DNA of 52,225 bases, taken from assembly GCA_016186995.1 (NCBI GenBank), contig JACPKQ010000007.1, forward strand, positions 1-52,225, in the 5' to 3' direction. Both the position numbers and the translations under genes were made by a program. Shown here piece after piece: positions 1-52,225 of this stretch. The notes under the pieces were generated by a model. It saw only the letters and a program-made list of their open reading frames with translations. It was not told where the DNA came from and ran no database searches. This DNA is from Deltaproteobacteria bacterium. GTDB lineage: Bacteria > Bdellovibrionota > JACOXK01. Within the stretch, counting starts at the first letter, position 1, and every line of letters starts with the position of its first letter.

Positions 1-24
1 TCAAGAACTTAAGTATCGAAAAAA

Positions 25-41
25 CACCCTCCCTACTCAGA
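25..41. repeat. 17-nt sequence shared with 10106-10122
   Basis: The stretch CACCCTCCCTACTCAGA occurs here and again between tRNA-Trp and secE. Both copies are intergenic and both lie near an ACTTAAG word. Nothing else is seen in bases 1-89 apart from the ribosome binding site of the first gene. The function is unknown; it may be the conserved core of a small dispersed repeat. Confidence 0.4.
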
Positions 42-89
42 ACCAAGATTGTAGAGGTGCAAATATTGAAATAATATGGGAAGGGTGTT

Positions 90-1220
90 ATGGGGAAGGG
101 AATGATTAAAGTAGAATCTTTTTACAACCCACCGAGGAAGTTTTTTTCATTTCCATGGAAGATTTATAAAGAGGATCCGTATTGGGTTCCCCCACTTCTT
201 ATAGAACAAAAAAAAATTCTCAATCGAAAAAAAAATCCACTTTGGAAGAACGGAGAAATCGAATTTTTTTTGGGTTTTAAAGATTGAAAAATTGCGGGTC
301 GAGTGGCTGCTATTTTAAATGGGCATCATAATGAAGTAACGGGTGAAAACGCTGTTTTTTTTGGTTTTTTTGAATGTATCCAAGATCAGGAGGTAGCGAA
401 TGCTCTTTTAGATACTGTTCTCAACTGGGGAAAAAAGAAGGGCCTTACTCTCCTTAAGGGTCCCACAAGCCCAACTATTAATGATGATTCTGGATTACTT
501 ATAGAGGGTTTTGATTCTTCTCCTTATATTATGATGTCTTATAATCCACGGTATTATCAAAATTTGTTTAAAAATTATGGTCTTTCTAAAGCAAAAGATC
601 TTTTTGCTTATTTTATGGATGTGACTCAAAGAGAAGTTTATGAAACACAAAAAATTGTTGAGCTTTCACAAGTAGTTCGAGAACGCGAAAAAGTAACAGT
701 TCGAAATGTTTCACTTAAAGGAGATATAGAAAAAGACCTCCAGTTTGCTTATGAAATTTATAATAGTGGGTGGAGCAAAAACTGGGGTTATGTTCCTATG
801 ACCTTGGAAGATATTCGATTTCTTATACAATCACTTAAAAGTGTGGCCATTCTTGATTTTACATTTATTGTGGAAGCGGGTGGTGTGCCAGTCGGGCTTT
901 GTTTTGCAATACCTAATCTCAATGAAATTTTAAAAAATATCCATGGAAGACTATTACCTTTTGGGTGGTGGAAGCTTTTGAGAGGTTTTAAAAAGGTTTC
1001 ATCCTTAAGAGTTTTTGCTTTGGGTGTTAAAAAAGAATATCATGCAAGAGGTTTAGGTGTTGTTTGTTATCATGAACTTATGGAACGTACTAAAAAATAT
1101 AATTTTACAGAAAGTGAACAATCCTGGATTTTAGAAGATAATCACATGCTTAATAAGGCTATGGAGCATATGGGCGCCTTTGTTTATAAAAGATATAGAA
1201 TTTTTGAAAAGAAAATATGA
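90..1220 (+). pseudogene. GNAT-like N-acyltransferase interrupted by in-frame TGA
   Basis: One reading frame of about 376 codons is split by a TGA at 285-287. The N-terminal part (65 codons) contains the family-like stretch PWKIYKEDPYWVPPLL, and after the TGA the same frame continues with KIAGRVAAILNGHHNE. In relatives as I remember them, the residue at the TGA is the Gly of a D-G-x-x-x-G-R-I motif, so GGA to TGA is the simplest change. A GNAT-type acyl-CoA-binding motif, EYHARGLGV, lies near residue 318. Start: ATG 90 follows GGGAAGGG; ATG 102 is an alternative. The only start candidate after the TGA is GTG 303, without a ribosome binding site. The 3' end overlaps the aldehyde dehydrogenase start by 4 nt (ATGA). 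This could be a broken gene, a sequencing error or readthrough; the substrate is unknown. Confidence 0.65.
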
Positions 1221-2638
1221 AAGCTCAGCCATTTTATCTTGGAGGCGAGTGGAAAGAGTCCCAAGAAGTTATCGAGATCAAAAACCCTTTTAATGGGAAG
1301 ATCGTTTCGAAGGTATGCCAAGCACAATCTCAAGATATACTTTTTGCAGTTCAAACAGCTCATAACATATTCCCAAAATTAAAATCACTTTCTTCTTTTG
1401 AAAAAGCCTGCATTTTAAAGAATATAGTTAAAGGGCTTCTCGAGGAAAAAGAAACTCTTGCAAAATCCATTACCCAAGAGATGGGAAAACCCTTAAAAGA
1501 ATCCTTAAATGAAGTTTTAAGGGCGCTCAATACATTTGAAATAGCAGCTGAGGAAGTAACACGTTTTGGGGGTGAATGGATCCCTTTAGATACAACACCC
1601 ACTTCTTTAGATAGAGTAGGCCTTTCAAAACGTTTTCCAGTGGGCGTTGTGTGCGGGATTACTCCTTTTAATTATCCTTTAAATTTAGCCTCCCATAAAA
1701 TAGCACCTGCTTTAGCTGTAGGAAATCCACTTATTTTAAAACCACCGCTACAATGCCCTACAAGCTCTCTTCTTTTAGCTAAAATTATTGAAAACTCCGG
1801 TTTACCCAAAGAAGCTTTCAGTGTTTTACCTTGTTCTAATGAGCTCGCGGAAGCTTTAGCTTTTCATCAAAATATTAAACTTATTAGTTTTACAGGAAGT
1901 GCTCATGTGGGTTGGTATTTGAAACAAAAAGCACAAAAACAAAAAGTTATTTTAGAATTGGGCGGTGTTGCTAATCTTGTTGTTGATGAGGATGCTGATT
2001 TAAATGATGTTGTTAAGCGTTGTCTTATGGGTGCTTTTACAAATGCAGGGCAATCTTGTATTTCAACACAGAGAATTTACGTTCATCATCGTATTTATAA
2101 AAAGTTTTTAGAACTTTTTATTCCCCAGGTTCAAAAATTAAAAATGGGAAATCCTTTAAATCTTAAAACAGATTTGGGTCCTCTTGTTACGCAGAAAGCT
2201 GCAGAACGAGTGGAAGAATGGGTTAACGAGGCTGTAAAAAAAGGTGCAAAACTTCTTTGTGGAGGAAAAAGAAAAAAAACTTTTTATGAACCTACTGTTT
2301 TAACAGGGGTAAAAGAAAATATGAAAATTTCATGTGAAGAAATTTTTGGCCCTGTGTGTTTTGTGAATTCTTTTACCCATTTTGATGATGTTTTAAAAAC
2401 AGTTAATAACACACCTTTTGGTTTACAAGCAGGACTTTACACACAAGATATCCAAAAAATTTGGAAAGCCTATGAAGTTTTAGATGTGGGGGGACTTGTG
2501 GTGGGTGATACCCCTACATTTAGATTAGATCACATGCCCTACGGCGGTATTAAAGATTCAGGGGTAGGGAGAGAAGGGCTTAAATATGCTATGGAAGAAA
2601 TGACAGAACCTAAACTTCTTGTATTGCGCAAACAATGA
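1217..2638 (+). CDS. NAD(P)-dependent aldehyde dehydrogenase family protein
   Basis: A 473-residue protein with the full aldehyde dehydrogenase fold, expected to oxidise an aldehyde to the acid in the cytoplasm with NAD(P)+. Visible signatures are the cofactor-loop motif FTGSAHVG, the general-base Glu247 in LELGG, the nucleophile Cys281 in GQSC, and EIFGPV near the C-terminus. Length is normal for the superfamily (about 450-500). The start ATG overlaps the TGA of the upstream acyltransferase frame (ATGA), so the two are probably translationally coupled and may act on the same metabolite. Motifs do not fix the substrate; lactaldehyde or glyceraldehyde-3-phosphate types are possible. Confidence 0.88.
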   Translation: MKAQPFYLGGEWKESQEVIEIKNPFNGKIVSKVCQAQSQDILFAVQTAHNIFPKLKSLSSFEKACILKNIVKGLLEEKETLAKSITQEMGKPLKESLNEVLRALNTFEIAAEEVTRFGGEWIPLDTTPTSLDRVGLSKRFPVGVVCGITPFNYPLNLASHKIAPALAVGNPLILKPPLQCPTSSLLLAKIIENSGLPKEAFSVLPCSNELAEALAFHQNIKLISFTGSAHVGWYLKQKAQKQKVILELGGVANLVVDEDADLNDVVKRCLMGAFTNAGQSCISTQRIYVHHRIYKKFLELFIPQVQKLKMGNPLNLKTDLGPLVTQKAAERVEEWVNEAVKKGAKLLCGGKRKKTFYEPTVLTGVKENMKISCEEIFGPVCFVNSFTHFDDVLKTVNNTPFGLQAGLYTQDIQKIWKAYEVLDVGGLVVGDTPTFRLDHMPYGGIKDSGVGREGLKYAMEEMTEPKLLVLRKQ

Positions 2639-2640
2639 AT

Positions 2641-2677
2641 CTCTCATGGATATGTGTCATCCCTACTCTCTCATGGA
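2641..2677. repeat. Short direct repeat CTCTCATGGA, two copies
   Basis: CTCTCATGGA occurs at 2641-2650 and again at 2668-2677 in the spacer after the aldehyde dehydrogenase. The sequence between them (GTCATCCCTACTC) resembles the start of the GTCATCCC-type repeats found near 50036 and 50556. It is probably a decayed dispersed repeat. No U-tailed terminator hairpin is visible here. Confidence 0.3.
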
Positions 2678-2718
2678 CTCGAATTCTCCACATGTAGTGA
2701 AGCATATTTTCCAGAAAG

Positions 2719-2736
2719 TGTTGTAAAAAAACAACA
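2719..2736. promoter_or_regulatory. Dyad TGTTG-N8-CAACA upstream of lpxC (putative enhancer site)
   Basis: TGTTG (2719-2723) and CAACA (2732-2736) are inverted copies separated by eight A-rich bases. The dyad centre is about 98 bp upstream of the start point predicted by the sigma-54 promoter at 2800, a usual distance for an activator of sigma-54 promoters. The same architecture occurs in front of ntrY (3877-3894). NtrX, encoded two genes downstream, is the obvious candidate ligand, but this is inference. Confidence 0.45.
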
Positions 2737-2799
2737 TATACCCTGTCTTAAAAATATCTTGAAGTTTTTAACTTATTGAAATAATTCGTTATTTATTTT

Positions 2800-2815
2800 T
2801 GGCACGAAGCTTGCC
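2800..2815 (+). promoter_or_regulatory. Sigma-54 (RpoN) promoter of lpxC
   Basis: The sequence TGGCACGAAGCTTGCC matches the sigma-54 consensus TGGCACG-N4-TTGC exactly; only the following W position is C. The -24 GG (2801-2802) and -12 GC (2813-2814) have the obligatory spacing. The start point should be near 2826, leaving a leader of about 10 nt that contains AGAGAG as ribosome binding site before the lpxC ATG at 2836. A sigma-54 activator gene (ntrX) lies downstream in the same cluster. Confidence 0.75.
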
Positions 2816-2835
2816 TTTAGTTTTTAGAGAGAAAT

Positions 2836-3867
2836 ATGATTTTAACACAAAGAACAATCCAAAAAAGCATTTCTCTTTCAGGTAAAGGACTTCATTCAGG
2901 GAAGGTTGTTAAAGTTTATTTACATCCAGCCCACACCGATTCTGGAATTGTTTTTAAAAGAACTGATATTAAGAATGCGCCACTTATTCCAGCGCGTTCT
3001 GAATACGTGGTTGATACAACCATGGCTACGACATTAGGTAAAAAGGGCATTTCGATTGCTACCGTTGAACATCTTCTTTCAGCAATAGCAGGGCTCCAAA
3101 TTGATAATATTCGAATTGAAGTTGAGGGTCCTGAAATACCTATTATGGATGGGAGCGCTCATCCTTTTTTTGAAGCGCTTCACAATGCGGGTCTTAAAGA
3201 GCAAAAAGAACTTAAAAAGTTTCTTGTTATTACAAAACCTGTTGCCGTTAGAAATCAAGATCGGTTTTGTTATCTCTTTCCTTCTAAACAATTTAAAATT
3301 ACATGCCGTATTGAGTTTCCTCAAAAATGTATTGGTAAACAGCGTTTTGAGGTCAGTTTTCCTCTTTTTTCTAAGAAAGAATCAAATGCTTGTGATCATT
3401 CTCATGGGTATAAAAATGGGAATGGAAAGGCAAAAAATGGAAATGGACAAAGTCACTTTGCAGATATTTCAGAGATTTTTTTTGAAGAGATTAGTCGAGC
3501 TCGGACATTTGGTTTTTTAGAAGAAGTTGAAATGCTTCAAAGAAAAGGACTCGCTTTGGGGGGTGGGCTTGAAAATGCTGTTGTTATTGATAAAGACACT
3601 ATTCTTAACAAAGAAGGTCTTCGTTGGCAGGATGAGTTTGTAAGACATAAAGTTTTAGATGCTATGGGAGATCTTTCTCTCTTAGGAATGCAGATTATAG
3701 GGCATCTAGTGACTTACCGTTCTGGACATTCTCTTCACCATAAACTTGTTGAAAGAACACTTAAAAATAACAGTAATTGGAAGATTATGACTTTTGAGGA
3801 AACAACCTCTGGAGAAGAAGAGTTTTTTTTAAGTCGATCCTTAAGCCAAGTGAGGGCCTTCCTTTAG
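2836..3867 (+). CDS. lpxC: UDP-3-O-acyl-N-acetylglucosamine deacetylase LpxC
   Basis: Zinc-dependent cytoplasmic deacetylase that catalyses the committed step of lipid A synthesis. The catalytic set is present: Glu78-His79 in VEHLLSA, zinc ligands His271 and Asp275 in HKVLDAMGD, and the general-acid His298 in SGHSLHH. SRARTFGF is also typical. The protein has 343 residues against about 305 in E. coli. Much of the excess is a Gly/Asn/Lys-rich insert around residues 190-206, containing two NGNG units, just before the domain that begins ADISEIFF. It is the first gene after a sigma-54 promoter and is followed by ntrYX. An outer membrane with LPS is therefore expected. Confidence 0.97.
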   Translation: MILTQRTIQKSISLSGKGLHSGKVVKVYLHPAHTDSGIVFKRTDIKNAPLIPARSEYVVDTTMATTLGKKGISIATVEHLLSAIAGLQIDNIRIEVEGPEIPIMDGSAHPFFEALHNAGLKEQKELKKFLVITKPVAVRNQDRFCYLFPSKQFKITCRIEFPQKCIGKQRFEVSFPLFSKKESNACDHSHGYKNGNGKAKNGNGQSHFADISEIFFEEISRARTFGFLEEVEMLQRKGLALGGGLENAVVIDKDTILNKEGLRWQDEFVRHKVLDAMGDLSLLGMQIIGHLVTYRSGHSLHHKLVERTLKNNSNWKIMTFEETTSGEEEFFLSRSLSQVRAFL

Positions 3868-3875
3868 TCCTTTAA

Positions 3876-3895
3876 ATGTTGCAAAAATGCAACAT
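3876..3895. promoter_or_regulatory. Perfect 8-bp inverted repeat upstream of ntrY (putative operator)
   Basis: ATGTTGCA (3876-3883) and TGCAACAT (3888-3895) form a perfect palindrome around AAAA. It contains the same TGTTG-N8-CAACA pattern as the dyad upstream of lpxC. No U-run follows, so a terminator for lpxC is unlikely. It abuts a weak sigma-70-like promoter (TTGCCT at 3901-3906, 16 bp, TATATC at 3923-3928) just before the ntrY start, a position suited to autoregulation by NtrX. Confidence 0.5.
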
Positions 3896-3936
3896 ACTTC
3901 TTGCCTTTCTTAAAGCCTTTATTATATCGTTGAAAA

Positions 3937-6237
3937 GTGCAGAAGAATGATTCTTTAAATCGTGAGTTTTGTGCAGAGCAAAAACGCCGTAAGAGAGAGA
4001 AAAAGCTTATTTTTTTCATCTCTTTAGGGTTTGCTTTTCTTACGATTTTAGAGGTTTCACTCAGTGAGCTTTCCGAAAAACTCTCTGTGACAGCCTCTTT
4101 ATTCTTTTTTATTGTTGTTAACATTAACATTATTTTACTGGGGCTTCTTATATTTTTAGTTTTTCGAAATTTTATTAAATTACTTCTTGAAAGAAAGGAT
4201 CGTGTTTTTGGCTCTAAACTTAAATCTAAGCTTATTGTTGTTTTCCTTGGTTTTGCACTTATTCCAACCATTCTTCTTTTTACTATTTCTGCTTTCTATA
4301 TTCACAACAGTTTTGGTAAATGGTTTAACTCCCATATCCAAACATCTCTTAAAAGTGGTGCAGAAATATCCGAAACTTATTATGAAAATCTTAAAAAGTT
4401 AGGACGAGATTTTGGAGAAACTGTTTCTCATTTTATTGCTCGAGAAAAATTGTTTAGAGATTCTAAAAAAGATTTTTTGAAGAAAACCCTCAAAGATTTT
4501 CTAGAAAACTATCATCTTGCTTCTTTAGAGTTATATCAAAAAGATTCAGGGCAATATTCTGAATTTGTACACCCCAAATATACAGATTATGGATTCCCAA
4601 GACCTCCTGAGGTTTTTTTAAGTAATGCTTTAGAAGGATATGAAAACCAATTTATTCAAAGTATCGGAAAAGGGAATTTAGTAAGATGTATTTTTCCTAT
4701 TTATCAAGATACTAAACAAGAAAAGCCTTCAGGTGCTCTTGTACTTAGTTTTTTTGTACCTTTAAGTTTAGTTCTTAAGATAGAAAAAATTCAAAACACT
4801 TATCAAGATTATGCAGCTACCTCACCTTTTGCTTCCTCCATTCAATCGAGTTATTTTCTCCTTCTTATTCTTATAACCCTTCTTATTATGTTTACTGCTA
4901 CCTGGTTTGGTTTTTATTTGGCCCGTCAACTTATTATTCCTCTTGAAAGTTTAGCCGAGGCAACAAAAGAAATTGTAAAAGGGAATTTAGATATTCAGTT
5001 AGATCAGGTTGGATCGAAGATGGCTACAGACGAGTTTAATATTTTAGCAACGTCTTTTAATAAAATGACGCAAGATTTGAGAAAAAACAGGGGAGAAATA
5101 GACAAAGCACATAAAACTCTTAAAACAGCAAATCGTGAACTTTATCAAAGACATAAATATGTTGAAGCCATTTTAGAAAATGTAGCAGCCGGTATTATTT
5201 CATTAGATGCTTTTGGTATTGTGACCACGATGAATAAATCAGCTCAAAATATATTTAATGTTGATACAAAAAATATGATTGGAAAACATTATAGAGATAT
5301 TGTTGGGGATGAGTATATTAAACAAGTCGATGAATTTATCTGCGATATTATTGAGAATGAAAAAATTAATTTTCATAAAAAGGAGTTTTCTTTTACTAGG
5401 GGGGGTAAAGAATTCTCACTTTTAGCAAGTGTTGCAACTGTTCGAGATGAAAATGGAGATTATATTGGTATGGTTGTTGTTTTAGAAGACTTAACTGAAA
5501 TGATAGATATTCAAAAAGCAGCCGCCTGGAGAGATGTTGCTAAAAGAATTGCGCATGAGATTAAAAATCCGCTTACTCCGATTAAGCTTTCAGCACAACG
5601 TTTAAAGAAAAAACTAACTCAACAAGAAGATGCCGATTTAATTCATATGTGTATTGATACCATTATTCATGAAGTTGATGGGCTCAAAGACTTAGTGAAT
5701 GAATTTTCTGATTTTGCAAGATTGCCGCGACCTCGTTTTTCTAAAATATCTCTTAAAGAGATTGTTGTAGAAGTTGTTTCTCTTTACCAATCTGCTCACG
5801 AAAAAATTAAATTTATTTTTAAGGAAATGGAAACAACCCCGCTTGTTTATGCAGATAGAGAACAAATACGGAGAGTGTTTATTAATTTGGTTGAGAATGC
5901 ACTTGATGCAGTGGGGAAACAAGGAGAAATTAGTTTTTATCTGAAATATAATAGTATTTTAGATATTGTTATTATTGAAGTTTGCGACAATGGAAAAGGT
6001 TTTGACGATGCTTTAAAATCAAAAATTTTTGAACCTTATTTTACAACAAAAACGAAAGGAAGTGGTTTAGGGCTTGCTATTGTTCAGAGAATTTTGAAAG
6101 AACACGGCGGCATTATCCGAGTTTATAAGAATGATCCACAAGGATCAAAATTTATTATAGAACTACCAGTTCAAAATAAAACATATTTTCTTGCGCAAGA
6201 TAAGACTAGTAACACGGGATATTTTACAGAAACATGA
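3937..6237 (+). CDS. ntrY: NtrY-like membrane sensor histidine kinase
   Basis: A 766-residue sensor kinase that phosphorylates the response regulator encoded next. Hydrophobic segments lie near residues 25-45, 55-80 and 95-120. An extracytoplasmic region follows up to a further membrane segment near 305-330, then a HAMP linker (about 330-385), a PAS domain (about 405-510) and the kinase core. The phospho-acceptor is His540 in AHEIKNPLTP. The ATP-binding boxes are NLVENALDAV (about 650), DNGKGF (about 684) and GSGLGLAIV (about 709). The start is GTG 3937; no ATG lies nearby in frame and the ribosome binding site is weak. The stop overlaps ntrX by 4 nt (ATGA). The NtrY name rests on architecture and context; the signal is unknown. 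Confidence 0.88.
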   Translation: MQKNDSLNREFCAEQKRRKREKKLIFFISLGFAFLTILEVSLSELSEKLSVTASLFFFIVVNINIILLGLLIFLVFRNFIKLLLERKDRVFGSKLKSKLIVVFLGFALIPTILLFTISAFYIHNSFGKWFNSHIQTSLKSGAEISETYYENLKKLGRDFGETVSHFIAREKLFRDSKKDFLKKTLKDFLENYHLASLELYQKDSGQYSEFVHPKYTDYGFPRPPEVFLSNALEGYENQFIQSIGKGNLVRCIFPIYQDTKQEKPSGALVLSFFVPLSLVLKIEKIQNTYQDYAATSPFASSIQSSYFLLLILITLLIMFTATWFGFYLARQLIIPLESLAEATKEIVKGNLDIQLDQVGSKMATDEFNILATSFNKMTQDLRKNRGEIDKAHKTLKTANRELYQRHKYVEAILENVAAGIISLDAFGIVTTMNKSAQNIFNVDTKNMIGKHYRDIVGDEYIKQVDEFICDIIENEKINFHKKEFSFTRGGKEFSLLASVATVRDENGDYIGMVVVLEDLTEMIDIQKAAAWRDVAKRIAHEIKNPLTPIKLSAQRLKKKLTQQEDADLIHMCIDTIIHEVDGLKDLVNEFSDFARLPRPRFSKISLKEIVVEVVSLYQSAHEKIKFIFKEMETTPLVYADREQIRRVFINLVENALDAVGKQGEISFYLKYNSILDIVIIEVCDNGKGFDDALKSKIFEPYFTTKTKGSGLGLAIVQRILKEHGGIIRVYKNDPQGSKFIIELPVQNKTYFLAQDKTSNTGYFTET

Positions 6238-7577
6238 GACTCAGAAACATTTTAATAATTGATGATGAATTAAGTATTCGCGAAACCCTTTCTGGGGTTT
6301 TAAAAGATGAAAACTACAAAGTATGGACAGCCCATAACGAGGTTGAAACTCTAAGAGTTTTATCTCAAGAAGATATCCATGTTGTTTTTCTAGATATTCT
6401 CATGAAACCTGTTGATGGTATAGAACTTCTTAAAAGAATTAAAGAAAGATATTCAAAAGTGATCGTGATTATGATGAGTGGGCACGGCACTATTGAAACA
6501 GCGGTGCAGGCTACAAAACTCGGTGCCTATCATTTTATTGAAAAACCTCTGTCTCTTGAAAAAATTCTTGTTATTTTAGAAAATGCATTTCAGAGTAAAG
6601 AATTAGAAGAAGAGAACGAAAGATTAAGGTTAGAAAAATACCAAAATGTTGATCTTATTGGACGTTCTCAAGCTATTTCCAAAATTAGAGAGTTTATTAA
6701 GATGGTGGCCCCCACAAATAGTTGGGTTCTTATTTCTGGGGAAAATGGAACAGGAAAAGAAATGGTAGCACGGAATCTTCATCATTTAAGTTTGAGATTT
6801 CACCGTGAATTTGTCGCAGTGAATTGTGCTGCTATACCAGAAAATCTCATTGAATCAGAGTTATTTGGTTATGAAAAAGGTGCTTTTACGGGTGCTTATT
6901 CTCAAAAGAAAGGAAAGTTTGATTTAGCAGATGGTGGAACTCTTTTTTTAGATGAAATTGGGGACATGAGTCTTCATACTCAATCTAAAGTTTTAAGAAT
7001 TTTGCAAGAACAAAAATTTGAACGCGTGGGTGGAACAAAAACAATTGAGGTTGATGTGCGTGTGATAGCTGCTACGAATAAAGATCTTAAAAAAGAGATT
7101 GGAGAGGGGCGTTTTCGAGAAGATCTTTATTATAGACTTAATGTTATCCCTTTTCATATTCCTCCTTTAAGAGAGCGCAAAGAAGATATTAAACCATTAG
7201 CTCACTTTTTCTTAAGTGAAATAGCGTTAGAAAATAATAAGGGAAATATAAAAATCACTGACAGAGCTTATGAGAGGTTGTATCAGTATGATTGGCCAGG
7301 TAATATTAGGGAATTAAGAAATCTTATCGAAAGGTTTGCTATCATGTCTCAAACAGAAACTATTGATGTAGAGGGTGTTGTATTACCAACAGAAAGATTT
7401 CAAAGTGGAAATTTTTCTAGCGATTTCAGAAGTGCTCGTGAAAATTTTGAGAAAAAATTTATTGAGGAAAAATTAAAAGAGTTTAATGGTAATATTTCAA
7501 AGACAGCACAATCCATTGGTGTAGAAAGAAGCCATTTACATCGAAAAATTAAACAGTACGAGATAAAAGTAGACTAA
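6234..7577 (+). CDS. ntrX: NtrX/NtrC-type sigma-54-dependent response regulator
   Basis: A 447-residue three-domain activator. The receiver domain has phosphorylatable Asp54 in FLDILMKP and the switch motifs MMSGHGT and EKPL. The AAA+ domain has Walker A GENGTGKE (about 169-176), the sigma-54 contact loop GAFTGA (216-221) and Walker B LFLDEIGD with Asp240. The C-terminal Fis-type helix-turn-helix is ISKTAQSIGVERSHLHRKI. An intact GAFTGA means it can open sigma-54 promoters such as the one found upstream of lpxC. It is coupled to ntrY by a 4-nt overlap and followed 3 nt later by proS. The NtrX assignment, rather than NtrC, is based on its partner kinase. Confidence 0.92.
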   Translation: MRLRNILIIDDELSIRETLSGVLKDENYKVWTAHNEVETLRVLSQEDIHVVFLDILMKPVDGIELLKRIKERYSKVIVIMMSGHGTIETAVQATKLGAYHFIEKPLSLEKILVILENAFQSKELEEENERLRLEKYQNVDLIGRSQAISKIREFIKMVAPTNSWVLISGENGTGKEMVARNLHHLSLRFHREFVAVNCAAIPENLIESELFGYEKGAFTGAYSQKKGKFDLADGGTLFLDEIGDMSLHTQSKVLRILQEQKFERVGGTKTIEVDVRVIAATNKDLKKEIGEGRFREDLYYRLNVIPFHIPPLRERKEDIKPLAHFFLSEIALENNKGNIKITDRAYERLYQYDWPGNIRELRNLIERFAIMSQTETIDVEGVVLPTERFQSGNFSSDFRSARENFEKKFIEEKLKEFNGNISKTAQSIGVERSHLHRKIKQYEIKVD

Positions 7578-7580
7578 ACA

Positions 7581-8831
7581 ATGAGATATTCTCAATATTA
7601 TATTCCAACTCTTAAAGAGGTGCCTAAAGAAGCTGAGGTTATGAGTCATAAGTTGATGCTACGTTCAGGTATGATTCGAAAACTTTCTTCAGGCGTTTTT
7701 ACATATCTTCCAACAGGACTTCGTTCTTTAAATAAAGTTTCTCAGATTGTTCGAGAAGAGATGAATCGTGCAGGAGCTTGTGAGCTTCTTATGCCTATGG
7801 TGCAACCTCGAAGTCTTTGGGATGAAACAGGCCGCTGGGAACAAATGAAGGGTGTGCTTCTTCAGTTTCAAGATAGAAAGGGGAGTGATTTTTGTTTAGG
7901 ACCTACTCATGAAGAAGTCATTACTGATTTGGTGAGAGGAGAACTTCGATCTTATAAAGACCTTCCTAAGACACTGTATCAGATTCAAACTAAATACCGT
8001 GATGAGATTCGACCTCGTTTTGGTCTTATGCGGGGGCGAGAGTTTCTTATGAAAGATGCTTATAGCTTTGATCGCACAAAAGAGGATACTTTCAAATCGT
8101 ATGAAGTTATGAGGGAAGCTTATAAAAAAATTTTTTCTCGTTGTGGACTTCAATTTCGACCTGTATTAGCTGATTCTGGTGATATTGGTGGAAGTCTTTC
8201 TCATGAGTTTCAAGTATTAGCGCACACGGGTGAAGATCGTCTTTTAAGTTGTACAAAATGTGATTATTGCTGCAATGTTGAGGTTCATAATGGGAAAAAC
8301 CAATGTCCACAATGTCGTGGAGAACTTGAAGAGCTTCGGGGTATTGAAGTAGGGCATATTTTTTATTTAGGAACAAAATACAGTGAGAAAATGAAGGCTT
8401 TCTTTATTGATGAGGATAATAAAGAAAAACCTTTTGAAATGGGGTGTTACGGTATTGGTATTGGAAGAACTATTGCAGCTGCGATAGAGCAAAACCATGA
8501 TGAGAAAGGAATTAAATTTCCAAAAGCACTGGCTCCTTTTGAGGTGGTTCTCATTAATCTAGATCCAGAGGATGTAAAAACTTCAGAAAAAGCAGAAGAA
8601 CTTTATCAATATCTCGTAAAACATAAGATCGATGTTCTTTATGATGAAAGAAAAGAAAGACCTGGTATTAAATTTAACGATGCTGATTTGATGGGTATTC
8701 CTTTACATATTGTTTTAGGAAAGCGTGGACTTCAAAATCAAAAGATTTCTATAAAAAATCGTTTTACAGGTGGTTCATCTGAAGTTGAGTTATCTCATAT
8801 TGAGAAAAAAATTTTAGAGAGTCTTAAGTAA
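7581..8831 (+). CDS. proS: Prolyl-tRNA synthetase lacking the editing insertion domain
   Basis: Class II aminoacyl-tRNA synthetase charging tRNA-Pro. Class II landmarks are FLGPTHEE, the motif 2 segment with [15 protein letters not shown], and [18 protein letters not shown] as motif 3, followed by an anticodon-binding domain. At 416 residues it is about 150 shorter than E. coli ProRS. The cis-editing insertion expected between SHEFQVLA and RGIEVGHIF is missing. In its place is a short segment with two Cys clusters, CTKCDYCC and CPQC, which could hold zinc. Such enzymes usually depend on a separate trans-editing factor for Ala-tRNA-Pro; none is in this window. The stop overlaps the pyrF start (TAATG). 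Confidence 0.95.
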
Positions 8832-9526
8832 TGAGTAATCTTATTGTTTCACTTGAAACACATTCTTTAAATGAAACTCAAAAGCTTGTTGATACATTAG
8901 GACAAGAAGTGAGTTATTATAAAGTAGGACTTCCTCTTTTTGTGAAAGAAGGAGAAGTGATACTTAATTTTCTTCACACATTAAACAAAAAAGTTTTTCT
9001 CGATTTAAAATTTTATGACATTCCCTCTGTAACAAAGCGCGCGGTCGAAAGTGCGTGTGATAAAGGTGTATTCATGGTTAATGTGCATGCTTTAAGTGGA
9101 GAAAAAACTCTTAGAGAAGTAGCATCGCTTAAAAATAAATACCCAGAAACTCAATTCATTGGGGTGACGTTACTTACAAGCTATTCTGAAGTTGAATTAC
9201 ATGAAGAAGGTTTGTTACAGCCTCATGAAACAGTTGAAAAAAGAGTTTTAAAGTTAGCCCAAAAAGTTAAAGACTCAGGACTTCACGGAGTTGTAGCCTC
9301 AGTTTATGAAACAAAAAAAATTAAAGAAAAGTGTGGTCATCAATTTTTAGTTATCACTCCAGGCGTTCGTTTGGACAAAAATAAAACAGATGATCAGTCT
9401 CGGGTGGCACCTGTTTCAGAAGCGCTTTCTGCAGGAGCAGATTATCTTGTAGTGGGGCGCCCTATCTGTCATGCAAAGGACCCCAAGGTAGCAGTTCAGT
9501 CTTTTCTGGAAGCATTGAGAATCTAA
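8831..9526 (+). CDS. pyrF: Orotidine-5'-phosphate decarboxylase
   Basis: Cytoplasmic enzyme converting OMP to UMP, the last step of de novo pyrimidine synthesis. The catalytic D-x-K-x-x-D array is present in LDLKFYDIP, the upstream Lys is in YYKVGLPLF, and phosphate-binding segments ITPGVR and YLVVGRPI close the barrel. The length of 231 residues is normal. At the N-terminus the usual Asp of the L-x-L-D-x-x-S motif is replaced by Glu (VSLETHS), a conservative but unusual change at a ribose-contacting position. It shares a TAATG junction with proS. Confidence 0.93.
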   Translation: MSNLIVSLETHSLNETQKLVDTLGQEVSYYKVGLPLFVKEGEVILNFLHTLNKKVFLDLKFYDIPSVTKRAVESACDKGVFMVNVHALSGEKTLREVASLKNKYPETQFIGVTLLTSYSEVELHEEGLLQPHETVEKRVLKLAQKVKDSGLHGVVASVYETKKIKEKCGHQFLVITPGVRLDKNKTDDQSRVAPVSEALSAGADYLVVGRPICHAKDPKVAVQSFLEALRI

Positions 9527-9532
9527 AATAAA

Positions 9533-9538
9533 TTGACA
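9533..9538 (+). promoter_or_regulatory. Consensus -35 box before the tRNA cluster
   Basis: A perfect TTGACA lies just after pyrF. The -10 is not clear; TTATCT at 9556-9561, with a 17-bp spacer, is the best-placed candidate and is poor. It would drive the five-tRNA operon beginning about 75 bases downstream. Confidence 0.4.
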
Positions 9539-9637
9539 GTTTTTGAATTATGTTTTTATCTGAGGTAATCTTTCAAGGATTCTTTCGAGGGATCTTTGTG
9601 TTGTGAAACGTGAAGTATGTGTTTATGTGGTAGAGAT

Positions 9638-9710
9638 GCTGGCGTAGCTCAGTTGGTAGAGCAGCTGATTTGTAATCAGCAGGTCGCGGGTTCGAGTCCC
9701 ATCGCCAGCT
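9638..9710 (+). tRNA. tRNA-Thr (anticodon TGT)
   Basis: The acceptor GCTGGCG pairs with CGCCAGC. The D-arm is TAGCTCAGTTGGTAGAGCA, the anticodon stem GCTGA/TCAGC encloses TTTGTAA with anticodon TGT, and the T-arm contains GGGTTCGAGTCCC. The CCA end is not encoded. It is the first of five tRNAs upstream of secE. Confidence 0.96.
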
Positions 9711-9721
9711 TGTTCTTTGGT

Positions 9722-9798
9722 GCGGGAGTAGCTCAGCTGGCTAGAGCATCAGCCTTCCAAGCTGAGGGTCGCGGGTTCGAATCCCGTCTCCCGCTCCA
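9722..9798 (+). tRNA. tRNA-Gly (anticodon TCC)
   Basis: The acceptor GCGGGAG pairs with CTCCCGC. The anticodon stem TCAGC/GCTGA encloses CTTCCAA with anticodon TCC. The T-arm contains CGGGTTCGAATCCCG. The 3' CCA is encoded (9796-9798), unlike in three of its four neighbours. Confidence 0.96.
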
Positions 9799-9820
9799 TT
9801 TTTTTTCTATTGTATTGTAT

Positions 9821-9903
9821 GGAGAGATACCCAAGTGGCCAAAGGGGACAGACTGTAAATCTGTTGGCGTTAGCCTTCGGAGGTTCAAATCCTCGTCTCT
9901 CCA
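9821..9903 (+). tRNA. tRNA-Tyr (anticodon GTA)
   Basis: The acceptor GGAGAGA pairs with TCTCTCC. The anticodon stem ACAGA/TCTGT encloses CTGTAAA with anticodon GTA. A long variable arm (class II tRNA) and a T-arm with AGGTTCAAATCCT follow. CCA is not encoded. Confidence 0.95.
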
Positions 9904-9917
9904 GTTTTTTGGGCTCT

Positions 9918-9989
9918 GCCCACGTAGCTCAGTGGTGGAGCACTTCCTTGGTAAGGAAGAGGTCATCGGTTCAATCCCGATCGTGGGCT
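9918..9989 (+). tRNA. tRNA-Thr (anticodon GGT)
   Basis: The acceptor GCCCACG pairs with CGTGGGC. The anticodon stem CTTCC/GGAAG encloses TTGGTAA with anticodon GGT. The T-arm contains CGGTTCAATCCCG. CCA is not encoded. In many bacteria tuf and rpmG follow this tRNA; here only 12 bases separate it from tRNA-Trp. Confidence 0.95.
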
Positions 9990-10001
9990 TTTTGTTATGA
10001 T

Positions 10002-10077
10002 AGGCCAGTAGCTCCAACGGTAGAGCACCGGTCTCCAAAACCGGGTGTTGGGGGTTCAAATCCCTCCTGGCCTGCCA
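10002..10077 (+). tRNA. tRNA-Trp (anticodon CCA)
   Basis: The acceptor AGGCCAG pairs with CTGGCCT, with discriminator G. The anticodon stem CCGGT/ACCGG encloses CTCCAAA with anticodon CCA. The T-arm contains GGGGTTCAAATCCC. The 3' CCA is encoded (10075-10077). It lies directly upstream of secE-nusG, as in many bacteria. Confidence 0.96.
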
Positions 10078-10105
10078 CTTTACATAGATGTAAACACGAG
10101 CAGTG

Positions 10106-10122
10106 CACCCTCCCTACTCAGA
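10106..10122. repeat. Second copy of the 17-nt sequence found at 25-41
   Basis: Identical to bases 25-41 (CACCCTCCCTACTCAGA) and located in the spacer between tRNA-Trp and secE. ACTTAAG lies just downstream. Function unknown. Confidence 0.4.
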
Positions 10123-10160
10123 CCAAAGCACTTAAGAACCTGTGGAAATTCAAAAAAGTA

Positions 10161-10188
10161 TTTACAAATGTTTTTAAGCGTATATAGA
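10161..10188 (+). promoter_or_regulatory. Putative sigma-70 promoter of secE-nusG-rplKAJL
   Basis: A -35 TTTACA (10161-10166) and a -10 TATAGA (10183-10188) are separated by 16 bp, about 25 bases upstream of the secE ATG at 10213. GGGG at 10203-10206 can serve as ribosome binding site. Confidence 0.5.
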
Positions 10189-10212
10189 TAAGAACTTTAC
10201 AATGGGGATTCT

Positions 10213-10581
10213 ATGCAAAATCAAAAAATAGTTTCAGCTACATTGGTTGGTTTTGGAGTTGCACTCTGGTTTGTTTTAAATGCTGGAATTGTTAAAGTTT
10301 TTGATCACTATGACTTGACTTTCGGTGTTTATGATGCGATTAAACATGCGATTCCATTGCTAGTTTCGGCAGTGAGTGTTTTTGTTTTATTAAAGAATGT
10401 AACTGTTACAAATTTTCTGACTGAAGTGGTTGTAGAGTTGAGAAAGGTAACATGGCCATCTTCTAAAGATACATGGTCTGCTACCTTTGTCGTTATTGTG
10501 TTTGTAATTATTATTTCTTTTATATTAGGGGCGATGGATTTGGGTTGGGCTTATCTTGTTCAAAAATTAATTATTAGGTAA
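10213..10581 (+). CDS. secE: Preprotein translocase subunit SecE
   Basis: Small inner-membrane subunit that clamps SecY in the protein translocation channel. The 122-residue form has two N-terminal hydrophobic segments (about 8-27 and 42-60) before the conserved amphipathic stretch VVVELRKVTWPS and the essential C-terminal membrane helix. This resembles the three-helix proteobacterial SecE rather than the short one-helix form. It sits between tRNA-Trp and nusG, its standard place. SecY is encoded at 34451. Confidence 0.95.
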   Translation: MQNQKIVSATLVGFGVALWFVLNAGIVKVFDHYDLTFGVYDAIKHAIPLLVSAVSVFVLLKNVTVTNFLTEVVVELRKVTWPSSKDTWSATFVVIVFVIIISFILGAMDLGWAYLVQKLIIR

Positions 10582-10587
10582 TTTCTC

Positions 10588-11217
10588 ATGAATGAAGAAA
10601 ATAAAAAGCTTGAAGAAAGTGGTGTAGAGAATCAACAAGAGGAAACACCCGTTTCTTCACAACCGCAACCAGAAATTCTCAAGAATGAAAATTTAAAGTG
10701 GTATGTTGTTCATACTTATTCAGGTTTTGAATCTCAAGCCAAACAAGCTCTTCAAGAGAAGATTAAAAATGGAGCCTTTGAAAAATCTTTTGGAGATATT
10801 CTTGTTCCTATTGAAGAAAGTGAAAAACTTGTTAAAGGAAAAAAACGTAAAACTTCTCGAAAGTTTTTCCCAGGCTATATGATAGTGCAAATGGAATTGA
10901 ATGAAGCAACATGGCATCTTGTGAAAGCAACACCTAAGGTCACAGGTTTTGTGGGTGGACTTCAGAATCCTACACCTGTTTCTGAAAAAGAAATTCAGCT
11001 TATTCGGGATCAAATGTCTGGTGAGGTTGCTCTTTCAACATTAGAAACAAGTTTTCAAGAAGGTGAAAATGTAAGGGTTGTTGAAGGACCTTTTGCTAAC
11101 TTTAATGGTGTTATTGAAGAAGTGAAACCTGATAAGCAAAAAGTAAAAGTTTTAGTGAGTATTTTTGGACGTTCAACCCCTGTAGAATTATCCTATTCTC
11201 AGGTGGAAAAAGCATAG
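10588..11217 (+). CDS. nusG: Transcription termination/antitermination factor NusG
   Basis: Binds RNA polymerase through its NGN domain and links it to Rho or ribosomal S10 through its KOW domain. After an acidic, Gln-rich leader of about 35 residues, the NGN domain begins at KWYVVHTYSGFE and includes FFPGYMIVQM. The C-terminal KOW begins near EGENVRVVEGPFANFNG. The 209 residues exceed E. coli NusG (181) because of the N-terminal leader. It lies 6 nt after secE and 12 nt before rplK. Confidence 0.96.
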   Translation: MNEENKKLEESGVENQQEETPVSSQPQPEILKNENLKWYVVHTYSGFESQAKQALQEKIKNGAFEKSFGDILVPIEESEKLVKGKKRKTSRKFFPGYMIVQMELNEATWHLVKATPKVTGFVGGLQNPTPVSEKEIQLIRDQMSGEVALSTLETSFQEGENVRVVEGPFANFNGVIEEVKPDKQKVKVLVSIFGRSTPVELSYSQVEKA

Positions 11218-11229
11218 AGGTTAATTATT

Positions 11230-11658
11230 ATGCCACCAAAAAAAGAAATTACAGGTCTGATTAAACTTCAGATTCAAGCAGGAGCCGCAAACCCTTCACC
11301 ACCTGTTGGACCAGCTTTAGGTCAACATGGTGTCAATATCATGGATTTCTGTAAGGCTTTTAACGACAGAACAAAAGATCAAAAAGGAATGGTTATTCCT
11401 GTTGTTATCACGGTCTATAAAGATCGTACTTTTTCTTTTATTACAAAAACGCCACCAGCAGCTATTCTTCTTTTAAAAGCTGCGGGAATTCAAAAAGGTT
11501 CTGGAGTGCCTAATAAAGAAAAAGTGGGAAAAGTAACAAAAGAGCAAGTGAAGCAGATTGCAGAAACAAAAATGCCTGATTTAAACGCCAGGGACATTGG
11601 CGCAGCTATGAGGATCATTGAAGGGACTGCACGTAGTATGGGAATTGAGGTTAAGTAA
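11230..11658 (+). CDS. rplK: 50S ribosomal protein L11
   Basis: Binds the GTPase-associated centre of 23S rRNA. The hallmarks [19 protein letters not shown] and [12 protein letters not shown] near the N-terminus are intact, and the C-terminal RNA-binding domain ends with [14 protein letters not shown]. The length of 142 residues is typical. The stop overlaps the rplA start by one base (TAATG). Confidence 0.97.
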
Positions 11659-12206
11659 TGGGGAAAAGATATAAAAATAATTTTAAAAAAGTGCAACAAG
11701 ATAAAAACTATACACCCGGGGAAGCTTTTCAGATTTTAGATAGTTTTGAAAATGCTAAGTTTGATGAAAGTATTGATGTGGCTATCCGACTTGGTGTTGA
11801 TCCTAAGCAATCAGATCAGATGGTACGTGGATCTGTTGTTTTACCTCATGGTACAGGTAAGAAGATAAAACTTCTTGTATTTGCCAAGGGGGATAAGCTT
11901 AAAGAGGTTGAGTCTCTAGGAGTTGATTATGCTGGTGGAGATGAGTTTATCAGTAAAATTCAAGGGGGTTGGCTTGATTTTGATAAAGTTATTGCAACCC
12001 CTGACATGATGAGTTCAGTGAGTAAAGTTGCAAAAATTTTAGGTCCTAAGGGCCTTATGCCTAATCCAAAGTCGGGTACAGTGACTTTTGAAGTTGCAAA
12101 AGCAGTTGAAGATGAGAGGAAAGGTAAAGTTGAGTTTAGAATTGATAAGAGTGGGATTGTGCATACAAATATTGGTAAAAAATCTTTTGGCTCAGAGTTA
12201 AAGTAG
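11658..12206 (+). CDS. rplA: 50S ribosomal protein L1, C-terminally truncated
   Basis: L1 forms the mobile stalk at the ribosomal E site and can repress its own operon. The sequence is clear L1 with [14 protein letters not shown] and the near-terminal [10 protein letters not shown], but it stops at residue 182 with TAG. Family members are about 230 residues long. The missing 45-50 residues include the C-terminal part of domain I, which normally pairs with the N-terminal segment to build the rRNA-binding surface. The 53 bases before rplJ hold no continuation in any frame, so this is a deletion or a shortened gene, not a single frameshift. Confidence 0.93.
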
Positions 12207-12259
12207 ATCCTATGAAGGTTATTTCATGATGGGGTGGTTAAGAGAGAAAGGTTGTAAAT

Positions 12260-12793
12260 ATGAATAAAGAAGAAAAAAAACAGAGTGTCGCGGAATTAAA
12301 AGATCGGTTTCAAAATTCAATTTGTGCTATTGTAGCTCATTATCGAGGCCTTACAGTTTCTCAAATAACAGATTTGAGGCAGAAACTTCATAGAAATAAG
12401 GACGAGCTTAAAGTTATTAAAAATAGGCTTGCTAAAATTGCTTGCAAAGATACAGAGTGGGAGATTTTGAATGAAGATTTTATAGGGCCTAATGTTGTTG
12501 GATTTGCAAGTAGTGATCCTGTAGGTTTAGCAAAAATTTTTGTTGAGCTATCGAAAGAAGAAGACAGTAAGCTTCAATTAAAAACAGCTGTTTTGAAGGG
12601 CAAGAAACTTTCATTAGAGCAGATAGCAGATCTTGCAGCTCTTCCAGGTCGTGAGCAATTGTTAGCTCAATTTTTAAGTGTTCTTCAAGGGCCTGTAAGA
12701 GGTTTAGTCACTGTTTTAAGTGGTATTCCTAGACAGTTTGTACAAGTCCTTGAGGCGGTATGTAGGGCTAAAGAAAAGGATGGGTCTGTATAA
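12260..12793 (+). CDS. rplJ: 50S ribosomal protein L10
   Basis: Base of the L7/L12 stalk; binds 23S rRNA and carries L7/L12 dimers on its C-terminal helix. Typical segments are AIVAHYRGLTVSQITDLRQ at the N-terminus and LAALPGREQLLAQFLSVLQ. The length of 177 residues is normal. The leader between the truncated rplA and rplJ is only 53 nt, shorter than the L10-binding leader used for autoregulation in other bacteria. Confidence 0.95.
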   Translation: MNKEEKKQSVAELKDRFQNSICAIVAHYRGLTVSQITDLRQKLHRNKDELKVIKNRLAKIACKDTEWEILNEDFIGPNVVGFASSDPVGLAKIFVELSKEEDSKLQLKTAVLKGKKLSLEQIADLAALPGREQLLAQFLSVLQGPVRGLVTVLSGIPRQFVQVLEAVCRAKEKDGSV

Positions 12794-12879
12794 TTATTGA
12801 TGAATAGATTAAGGCATAAAGAAATAAAAAAAAATGTTTAAGTCAAAATATGATTTAAATTTAAGGAGGAAGAGGTACT

Positions 12880-13269
12880 ATGACAGCAAAAGCAATGACA
12901 AAAGCAGACGTAGTTGAATTTGTAAAAGGTATGAACGTTCTGGAATTATCAGAACTCGTCAAAGAGTTAGAGGAAACATTTGGTGTTTCAGCTCAAGCTC
13001 CTGTGATTATGGGTGGTGCAGCTCTCGGTGCAGCTACAGCTCAAGCAGCTGAAGAAAAATCAACATTTGATCTTGTTCTTAAAGCTTCAGGTGAGCAGAA
13101 AATCCAGGTTATTAAAGAAGTTCGTACCATCACAGGTTTAGGGCTTAAAGAAGCTAAAGATCTTGTAGAAGGGGCTCCAAAGACGGTGAAAGAAGGGGTC
13201 TCTAAAGAAGATGCTGCCAAATTTAAACAGCAGTTAGAAAAGGTTGGGGCTACTGTCGAGCTTAAATAA
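12880..13269 (+). CDS. rplL: 50S ribosomal protein L7/L12
   Basis: Acidic stalk protein that recruits translation factors. An N-terminal dimerisation segment is followed by an Ala-rich hinge ([15 protein letters not shown]) and the conserved C-terminal domain with [19 protein letters not shown] and the terminal KVGATVELK. The length of 129 residues is usual. A strong AAGGAGGAAGAGG ribosome binding site precedes the ATG, fitting the need for several L7/L12 copies per ribosome. Confidence 0.97.
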
Positions 13270-13287
13270 CATTGAAGAATTTTATTG

Positions 13288-13325
13288 AAACGCCTATTTT
13301 GAAGGGAGTGTCGAAGTAGGTGTTT
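13288..13325 (+). promoter_or_regulatory. Hairpin between rplL and rpoB (putative attenuator)
   Basis: AAACGCCTA (13288-13296) pairs with TAGGTGTTT (13317-13325) over 9 bp with one G-U, enclosing a 20-nt loop. The U-rich tract GTCTTATTTTTC follows. In many bacteria a partial terminator here lowers rpoBC expression relative to rplL; the same role is inferred. Confidence 0.5.
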
Positions 13326-13359
13326 GTCTTATTTTTCAAATAATAAGGAGAAGAGGTCC

Positions 13360-16300
13360 ATGGGTGAGTTAATATCTCATAGAAGGCGTCAACGTAAGAG
13401 CTTTGAAAAAATCCCCCAGATTGTTGAACTTCCAGGGCTTATTGATGTTCAAAGAAGATCATTTGAAGAGTTTCTTCAAGAGGGGATACCTTCAGCAAAA
13501 AGACAAAATGTGGGATTAGAAGCTGTTTTTAGAAGTGTTTTCCCCATTGAAAGTTTTGAGGGAACAGCTTCATTAGAATATGAAAATTATATTTTAGAAA
13601 CTCCTAAATATGATGTAGGGGAGTGTCGTGATCGAGGTATGACTTATGCATCTCCTTTAAGAGTCACTGTAAGACTTCTTGTATGGGATGTTGACGAAAC
13701 AACAGGAGCAAAGACTATTCGTGATGTCAAAGAACAAGAAGTTTATTTAGGTGAAGTTCCTCTCATGACCGAAACGGGTTCTTTTATTATTAATGGAAAT
13801 GAAAGAGTTATTGTCAGCCAATTACACCGATCTCCTGGTGTTTTTTTCTCTCATGATAAAGGAAGTACTCATGCTAGTGGTAAGCTTCTTTACTCAGCAC
13901 GAGTTATTCCTTATAGAGGAAGTTGGATAGATATTGAGTTCAATCATAAAGATCTTATTTTTGTAAGAATTGATCGTCGCCGAAAAATGCCTGCTACAGC
14001 TTTGTTAAAAGCTTTAGGATATTCTACCCAAGATCTTATTAAGTATTATTATCAATCTGAAACTCTTTATTTAGCAGAAGATTCTTATTCTAAAAGTATT
14101 GAGTGGAATCTTCTCAAAGGCCAAAGATCCACATTTGAAATTAAGCACCCTAAGACAAAGAAAGTTCTTGTTAAGAAAAATAGAAGATTCACAGAGCGTG
14201 CGCTTGAAGAAATGAAAAGTGCTGGGCTTAAAGAAATTCCTATAGATATTGAAGAGGTTGTTAAGAAAATTTGTTATGAAGATATTATTGATAAGAAAAC
14301 TGGAGAAGTTCTTTTAAGTTGTAATCAAAAATTGACAAGATCGATGCTTAAAGATCTTCAAAAGAAAGGTGTTAAAGAAATTAAGATTCTTTTTGCTGAT
14401 GATCTTAATAGAGGAGCTTACATTTCTGAAACACTTGCAAGTGATAAAGTTGAAAGTACAGAAGAGGCTCTCATTGAAATTTATAGGAGACTTCGCCCAG
14501 GGGATCCTCCCACTTTAGAAGCTGCAAAAAATTTATTTGAAAATTTATTTTTTAATCCAAGTCGATATGATCTCTCAAGGGTAGGACGTCTTAAATTAAA
14601 CCATAAATTTAAGTTAGACATCCCCATAGAAACAACAGTTCTCACAAAGAAAGATATCTTGGAAACACTTCGATATCTTGTAGAACTTAAAGATGGTCGA
14701 GGAAAGATTGATGACATTGATCATCTTGGAAATAGACGTGTAAGATCCGTTGGAGAACTTATTGAAAACCAATTCCGAATTGGTTTAGTACGAATGGAAA
14801 GAGGAATTCGTGAAAGAATGAGTCTGCAAGAAGTTGAAACACTTATGCCTCATGATCTTGTGAATTCAAAACCCATTCAGGCTGTGATGAAAGAATTTTT
14901 TGGAAGCAGCCAACTTTCTCAGTTTATGGATCAAGTGAATCCTCTCGCTGAAATTACACATAAACGCCGTCTTTCTGCTTTAGGTCCCGGGGGTCTTACT
15001 CGTGAAAGAGCAGGTTTTGAAGTTCGGGATGTTCACTCCACACACTATGGTAGGATTTGTCCTATTGAAACTCCTGAAGGTCCAAATATTGGACTGATTT
15101 CTTCATTGTCTACCCATGCAAGGGTGAATCCATATGGTTTTATTGAAACACCTTATAGAAAGGTGGTAGGCAAAAAAGTGACTGATGATATTGAGTATTA
15201 CAGTGCCCTTAATGAAGAAGATCATGTTATTGCTCAAGCTAATGCACAAGTCAAAGGTGGTAAGCTTGTATCTGATTATGTGACATCACGTAAGGCAGGA
15301 GAGTTTATTATTACAGGAGCTCAAGATGTGGATCTTATGGACGTTTCACCTAATCAACTTGTCAGTGTTGCAGCAGCACTTATTCCATTTTTAGAGCATG
15401 ATGATGCAAACCGTGCCCTTATGGGTTCTAATATGCAACGTCAAGCTGTCCCTCTTTTAAAACCTAGATCTCCACTTATTGGAACGGGTATGGAAAAAAA
15501 GGTGGCCAGTGATTCTGGAGTTACACTGAGAGCCAAGAGAGATGGGGTTGTTGAAAGTGTTGATGCTTCAAGAATTGTAGTTAAAGCAAAAACAAAAGCA
15601 AGTGATGCAGATATTGGTGTTGATATTTATAAATTAGATAAATTTCGAAGATCAAATCAAGGTACTTGTGTGAATCAAAAACCCATTGTTAAAGAAGGAG
15701 ATAAAATTCAAAAAGGTGAAGTTATTGCAGACGGAGCGGCTACCCATTTAGGAGAACTTGCTCTTGGGCAAAATATCACTGTCGCTTTTATGCCTTGGGA
15801 AGGATACAACTTTGAAGACTCTATTCTTGTAAGTGAAAAACTTCTCAAACAAGATATTTATACTTCTGTTCATATAGAAGAGTTCGAATGTGTTGCTCGA
15901 GATACTAAGTTAGGACGTGAAGAAATAACTCGAGATATTCCTAACGTAGGTGAAACTGCTTTAGCTGATTTGGATGATAGCGGTATTATTCGAATTGGTG
16001 CCGAGGTGAAGCCTGGTGATATTTTAGTGGGTAAAATTACACCTAAGGGTGAAACACAACTTTCTCCTGAAGAAAAACTCTTAAGAGCTATTTTTGGTGA
16101 GAAAGCCCGTGATGTAAGAGATACCTCACTTCGTGTTTCTCCTGGTATTGCAGGAACGATCATTCATGCTCAAGTCTTCTCTAGAGAAGGTATCGAGAAG
16201 GATGAAAGAGCAAAAATAATTCAAGATGAAGAGGTCTCTCGTCTTATGAAAGATAGAGATTCTGAAACTCAAATTATTAAATCTGCGGCTAAAGAAAAAC

Positions 16301-17463
16301 TTGAAAAGGATCTTGTTGGAGCACGTGTTACTGGTAAGGTTTTAAGTCTTGATGGTAAAGAAACGTTACTTTCAAAAGGTAAAACACTGACTCAGGAAGT
16401 TTATGACAATCTTCCTTTTGATCTTTTACAACATCTCCCTTTAAGTCAAAATCTTGAAGAAAAGATTTCAAAAACAATAGAAGGGGCAGTACAACAAATT
16501 GAACTTGTGAAATCTGTTTTCCAAGAAAAAATGAAAAAACTCAAGCAAGGAGACGAGTTATCTCCTGGTGTTATTAAAATGGTGAAAGTGTATGTTGCTA
16601 TGAAACGACGTTTGGCTGTGGGTGATAAAATGGCTGGTCGACATGGTAACAAAGGTGTTGTTTCTAGAATTCTTCCAGAAGAGGATATGCCTTATATGGA
16701 AGATGGAACACCTGTTGATGTTGTTCTTAATCCGCTTGGAGTTCCTTCAAGAATGAATTTGGGACAAATCTTGGAAACTCACTTAGGCTGGGCTTCTAAA
16801 GAGCTTGGAAATAAAGTGGGTGAGTTTGTTAATAATTTCGAAGCACATGCTTTAAAAAAACTTCTTAAAAGTATTTATTCATCTCAGGAGATTGATGGGT
16901 ATTTAGAAAAGGCTTCAACAGAGGAACTTCGAAATATCGCACGTTATCTTAAAGATGGTGTGCCCATGGCAACTCCTGTCTTTAACGGAGCAACTGAAAA
17001 TGAAATTCGGGCTGCTCTTCTCCAAGCAGGTCTTCCTTCTACTGCACAAACAACCCTTTATGATGGACGAACAGGGGAAGCCGTTGCTCAGGATGTTACA
17101 GTTGGGGCTATGTACTTTCTCAAACTGCATCACTTGGTAGAAGATAAAATTCATGCTCGTTCCATTGGGCCTTATTCTCTTGTGACACAACAACCTCTTG
17201 GTGGAAAAGCTCAATTTGGAGGTCAAAGATTAGGGGAGATGGAAGTGTGGGCTATGGAAGCTTACGGGGCTGCTTATGCTCTTCAAGAGTTCTTAACTGT
17301 TAAGGCAGATGACGTCGCGGGAAGAACAAGAATGTATGAAGCCATTGTCAAAGGAGAAAACGTTTTAGAACCAGGATTGCCTGAGTCTTTTAACGTTTTA
17401 ACCAAAGAGCTTCAAAGCCTTTGTCTCGATGTCGAGTTACAGGAAGAGGAGATAAAACCATGA
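13360..17463 (+). CDS. rpoB: DNA-directed RNA polymerase subunit beta
   Basis: Catalytic beta subunit, 1367 residues. I chose ATG 13360 over the upstream TTG 13324 because AAGGAG lies 9 bases before it and the protein then starts [19 protein letters not shown]. The rifampicin-pocket region [20 protein letters not shown] keeps the sensitive-type residues Asp, His and Ser. Further hallmarks are [16 protein letters not shown], the [16 protein letters not shown] region, and [21 protein letters not shown] near the active site. The large size with lineage inserts resembles proteobacterial beta. The TGA stop overlaps the rpoC ATG (ATGA). Confidence 0.98.
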
Positions 17464-20400
17464 GAGATTTATTACATTTTTTTGATAAGCCTAGAGATCC
17501 GCTTTCTATTAAAGCGCTCAAGATCAGACTTGCCTCAGCAGAGAAGATACGTTCTTGGTCTCATGGTGAAGTTAAAAAACCAGAAACCATCAACTACCGT
17601 ACATTTAAGCCGGAAAGAGATGGTCTTTTTTGTGCCAAGATTTTTGGTCCTGTAAAGGATTACGAGTGTACTTGCGGTAAATATAAGAGAATGAAGCACC
17701 GCGGTGTTGTGTGTGAAAAATGTGGTGTTGAAGTCATTCAATCTAAAGTGCGTCGTGAAAGACTTGGGCATATTGAACTTGCAACTCCTCTTGCACACAT
17801 TTGGTTTTTAAGAAGTCTTCCTTCTCGAATTGGAACTATTTTAGATCTTGCACTTAAGAACTTAGAAAGAGTTCTTTATAGTGAGTCTTATATTGTCACT
17901 GATCCAGGTGGTAGTGATCTCAAAGAAAAACAAATTCTTTCTGAGGAAGAATACCATCAAGCTCTTGAAGAGCATGGTGCTTCTTTTACAGCCTCTATGG
18001 GTGGAGAAGCTATTCTTGAGCTTCTTAATAAGTTAGATATTGATAAACTTGCTAAAGAGTTGCGCGAAGAAATGAAAGAAACAAATAGTGCAGCTCAAAA
18101 GAAAAAATTAGCAAAACGTTTAGATGTTATTGAGGCTTTCCAAAAATCTACAAATAAACCTTCTTGGATGATGCTCGAAGTTATTCCTGTTATCCCTCCT
18201 GATTTGCGCCCACTTGTTCCTCTTGAAGGTGGACGTTTTGCAACAAGTGATTTGAACGATCTTTATCGAAGAGTTATTAACCGTAATAATCGTCTTAAAA
18301 GACTGATTAAACTCAATGCCCCAGATATTATTATTAGAAACGAAAAAAGAATGCTCCAAGAAGCTGTAGATGCTCTTTTTGATAACGGAAGAAGAGGAAA
18401 AGTTTTTACAGGACCTAATAGAAGACCTTTAAGATCTCTTTCCGATATGCTTAAAGGAAAGCAAGGTCGTTTTCGTCAGAACTTACTTGGAAAACGTGTC
18501 GATTATTCAGGTCGTAGTGTTATTGTTGTAGGGCCAGAACTTAAACTCCATCAATGTGGTCTCCCAAAAGTAATGGCTTTAGAGCTTTTTAAACCTTTTA
18601 TTTACAACAAGCTTGAAGAAAAGGGTTTTGCAACAACGATTAAAGAAGCTAAAAAGCTCGTCGATGATAAAGCACCTGAAGTATGGGATATTTTAGAAGA
18701 GGTGACTTCTGAACACCCAGTACTTCTTAATCGTGCGCCTACTCTTCACCGTTTAGGAATTCAAGCTTTTGAACCGGTTCTTACAGAAGGTAAAGCTATT
18801 CAGCTTCACCCTCTTGTATGTACAGCTTTCAACGCAGACTTTGATGGAGACCAAATGGCTGTACACATACCTCTTTCTGTTGAAGCTCAACTTGAAGCAC
18901 GCGTTCTTATGATGTCCACAAATAATATTTTATCTCCAGCTCATGGAAAGCCTATCATTATGCCCACACAAGATATTGTTTTGGGTATTTACTTTCTGAC
19001 GCGTGAAAAAGTTTTTGCTAAGGGTGAAGGACGTATTTTTTCTTCTCCTGATGAAGCTCTTTATGCTCATGCATCAGGCGCAGTTGATACTCAGGCAAAA
19101 ATAAAAGTTCGTATTAAAGGCAAGCTTGTTGAAACAACAATGGGAAGAATTGTTTTAAGAGATGTGCTTCCGGAACAAATTCCTTTTGAATCCTATAACA
19201 GAGTTATGGACAAGAAAGTTTTAGCAAATCTTGTTGATGTTTGTTACCGATCTTGTGGCAACAAAGTAACCGTTATTATGTCAGATAAAATTAGAACATT
19301 AGGTTATCACTACGCCACAAAGGCAGGTATTTCAATTTGTATTGATAATATTAAAATTCCAAACAAAAAATCAGAATTACTTGACGCCGCACATGCGCAA
19401 GTTCGAGAAATACAACAACAGTATGAAGATGGTCTTATTACAGATGGAGAGCGTTACAACAAAGTTATCGATATTTGGGCTCAAACAACGGAATCTGTTG
19501 CAGAAGAAATGATGCATAAAATTGGAACGAGTTCTTTCGAAGATGGAAAAGGAAATAAAAAAGATTCTACCAGTTTTAATCCTATTTTTATTATGGCTGA
19601 TTCCGGAGCTCGTGGAAGCCAGGCTCAAATTCGTCAGTTAGCAGGAATGAGAGGGCTTATGACAAAGCCTTCTGGAGAAATTATTGAAACTCCAATTACT
19701 GCAAACTTTAGAGAAGGCTTATCTGTGTTGCAGTACTTTATTTCCACACACGGAGCTCGTAAAGGATTGGCTGACACGGCTTTAAAAACTGCTAACTCAG
19801 GATATCTGACTCGCCGTCTTGTTGATGTTGTTCAAGATGTCATGATTATGGCTGAGGACTGTGGAACAAAAGATGGTATTGAAACTTTTTCACTCATTGA
19901 AGGGGGTGAAGTCATTCAACCACTAGAAGATCGTATTTTAGGAAGAGTTGCAACGCAAGACATTATAGATCCTTTCAATAATAAGGTTCTTGTTTCAGCT
20001 GGACAATCTATCGATGAAGAAAAAGTTAAAAAAGTATTGGATGCGGGTGTTGAAAAAGTAAAGGTACGTTCACCTCTGACATGTGAGCTTCATTGGGGAA
20101 TGTGTGCTACTTGTTATGGGCGTGATTTAGCTCGTGGTGAGACTATTAATATGGGAGAAGCTGTTGGTATTATTGCGGCTCAATCTATCGGTGAACCTGG
20201 CACTCAGCTTACTATGAGAACTTTCCATATTGGAGGAACTGCTTCACGACGTGCTGAACAAAGCACTATTGAAAATAGATATAAAGGTCATGTGAAGTTT
20301 ATAAATTTAAAAACAGTCGAAAATAGAGAAAAAACACTGACCGTCATGAATCGTAATGGTGAGATGACTATTGTAGATGATGATGGAAGGGAAAAAGAAA

Positions 20401-21608
20401 GATACCCTATTATTTATGGAGCTAAACTTCTTGTTGTTGAAGGGCAGAAGATTGAAGAAAGAACACTTCTTGCTGAGTGGGATCCTTACACGAATCCTAT
20501 TGTTTCTGAAGTAGGGGGTATTGTTAAATTTGGAGATCTTGTTGAGGGGGTTACTTTTAAAGAACAGGTTGATGATGTGACCGGGCTTTCTCATAGAGTC
20601 ACCATTGCTGCTCGTGACATTGATATGCATCCTAGAATTTCTATTAAAGATAAAAAAGGTGATACCTTTCAATTACCTCATGGACGAGGTTGGGCCAGGT
20701 ATTTGTTACCTCAAGGAGCCAATATTGTTATTAATGAAGGCTCAGAGGTTAAACCTGGAGATATTTTAGCAAAAATTCCTCGTGAAACAACAAAGACAAA
20801 AGATATTACTGGGGGGCTTCCAAGAGTTGCAGAACTTTTTGAAGCGCGGCGTCCAAAAGATTCTGCCATTGTGAGTGAAATCGATGGACTTGTTTCTTTC
20901 GGAAAAGATGTAAAAGGAAAAAGAAAAGTTATCATCACCCCAGAGGTAGGAGAGCCTAAAGAATATCTCATTCCAAAAGGAAAACATATTGGTATTCTTG
21001 AAGGTGATTTTATTCGTTCTGGTGAAGCTCTTATGGAAGGGGCTGCAAATCCTCATGATATTTTAAGAGTTCTCGGGGAAAAAGAAGTGGGACGATACCT
21101 TGTTGATGAAGTTCAACAGGTTTATAGACTTCAAGGGGTGCCTATTCATGATAAACATATTGAAGTCATTATTCGTCAGATGCTCAAAAAAGTGAAAGTT
21201 ATTGAGGTTGGAGATACAAAATTCTTAATTGGTCAACAAGTTGAAAAAACTGAACTTGAAGAAGAAAACAAACGTGTTAAAGCAGAAAAAGGAAAAGTGG
21301 CAACTTATGAACCTCTTCTTCTTGGGATTACAAAAGCCTCTCTAGCAACACACAGTTTTATTTCAGCAGCTTCTTTCCAAGAAACAACAAAAGTTCTGAC
21401 TCAAGCAGCACTGGAAGGAAAAGAAGATACTTTACGAGGACTCAAAGAAAACGTTATCATGGGACGTCTCATACCTGCAGGAACTGGATTGAGATCTTAT
21501 GGAGAGTTACAGGTTGATGCAGATTTACCTGAAGAACCACAAGATGATATTATTTCTGTTCCTGAGGCCAGAGAAAAAGTATCTCTTTCAGAAATGAGAG
21601 AAGCATAA
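17460..21608 (+). CDS. rpoC: DNA-directed RNA polymerase subunit beta'
   Basis: Catalytic beta' subunit, 1382 residues, translated from ATG 17460, which overlaps the rpoB stop. The magnesium-binding loop [12 protein letters not shown] is present at about residues 457-468. The first zinc site (CTCGKYK...CEKCG) is near residues 68-90 and the second ([15 protein letters not shown]) near 880. Bridge-helix and trigger-loop regions such as [13 protein letters not shown] and [13 protein letters not shown] are intact. The upstream in-frame start at 17421 lies deep in rpoB and has no matching ribosome binding site. Confidence 0.98.
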
Positions 21609-21634
21609 TAATGAGTAAGTGTTATGAATGTTTA

Positions 21635-21663
21635 TTGACGTGGATGAGCTCGTTTGTTAAACG
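21635..21663 (+). promoter_or_regulatory. Possible promoter of rpsL-rpsG-fusA
   Basis: TTGACG (21635-21640) is followed after 17 bp by TAAACG (21658-21663), preceded by a TG dinucleotide in extended -10 position. The short palindrome CGTTT-gtt-AAACG overlaps the -10. It sits 28 bases before the rpsL ATG. Confidence 0.4.
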
Positions 21664-21690
21664 TAACGATTATTAAAAAGATAGGAAACT

Positions 21691-22059
21691 ATGCCAACAA
21701 TTAACCAGTTGATACGACACGGAAGAAAATTGCAAAAAGTGAAGACCACTTCACCTGCACTACAGAACTCTCCTCAAAAAAGGGGTGTGTGTCTTCGTGT
21801 TTATACAACAACACCTAAAAAACCTAACTCTGCATTGAGAAAGGTTGCTCGTGTGAGGTTAACTAATGGTTATGAAGTAACAGCTTATATTCCAGGTGTA
21901 GGACACAATCTTCAAGAACACTCTGTTGTTCTTATTCGTGGAGGCCGTGTTAAAGACTTGCCCGGTGTTCGTTATCATATTATCCGTGGTAGTCTTGACG
22001 CAGCTGGGGTTGATGGGCGTAAACAAGGTCGTTCTAAATACGGAGCCAAGAAGAAATAG
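21691..22059 (+). CDS. rpsL: 30S ribosomal protein S12
   Basis: Decoding-centre protein, 122 residues. The motif [15 protein letters not shown] carries the Lys associated with streptomycin sensitivity, and [13 protein letters not shown] carries the second such site; both look wild type. It is the first gene of the str operon, followed after 15 nt by rpsG. Confidence 0.98.
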
Positions 22060-22074
22060 TTAAGGAGTGTATAA

Positions 22075-22545
22075 ATGCCACGTCGTCGAGATGTACCCAA
22101 AAGATTCGTTGCCCCAGATAGACTTTATAACGATCCCCATTTTGGGAAATTTATTAATATTGTTATGAAGCAAGGTAAGAAAAGTACAGCTGAGAAAATT
22201 TGTTATGGTGCTTTAGATATTTTAAAACAAAAAGAAAAAGAAGAACCTATAGAAATTTTTAAGAAAGCTCTAAAAAATGTAAGACCTCAAGTTGAAGTCA
22301 AAGCGCGACGTGTTGGAGGATCCAACTATCAAGTTCCTGTCGAAGTTCCTAATCAAAGAGGTTATGCTCTTGCCATGAGATGGATTGTTGAGGCTGCGGG
22401 GGAGCGTGGTGAAAACTCCATGGTTAAAAAACTTGCAGCAGAATTAGCAGAAGCAGCTCAAAACACAGGGATTGCTATCAAGAAGAAAGACGAAGTACAT
22501 CGTATGGCAGAAGCTAACAAAGCTTTTGCTCATTATCGTTGGTAA
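22075..22545 (+). CDS. rpsG: 30S ribosomal protein S7
   Basis: Nucleates assembly of the 30S head. The 156-residue protein starts [10 protein letters not shown] and contains the conserved segments [33 protein letters not shown] and [13 protein letters not shown] at the C-terminus. AAGGAG precedes the start. The spacing of 6 nt to fusA supports one operon. Confidence 0.98.
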
Positions 22546-22551
22546 ATCCCC

Positions 22552-24621
22552 ATGAGTGATCTTCATATTCTCAGAAATATTGGAATTATGGCGCACATTG
22601 ATGCGGGTAAGACAACCACAACTGAACGTGTGCTTTATTACACAGGGCGTGCTTATAAAATTGGAGAAGTGCATGAAGGAACTGCCACCATGGATTGGAT
22701 GGTTCAAGAGCAAGAGCGTGGTATTACTATCACTTCAGCCGCAACAACTTGTTTTTGGAATAAACATCGAATCAATATTATTGATACTCCTGGTCACGTC
22801 GATTTTACTATTGAAGTAGAGCGTTCTTTGCGAGTTCTTGATGGAGCCGTTGCAGTTTTTTGTAGTGTTGGAGGTGTTGAACCTCAATCTGAAACAGTGT
22901 GGAGACAAGCGGATAAGTATAAAGTTCCTCGAGTTGCTTTTTTTAATAAAATGGATCGGGTAGGTGCTGACTTTTTTGAAGGTGTTAAACAAATGGTTGA
23001 AAAGCTCGGTGCCAATCCTGTTCCCTTTCAAATTCCTATAGGAAGTGAAGAAAATTTTAAAGGCGTTGTTGATCTTTTTCATATGAAAGCGATCATTTGG
23101 GATGAAGAATCTTTAGGTGCTCAATTTCATGAAGAGGACATTCCAGAAAATTTAAAGTCTCAAGCAGAAGATTACAGAAAACAAATGATTGAAAAAATTG
23201 CCGAGCATGATGAAGTTCTTTTAGAAAAATATTTAGAAGATAAACCTATTTCTGTAGAAGAATTAAAAAAAGCAGCTCGTGCAGCAACAGTTCATTTAAA
23301 AATAACACCTGTCTTGTGTGGAAGTGCTTTTAAAAATAAAGGTGTTCAACCTATGCTTGATGCAGTTGTTGAATATCTTCCTTCACCCCTTGATATACCA
23401 GCGGTTAAAGGACACGATATTCGTGATCCAGAAAAAATTTTGGAAAGAAAACCCGATGATAAAGAGCCTTTCTCAGCGCTTGCTTTTAAAATAGCAACAG
23501 ATCCTTATGTAGGGCAGCTCACTTATTTTAGAGTTTACTCAGGAAGTTTAACTGCGGGTTCAGGTGTTCTTAATTCTTCAAAAGATAGAAATGAAAGAAT
23601 GGGGCGACTTTTACAAATGCATGCTAACAATCGTGAAGAAATTAAAGAAGTTCATGCTGGAGATATTGCTGCTGTGGTAGGTTTAAAAAATACCACAACA
23701 GGGGATACTTTATGCGATCCTAAAGATCCTGTTGTTTTAGAAAAGATTATTTTTCCAGAACCTGTTATTTCTATTGCTATTGAACCAAAAACTAAAGCAG
23801 ATCAAGAAAAATTAGGAATGTCTTTACAAAAATTGGCTCAAGAAGACCCTTCTTTTAGAGTTCATACAGATGAAGAAACAACACAAACAATTATTTCTGG
23901 AATGGGAGAACTTCATCTAGAAATTATTGTAGATCGGTTACTCAGAGAGTTTAAAGTTGAAGCTAATATAGGTAATCCACAAGTTGCTTATCGAGAAACA
24001 ATACAAAAAGAAGTTGAAACTCAAGGAAAACACATCAAACAAACCGGAGGTCGTGGGCAATATGGTGATGTATGGATGAGAATTATTCCTCAAGAACCAG
24101 GTAAAGGATATGAGTTTGTAGATGCAACGAAAGGTGGATCTATTCCTCGAAACTTCATGCCTGCCATTGATAAAGGAATTCAAGAAGCAATGCAGACTGG
24201 TGTTTTGGGAGGTTATCCTGTTGTTGATCTTAAGATTGAAGTTTTTGATGGTTCTTACCATGATGTCGACTCTGATGAAATGTCTTTTAAAATTGCTGGG
24301 TCAAAAGGTTTTAAAGAGGGGTGCCGCAAAGCAGCTCCTATTTTACTAGAACCTATTATGAAGGTAGATGTTACTGTTCCTGAAGAGTTTATGGGTGAGA
24401 TTATTCGAGATTTGAGTTCCCGACGAGGAAATATAAAAAATATGGAGCAAAAAGGGCATTTACGGCTTATTCATGCTGAAACTCCATTAGGTGAAATGTT
24501 TGGCTATGCTACTGATTTAAGATCTGCATCTCAAGGACGCGCAACTTATAGTATGGAGTTTTCTCATTACGGAAAAGTTCCTGCAAATGTTCAAGAAAAT
24601 ATCCTTGCGGGAAAAGAGTAA
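22552..24621 (+). CDS. fusA: Elongation factor G
   Basis: GTPase driving ribosomal translocation, 689 residues. The G-domain shows [19 protein letters not shown] (G1), DTPGHVDFT (G3) and NKMDRVGAD (G4), with switch region GITITSAAT. Domain IV contains [12 protein letters not shown] and the C-terminal part [12 protein letters not shown]. It is the third gene of the str operon and is followed by a hairpin and tuf. Confidence 0.98.
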
Positions 24622-24637
24622 GTATTTTATGTAGAAG

Positions 24638-24672
24638 AGCTTAAAACTGTTTACAAACAGAGTTTTATAGCT
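24638..24672 (+). promoter_or_regulatory. Long imperfect hairpin between fusA and tuf
   Basis: AGCTTAAAACTGTTT (24638-24652) pairs with the following AAACAGAGTTTTATAGCT (24655-24672) with one or two bulges around an AC loop. No U-run follows, so it is not a classic terminator; a processing or stabilising element is possible. The rest of the spacer has a TACAAT box (24713-24718) without a good -35, then the strong AAGGAGGAG ribosome binding site of tuf. Confidence 0.4.
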
Positions 24673-24754
24673 ATAAAGGAAGGATTAGGCTGAGATTTTT
24701 GCATCAAAAAAGTACAATTTAATGGATTACTAAGATTCATGTAAGGAGGAGACA

Positions 24755-25945
24755 ATGGCTAAGGAGAAATTTGAGAGGAAAAAACCCCACGTTAACGTTG
24801 GAACTATTGGCCACGTTGATCATGGGAAAACAACGCTGACTGCAGCACTCACAAAAACTTTGGCAGAAGAAGGGCTTGCTAATTTTATTGCGTTTGACCA
24901 GATTGATAAAGCCCCAGAAGAGAAAGCAAGAGGTATTACTATTTCAACATCGCACGTTGAGTATGAATCACACAAGAGACACTATGCTCACGTCGACTGC
25001 CCAGGTCACGCTGACTATGTTAAAAACATGATTACTGGTGCTGCTCAAATGGATGGTGCCATACTCGTTGTTTCTGCTGCAGATGGACCTATGCCGCAAA
25101 CTCGTGAACACATTCTTTTAGCAAGACAAGTCGGTGTTCCTTACATTGTTGTTTTCCTCAATAAAGTAGACATGGTTGATGATAAAGAACTCTTAGATCT
25201 TGTAGAACTTGAAGTAAGAGAGCTTTTGAGTGCCTATGAATTTCCAGGAGATAAAATTCCCATTATTAAAGGAAGCGCTCTCAAAGCTTTAGAAGGAGAC
25301 AAGGGAGAATTGGGTTCCCAAGCTATTAAAAAACTTGTTGAAGCCCTTGATACTTATATTCCAGAACCTAAGAGAGATATTGAAAAAGATTTCCTTATGC
25401 CTGTTGAAGACGTTTTCAGTATTGAAGGACGTGGAACAGTTGCTACAGGTCGTGTTGAAAGAGGAAAAGTGAAAGTGGGTGAAGAAGTTGAAGTTGTTGG
25501 CATTACACCTACAAAGAAAACAGTTGTGACTGGAGTTGAAATGTTCCGCAAACTTCTCGATGAAGGTCTAGCAGGGGATAATATTGGTGCTCTTTTGAGA
25601 GGGCTCAAAAGAGAAGAGGTACTTCGTGGACAAGTTCTGGCAAAACCAGGATCCATTACACCCCATACGAAATTTAAAGCTGAGGTTTATGTTCTTACAA
25701 AAGAAGAAGGTGGACGTCATACACCTTTCTTCAATGGCTATCGCCCTCAGTTTTATTTTAGAACAACAGACGTTACAGGATCTGTGACTTTACCTAAAGA
25801 TGTTGAAATGGTGATGCCAGGGGATAATGTAACTATTGAAGCTGAACTTATTACACCTATTGCTATGGAAAAAGAACTTCGCTTTGCAATACGAGAAGGC
25901 GGAAGAACTGTAGGAGCCGGTGTTGTGAGTGAGGTTGTTCAATAA
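24755..25945 (+). CDS. tuf: Elongation factor Tu
   Basis: GTPase delivering aminoacyl-tRNA to the ribosome, 396 residues. The G-motifs [26 protein letters not shown] and NKVDMVDD are intact, with switch [16 protein letters not shown]. Domains II and III are complete, ending [12 protein letters not shown]. It is the only tuf in the window; no copy lies between the tRNA cluster and secE. AAGGAGGAG upstream suggests high translation. Confidence 0.98.
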
Positions 25946-25971
25946 AGAGTAAGTAAAAGGAAGTTGGTATT

Positions 25972-26286
25972 ATGGAGGTTACGCAACGTATCAGATTAAG
26001 ACTTAAAGCTTTTGATCATAAGCTTTTGGATAAGTCCGTCGCAGAAATTGTAGAAACCATTAAAAGAACGGGTGCTCACATTGCTGGACCTATTCCCTTG
26101 CCAACGAAAATTAATAAATATTGTGTTTTGCGTTCTCCACATATTGATAAAAAATCAAGAGAACAATTTGAAATACGATCTCATAAAAGGCTTATAGATA
26201 TTATTGAACCTAAGCAGTCAACAGTGGATGCTCTTATGAAATTAGATTTATCTGCGGGGGTTCATGTGGAGATTAAAACAACATGA
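25972..26286 (+). CDS. rpsJ: 30S ribosomal protein S10
   Basis: First gene of the S10 operon; also the NusE partner of NusG. The 104-residue protein contains [26 protein letters not shown] and [19 protein letters not shown]. The stop overlaps the rplC start (ATGA). Confidence 0.97.
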
Positions 26287-26933
26287 GTGCCCACCAAACG
26301 AGTCCATCTTTGTATGCTGGGGGTCTTCTTACGTTTAAGCTTGGGATGACAAGCATTTATCATGAAGGCAAAAATGTTTCCGTGACAGTTCTTCACGCGC
26401 CTAAAAATGTTGTTACATCTTTAAAAATACAAGATAAAAATAAGTATACAGCTGTTCAGCTTGGCGTTAAAAAGAAAAAACCTCAACTTTTAAATAAAGC
26501 CGAGAAAGGAAATTTTTCAAAATTAAAAATAGAACCTTTGGCATATTTAAAAGAGTTTAGAGTTCCAGATCACGCCCATCTTAAGATAGGAGAAGAAGTT
26601 GGGGTTTCTGCTTTTCAAGTAGGAGAAACAGTGAATGTTGTGGGTATTTCAAAAGGAAAAGGTTTTCAGGGTGTTTTTAAACGTCATGGTTTTCATGGCG
26701 GAAGAGGTAGTCGTGGTTCAAGGTTTCATCGAGTCACAGGATCTATCGGTAACCGAGCTCAGCCAGGGCGTGTTTTTCGTGGAAAAAGGATGCCAGGCCA
26801 TATGGGAAATGAACAAGTTACTTGTCTTAATTTAACTGTGATGGATGTTGATCAAAATAGAGAATTATTGGTTGTTAAGGGTGCGGTTCCAGGACCTACA
26901 AGCTCCTTGGTGCAGGTGAGGAAAGTTTCATGA
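26283..26933 (+). CDS. rplC: 50S ribosomal protein L3
   Basis: Early-assembly protein near the peptidyl-transferase centre, 216 residues. The N-terminus [15 protein letters not shown] matches the GxKLGMT motif after an extra ten or so residues. The loop [20 protein letters not shown] and [13 protein letters not shown] are conserved. It overlaps rpsJ by 4 nt at the start and rplD by 4 nt at the end. Confidence 0.96.
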
Positions 26934-27583
26934 ATGTAAGTTTGCTCAATCAAGATAAAAAAGAAGTGAAAAAATTGACACTTCAAAAAGATCTTTTTGA
27001 ATGTGAGAAACCTGAGTTTCTTATTCATCAAGCTGTGAACACAGAACTTTCTAATAGAAGGAATGCACAGCCCTTTTTTAAGAACCGAGCTTTGGTTTCT
27101 GGTGGTGGTGTAAAGCCTTGGCGTCAAAAAGGAACAGGAAGAGCACGTCAAGGAAGTATCCGATCTCCACAATGGGTTGGAGGTGGTGCGGTCTTTGGTG
27201 CTCAAAGAAAAAATGTTAAGAAAAATATTAATAAAAAGCAACGAAGAAAAGCTTTAGCAGCCACAATAGCTTTACTTTTAAAAGATAAAAAGGTTTTTAT
27301 ACTGGAAGATCTTAAGCTTAAAAATCCTAAAACAAAAGAAGTTCTTTCCCTATTTAAAAAGCTAGGTGTGAGTTCAGGGGTTGTTGTTGATAGTCATGAA
27401 AATAAAAATTTGGTTTTGGCACTTCAAAATCTTCAGAAATATACTTTTGTAACAGTTTCTGCACTCAGTATTTTTGAACTTCTTAAGTTTGAAGGGTTAA
27501 TAATAAGTTATAGTGCTTGGGAGAAGCTTTTGGAAAGGCTCTCAGCTCCTCAGAAGGTAGTGAAAAATGAAAAGAGTTCTTAA
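26930..27583 (+). CDS. rplD: 50S ribosomal protein L4
   Basis: Exit-tunnel protein that also regulates the S10 operon in enterobacteria. The tunnel loop is present as KPWRQKGTGRARQGSIRSPQ followed by WVGGGAVFG. The length of 217 residues is usual. It overlaps rplW by 17 nt, suggesting coupled translation. Confidence 0.96.
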   Translation: MNVSLLNQDKKEVKKLTLQKDLFECEKPEFLIHQAVNTELSNRRNAQPFFKNRALVSGGGVKPWRQKGTGRARQGSIRSPQWVGGGAVFGAQRKNVKKNINKKQRRKALAATIALLLKDKKVFILEDLKLKNPKTKEVLSLFKKLGVSSGVVVDSHENKNLVLALQNLQKYTFVTVSALSIFELLKFEGLIISYSAWEKLLERLSAPQKVVKNEKSS

Positions 27584-27848
27584 AAAACCATTAGTATCTG
27601 AGAAAAATACTTTATTATCGCAAAACTTAAACCAGTATGTTTTTGAAGTTGATGGCGGAGCCAACAAAATTGAAATTAAGCATGCTGTTCAAAAAAGGTT
27701 TGGAGTTGAAGTAGAAGGTGTTAGAACACTTATGCAACGTGGAAAGATGAAAGTTCTTGGAAGAAGTATGGGAAAGCGGCCTAATTTTAAGAAGGCTGTG
27801 GTTACACTTAAAAAAGGGCAGAAGATTGATTTGTTTGAGGGAGTTTAA
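27567..27848 (+). CDS. rplW: 50S ribosomal protein L23
   Basis: Docks trigger factor and SRP at the tunnel exit. The 93-residue sequence shows [11 protein letters not shown] and [18 protein letters not shown], the usual L23 core, then a basic loop [20 protein letters not shown]. It starts inside rplD. Confidence 0.95.
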
Positions 27849-27853
27849 AGAAA

Positions 27854-28684
27854 ATGGGATTACGAAAATATAAACCAACATCAGATGCACGAAGATTTTA
27901 TTCGGTTCCTGATTTTGCAGAATTAACAGGAGATAAACCTCAAAAATCCCTCCTTCGAATTCTGAAAAGTACAGGTGCACGTAACAATAGAGGTCGAATC
28001 ACAGTACGTTTTCGAGGTGGCGGGGTAAAAAGAAAATATCGCTTTATTGATTTCAAACGCAATAAAGATAATGTTCCTGCAACTGTTGCTTCTATCGAGT
28101 ATGATCCTAATAGATCAGCTTACATAGCACTTCTTCATTATTCAGATGGTGAGAAAAGATATATTTTAGCACCCCATCTTATTAAAAAAGGAGAAAAAGT
28201 TCTTTCAGGGGACAAAGTAGATATGAAGGTAGGAAATACCATGGCTCTTAAAAATATTCCTGAAGGTACTTTTGTACATAATATTGAGATGAGACCAGGA
28301 AAAGGTGGTCAGATTGTACGTACTGCTGGAGGTTATGCTCAGTATCTTGGGCGCGAAGGGGGATATGCAATTTTGAAACTTCCTTCAGGGGAAGTAAGAA
28401 AGGTTTTGGAAACTTGTCGTGCTACTGTTGGTGTTGTGAGCAAAGTAGATCATGAAAACATTCAATGGGGTAAGGCAGGAAGAATGCGTTATTTAGGAAG
28501 ACGTCCTCATGTTCGAGGAACAGCTATGAACCCTGTTGATCACCCTCACGGAGGTGGTGAAGGAAAAACATCCGGTGGAAGACATCCTGTAACTCCTTGG
28601 GGGCAACCTACAAAAGGTTATAAAACAAGAAATAATAAGAGAACAAATAAATTTATTGTTCGTAGAAAAAGAGGGAAGAGATAA
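27854..28684 (+). CDS. rplB: 50S ribosomal protein L2
   Basis: Core protein needed for subunit association and peptidyl transfer, 276 residues. [20 protein letters not shown] and the C-terminal [20 protein letters not shown], including the conserved His, are intact. It sits in S10-operon order between rplW and rpsS. Confidence 0.98.
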
Positions 28685-28686
28685 TT

Positions 28687-28974
28687 ATGGGACGTTCTAT
28701 TAAAAAGGGACCCTTTGTTGATGAACATCTTTTAAAAAAGATACAAATCGTACTTGATAAAGGAAGTAAAGAAGTTGTGAAGACATGGTCACGCAGATCA
28801 ACAATTACTCCAGATATGGTAGGAGTTACTCTAGCTGTTCACAATGGAAGAAAATTTGTTCCTGTTTATGTGACAGAAAACCTAGTAGGACACAAGTTGG
28901 GTGAGTTTGCCCCTACAAGAACATTTAGAGCACATACAGCGGGTGGTAAAAAAGAAGAAGGGCAACAATCATAA
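28687..28974 (+). CDS. rpsS: 30S ribosomal protein S19
   Basis: Head protein that pairs with S13. It starts [18 protein letters not shown], with [11 protein letters not shown] and [17 protein letters not shown]; 95 residues. It lies 2 nt after rplB and 2 nt before rplV. Confidence 0.97.
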
Positions 28975-28976
28975 AT

Positions 28977-29309
28977 ATGGAAGTTAAAGCGGAATTAAAT
29001 TATTTAAGAATGGCACCTAGGAAAGTTCGCCTTGTGGTTGACCTTATACGTGGTGCACGTATTGGAAAGGCTTTACATACTTTAAAGTTCACACCTCGTT
29101 CTGCCTCTCAACCTGTGCAGAAACTACTTCAATCTGCTGTAGCCAATGCACAGCAAAAGGGAAGTATTGATGTTGATACTCTTTTTATTAAGAAAATTAC
29201 AGTAGATGAAGGCCCAACACTCAAACGTTGGTTACCTCGTGCACATGGCAGAGCGACACCCATTAGGAAAAGAACAAGTCATGTGACTGTTGTGCTGGAG
29301 GAGATTTAA
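28977..29309 (+). CDS. rplV: 50S ribosomal protein L22
   Basis: Lines the exit tunnel. The conserved segment [15 protein letters not shown] and the hairpin-bearing end [20 protein letters not shown] are visible; 110 residues. It shares one base with the rpsC start (TAATG). Confidence 0.97.
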
Positions 29310-29959
29310 TGGGACAGAAAGTTCATCCAATTGGTTTGCGCATTGGGATTATCAGAGGTTGGAATTCTAATTGGTATGCTGAAAAGGGATATAGCAAGTT
29401 TTTGCATGAGGATTTGAGTTTGAGGAGTACACTCAAGAACAAACTCAAGCATGCCGGTGTTTCAAAAATTCTTATTAGTCGCCTTGCTGATAAAATCAAT
29501 GTCGATATTCATACAGCTCGGCCTGGAATTATTATTGGAAAAAAAGGTGCTGGTATTGAGGGATTAAAAGATGAATTCAAAAGAAAAATGGGCAAAGATA
29601 TCAGTATTAATATTATTGAAGTTAAAAAGCCTGAAATGGATGCTCAGCTTGTTGCAGAAAACGTGGCGTTGCAACTTGAAAAACGAGTTGCTTTTCGTCG
29701 TGCTATGAAGAGAGCAATGAGTTCAGCTATGAGATATGGTGTGAAGGGTATTAAAATTATGTGCTCAGGTCGCTTAGCAGGAGCAGAAATTGCACGGACA
29801 GAACACTATGCTGAAGGAAGTGTTCCATTGCACTCTTTGAGAGTCAATATTGATTATGGATTTGCTGAAGCTATGACAACTTTTGGTCTTATTGGAGTTA
29901 AGGTTTGGATGAATCATGGAGAGATTCTTCGTGAGAAAAGAAAAGAAGTTGGAGTTTAA
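29309..29959 (+). CDS. rpsC: 30S ribosomal protein S3
   Basis: Part of the mRNA entry helicase. The protein starts [20 protein letters not shown] and has the KH-domain motif [17 protein letters not shown] and the C-terminal segment [20 protein letters not shown]. The length of 216 residues is normal. The ORF continues the S10 operon. Confidence 0.97.
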
Positions 29960-29965
29960 TTTTAT

Positions 29966-30379
29966 ATGTTGAGTCCAAAGAAAGTTAAATGGAGAAAACA
30001 ACAAAAAGGTCGTAGAAGAGGATTGGCCTGGAAGGGTGCTTCTTTAAGTTTTGGTGAGTTTGGCCTTAAAGCTTTGAAGTGTGGTCACCTCACTTCTCAA
30101 CAAATCGAAGCAGGTCGGGTGGCTATTAGCCGTAGTGTCAAAAAAGGTGGAAAAGTATGGATTCGGATTTTTCCTGATAAGCCTATTACTAAAAAACCTG
30201 CTGAAGTTCGTATGGGTAAAGGAAAAGGAAATCCAGAGTTATGGGTGGCAGTTGTAAAACCAGGAAGAATCTTATATGAAATGGAGGGTGTTTCTAAGGA
30301 AGTAGCAACCCAAGCCTTGACCCTTGCAGGGCATAAACTTTCTGTAAAAACAAAGGTTGTATCTCGAGAAGGAATATGA
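29966..30379 (+). CDS. rplP: 50S ribosomal protein L16
   Basis: Contacts A-site tRNA on the large subunit. Conserved stretches are [20 protein letters not shown], then RRSVKKGG-type [20 protein letters not shown] and [14 protein letters not shown]. The length of 137 residues is typical. It overlaps rpmC by 4 nt. Confidence 0.97.
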
Positions 30380-30561
30380 AAGCGAAAGAATTGAGAAATT
30401 TAGATAAAACTGAACTTGAAAGAAAAGAGAAAGATTTAGGGAGTGAAGTTATGAATCTCTATTTTCAGCGCCATATGGGTCAGCTTAAGAATGTGATGAG
30501 AATAAGGCAAGTTCGTCGAGACGTAGCACGTGTTAAAACTATTTTAAAGGAGAAGAAATAA
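30376..30561 (+). CDS. rpmC: 50S ribosomal protein L29
   Basis: Small two-helix protein near the tunnel exit, 61 residues, beginning [20 protein letters not shown] and ending with the [14 protein letters not shown] helix. It is located between rplP and rpsQ as expected. Confidence 0.95.
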
Positions 30562-30564
30562 ACT

Positions 30565-30831
30565 ATGAATCGAGCACCTTTGAAAAGAATGCTTGTTGGA
30601 GTTGTTGTGAGTGATAAGCCACATCAAACTATTTCGGTTGTAACAAAAGCTTTGCAAAAGCATTCTTTTTATAAAAAATATGTAACGCATTTTACTAAGC
30701 TTGCAGTCCATGACCCTAAGAATGAAGCCCATGTTGGGGATACTGTTGAAATTATAGAATGTCGCCCTCTTTCTAAAACGAAGATGTGGCGTTTAAAAAG
30801 TATTAAACAAAAAGCAGGGGTTGAAGAGTGA
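30565..30831 (+). CDS. rpsQ: 30S ribosomal protein S17
   Basis: Primary 16S-binding OB-fold protein. The segments [32 protein letters not shown] and [20 protein letters not shown] are diagnostic; 88 residues. Its TGA overlaps the GTG start of rplN. Confidence 0.97.
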
Positions 30832-31196
30832 TTTGCGAATATACAAGACTTAAAGTTGCTGATAACTCGGGGGCGAAAGAACTTGGTGTTATCCGAATTT
30901 TAGGTGGATCTAAACGTCGTTATGCTTCATTGGGAGATGTTGTTGTGGTTTCTATTAAAGAAGCTATTCCTAGAACGAAAGTTAAAAAAGGACAGGTTGC
31001 TAAAGCAGTTATTGTCCGAACAAAAAAAGAAGTGAGTCGTGAAGATGGAAGTTATGTTCGTTTCGATGATAATTCAGCAGTGCTCATTGATAATAATCAA
31101 GAGCCTATTGGAACTCGTATTTTTGGTCCTATTGCAAGAGAACTTCGAGCTAAGAAATTTACAAAGATTATTTCATTAGCTCCAGAGGTTGTTTAA
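30828..31196 (+). CDS. rplN: 50S ribosomal protein L14
   Basis: Large-subunit interface protein. It starts at GTG 30828 ([19 protein letters not shown]), giving the usual 122 residues; the overlap with rpsQ (GTGA) supports this start. Other conserved parts are [20 protein letters not shown] and [13 protein letters not shown]. Confidence 0.97.
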
Positions 31197-31199
31197 AAA

Positions 31200-31514
31200 A
31201 TGAGAATACATAAAAATGATTTAGTACAAATTATTTCAGGGCGGGAAAGAGGAAAGACAGGTAAGGTTTTACTTGTATCCCCTAAAAAAGATGCTGCTAA
31301 GGTTGAAAAACTTAACCTTGTGAAACGCCATGTTCGTCCTGATCAAAAGAATCCTCAAGGTGGAACAAAAGAAAAAGAAGCGTGGATTCATTTATCTAAT
31401 TTACAACCTGTGTGTCCTAAGACAAATCAGGGAACACGTATTCGTATGAAAGAAGTTAAAGGAAAAAAAGTTCGTGTTTCTGTTCGAAGTGGTGAGGTTG
31501 TTGATAAAAAATGA
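31200..31514 (+). CDS. rplX: 50S ribosomal protein L24
   Basis: Assembly-initiating KOW protein. The KOW motif is in NDLVQIISGRERGKTGKVLL, followed by VEKLNLVKRHVRPDQKNPQGG. The length of 104 residues is usual. It overlaps rplE by 4 nt. Confidence 0.96.
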   Translation: MRIHKNDLVQIISGRERGKTGKVLLVSPKKDAAKVEKLNLVKRHVRPDQKNPQGGTKEKEAWIHLSNLQPVCPKTNQGTRIRMKEVKGKKVRVSVRSGEVVDKK

Positions 31515-32080
31515 TGTTAAGAGAAAAGTATTCCAAAGAAGTTGTACCAGAACTTAAGAAAAGATTAGGGGTTCAAAATGTGTTGGCTTTGCCTCGTCTT
31601 CATAAAGTTGTTATTAATTGCGCAACCTCTGAGGGAATCAAAGATATTAAAGTTATGGATAGAATTTCTCAAGATCTTGCAGCTATTACAGGACAAAAAC
31701 CTATTTTAAGAAGAGCAAAAAAAGACATTGCTAACTTTAAATTACGTAAGGGCAATCCAGTTGCTTGTAGTGTTACCTTAAGAAAACAGAGAATGTATGA
31801 GTTTTTAAATCGTCTTATTAACATAGCTTTACCTCGGGTACGTGATTTTAGGGGTGTTTCAGTGAAGGGTTTTGATGGAAATGGAAATTATTCTTTAGGG
31901 CTTAAAGAACAAATTATTTTTCCAGAACTTGTTTTTGATAACGTAGATAAAACAAGAGGTATGACAGTAACGATAGTGACAACAGCTAAAACAAATGAAG
32001 AATGCAAAACATTATTAGAATTACTGGGAATGCCTTTTTATAGAAAGGATGGTCAGCGTGGCGCGCAAAGCACTCATTGA
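31511..32080 (+). CDS. rplE: 50S ribosomal protein L5
   Basis: Binds 5S rRNA in the central protuberance. The 189-residue sequence contains [34 protein letters not shown] and [20 protein letters not shown]. The C-terminal end [17 protein letters not shown] overlaps the start of the S14 gene. Confidence 0.97.
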
Positions 32081-32243
32081 AAAATCACAGAAAAAACCTA
32101 AGTTTAAAGTTCGTGCTTATCATCGTTGTAAGTTATGTGGTCGTGCGCGGGGGTTTTATAAAAAGTTTGAACTTTGCAGAATTTGTTTTAGAAAATTAGC
32201 ACTCCGAGGAGATCTCCCTGGAGTGACAAAATCGAGTTGGTAG
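32058..32243 (+). CDS. rpsZ: 30S ribosomal protein S14 type Z (zinc-binding)
   Basis: Short zinc form of S14. I place the start at GTG 32058 rather than ATG 32049: AAAGGA lies 8 bases before it and the product is then exactly 61 residues, beginning [10 protein letters not shown] as in the family. Zinc ligands Cys24, Cys27, Cys40 and Cys43 are all present. It overlaps the end of rplE. The type Z form is usual in Gram-positives and several other phyla, and less so in enterobacteria. Confidence 0.95.
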
Positions 32244-32256
32244 GAGAACAAAAAAA

Positions 32257-32649
32257 ATGACTGATCCGATAGCAGATTTATTAACAAGAATGAGAAATGG
32301 ACTTAAAGCTCGTCATGAAGTGGTGAGCGTTACAAATTCACGTTTAAAACGTGTTTTGCTGGATGTTTTGAAAGAAAAGTCGTTTATTAATGATTATAGC
32401 GTTAATGAAAAAGAAAATAAAATAGAAGTACGTCTTAAATATGTAGGAGGGAGAAAAAAGATTCCAGCTATGTTGGAACTCAAAAGAGTGAGTCGTCCGG
32501 GTCGAAGAATTTATGTTAGTTCTCGGAATCTTGATCAATATGTAGACTCTTTAGGCGTTTCTGTACTGTCAACTCCTTTAGGATTGATGACTGCTTTAGA
32601 AGCACAGGAAAAAAAGGCAGGCGGAGAAGTTCTCTGCACGATAGGGTAA
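32257..32649 (+). CDS. rpsH: 30S ribosomal protein S8
   Basis: Central-domain 16S-binding protein and, in E. coli, repressor of the spc operon. It begins MTDPIADLLTRMRNGLKARH and ends with LSTPLGLMTALEAQEKKAGGE; 130 residues, normal length and position. Confidence 0.97.
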   Translation: MTDPIADLLTRMRNGLKARHEVVSVTNSRLKRVLLDVLKEKSFINDYSVNEKENKIEVRLKYVGGRKKIPAMLELKRVSRPGRRIYVSSRNLDQYVDSLGVSVLSTPLGLMTALEAQEKKAGGEVLCTIG

Positions 32650-32655
32650 AAAGTT

Positions 32656-33204
32656 ATGTCACGAATTGGTAAACAACCTGTTTTGATTCCTGATGGAGTG
32701 AGTGTCACTCTTCTCCAAGGAAAGGTTCAGGCAAAAGGTCCTAAGGGAACCTTAGATTTTAATATTCCTCAAGGATGTGAGGTAAAGCAGGAAGAAAAAA
32801 AACTTGTTGTTGTAAATAGTGCAAGTGATAAAGCTAAATACGGTTTAACAAGAGCCTTGCTTTTTAATGTAATTCAAGGGGTTAAAGAAGGTTTTACTAA
32901 AGAACTTGAATTAGTAGGGGTTGGATATCGTGGCAAGGTTGAAGGAAGAAAACTTGTTTTAACTTTAGGGTATTCAAACCCATTAGATTATCTTCTTCCG
33001 GAAGGAATCGAAGTAAAAGTGGTAGTAAATAAAATTATTATTTCAGGGATTGACAAACAAAAGGTTGGACAAGTTGCCTCAGAAATTAGAGGCTTACGGT
33101 TACCTGAGCCTTATAAAGGTAAGGGTGTTAAGTATGTAGATGAGGTCATTCGTAGAAAAGCTGGTAAGGCTATGGGTGCAGGTGCAGGCGCAGGTGCAAA
33201 ATGA
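32656..33204 (+). CDS. rplF: 50S ribosomal protein L6
   Basis: Protein near the sarcin-ricin loop, 182 residues. It begins MSRIGKQPVLIPDGVSV and has the signature LPEPYKGKGVKYVDEVIRRK. The C-terminus ends in an unusual GAGAGAGAK run encoded by near-identical six-base repeats. It overlaps rplR by 4 nt. Confidence 0.97.
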   Translation: MSRIGKQPVLIPDGVSVTLLQGKVQAKGPKGTLDFNIPQGCEVKQEEKKLVVVNSASDKAKYGLTRALLFNVIQGVKEGFTKELELVGVGYRGKVEGRKLVLTLGYSNPLDYLLPEGIEVKVVVNKIIISGIDKQKVGQVASEIRGLRLPEPYKGKGVKYVDEVIRRKAGKAMGAGAGAGAK

Positions 33205-33551
33205 TTATAAATGACAAAAAAGAACAAAGACTTAGAAAAAAAAGAAGAATTCGAGGTAAGATTTTTGGTACACCAGAACGTTTAAGGGTTGCTGTTTATC
33301 GTTCTACAAATCATTTTTATGCTCAAGTTATTGATGATATGAGTGGTAAAACAATTGATAGTGTTTCAACCTTATCTCAAGATTTTAAAGGTAAAAAAAC
33401 CTCTAACAAAGATGCAGCAGCCGAAGTAGGAACACTTTTAGCTCAAAAATACAAAGGTAAAAAATTTGTTTTAGATCGAAATGGCTTTCTATATCATGGT
33501 CGAGTCAAAGCTTTCACAGATGCCTTAAGAGAAGGTGGAGGAGTTCTATAA
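33201..33551 (+). CDS. rplR: 50S ribosomal protein L18
   Basis: 5S rRNA-binding protein of 116 residues. Signature parts are RIRGKIFGTPERLRVAVYRS and the end FLYHGRVKAFTDALREGGG. It is immediately adjacent to rpsE. Confidence 0.97.
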   Translation: MIINDKKEQRLRKKRRIRGKIFGTPERLRVAVYRSTNHFYAQVIDDMSGKTIDSVSTLSQDFKGKKTSNKDAAAEVGTLLAQKYKGKKFVLDRNGFLYHGRVKAFTDALREGGGVL

Positions 33552-34016
33552 ATGTCACGTGTTGATGCAAGTTCTCTAGAATTAGAAGATACTATCGTTC
33601 ACATTAATCGTGTTGCTAAAGTTGTTAAAGGTGGACGTCGTTTTAGCTTTAGTGCTCTTGTTGTATCCGGAGATAAAAAAGGTCATGTTGGTTATGGTTT
33701 GGGTAAGGCCAATGAAGTACCAGAGGCTATTCGTAAAGCGGCTCAAGAAGCACGTAAAACTCTTATTAAGGTTAAACTCCAAAGCGGAACTATTCCGCAT
33801 GATGCAGTAGGTGCCTATGGTGCTAGTCGTATTATTTTAAAGCAGGCAGCCGAAGGAACAGGTGTTATTGCAGGCGGTGGAGCTCGAGCTGTTTTGGAAG
33901 CATGTGGGGTAGAAAATATTCTTACAAAATGTTTAGGCTCTCACAATCACCATAATGTGATTCGCGCTACTTTTGATGCACTGACAAGTTTACGGGAGGA
34001 AGACAATGCTGCTTGA
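33552..34016 (+). CDS. rpsE: 30S ribosomal protein S5
   Basis: Fidelity protein at the mRNA entry site. [19 protein letters not shown] and [17 protein letters not shown] are conserved, followed by [19 protein letters not shown]; 154 residues. Its end overlaps rplO by 11 nt, so there is no room for rpmD (L30), which lies here in many bacteria. Confidence 0.97.
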
Positions 34017-34449
34017 TAGACTTAAAGCTCCGTATGGTGCTTTTCAAAATCATAAACGTGTTGGGAGAGGTCCAGGTTCTGGTAATGGAACTTATGCTGG
34101 GCGAGGAATGAAAGGACAAAAATCTCGAAGTGGAGGGAAAATTGCACCTTATTTTGAAGGTGGACAAATGCCTCTGCAACGTCGTTTACCAAAATCAGGT
34201 TTTACAAATATTTTTCGAAAGAAAATAGCTATTCTTAATATTCAAGATTTGGAAAAGTGGGATTTAGGAAGTTTAGAAGTTAATCTTGAAACTTTGAAAA
34301 AAAATAAAAGGGTTCCACTTCAATCTCAAGTTTTAAGAGTTTTAGGAACTGGAGATCTTAAGAAAAAACTAACCATTAAAGCCAACCATTTCACAAAAAG
34401 TGCGAAAGTACAGATCGAAAAAGCAGGTGGGAAGGTTGAGGTAATATAA
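34006..34449 (+). CDS. rplO: 50S ribosomal protein L15
   Basis: Late-assembly protein, 147 residues. The Gly/Arg-rich N-terminus [20 protein letters not shown] and [17 protein letters not shown] are diagnostic. It starts within rpsE and ends one base before secY. Confidence 0.96.
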
Positions 34450-34450
34450 A

Positions 34451-35767
34451 TTGGCTGGGGTTCAAGGGATTACAAAGATTCCTGAATTACGTCGACGTAT
34501 TTTCTTTACCTTTTTTATTCTTGCTTTAGTTCGTTTGGGAACTTATATTCCGCTTCCAGGTATTAATGCCGAGGTACTTCAGGAGTATTTTCGTGCTGAT
34601 ACCATCTTTGGTTTTTTTAACCTTATTTCAGGTAATGCACTTTCTCAAATGTCTATTCTTGCCTTGGGAATTATGCCTTATATTAGTGCCTCCATTATTT
34701 TTGATCTTCTTAAAGTTGTATGGCCTTATCTTAAAGAGCTTTCTCAAGAAGGTGAGGAAGGGCGAAAGAAAATTACACAATATACTCGATATGGAACTGT
34801 TGCTCTTTCCTTGTTTCAAGGAATGATGTTAGCAAGTCTCATCAGTCGTGCTCCTGCCCAAGGTGGGCAATCTGCTGTCATGCACCCTGGATTTGAGTTT
34901 ATTTTAATGACTATGGTTACGCTTTCCACAGGAACGATGCTACTTGTGTGGTTGGGGGAGCAAATCACAAGTCGTGGTATCGGTAATGGTATTTCACTTA
35001 TTATTTTTGCAGGTATTGCAGCCCGTATTGTTCCTAATTTTAAACAACTTTTTAGTTATGTTGGTTCGACAACTTCATCACTCAACATGATTGATGTTTT
35101 TTTTATTCTTGGTTTTATTGTGCTTGTTATTGCTTTTATTGTTTTTATGGAGCGTGGGCAAAGACGCGTTCCGATCCAATATGCAAAAAGAATTCAAGGT
35201 CGTCGCATGTATGGTGGGCAAAGTACACATTTACCTTTAAAAATAAATACCTCAGGGGTTATTCCACCTATTTTTGCATCCAGTATCCTTACTTTTCCTA
35301 ATTCTATTTTACAATTTTTCACAGTTGGTTTCCTAGCTATGTTTGCAAGTGTCATGAATGATCCTGTTGTTTTTAATGTTGTCTATGTAGGATTGATTAT
35401 TTTCTTCTGTTATTTTTATACATCTATTGTTTTTAATCCTCAGGAAGTTTCTGACAATTTAAAGAAGTATGGTGGATATATTCCTGGTATTCGACCTGGC
35501 TCTATGACGGCTGATTATTTAGAGCAACTCTTAAATCGTATTACTTTTGGTGGAGCACTTTATATTTCCGCAGTGTGTGTTATCCCAACTCTTTTTTATT
35601 CAGCCATTGGTTCTGAGGTGGCTTTTATGGGATATGCTTTTGGTGGTACAAGCGTCATCATTCTTATCGGTGTTGCCCTTGATACTGTAGCACAAGTTGA
35701 GTCTCATCTTCTTTCAAGGCATTATGAAGGCTTTATGAAGCAAGCCAAGATGCGTGGTCGTCGGTGA
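34451..35767 (+). CDS. secY: Preprotein translocase subunit SecY
   Basis: Channel subunit of the Sec translocon in the inner membrane, 438 residues with about ten membrane helices. The start is TTG 34451 directly after rplO, giving MAGVQGITKIPELRRRIFFT. Landmarks are YIPLPGI, LGIMPYISASIIFDLL, RGIGNGISLIIFAGI and the cytosolic loop ERGQRRVPIQYAKR. The TGA stop overlaps the adk GTG. Its partner SecE is at 10213. Confidence 0.98.
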   Translation: MAGVQGITKIPELRRRIFFTFFILALVRLGTYIPLPGINAEVLQEYFRADTIFGFFNLISGNALSQMSILALGIMPYISASIIFDLLKVVWPYLKELSQEGEEGRKKITQYTRYGTVALSLFQGMMLASLISRAPAQGGQSAVMHPGFEFILMTMVTLSTGTMLLVWLGEQITSRGIGNGISLIIFAGIAARIVPNFKQLFSYVGSTTSSLNMIDVFFILGFIVLVIAFIVFMERGQRRVPIQYAKRIQGRRMYGGQSTHLPLKINTSGVIPPIFASSILTFPNSILQFFTVGFLAMFASVMNDPVVFNVVYVGLIIFFCYFYTSIVFNPQEVSDNLKKYGGYIPGIRPGSMTADYLEQLLNRITFGGALYISAVCVIPTLFYSAIGSEVAFMGYAFGGTSVIILIGVALDTVAQVESHLLSRHYEGFMKQAKMRGRR

Positions 35768-36399
35768 GTGGAAAATCTATTAATCTTGTTTTTTTAGGGG
35801 CTCCGGGCGCTGGTAAAGGAACTCAGACAAAACGTCTTATAAAAAACTTTCATTTTACACATCTTTCAACAGGGGATCTTTTAAGAAAACTCATAGTCGA
35901 AAAGCACCCTTTAGGTATAAAAGCAAAATCTTTCATGGATGAAGGGAGTCTCGTCCCTGATTCTTTAATTATTGATATGATAAAAACTCAAATGACAAAA
36001 AAGAAAGGTTATGTGTTTGATGGGTTTCCAAGAACTTTAGCGCAAGCTGAAGCATTAGATCAGATCACAAATATTGATAAAGTTGTTTTTCTTGATATTC
36101 CTCAAAAAGAAGTTATTCGAAGACTTACAGGACGGAGGATTTGTCGAAAGTGTGGTTTTGAATATCATGTTGAGTTTCTTCCTTCAAAAAAAGGAAAAGT
36201 GTGCGAAAAGTGTGGTGGAAATCTTTATCAGAGGGATGATGATAAAGAAGGAGTTATTAAAAAAAGACTTTCTGTTTTTACGTCTCTTACGACTCCACTC
36301 ATTCAATATTATGAAAATAAACTTCTTCGGATGCAAGCAATAGGAACAGTAGAAGAAATTTATAAAAAAATAACTGAAGGGCTCAATCTTTCTTCCTAA
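35764..36399 (+). CDS. adk: Adenylate kinase, zinc-LID type
   Basis: Cytoplasmic enzyme interconverting ATP+AMP and 2 ADP. The P-loop GAPGAGKGTQ is near residues 11-20, the AMP-binding segment is FDGFPRTLAQAEAL, and the LID carries two Cys pairs (CRKC and CEKC), expected to bind structural zinc. The length of 211 residues fits the long bacterial form. It starts with GTG overlapping the secY stop. Confidence 0.97.
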   Translation: MSGKSINLVFLGAPGAGKGTQTKRLIKNFHFTHLSTGDLLRKLIVEKHPLGIKAKSFMDEGSLVPDSLIIDMIKTQMTKKKGYVFDGFPRTLAQAEALDQITNIDKVVFLDIPQKEVIRRLTGRRICRKCGFEYHVEFLPSKKGKVCEKCGGNLYQRDDDKEGVIKKRLSVFTSLTTPLIQYYENKLLRMQAIGTVEEIYKKITEGLNLSS

Positions 36400-36405
36400 T
36401 TTTTT

Positions 36406-37176
36406 ATGATTGAAATTAAATCAGTACAAGAAATTAAAAAAATGAAAATAGCTTGTAAAGCTGTAGCAGAAATTCTTTCTTTTTTAAAAAAGTCTACGGA
36501 AGTGGGTATGACTACAAAAGAGTTAGATACACTTTCTGAAAAACTTATTTATGAAAAAAAAGTAAAACCAGCTTTTAAAGGTTATCGTGGTTTTCCTGCA
36601 TGTCTTTGTGTGAGTGTTAATGAACAAGTTGTTCATGGAATTCCAGGAAATAAAAAACTTAAAAAGGGAGATCTTTTAAGCCTTGATTTTGGAGTTATTT
36701 ATGAAGGTTATTATGGTGATTCTGCACTTTCTTTTATTGTTGGACATCCCCCAACTCAAGAACAAGAAAAACTTTTAAGAATAACAGAAGAATCTTTATA
36801 CAAAGGAATTGAACAAGCACAAGTTGGAAACCATATTTCTGATATTTCTCACGCTGTTCAAAAACATGTTGAAGCACATGGCTTTTCAGTTGTGCGTGAA
36901 TTTGTGGGGCATGGAATTGGAAGAGAGCTTCATGAAGATCCGCAAATTCCAAATTATGGAGAGCCTGGTGAAGGAATTCTTCTTAAAGAGGGGATGGTTT
37001 TGGCTATTGAACCTATGGTGAATTTTGGTAAATCTGAAGTAAGGGTTCTTTCAGATGGGTGGACTGTCGTGACTCAGGATGGTAGTTTATCAGCCCACTT
37101 TGAGCATACAGTTTCTGTAAGCCGTAAGGGTCCTGAAATTTTAACTGAACGAGAAAATGAGGAGAGCTATGAGTAA
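36406..37176 (+). CDS. map: Methionine aminopeptidase, type I
   Basis: Removes the initiator Met from new proteins. The two-metal site is complete: Asp in SLDFGV and YYGDSA, His in [13 protein letters not shown], Glu in AIEPMV and Glu in [18 protein letters not shown] supplies the substrate His. The length of 256 residues is typical of the type I enzyme. Its end overlaps infA. Confidence 0.97.
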
Positions 37177-37390
37177 AAAAGAGGAAGCTATTGAGGTTGA
37201 GGGGAAGGTTTTAGAAACACTCCCAAATGCCATGTTTCGAGTAGAGCTTGAAAATGGCCATAAGGTTTTAGCGCATATTTCAGGTAAAATGCGCATGTTT
37301 TATATTAAAATTTTGCCTGGAGACAAGGTTAGAGTTGAACTTTCGCCTTATGACTTAAGCCGGGGAAGAATTATCTATAGAGAGAAATAA
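37169..37390 (+). CDS. infA: Translation initiation factor IF-1
   Basis: OB-fold factor that occupies the ribosomal A site during initiation. I place the start at ATG 37169 ([20 protein letters not shown]), 73 residues, with AGGAG just upstream; the ATG at 37157 would add four residues. [20 protein letters not shown] and [19 protein letters not shown] are conserved. It overlaps the end of map. Confidence 0.96.
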
Positions 37391-37427
37391 AAGGGCCATA
37401 ATGGTAACAAAATCAACCAATTATGGG

Positions 37428-37456
37428 TTGACAAGAGGGCTTACTATAAATAATAT
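37428..37456 (+). promoter_or_regulatory. Sigma-70 promoter of rpmJ-rpsM-rpsK-rpsD-rpoA-rplQ
   Basis: A consensus TTGACA (37428-37433) is separated by 17 bp from TAATAT (37451-37456). It lies in the longest gap of the spc-alpha region, about 20 bases before the rpmJ start, so it probably drives the alpha operon separately from the spc operon. Confidence 0.65.
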
Positions 37457-37477
37457 GCCCGGATTCGGAGAAATAGT

Positions 37478-37591
37478 GTGAAAGTGCGTTCTTCTGTAAA
37501 GAAAATTTGTGATAAATGTAAAATCGTTCGTCGAAACCGTATTGTACGCATTGTGTGTGTCAATCCTAAGCACAAGCAAAGACAGGGGTAA
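37478..37591 (+). CDS. rpmJ: 50S ribosomal protein L36, zinc form
   Basis: A 37-residue protein read from GTG 37478 ([20 protein letters not shown]) to TAA 37591, with CGGAG upstream. Zinc ligands Cys11, Cys14, Cys27 and His32 are intact. It sits between infA and rpsM, its standard position. Confidence 0.95.
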
Positions 37592-37597
37592 GAAAAA

Positions 37598-37984
37598 ATG
37601 GCAAGAATAGCAGGTATCGATTTACCTAAAAACAAGAGAATGGAAGTAGCACTTACCTATATCTATGGCATTGGAAGAAGTCGTTGTCTTAAAATTTTAG
37701 GAATGGCAAAAATTGATTTAAATAAAAAATCAGATGAATTAACAGATAATGAAGTCTCAGCCATTCGAGATGTTATTGAAAAAAGTTATGTTGTTGAAGG
37801 AGATTTAAGAAGAGAGGTTTCTCTTAATATTAAGCGTCTTATGGATTTGGGAACTTATCGTGGGCTTCGTCATCGAAAAGGATTGCCAGTGCGAGGTCAA
37901 AATACTCAATCAAATGCTCGAACACGTAAAGGGCCACGAAAAACAGTTGCTGGTAAACAATCAGTGAAGGCACTTAAAGGTTAA
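37598..37984 (+). CDS. rpsM: 30S ribosomal protein S13
   Basis: Head protein contacting P-site tRNA and the 50S subunit. It begins [20 protein letters not shown] with [12 protein letters not shown], and ends with [20 protein letters not shown]; 128 residues, slightly longer than E. coli. Confidence 0.97.
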
Positions 37985-37992
37985 AAAGAATT

Positions 37993-38406
37993 ATGACAGA
38001 AGCTGTAGTACAACCTATTAAAAAAAGACAACCCAGTGCAAAGAAAAAGGTTAGGAAAAATGTAAGTACTGGTATTGTTTACGTTAAGGCTAGTTTTAAT
38101 AACACCAATGTAACAATTACAGATTTGCAAGGTCATGTGATTGCGTGGGCTACTTCGGGGCTTTGTGGTTTTAAGGGTGCACGAAAAAGCACACCTTATG
38201 CTGCTGGGCTAGCTGCCAAGAATGCTTTAGACAAAGCGAGAGATTTTGGTTTAAGAACAGTTACTGTTAAGGTTAAGGGGCCAGGTGCCGGAAGAGAAAG
38301 TGCCATTCGTGCTCTTCAAGCAACAGGCGTTAAAGTTTTGAGTATTGAAGATGTCACTCCCATTCCACATAATGGTTGTCGTCCTTCAAAACAAAGAAGA
38401 GTTTAA
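37993..38406 (+). CDS. rpsK: 30S ribosomal protein S11
   Basis: Platform protein near the E site. The stretches [34 protein letters not shown] and the end [18 protein letters not shown] are diagnostic. At 137 residues it carries a short basic N-terminal extension. Confidence 0.97.
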
Positions 38407-38424
38407 ACAAAAGGAGATTAGATT

Positions 38425-39042
38425 TTGTCTCGCTATACAGATGCAGTTTGTCGGGTTTGTCGTAGAGAGGGAATGAAGCTCTATTTAAAGGGAGATCGTT
38501 GCTATACGGATAAGTGTGCTATTGAAAGACGTAGCTATCCACCTGGACAACACCGAGTTATGAAGAGAAAACAATCTAATTTTAGTTTACAGCTTCGTGA
38601 AAAGCAGAAACTTCGTTTCATTTATGGTATTCAAGAGAAACAATTTGGTCTTACTTTTAATCGTGCAGAGAAAATGAAGGGTGCAACGGGAGTTAACTTT
38701 ATTTCTCTTTTAGAGAGAAGGCTTGATAATGTCATTTACCGTCTTGGTTTTGCTAATAGTCGCGCTGAAGCGCGTCAGTTAGTAAAACACGGACATTTTA
38801 ATGTTGATGGAAAAAAGGTGACTATTCCTTCCCTAACTTTGAAAAAGGGGCAAGTTATTGCTTTAAGAAGACAAAGTGAAAAGGTAAAACAGGCTCTAGA
38901 AGCTTCAGGTAAAAGAGAAAGACCTGTTTGGCTTGATCTTAATGCAAGTGATTTACAAGGGATTATTAAAGAACTCCCAACCCGTGAGGATGTCACAATT
39001 CCTATCGAAGAGAAACTCATTGTTGAGTTCTATTCTCGTTAA
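38425..39042 (+). CDS. rpsD: 30S ribosomal protein S4, zinc (C+) form
   Basis: Nucleates 30S body assembly. The start is TTG 38425, eight bases after AAGGAG, giving MSRYTDAVCRVCRREGMKLY. The zinc ligands Cys9, Cys12, Cys26 and Cys31 of the C+ form are all present. The S4 RNA-binding domain is ERRLDNVIYRLGFANSRAEA; 205 residues. Confidence 0.97.
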   Translation: MSRYTDAVCRVCRREGMKLYLKGDRCYTDKCAIERRSYPPGQHRVMKRKQSNFSLQLREKQKLRFIYGIQEKQFGLTFNRAEKMKGATGVNFISLLERRLDNVIYRLGFANSRAEARQLVKHGHFNVDGKKVTIPSLTLKKGQVIALRRQSEKVKQALEASGKRERPVWLDLNASDLQGIIKELPTREDVTIPIEEKLIVEFYSR

Positions 39043-39060
39043 TTAAGGGGGGATAAAATA

Positions 39061-40128
39061 ATGTTAGCAAAAACAGTTTTTGAAAATTGGAGAGGACTTA
39101 TCAAGCCCAAAGGTGTTGAAGTTGAAAGATCATCTTTGACAAAAACCTATGGTAAGTTTGTCATAAAGCCTTTAGAGCGAGGTTATGGTATTACTATTGG
39201 TAATTCACTTCGCCGAATTCTTCTTTCTTCTCTAAGAGGTGCAGCTATTACATCTGTAAAAATTGAAGGAATTCTTCATGAATATACTTCTATTCCAGAT
39301 ATAGCTGAAGATGTTACCGATGTTGTTTTAAACTTAAAAGAAGTACGTTTTCATTTTCATTCAGAAGAACCTAAAATTATTCGTATTTCTAAAAAAGGCC
39401 CTGGTGTCGTGACAGCAGCTGATTTTGAGTTGGACTCAACTGTTGAAGTATTAAACCCTGACCAACATATTTGTACCATTTCTAAAGGGGGTAGTTTTAA
39501 TGTTGAGTGTGTTGTGGAGTGGGGACGCGGTTATGTTGTTGCAGAAGATATAGATAAAAATGACAAAGCAGTTGGTTCTATTGCATTAGATGCGCTTTTT
39601 TCTCCTGTTACAAAAGTAAATTATTCTGTAACAAATGCACGGGTTGGACAAAAAACAGACTATGATAAATTAACTCTTGAAGTGTGGACAGATGGAAGCG
39701 TAGGCCCTGATGCAGCAGTTGCTTTTGGTTCTAAAATTCTCAAAGATCAACTCAGTGTTTTTATTAATTTTGAAGAAGAAGAAGAGCCTCAAGAGCATCA
39801 AGATGGTGAACAAAAAGTAAATCAAAATCTTTTTAAAAGTGTTAATGAATTAGAACTTTCTGTAAGAAGTGCTAATTGTTTGAAGAATGCTAATATTAAA
39901 ACTATTTATGAACTTGTCACAAAAAGTGAACCAGATATGCTTAGAACAAAAAACTTTGGTCGCAAATCTCTTAATGAAATTAAAGAGATTCTTAAAACTA
40001 TGGGCTTACACTTGGGGATGAAATTAGACCATATTCAACCTCCTTCAGAAGAGTTATCTCAAGGAGAGGAAGAAGTTCTTGATGAAGGTTTTTCAGATAA
40101 TGAAGATAACGAAGGTACAGCGCATTAA
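39061..40128 (+). CDS. rpoA: DNA-directed RNA polymerase subunit alpha
   Basis: Dimerises to scaffold RNA polymerase and contacts promoter UP elements and activators. The N-terminal domain has [20 protein letters not shown]. The C-terminal domain has [20 protein letters not shown] and [15 protein letters not shown]. The interdomain linker is acidic ([14 protein letters not shown]) and the tail after the C-terminal domain is acidic too. The 355 residues modestly exceed the usual 330 or so. Confidence 0.97.
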
Positions 40129-40134
40129 AATATT

Positions 40135-40725
40135 ATGAGACATAGAATGCACGGGAGAAATTTAGGAAGACGAAAATCGCATCGTGATGCGATGCTTTCG
40201 AACATGCTATGTTCTTTGATTACTTATGGAAGAATTAAAACAACGGTTGCTAGAGCAAAAGAACTGAGAATTTTAGCTGATAGAATGGTTACTTTGGCAA
40301 AAAATGGAACGCTTCATGCTCGTCGCGAGGCCAGACGTTGGGCACCTCAAAAGACAGTGATTCAAAGATTATTTTCTGAATTAGGGCCACGTTTTAAAGA
40401 AAGAAATGGTGGGTACACGCGTCTTTACAGAGCAGACTTAAGAGCTGGAGATAAAGCCCCTATGGCCCTTATTGAGTATGTTGATGAAAATTTTCTCAAA
40501 AAGACTGAAGTAGCTTCTAAGAAAAAAGTGAAAGTAAAAGATAAAAAAGTGAATAAAGAAGCCAAAAAGGAAACAAAAGAAAAAGCTCAAAAGGCAAGTG
40601 CTCAAGAAAAGCTCAAAAAAAGCGAACAAAAAGCACATGCTGAAGAAGCTCAAGCTCTTGATCGAGATAAAGGTACTAAGAAATCTTTTTTTAGAAAAAG
40701 TTCAAAAGGCACAGGCCGCTCTTAA
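40135..40725 (+). CDS. rplQ: 50S ribosomal protein L17 with long Lys-rich tail
   Basis: The first 120 or so residues are ordinary L17: RHRMHGRNLGRRKSHRDAML, TTVARAKELRILADRMVTLA and GGYTRLYRADLRAGDKAPMA. A tail of about 75 residues follows, dominated by Lys, Ala and Glu and predicted to be helical or disordered. It takes the protein to 196 residues against about 127 in E. coli. The tail has the same codon style as the rest, with no sign of fusion to another domain. It is the last gene of the alpha operon. Confidence 0.95.
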   Translation: MRHRMHGRNLGRRKSHRDAMLSNMLCSLITYGRIKTTVARAKELRILADRMVTLAKNGTLHARREARRWAPQKTVIQRLFSELGPRFKERNGGYTRLYRADLRAGDKAPMALIEYVDENFLKKTEVASKKKVKVKDKKVNKEAKKETKEKAQKASAQEKLKKSEQKAHAEEAQALDRDKGTKKSFFRKSSKGTGRS

Positions 40726-40766
40726 TTTTTTATTTTAGTTATCATTCTATATTTTCCAATTAAACA

Positions 40767-40794
40767 TTGACTTTCTAGGCACCATTGTTAAACT
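40767..40794 (+). promoter_or_regulatory. Putative promoter of pal
   Basis: TTGACT (40767-40772) and TAAACT (40789-40794) are 16 bp apart, about 70 bases before the pal ATG, which is preceded by AGAGGAGG. No strong terminator is visible after rplQ in this spacer. Confidence 0.4.
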
Positions 40795-40863
40795 TTTTGT
40801 GTTCTTGAGTTTAGATATTTACTGACATAAAATAGAAAAAAGATTTAAAAAGAGGAGGAATTC

Positions 40864-41283
40864 ATGAAGAAAAAAGTTTTACTTATGGTATTACTTGCGG
40901 TTGTTATAGGTGTGGGGTGTTCTAAAAAAAGTGTTGGTACTTCTGACGCTGGTTTAAGAACCATTCATTTTGATTTTGATAAATATGATATTCGAAGTGA
41001 TGCTCGCGAAGTTATGGCTCAAAACGCTGAATATTTGAAAACTAATTCTAGTGTTGAAATTCAAATTGAGGGGCACTGCGATGAAAGAGGAAGTACAGAA
41101 TACAACATGGCTTTGGGACAAAGACGTGCTAATGCTGCTAAACAATATCTTGTTGATTTAGGGGTTGATGGAAGTCGAGTGACAACAATCAGCTATGGTG
41201 AAGAGCGTCCTGTGGATAGTGATTCAACACCTTCTGCTTGGTCTAAGAATAGAAGAGCAGAATTTCGAGTGACATCTAAGTAA
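40864..41283 (+). CDS. pal: Peptidoglycan-associated lipoprotein (OmpA-like)
   Basis: Outer-membrane lipoprotein that binds peptidoglycan and works with the Tol complex in envelope constriction. A lipoprotein signal ends at a Cys near residue 19 (VVIGVGCSKK). The OmpA-type domain has IHFDFDKYDIRSDA, the peptidoglycan-binding IEGHCDERGSTEYNMALGQR and KNRRAEFRV. At 139 residues it has almost no linker between lipid anchor and domain. It is followed by a terminator, a DUF4398-like lipoprotein and a CpoB/YbgF homologue; tolQRAB are not in the window. Confidence 0.92.
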   Translation: MKKKVLLMVLLAVVIGVGCSKKSVGTSDAGLRTIHFDFDKYDIRSDAREVMAQNAEYLKTNSSVEIQIEGHCDERGSTEYNMALGQRRANAAKQYLVDLGVDGSRVTTISYGEERPVDSDSTPSAWSKNRRAEFRVTSK

Positions 41284-41289
41284 CCACTC

Positions 41290-41640
41290 ATGGTTCCGTC
41301 ATTGCGAACTAAGCGAAACAATCTCAGCCTCTCTTCTTTTTTGAAGAGAGGCTTTTTTATTTTTATTTTGTTTTTCTTATCCTGTGCAGGAACAGCGCCT
41401 AAAAAAGAATATGCTCAGGCTAAGATGGCTATTTTAGGCGCTGAAGAGGCGGGGGCATCTCTCTACGCACCCCTTTCTTATAATAAAGCGCAAGATTATT
41501 TAAAACGAAGTGAGCGTGCTTTTTATGAAAGACTTTATTCTGAAGCACGTAGACTTGCTCTTTTGGCAAAAGAAAAAGCTGAAGAAGCCGAAGAAAGTGC
41601 ACTTCAAAAGAAAAAGACCCAACCCGATGCAACGGAATAA
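41290..41640 (+). CDS. DUF4398-like lipoprotein
   Basis: A small lipoprotein of unknown function. The signal sequence KRGFFIFILFFLSC ends at a lipobox Cys. The mature part contains GAEEAGASLYAPLSYNKA and repeated Ala-rich helix, which fits the DUF4398 pattern. The start is uncertain. ATG 41290 places 17 polar residues before the signal and lies in a dispersed-repeat sequence. TTG 41341 would give a textbook signal peptide but sits in the loop of the intrinsic terminator at 41327-41352 and has no ribosome binding site. Its end overlaps the next gene by 14 nt, so the two lipoproteins are probably coupled. Confidence 0.7.
   Translation: MVPSLRTKRNNLSLSSFLKRGFFIFILFFLSCAGTAPKKEYAQAKMAILGAEEAGASLYAPLSYNKAQDYLKRSERAFYERLYSEARRLALLAKEKAEEAEESALQKKKTQPDATE
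41292..41325. repeat. Dispersed-repeat remnant (CGTCATTGCGA type)
   Basis: TTCCGTCATTGCGAAC...GCGAAACAATCTC resembles the widespread intergenic repeat with the words CGTCATTGCGAG and GAAGCAATCTC. It lies right after the pal stop and merges with the terminator stem. The similarity is recalled, not searched. Confidence 0.45.
41327..41358 (+). terminator. Intrinsic terminator after pal
   Basis: GCCTCTCTTC (41327-41336) and GAAGAGAGGC (41343-41352) form a perfect 10-bp stem with a T6 loop, followed by six Ts (41353-41358) and further T-rich sequence. It is the strongest terminator in the window and lies inside the 5' part of the following reading frame. Confidence 0.85.
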
Positions 41641-42349
41641 ATTTTTACATTTGTTTTTTGCTTTGATTGTTGGTTTGTTGCTCTCAGCTTGTAGTTTAAC
41701 CGAAGAAGATCGCGAGAACGTTGATCTTATGAGAGAAGAAGTTGATAAGGTTATGCAGGAAAGAGCAGAATATAAAGCAGAAGTGGATGAGCTTAAAAAT
41801 CAGATTCTTAATCTTGAATCAGAGCTTGAAAATAAATCTAAATCTGAGGAAGAAACACGAGAAAAATTAGAAGTAGCATTGCAATCTTTAGAAGAAAGAA
41901 TTTTAGAGCTTGAAAAAAATGTTCGAGATATTTCTTTGGGAAAAGCCCTTAAGGACGAGAAAAAAGTAACTTCTTCAAGTTTATATTATAAGGGTAAGAA
42001 GGAGTATTCAGAAAAAAACTTTCGGCAAGCATTACTTACTTTTAAATTATTAGTTGAAAAGTATCCTCAAAGTAGTCTTCTTGATGATGCACATTATTGG
42101 ATTGGCGAAACTTATTTCGAGCTTAAAGATTATGAAAAGGCGATTGTTGAATTTGATCTTATCAGAAAGAATTTTCCAAAAGGTACTGCTATTGCAGGGG
42201 CTCTTTATAAAGAAGCTCTTTCTTTTAAAGAATTGGGAAAAAAAGAAGAAGCGCAAATTCTTTTAAAAACTGTGGTTGAACAATTTCCTGATTCTCCAAC
42301 GGCAACCAAAGCAAAAAAAGAACTTTCAGTAGAGCTGCTGGTCAGGTGA
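41627..42349 (+). CDS. ybgF: Tol-Pal associated TPR protein (CpoB/YbgF-like lipoprotein)
   Basis: Probable envelope protein that coordinates the Tol-Pal system with peptidoglycan synthesis. The start ATG 41627 gives a lipoprotein signal (FFALIVGLLLSACS). A long coiled coil (about residues 25-100, rich in Glu and Lys) follows, then TPR-type repeats with LYYKGKKEYSEKNFRQALLT, DDAHYWIGETYFELKDYEKA and KEALSFKELGKKEEAQ. This coiled-coil plus TPR layout is that of YbgF; E. coli CpoB has a cleavable signal instead of a lipobox. It has 240 residues and overlaps the DUF4398-like gene. Much of the spacer to the next gene is T-rich. Confidence 0.82.
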   Translation: MQRNKFLHLFFALIVGLLLSACSLTEEDRENVDLMREEVDKVMQERAEYKAEVDELKNQILNLESELENKSKSEEETREKLEVALQSLEERILELEKNVRDISLGKALKDEKKVTSSSLYYKGKKEYSEKNFRQALLTFKLLVEKYPQSSLLDDAHYWIGETYFELKDYEKAIVEFDLIRKNFPKGTAIAGALYKEALSFKELGKKEEAQILLKTVVEQFPDSPTATKAKKELSVELLVR

Positions 42350-42380
42350 CAAAAATAGTGATTTTTGTCATGATGAGTAT

Positions 42381-44090
42381 ATGAAATTCCGTTATTTCAT
42401 CATGCTTTTTTTTGTTCTTTCTACGCTTCAATGTACAAAAAAGAGCTTTCCTTGGAAATTAGTTACTGCCCAAGAAAAAAGTTTACCCAAATTCAATATT
42501 TATTTTACTGGAAGTATTCAGGGTGAACTTGAACCTTGTGGGTGAATATCTAATCCACTTGGCGGGCTCGCTAGGAAAGGACAATTTTTTGAGGGTATCC
42601 GCAATCAAAGAGATTTTGTCTTCTTTGATAGTGGGGATCTTCTTTCTAAATCTGCTCAAGTTACAGGGTTTTTGAAAGATCAGTACAAACTTCAAGCTGA
42701 GGTATTAGTACAAGGAATAAGTTCGCTTCCTCTCACAGTAATGACTATTGGGGAAAAAGATTTTACTTTTGGAAAAGATTTTTTAATTGAACAAGTGAAG
42801 AAATTCCATCTTCCTGTTGTGAGTAGCAATGTTTATGAAAAGGGCACAAGAAAACTTCTTTTTGAAGATCACAAGATTGTGACTGTACGGGGAAAAAGAT
42901 TGGGCATTTTTGCTTTAACAGAACCTTTTCACTTTAAATTTCTTGCAACTCAAGAAGTCGATGTAACAGATCCCATTCCCATAGCTCAAAAAATGATTAA
43001 AAAACTTGTGAATGACAAGGTGGATTATATTATTGTTCTTTCAGATTTAGGAATTTTGAGAGAAACCAAATTAGCAAGTCAAGTTGAAGGTATTGATATT
43101 ATTATAGGGGGCCATTCAGAAGATGTTTTACAACAACCACGAATGATTAAAAATACTTTGATTGTTCAAGCAGGCTATCAAGGGCATTATATTGGGAATC
43201 TTACTGTTTTTTCAGAAGTACAGAAAAAGATTTATAATCATGAGTTAGTAGCTTTAGACACACATTTTGAACCTGGAACACCTTTTATGAGAAAACTTGT
43301 TTCTGATTTTAAAGAAAAGCTTGAAAAACACGAAACTGTTCCAGAAAAAACACAAAAGAATGGAAAAGTTCCTCAAGGTTATGAAACATCTTCTTACTGT
43401 GTTCAATGTCATACAAAGCAAACAGAGGTGTGGAAAAATTCACACCACTCAACAGCTTTTCTTTCTCTTTATGTAAGAAATCAGCATTTTAATAATGAGT
43501 GTATTTCATGCCATACAGTTGGATTCCATAAAGAGGGTGGTTTTACAGATGTACGTAAAGCAGTTGTAAAAAATGATGGAACCTTTTTGGATCTTTCTCA
43601 GTTAGCCGATACCATGATTCTTGAAACACAAGAATTGAATCAAGATTTAAAAAAACTTTTGAAAAAAAACATTGCTCAGTTTAAAGAGGCTATCAAAGCA
43701 ACTCAAGAAAAAGATAAAAAAAGCCTTTATGAGGGGCAAATTTTTGCACTTCAGAAGATTGAAGAAACAAAGTCTTTAAAGGGAAGCATGCTTTCTTTTT
43801 ATGAAAACCCTGAAATTTACAATTTTTTAAGAAAGTTGTATATAAAAGAGCTTGATAAGACAAAGCTTGCCAAGAACTACTGGGGTGTTCAGTGTGAAAA
43901 TTGCCATGGAGGAAGAGCTGGGCATCCTTTTGAAAAAGGTGACTTTTCCAAAAAAGTTGGTACAAAGGCTTGTGCGACCTGTCATAACAAGGAAAATAGC
44001 CCCCGTTTTAATTTAGAAGAGTTTCATCGTGTTCAAGGAATCCACAAGTCGGGAAAATTTGCCTTTATCTGCGCCGAAGGCAAACCTTAA
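42381..44090 (+). CDS. Multihaem cytochrome c / phosphoesterase-like protein with in-frame UGA (probable selenoprotein)
   Basis: A frame of 569 codons including a TGA at 42543-42545. The N-terminus is a hydrophobic signal ending in a possible lipobox (STLQC). Next comes a domain resembling the metallophosphoesterase part of 5'-nucleotidases: GSIQGELEPCG-[UGA]-ISNPLGGLARK, DSGDL, then GEKD and GGHSE where the family has GNHE and GGHSH, so the metal site is altered. The C-terminal half has four haem-binding CxxCH motifs: CVQCH, CISCH, CENCH and CATCH. In relatives as I recall them, the UGA position is Cys (PCGC). A SECIS-like hairpin follows the UGA. A periplasmic or surface electron-transfer role is inferred. 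The 3' end overlaps tsaD by 62 nt. Confidence 0.75.
42543..42575 (+). promoter_or_regulatory. UGA codon plus SECIS-like hairpin
   Basis: After the UGA (42543-42545) and a 12-nt gap, CUUGGCG (42558-42564) pairs with CGCUAGG (42569-42575) over 7 bp, two of them G-U, closing the tetraloop GGCU. The loop starts 19 nt after the UGA and begins with G. Both fit the published general model of bacterial SECIS elements (loop about 16-37 nt from the UGA, G among the first loop bases). Confidence 0.6.
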
Positions 44091-45075
44091 CATTTTAGGT
44101 ATTGAGTCGTCTTGTGACGATGCAGCGGCTTCTATTTATTCATCAGGTCAAAAAAAACTTCTTTCAAATGTTGTTTCTTCACAGATTAAAGTGCACAATC
44201 CATTTGGTGGAGTTGTGCCAGAGCTTGCTTCAAGAGAACATTTTAAAAATATCCCTCTTGTGGTTGATCAAGCACTACAGGAAGCAGGCCTTGATGTGGA
44301 TGATATTGATCTTATTTCAGTGACTCATGCTCCAGGACTTATTGGAAGTCTTTTAGTGGGACTTGCTTATGCAAAGGGTTTAGCTTTTTCAAAAAATATT
44401 CCTTTTATAGGGGTTCATCATATTGAAGCGCACATGTTGGCCATTCATATCGAGAAAAAAATTCCCTTTCCTTATGTGGCGCTTGTTGTTTCTGGGGGGC
44501 ATACACATCTTTATGTGATTCATGATGTTGGAGAGTATGAACTTGTAGGAGCAACGTGTGATGACGCAGCTGGAGAAGTTTTTGATAAAGTTGGAAAAAT
44601 TTTTAATTTAGGATTTCCAGGTGGGCCTGTGATCGATCGACTTTCTAAAAAAGGAAATCCAAAAGCTATTTCCTTTCCAAGAGCTTTTATTAAAGATGAA
44701 CAGTTTCGATTTAGTTTTAGTGGGTTAAAGACAGCTGTTTCTTATTATATTCAGAAAAACCCACATTATAATATCAATGATGTTTTGGCTTCATTTCAAG
44801 AAGCAGTTGTGGACGTACTTGTTCACAAAGCACTGAAACTAGCTTTAAAAAGAAACATATCAAACGTTGTTGTATGTGGTGGGGTTGCTTGTAATTCAAG
44901 GTTGCGTGAAAGGATGGACGAGGTTCTTTCTGTTCATAAAATAAACTTTTCAGTACCGACTCCAAAGCTGTGTGCCGATAATGCTGCTATGATAGCTTAC
45001 ACGGGTTGGGAGTTGTGGAAAAAGGGGAGGCAAGATAATTTCGATTTGAATGCTTTCCCAAATAAAGTACTATAG
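44029..45075 (+). CDS. tsaD: tRNA threonylcarbamoyladenosine transferase TsaD
   Basis: Transfers threonylcarbamoyl to A37 of ANN-decoding tRNAs, with TsaB and TsaE. The ASKHA-fold motifs are ILGIESSCDDAAASIY, the metal-binding HHIEAHMLAIH, VSGGHTHLYVIHDVGEYELV and the end CADNAAMIAYTGWE. The start is uncertain. GTG 44029 gives about 20 residues before ILGIE, TTG 44059 about ten; both lie within the cytochrome gene and neither has a strong ribosome binding site, so coupling is likely. Core length is normal (about 340). Confidence 0.95.
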   Translation: MFKESTSRENLPLSAPKANLNILGIESSCDDAAASIYSSGQKKLLSNVVSSQIKVHNPFGGVVPELASREHFKNIPLVVDQALQEAGLDVDDIDLISVTHAPGLIGSLLVGLAYAKGLAFSKNIPFIGVHHIEAHMLAIHIEKKIPFPYVALVVSGGHTHLYVIHDVGEYELVGATCDDAAGEVFDKVGKIFNLGFPGGPVIDRLSKKGNPKAISFPRAFIKDEQFRFSFSGLKTAVSYYIQKNPHYNINDVLASFQEAVVDVLVHKALKLALKRNISNVVVCGGVACNSRLRERMDEVLSVHKINFSVPTPKLCADNAAMIAYTGWELWKKGRQDNFDLNAFPNKVL

Positions 45076-45081
45076 CCAATC

Positions 45082-45606
45082 ATGAGCTTATTTGAGAATT
45101 TCTACAAAAAGCTAAAATCAGTTTATTATCAGTTTGTAAGGTTGCGTGCTACGCCTGAAGAGGTGAGTCGTGGTTTGGCTTTGGGTGTTTTTGTGGGAAT
45201 GACACCCACTTATGGTTTTCAGGTTGTTTTAGCTATACTTCTTGCTGTTGCTCTTAAAGAAAACAAACTTGCAGCCGTTTTAGGTGTATTTGTAACAAAT
45301 CCTTTTACAGCCATTCCTATTTATTATTTTAATTATCGAATAGGGCGCTTGTTTGTTCCTTCTTTAACAGAAAGGTTGACGACTCTAGAGAGTCTTTCTG
45401 TTAAAGAACAGTTATCGCATCTTGCCAATGCAAGTGTTGATTTTCTCCTTGTGTGGCTTTTAGGATGTTTGATTGTAGGTCTTATATCCGCACTCTTAAC
45501 CTATTGGATTTCAAAACCCATCTACATTTATTTAAGAGATAAAAAAAGAATTTTCTCCGAAAAGAGGGCAATGAAAGATGAGTCATCCGAAATATCTTCT
45601 GAATAG
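45082..45606 (+). CDS. DUF2062 family membrane protein
   Basis: A 174-residue inner-membrane protein of unknown function. The family signature is RGLALGVFVGMTPTYGFQ followed by NPFTAIPIYYFNYRIGRLF. Hydrophobic segments lie near residues 45-65, 70-90 and 130-155. It sits 6 nt after tsaD, and its end overlaps rsmA by 29 nt. Confidence 0.85.
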   Translation: MSLFENFYKKLKSVYYQFVRLRATPEEVSRGLALGVFVGMTPTYGFQVVLAILLAVALKENKLAAVLGVFVTNPFTAIPIYYFNYRIGRLFVPSLTERLTTLESLSVKEQLSHLANASVDFLLVWLLGCLIVGLISALLTYWISKPIYIYLRDKKRIFSEKRAMKDESSEISSE

Positions 45607-46354
45607 TTTAGGGCTCCGCCCAAGAAAAAGTTTTGGACAAAACTTTCTCATTCAGAAAAACATTATTCAAAAAACAGTCAAAGAAGGTCATCTTTCCAAA
45701 GATGACTTTATTTTAGAAATAGGCCCTGGATTAGGTGCCTTAACAGAAGAGCTGTTAAAACACGATATTTCTTACATAGGCGTTGAGAAAGACAAAAAAC
45801 TTTATGAATATTTAAAAAATAGATTTACTGGAAATAAAACCCAATTTATGTGTGAGGATTTTTTAGATTTTGTATTGCCCACTTCAAAAATAACAGTTTT
45901 TGGTAATATTCCTTATAATATTACCTCTCCTATTTTAGAAAAACTTGCTAGAAATAAAGAAAGGCTTAAAGAAGTTATTCTTATGATTCCTAAAGATATA
46001 GCTTTAAAGCTTAAGGCGAAAGAAGGAAAACTTTATGGACCTCTTTCTTTGCTTGTTCAGTTACACTTTGAGGTGCAAAACTTATTTGAAGTGGGAGCTG
46101 CCAATTTTTATCCTCAACCTAAGATTCAATCACAGGTTCTAAAACTAACACCCCGTAAAAGTTTATTAGATCCTGCCCAAGAAGAGATCTTTTTTAAAAT
46201 TGTAAGGCATGCCTTCCAAAAAAGACGCAAAATGCTTAAGGCTATTTTCCCTGAAGTTCATGATTGGGTGACAATAGGGCTTAATCCCCAATTAAGACCC
46301 GAAAACGTGACATTGGAAGAATTCATAAAATGGTCAAAAATAGGGCTATTTTGA
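45578..46354 (+). CDS. rsmA: 16S rRNA dimethyladenosine transferase RsmA/KsgA
   Basis: Dimethylates two adjacent adenines near the 3' end of 16S rRNA using SAM. Motifs are KSFGQNFLIQ, the SAM-binding LEIGPGLGALTEELL, GVEKDKKLYEYL, and the catalytic FGNIPYNITSPI. The length of 258 residues is usual. ATG 45578 lies inside the preceding gene. Confidence 0.95.
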   Translation: MSHPKYLLNSLGLRPRKSFGQNFLIQKNIIQKTVKEGHLSKDDFILEIGPGLGALTEELLKHDISYIGVEKDKKLYEYLKNRFTGNKTQFMCEDFLDFVLPTSKITVFGNIPYNITSPILEKLARNKERLKEVILMIPKDIALKLKAKEGKLYGPLSLLVQLHFEVQNLFEVGAANFYPQPKIQSQVLKLTPRKSLLDPAQEEIFFKIVRHAFQKRRKMLKAIFPEVHDWVTIGLNPQLRPENVTLEEFIKWSKIGLF

Positions 46355-46395
46355 CTTGAAAAATGCCCTGTGATAAGTAACTACGGGAAAACATT

Positions 46396-47703
46396 ATGAA
46401 ATTAAAATTTTGGATGATTATTTTCTGTGTACCGACCCTTTTAGGGGTTGGAAACGCCTCTGCAGTTTTAGATTATGGATTTGGCTCTCAAACCTCTGTA
46501 GTTGGAAACTATCAAAGAGTCAGTAAAAAGGTAGTTGATGCCTATTCTTATGTGATGAACCCCTCTCGTTTAGGAGAATTAAGAAAGCCCTATGTATCTT
46601 TTGGATTTTTGGGAACCTATGGGGACTTTCTTCCTATTAAAGATGTTGTGATAGGCAATCATGATACCGGAAAAGAATTTCGTATAGGGGATGTTTCTAC
46701 TGATTATGATGAAACTTTAGGTGGGTCTTTTGCGCTTGTTCTTCCTCTAAGAGAAAAATGGCCTCACATTGCTTTTGGTTGTGGAGGATTTCTTCCCTTT
46801 GGTGATCTTATGAAGGTAAAACTTTCAAGTCTTAATTATATTCCTTCTTACCCTATGTATGATGGACGCACTCAAAGACCTTCTATATTAGCTTCTCTCG
46901 GGCTTCATCCTTTTCCAAATTTTTATGTTGGATTTGGCACTAATTTTTATTTTACTCAAACTGCTCAGGCTTATTTAGATTTAAATCCAGACAATCCTGG
47001 GCAAATTATTAATATGCAAGTAAGAAACAATGTCTCTCCACTTGTGAGCCTTTCTTATATAACAGATGATTTAGCTATGAGTTTTAATTATCGTGGAAAA
47101 AGTGATTACAAAACAGAAACACTTTCTATTGCTGATGTAAATGCTTCTTTGGATGGCAAAACTGCTTCTTTACCAACTCAGTTTATTTTAAATGGATCTT
47201 CTTTTTACGATCCTCATGAAGTTGAATTAGGGGTGGGTTTACCTTTGTGGAAAAAACTTTCTTTTTCTTCAAGTCTGACATGGCAAATGTGGGCTCTTCA
47301 AGAAAATCCCTTGGGGCAATTTGAGTCTTCTATTGGTTCTTCTGCAGAAGATTTTAAATACAGAGATACAGTTGTTGCAAAAATAGGGCTTAACTGGAAT
47401 CAGGGAATTTATTCTTTAAGAAGTGGTTATTTTTATTCCCCAACACATGTGCCTGATCAATCGGATTCTAATCTTAATATTTTAGATACGAATAAACATG
47501 TTTTTACTTTAGGTGCAGGGTTTCAGTTAGACTCAATATTGGGTGCTATCGATCATCCTATGGGTTTTGACCTGCATATGCAGTATCATGCTTTGGAAGA
47601 AAAACAGGTCGATAAAATTCATCCCGATCAAGTTGGGGGTGGAGGTTATCGTATAGGAGGGCGTTTCTTCACATATGGATTAAGTATGAGTATGGAGTTG
47701 TAA
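46396..47703 (+). CDS. FadL/OmpP1-like outer membrane transport protein
   Basis: A 435-residue protein with a cleavable signal peptide (FCVPTLLGVGNASA). The rest is rich in alternating hydrophobic and aromatic strands, ending SMSMEL, as expected for a beta-barrel. NPSRLGELRKPYVSFGF and the general layout recall the FadL/OmpP1/TodX group, which takes up hydrophobic compounds. The relation is distant and the substrate unknown. A TTGACT at 46351-46356 has no convincing -10. The next gene, panB, starts 4 nt after its stop. Confidence 0.7.
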   Translation: MKLKFWMIIFCVPTLLGVGNASAVLDYGFGSQTSVVGNYQRVSKKVVDAYSYVMNPSRLGELRKPYVSFGFLGTYGDFLPIKDVVIGNHDTGKEFRIGDVSTDYDETLGGSFALVLPLREKWPHIAFGCGGFLPFGDLMKVKLSSLNYIPSYPMYDGRTQRPSILASLGLHPFPNFYVGFGTNFYFTQTAQAYLDLNPDNPGQIINMQVRNNVSPLVSLSYITDDLAMSFNYRGKSDYKTETLSIADVNASLDGKTASLPTQFILNGSSFYDPHEVELGVGLPLWKKLSFSSSLTWQMWALQENPLGQFESSIGSSAEDFKYRDTVVAKIGLNWNQGIYSLRSGYFYSPTHVPDQSDSNLNILDTNKHVFTLGAGFQLDSILGAIDHPMGFDLHMQYHALEEKQVDKIHPDQVGGGGYRIGGRFFTYGLSMSMEL

Positions 47704-47707
47704 AAAA

Positions 47708-48514
47708 ATGGAAAACAAAAAAATTACAATCGAACATTTTTTAAAATTTAAAAAGGGTGATCAAAAACTAACGATGGTAACGGCTTATGACGCAACCTTT
47801 GCAAAACTTATTGATCAAACAGAAGTAGATGCTGTTTTAGTTGGGGATTCCTTAGGTATGGTCATTCAAGGAAAGGAAAGTACCTTGGGTGTTTCTGTGG
47901 ATGATGTTGTGTACCATTCGCAATGTGTGAGACAAGGCCTAAAACGCGCTTTCTTAGTGGCAGACATGCCTTTTATGTCTTATCAAGTATCTGCTTCTTT
48001 AGCTGTTGAAAATGCAGGGCGGTTTATTTCTGAAGGGGGAGCCCAGGCTGTAAAGTTAGAGGGAGGTGAAGAAATAGCAGAAACCTCCAAGAAAATTGTT
48101 CAATTTGGTATTCCTGTTATGGGGCATTTAGGCTTAACCCCACAATCGATTCATCAGTTTGGAGGTTTTAAAGTTCAGGGAAGATCTTCAGAGGCCCGTA
48201 AGAAGCTCATTTTTGACGCTAAAGCACTGGAAGGAGCGGGGTGTTTTGCTCTTGTTTTAGAAAGTATTCCTTTAGACTTGGCACAAGCTGTGACAGAGGC
48301 AGTTCGTATCCCTACGATTGGTATTGGTGCTGGCCCTCATTGTGATGGGCAAGTTCTTGTTATTTATGATCTTCTTAATATGGACCCTCAGTTTAATCCA
48401 AAATTTCTTAAAAAATATGCAAATGGTTTTTCAATTGTAAAAGAAAGCGTTGGAGCCTTTGTAAGGGATGTGAAAGAAGGAAAGTTTCCAACTGAAGAAC
48501 ACAGTTTCCATTGA
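47708..48514 (+). CDS. panB: 3-methyl-2-oxobutanoate hydroxymethyltransferase
   Basis: First committed enzyme of pantothenate synthesis, using methylene-tetrahydrofolate and a divalent metal. The protein has VTAYDATFAKLIDQ, the metal-binding LVGDSLGMVIQGKESTLGV, VKLEGG, GHLGLTPQSIHQFGGFKVQG and GIGAGPHCDGQVLV. The length of 268 residues is usual. panC follows after 7 nt. Confidence 0.96.
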   Translation: MENKKITIEHFLKFKKGDQKLTMVTAYDATFAKLIDQTEVDAVLVGDSLGMVIQGKESTLGVSVDDVVYHSQCVRQGLKRAFLVADMPFMSYQVSASLAVENAGRFISEGGAQAVKLEGGEEIAETSKKIVQFGIPVMGHLGLTPQSIHQFGGFKVQGRSSEARKKLIFDAKALEGAGCFALVLESIPLDLAQAVTEAVRIPTIGIGAGPHCDGQVLVIYDLLNMDPQFNPKFLKKYANGFSIVKESVGAFVRDVKEGKFPTEEHSFH

Positions 48515-48521
48515 TTTTCTC

Positions 48522-49382
48522 ATGCAAATAATAAGAAGTGTTCAAAAAATGCAGGCTTGGGCTGGTGAGGTACGCATTCAAAAGCAAAGCGTTGGTTTTG
48601 TTCCTACGATGGGGGCTCTGCATGAAGGGCACTTAAGTCTTATAAGAGAAGCTCACAAAAAAGCAGATAAAATTGTGGTGAGCATTTTTGTTAATCCAAC
48701 ACAATTTGGGCCACATGAAGATTTTAAAAACTATCCACGAACTTTTGAAAAAGATCAAAAACTTTTAATTCAAGAAAAAGTAGATGTTTTATTTTATCCA
48801 GATGCACACAGTATGTATGAAGAGGGGTTTCAAACAAATATTGTATTAACAGAGCTTTCAAAGCCTCTTTGTGGAGAGTTGAGGCCCGGACATTTTGAAG
48901 GTGTGGCAACAGTTGTTCTAAAACTTTTTAATATTGTAAAACCTCACTTTGCTTTTTTTGGAAAAAAAGATTTTCAACAATTTTTGATTATTGAAAAAAT
49001 GGTTGAAGACCTTAATTTAGACATCCATGTTGTGCCTTGTGCTCTCATAAGAGATGAAGATGGTTTAGCTTTAAGTTCAAGAAACAAAAGATTAAGTGAA
49101 GAAGAGAGAAAAAGAGCGCTTGTTATTCCAAGAGCACTTAAGATGTGTCAAGAGTTCTATCAAAAAGGAATCAAAAATGTGGCACAACTGCAAAGTAAAG
49201 TTCTTGAGTTCGTTGACAAGGAAGGAGACTTGAACATACAATATTTTGAAATAAGAGATGCAAAAACACTTGAAAGTATTGAAGAAATACAAAAGCCTAC
49301 GGTTTGTGCAATAGCTGCTTATGTCGGAAATGTGCGTTTAATCGATAATCTTCTTCTGGGAGAAAAAAATGACTCGGTTTAA
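48522..49382 (+). CDS. panC: Pantothenate synthetase
   Basis: ATP-dependent ligation of pantoate and beta-alanine. Signatures are VPTMGALHEGHLSLIREA (HIGH-like), SIFVNPTQFGPHEDF, FFGKKDFQQFLII and DGLALSSRNKRLSEEER. The length of 286 residues is usual. Its stop overlaps the DUF502 gene by 14 nt. panD is not in the window. Confidence 0.96.
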   Translation: MQIIRSVQKMQAWAGEVRIQKQSVGFVPTMGALHEGHLSLIREAHKKADKIVVSIFVNPTQFGPHEDFKNYPRTFEKDQKLLIQEKVDVLFYPDAHSMYEEGFQTNIVLTELSKPLCGELRPGHFEGVATVVLKLFNIVKPHFAFFGKKDFQQFLIIEKMVEDLNLDIHVVPCALIRDEDGLALSSRNKRLSEEERKRALVIPRALKMCQEFYQKGIKNVAQLQSKVLEFVDKEGDLNIQYFEIRDAKTLESIEEIQKPTVCAIAAYVGNVRLIDNLLLGEKNDSV

Positions 49383-50022
49383 AATTTTTTTTAGAAAATC
49401 ATTTATTACAGGATTTCTTGTTGTTGTTCCCTTGGCTTTGAGTATATGGATTTTGTGGTCTGGAACCATATGGTTGGATGAAATTATTTTAGGATTTGTT
49501 CGCGGAAGCTTAGGCTTATCAAGTGCGTGGAACCCTAGTTCTTATTTGCCCTTTAAATTTTATATTCCAGGTATTGGTATTTTTTCGGTTGTTATATTGC
49601 TTGTTGTAATTGGAGCTTTTACTCGTATTTATTTTGTAAACTATTTTATTTCTCTGGGTGAGCGTTTTATTGGACGCATTCCCCTTTTAAGTAATCTTTA
49701 TTCAGGACTTAAGCAGCTTTTAAATACAATTTTTTCTTCGTCTAAAGAGAAGTTTAATAAAGTTGTTTTGGTTGAATTTCCTAGAAAAGGTATTTATGCC
49801 ATTGGTTTTGTTACAGGTGTTTCCAAAGGTGAGCTTCAAGAAAGAACTCAGCAAAAAGTTTATAATATTTTCATGCCTACAACACCGAATCCAACATCAG
49901 GTTTTTATTTTATGTATCCAGAGAATGAAATTATCGAACTTGATATGACAGTAGAAGAGGCTTTTAAAGTTATCATTTCTGGAGGGATTGTTTCTCCTCC
50001 TATGAGAAAAAAGATTCCTTAG
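49369..50022 (+). CDS. DUF502 family membrane protein
   Basis: A 217-residue inner-membrane protein. One membrane segment is near residues 12-32 (TGFLVVVPLALSIWILW) and another near 65-90 (IGIFSVVILLVVIGAFTR). The family-like segment IPLLSNLYSGLKQLLNTIFS and VEFPRKGIYAIGFVTG follow. Function unknown. It is translationally coupled to panC. Confidence 0.85.
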   Translation: MTRFKIFFRKSFITGFLVVVPLALSIWILWSGTIWLDEIILGFVRGSLGLSSAWNPSSYLPFKFYIPGIGIFSVVILLVVIGAFTRIYFVNYFISLGERFIGRIPLLSNLYSGLKQLLNTIFSSSKEKFNKVVLVEFPRKGIYAIGFVTGVSKGELQERTQQKVYNIFMPTTPNPTSGFYFMYPENEIIELDMTVEEAFKVIISGGIVSPPMRKKIP

Positions 50023-50035
50023 TTTTTTAAGGTTT

Positions 50036-50077
50036 GTCATCCCCGTCAAGAGCTATAGGCACTAGCGGGAATCCAGA
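50036..50077. repeat. Dispersed palindromic repeat (GTCATCCCCG ... CGGGAATCCAGA)
   Basis: GTCATCCCCG (50036-50045) and CGGGAATCCAG (50066-50076) are imperfect inverted arms, in the pattern of the common GTCATTCCCGC...GCGGGAATCC intergenic repeats. It fills most of the gap between the DUF502 gene and smpB. Confidence 0.6.
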
Positions 50078-50099
50078 AAGCGAAGCCACTTTATTATAA

Positions 50100-50549
50100 A
50101 TGAAAATTATTTGTCAGAATAAACAAGTAGGTTTTAAGTATCAACTTACTGAAAAGTTTGAAGCAGGTATTATTTTGTTAGGACCTGAAGTAAAATCTCT
50201 TCGTGAAGGAAAGGCCAATCTTAGAGAAAGTTATGCTGTTTTTAAAGGAGAAGAACTTTATCTTTTAAACTGCCATATTACACCTTATAAAAATGCAAGA
50301 GTTGAAGAGCTTGATCCTAAAAGAAATAGAAAGCTTCTTTTGCATAAAACAGAACTTGAACGACTTTTAGGAAAAATAAAAGAAAAAGGGTTAACTTTAG
50401 TGCCCACTAAAATGTATTTTAATGAAAAGGGAAGGGCTAAGGTTGAAATTGCACTTGCCAAGGGTAAGACGGGGCGTGATAAAAGGGATACAATTAAGAA
50501 GCGAGAAGCTGATAGGGAATTAAGAAGGGTGCTTAAAAAGCACTCTTAA
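50100..50549 (+). CDS. smpB: SsrA-binding protein SmpB
   Basis: Binds the tRNA-like part of tmRNA and is needed for trans-translation. The protein has FEAGIILLGPEVKSLREGKA, ESYAVFKGEELYLLNCHI, TKMYFNEKGRAKVEIALAKG and the C-terminal KGKTGRDKRDTIKKREADRE tail; 149 residues. No good ribosome binding site precedes the ATG. The tmRNA gene begins 54 bases downstream. A 10-bp hairpin (50525-50547) overlaps its last codons, without a U-run. Confidence 0.96.
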   Translation: MKIICQNKQVGFKYQLTEKFEAGIILLGPEVKSLREGKANLRESYAVFKGEELYLLNCHITPYKNARVEELDPKRNRKLLLHKTELERLLGKIKEKGLTLVPTKMYFNEKGRAKVEIALAKGKTGRDKRDTIKKREADRELRRVLKKHS

Positions 50550-50555
50550 AAAGAT

Positions 50556-50585
50556 GTCATCCCAGCGTAGGCTGGGATCCAGATC
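50556..50585. repeat. Dispersed palindromic repeat (GTCATCCCAGC / GCTGGGATCCAG)
   Basis: ATCCCAGC (50559-50566) and GCTGGGAT (50571-50578) form a perfect 8-bp stem around GTAG, within GTCATCCC...GGGATCCAGATC. It is the same repeat type as at 50036, placed between smpB and ssrA. Confidence 0.65.
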
Positions 50586-50587
50586 TT

Positions 50588-50596
50588 TGATATAAT
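50588..50596 (+). promoter_or_regulatory. Extended -10 promoter of ssrA
   Basis: TGATATAAT combines a perfect TATAAT with a TG in extended -10 position, ending 7 bases before the mature tmRNA 5' end at 50604. No -35 is recognisable; its place is taken by the palindromic repeat. Confidence 0.65.
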
Positions 50597-50603
50597 AGTA
50601 GAT

Positions 50604-50950
50604 GGGGGCGAATTAGGTTCGACAGGGTTATTGAAGCTTTAAGGAGCATGTGGAGTTGGCCGACTCGTTAAACAGGCTAAACTAGTAATCGCAAACGATT
50701 ACGCATTAGCTGCTTAATAAAAAGTAGCCGTGCTTCAGTACTTCGCTCATTGGGTATTGAAAGTGCGCAAAACAGATGGGCTAGCCAATAAGAGTTGCTC
50801 TTCCTCTTAAAGGCGAAATAAAAGAAGAACTCGTTCTTGAAAATCCTGTTTTTGGGAGTTTTGGGAACTTAAGACAAATCAAAGACTAAACATGTAGCGC
50901 CTTAAGTGGATTAACTTTGGACGAGGGTGCAATTCCCTCCGCCTCCACCA
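50604..50950 (+). ncRNA. ssrA: tmRNA (SsrA)
   Basis: Rescues stalled ribosomes by tagging nascent peptides. The 5' end GGGGGCG pairs with CGCCTCC before ACCA at the 3' end, giving a 7-bp acceptor with one G-U. GGTTCGACAGGG and the T-arm GGTGCAATTCCC are typical. The tag frame GCAAACGATTAC... (50691-50717) encodes ANDYALAA and ends with TAA, so the complete tag is AANDYALAA, two residues shorter than the E. coli tag. CCA is encoded. Confidence 0.95.
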
Positions 50951-50961
50951 TTTGGGGTATT

Positions 50962-50998
50962 TTCCGGGCACATCCTTTACAGAATATTCCGGGCACAT
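50962..50998. repeat. Two direct copies of TTCCGGGCACAT
   Basis: TTCCGGGCACAT occurs at 50962-50973 and 50987-50998, each followed by a similar tail (CCTTTACA and GGTTTACA). They lie just after the tmRNA CCA end. They resemble degenerate terminal sequence of an insertion element, but no transposase is present. Confidence 0.5.
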
Positions 50999-51027
50999 GG
51001 TTTACACTTTAGGCATAGAAGCCCTTT

Positions 51028-51118
51028 ATTCAGGGGACACAATACTTAATTAAATAATTGTGTCCCCAAGAATCTTATAAATCACAGAGTTAAGAATTAA
51101 GTATTGTGTCCCCTGAAT
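51028..51118. repeat. Perfect 24-bp inverted repeat with a nested third copy
   Basis: The arm at 51028-51051 (core CAGGGGACACAATACTTAA) is exactly complementary to 51095-51118. Between them, ATTGTGTCCCC (51057-51067) repeats part of the right arm, so the left arm can form either a short 11-bp hairpin or a 24-bp one. GGGGACACAATACTT words are, as I recall, found beside REP-associated tyrosine transposases; none is in this window. Confidence 0.75.
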
Positions 51119-51236
51119 TTATGGCTTTTACATATTCTGTAGCCAAGATATCGGCTACGTGATCTAGAAATGATTCAATTTCTTCTGCAATGTCTGTATC
51201 TATTTTAGATTGATTTAATTTACTGACAGCCTTCAT
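51090..51236 (-). CDS. Small ORF of 48 residues behind a palindromic operator
   Basis: A minus-strand reading frame from ATG 51236 to TAA 51090 beginning MKAVSKLNQSKIDTDIAEEI and ending NSGDTILNS. The middle (FLDHVADILATEYVKAI) could form amphipathic helix. I do not recognise the family. Upstream are TTGACA (51273-51268 on the minus strand), an 18-bp spacer with a 25-bp palindrome, and TATTAT, all immediately before the ATG. Its last codons lie in the right arm of the 24-bp inverted repeat, so the 3' end may have been replaced by that repeat. It could be a truncated remnant or a small regulator. Confidence 0.4.
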   Translation of the reverse strand: MKAVSKLNQSKIDTDIAEEIESFLDHVADILATEYVKAINSGDTILNS

Positions 51237-51241
51237 AGCTC

Positions 51242-51266
51242 CTATAATAGACAATGTCTATTATAG
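51242..51266. promoter_or_regulatory. Perfect palindrome, 12-bp arms (operator candidate)
   Basis: CTATAATAGACA (51242-51253) and TGTCTATTATAG (51255-51266) are perfectly complementary around one base. The palindrome occupies the spacer and -10 of a minus-strand promoter (-35 TTGACA, complement of 51268-51273), a classic place for a dimeric repressor. Confidence 0.6.
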
Positions 51267-51297
51267 ATGTCAACAGCAATTTATTTTATTATACTTT

Positions 51298-52225
51298 CTA
51301 TTTCTTATTTTTTCGTTTCTTTCTAGAACATATTGGACACCATGTTCCTCTTTTTATATGATTGAAAGTAGACATCCAAGTATGCCTCTTTTGGCATTGC
51401 CATTTCATTTTTGTGTTTGCATTTTTATAGCGCTTAGAAAGACACTTGCCTCCCCTAGCTTTAGCAACTTTTTTCGTATCTTTTGAAGTTAGTTTTGGTC
51501 TGCCAGCACAACTTGGACACCAAGTACCCTGTTGAATATTACCCCATTGCGCCTTCCAGGTGTGGCCTTTAGAACATACCCATTCCATTTTAGTTGAATT
51601 ATTAATATATTTTTTCGAGAGACATTTACCACCCTTTTTTTTAACAAATTCTTTGATAACATTTAGGGTGACGAATCTGCCAGCGCAGTACGGACACCAT
51701 TTCCCTCTAGATACATTTGCTAGCGTTGCTTTCCATTTATGTCCTTTCTTGCATTTCCATAATAACTTTGCATGCACATTTTCATATTTCTTTGAAAGCA
51801 AATAACCTTTCTTTTTTTGTGCCATCTCTTTAGCGTCATCTAATGTCTTTTTTACATATTTAGTACATTTTCTGCACCACTGGCCAGTGCGAATATTGTT
51901 CGGTGTCGCGTACCAGTGATGTCCTTTTTGACATTCAAAGAGTAATTTTCTTCTAGCACCGTGATAATGATGTGAAAGACACATCCCTTTTTTTGCTTTC
52001 GCGATTTTTTTGAGTTCTGCTAGGTTTGCTTCTGATTTGGCAGTGAATGGTTGTAGTTTTTTCTCTGCTTTTTTACTGATGCGTCTTGGTTTTGGTGCAC
52101 CCGATTTTCTGAGTTTTTTTATAAGTTTTTCTTGAATCAATAACGGTTCAGTAAGATCTGCTGCTTCAACATATATCAACAGTACATTATGCTTTTTGCA
52201 TAATTTTCTTTTTTTAAGGTCATCT
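51298..52225 (-). CDS. Tandem C3H/CxxC zinc-finger repeat protein, N-terminus outside window
   Basis: The frame is open through the window edge, so the gene is partial at its 5' end; a TTG at 52179 is not needed as start. Four repeats of about 60 residues each carry C-x3-H-x-W (CQKGHHW, CKKGHKW, CSKGHTW, CQKRHTW) followed after about 12 residues by WC-x2-C, giving four likely zinc sites. Each repeat starts with a K-rich helix and a GKCLSKKY-like strand. The residues before the repeats, DDLKKRKLCKKHNVLLIYVE, resemble the end of a small nuclease core (D-x-x-K ... C ... I-x-L-I). Such zinc repeats occur in phage and mobile-element proteins. A DNA-binding, nuclease-linked role is inference. The C-terminus is very basic. 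Confidence 0.7.
   Translation of the reverse strand, partial: DDLKKRKLCKKHNVLLIYVEAADLTEPLLIQEKLIKKLRKSGAPKPRRISKKAEKKLQPFTAKSEANLAELKKIAKAKKGMCLSHHYHGARRKLLFECQKGHHWYATPNNIRTGQWCRKCTKYVKKTLDDAKEMAQKKKGYLLSKKYENVHAKLLWKCKKGHKWKATLANVSRGKWCPYCAGRFVTLNVIKEFVKKKGGKCLSKKYINNSTKMEWVCSKGHTWKAQWGNIQQGTWCPSCAGRPKLTSKDTKKVAKARGGKCLSKRYKNANTKMKWQCQKRHTWMSTFNHIKRGTWCPICSRKKRKNKK

Follow-up and report, generated by a model that had tools for sequence, protein, structure and literature searches.

An in-frame UGA and its homologues

Can the single in-frame TGA of an otherwise continuous bacterial gene be read as selenocysteine (Sec), and what kind of protein would then result? The gene lies in a window of 52,225 nucleotides, by which we mean the whole stretch of DNA that was analysed. 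Its frame on the forward strand runs from an ATG at 42381-42383 to a TAA at 44088-44090, and the TGA at 42543-42545 is the only stop inside it, as an earlier note made from the sequence alone had described. With the UGA taken as Sec (U55), the product has 569 amino acids and contains the parts that this note had listed, namely an export signal, a phosphoesterase-like domain and four CxxCH motifs, with EPCGU at residues 51 to 55 (Table 1). The four CxxCH motifs, a Cytochrome_C554 match (E 2.8e-8) and an export signal recognised by eye mark the product as a multihaem c-type cytochrome, and all four motifs are retained in nearly all full-length relatives. A single-sequence structure prediction of the protein reached a mean pLDDT of only 33 and was discarded. 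A general code change at TGA was rejected, as the earlier note had argued, because TGA is the normal stop of 12 of the 40 window frames of at least 150 codons.

Table 1. Features of the selenoprotein gene and its conserved neighbours, in window coordinates
Feature	Position	Strand	Evidence
pal, conserved neighbour	40864..41283	+	TIGR02802, 141.5 bits; synteny
ybgF/cpoB-like, upstream conserved neighbour (longest frame; start position provisional)	41510..42349	+	TIGR02795, 98.1 bits; synteny
UshA-like PCGU selenoprotein gene (predicted)	42381..44090	+	NF041198, 288 bits; 42% identical read-through product in G001, UGA at same codon
N-terminal export signal, probably lipoprotein signal (FVLSTLQC, Cys18)	42381..42434	+	Sequence, by eye; lipoboxes clearer in relatives (IIGC, AILGC, VVQGC, LISC)
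Degenerate UshA/SoxB-type metallophosphatase domain	42486..43211	+	Profile and sequence matches; DxH and GNH residues lost
Predicted UGA codon for selenocysteine (E-P-C-G-U)	42543..42545	+	UGA in 6 genes including the window's, Cys in 34
SECIS-type hairpin, 7-bp stem, loop GGCU	42558..42575	+	Six-gene synonymous null, P 0.0005; fold -11.0 kcal/mol
Haem motif 1, CVQCH	43398..43412	+	Sequence; Cytochrome_C554 region, E 2.8e-8
Haem motif 2, CISCH	43500..43514	+	Sequence
Haem motif 3, CENCH	43893..43907	+	Sequence; Cytochrome_C7 region
Haem motif 4, CATCH	43971..43985	+	Sequence
tsaD, downstream conserved neighbour (longest frame)	44029..45075	+	TIGR03723, 413 bits; synteny

The read-through protein belongs to a known family. 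It scores 288 bits against NCBIfam NF041198, 'UshA-like (seleno)protein' (curated cut-off 275 bits), and carries the PCG[U/C]/CxU motif of that family as EPCGU. The match extends without a break across the UGA codon (profile positions 16-266), so that homology is found on both sides of it, and a genome-level search added two stretches over the haem part (profile positions 346-455 and 462-517). Nothing essential differs from the family, whose best-scoring member found in the phylum is the Cys form of genome G010 at 518 bits. The family appears in the 2008 Global Ocean Sampling study as 'COG0737, UshA-like, CxU' with 76 sequences (PMC2398784), and it was relisted as selenoproteins in a 2022 review (PMC9312934) and as NF041198 in a 2026 review (PMC13188914). 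Since it has been catalogued since 2008, the window gene is a new example rather than a new family, and its novelty is lower than the earlier note implied. The literature searched contained no functional study of the family, and what the gene adds is a well-supported case to a catalogued, functionally uncharacterised selenoprotein family. Two other families are distinct from it: NF049981 (UshA-like (seleno)protein family 2), which has a related domain and is likewise listed as a selenoprotein family, has the motif CxxU rather than CxU (PMC13188914) and gives 40 bits where 140 are required, while ExtKL (NF040886), another multihaem c-type cytochrome selenoprotein family, gives 15.6 bits against a cut-off of 250.

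The earlier note had expected Cys in relatives (PCGC), with the UGA forming a C-x-U pair, and had proposed an alignment of homologues as a check. This expectation proved right. At the UGA column, six genes including the window's have UGA (genomes G000, the window's own, G001, G002, G004, G005 and G006), in each case at the fourth letter of PCGU, and all 34 other homologues examined have Cys. The Cys two residues upstream is invariant, so that all 40 members read C-x-(U/C). Family searches covered 59 and 369 genomes, and in both the best-scoring members with one internal TGA were confined to the window's own class; a related-locus search of genome contigs returned only two distant loci.

If the UGA were instead a true stop, the gene would be a pseudogene, or translation would restart downstream and yield a cytochrome without its N-terminal signal. 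Other frames of the window do end with UGA, and here the frame after the codon is open from a TTG at 42672. We consider this very improbable, since UGA stands at exactly the same codon in six genomes with homologous frames on both sides, Cys fills the column in every other homologue, and Sec machinery co-occurs with the UGA form. A restart product would also be without the export signal on which haem attachment depends, and the part after TTG 42672 alone scores 214 bits against NF041198, below the cut-off. Least probable of all is a sequencing or assembly error that turned a Cys codon into TGA, for although the genome is a draft and isolated in-frame stops do occur in the window, as another TGA in a GNAT-like gene at 285 illustrates, five further genomes have UGA at the same codon within diverged surrounding DNA, which excludes a read error in practice.

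The TGA of the GNAT-like gene, by contrast, is unique. It lies at 285-287 and splits a frame at 75-1220 into 70 codons before and 310 after. Relatives of this gene have no stop at that place and carry Gly (G001), Asn or other residues, not Cys; the TGA therefore looks like a nonsense change or sequence error rather than a Sec codon.

The downstream hairpin and the Sec machinery

A hairpin follows the UGA closely. Its arms (42558-42564 and 42569-42575) form 7 bp including two G-U pairs, its loop GGCU occupies 42565-42568, 19 nt after the UGA, and together with a 3-bp lower stem (42554-42556/42579-42581) it folds at -11.0 kcal/mol (z -1.88). A bacterial SECIS model specifies a loop of 3-9 nt, a stem of 4-16 bp, G in the first two loop positions, a spacing of 16-37 nt and a minimum free energy of at most -7.5 (PMC13188914). 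The hairpin agrees with all of these constraints, with a loop of 4 nt starting GG, a stem of 7 bp and a spacing of 19 nt. Folding against mononucleotide shuffles had too little power in most of the six genes, and the peptide PLGGLAR encoded here is conserved as protein; for both reasons the stem was compared with synonymous recodings that follow each gene's own codon usage. By this test the window gene alone gave P 0.13, whereas the six UGA genes together gave P 0.0005. The description of the hairpin in the earlier note (7 bp, GGCU, 19 nt, fit to the model) thus stands, but taken alone the hairpin is not significant and only suggestive; over six UGA genes the evidence for a SECIS element is strong. 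The contribution of G005 to the six-gene test is less clean, as its best stem lies nearer to the UGA than the model spacing. Stems at this position average -8.7 in the UGA genes and -5.2 in 33 Cys genes (Mann-Whitney P 0.0008, which is indicative only because the sequences are related). A count of stem covariation found no two-sided (compensatory) pair changes, since the encoded PLGGLAR is itself conserved.

The genome of the window (1.68 Mb in 30 contigs, 93% complete) also encodes the machinery for Sec, for which the earlier note had proposed to look. Profile matches identified selB (342 bits), selA (448 bits, or 499 with its neighbour) and selD (346 bits), and the tRNA-Sec gene selC was found with Rfam RF01852 (69 bits, anticodon UCA in the loop CUUCAAA); ARAGORN did not report a tRNA-Sec in this genome. 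The selD gene (L018, G000:C15:9066-9998) has an in-frame UGA of its own within SQSSGUGAK, which we take to be the usual Sec position of SelD, and is itself a selenoprotein gene. All five other UGA genomes have tRNA-Sec, and each has selA or selB or both; selA was not found in G004 (83% complete) and selB was not found in G005 (90% complete).

A UGA aligned with Cys, the presence of selA, selB, selC and selD, and a hairpin that conforms to the model are together the marks of a bacterial selenoprotein gene. With the six-gene SECIS signal and the family match, they bear out the Sec insertion that the earlier note had inferred. We therefore put the probability at about 0.96 that the UGA at 42543 is read as Sec and an exported four-haem protein is made, a decoding that appears as secure as sequence can make it. 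As we picture it, SelB carrying Sec-tRNA(UCA) would bind the hairpin just downstream of the UGA, and insertion of Sec would place a C-x-U pair in the first loop of a phosphoesterase-like domain, which would be exported in fusion with a four-haem cytochrome c domain.

The phosphoesterase-like domain and its possible function

The N-terminal domain is homologous to those of UshA/5'-nucleotidase and SoxB, but differs in having lost DxH and GNH residues and gained the CGU/CGC loop, and a haem domain replaces the C-terminal nucleotidase domain. The two-metal site of UshA follows the pattern DxH ... GD ... GNH ... H ... GHx[HQ], with residue roles that we assigned by presumed equivalence to E. coli UshA. 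The window protein, set beside two canonical UshA-type paralogues from its own genome, departs from this pattern: DxH has become SIQ, GNH has become GEK and the later His is Asp, while the Asp of GD and the His of GH are kept. At the equivalents of D41, H43, N116, H117 and H217 it accordingly has S, Q, E, K and D, and the PCGU loop comes just after the former DxH. Among 40 aligned family members, nearly all have lost the DxH His and the GNH Asn, and not one of the 40 retains the catalytic His of GNH. The residues equivalent to Asp84 and His252 of E. coli UshA are often retained in the family, so that metal may still be bound. A C-terminal Cys is conserved in 31 of the 32 members that reach its position.

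Because the residues of a two-metal phosphoesterase are lost, the Cys/Sec pair is most likely a redox or substrate-binding centre that would pass electrons to or from the c haems on the outer side of the cytoplasmic membrane, a function to which we give roughly even odds. The product is probably no nucleotidase but a selenol/thiol redox protein connected to its haems, and the lost metallophosphatase residues argue that the name 'UshA-like' misleads about function. With Sec accepted, the protein might still be an active metallohydrolase of the 5'-nucleotidase or SoxB type, with Sec/Cys aiding metal binding and the haems as an accessory. Matches to UshA, 5'-nucleotidases and SoxB (SoxB E 8.6e-27) and the several metal residues kept in many members speak for this, but it seems unlikely given the five replaced metal-site residues and the universal absence of the GNH His, and two paralogues of the canonical UshA type, their motifs intact (L071, L072), are present in the genome. 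Our fuller picture of the redox protein is tentative: a selenium-dependent redox enzyme with four haems, built on a dead phosphoesterase scaffold and encoded in an envelope locus conserved across the phylum, with a possible Tol-Pal link.

Gene neighbourhood and exchange of Sec and Cys

The gene sits in the order pal - (a small gene, in some) - ybgF - UshA-like - tsaD - (a DUF2062-like gene, in some) - rsmA, which spans 40864-46354 in the window and is also seen at loci L076-L084. The order from pal to rsmA is kept in every examined genome of the class as far as the contig extends. It is also present in other families, in G010 (to tsaD) and G053, and the pal-ybgF-UshA-like-tsaD-rsmA arrangement recurs in distant members of the phylum, whether they have the Sec or the Cys form. 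The UshA-like gene has kept its chromosomal position while its codon changed between Sec and Cys.

Most relatives in the phylum use Cys, and the window gene is a well-supported Sec case among them. The more distant genomes G047 and G055 have selA and yet the Cys form. Nearer to the window gene, the homologue in G003 (L025, G003:C7) has TGT (Cys) in place of the UGA. This genome shares its family with four of the UGA genomes, and searches of it (92% complete) detected neither selA nor selB nor tRNA-Sec. The tree places G003 and the UGA genes together in a single group (support 91/83), and two label changes are needed. A single gain of Sec with reversal to Cys in G003 fits the missing machinery best, while two separate gains fit it less well; documented changes from Sec to Cys are rare (PMC13188914). 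We consider a Sec-to-Cys reversal with loss of the whole Sec trait in G003 probable. Natural Sec/Cys pairs are available at this one conserved chromosomal place, the pair with G003 among them, and would suit a direct test of what Sec adds.

Two smaller observations concern the borders of the gene. Between the ybgF stop and the start codon of the selenoprotein gene lies a strong A/T-rich hairpin (42346-42371, 11-bp stem, z -3.6), possibly acting as a weak terminator or as a control element. At the other end, the longest tsaD frame opens before the selenoprotein gene has ended, and the two share 44029-44090. No ATG lies near the conserved tsaD start (ANLNILGIESS), and translation of tsaD must begin at the GTG at 44029 or at another unusual start.
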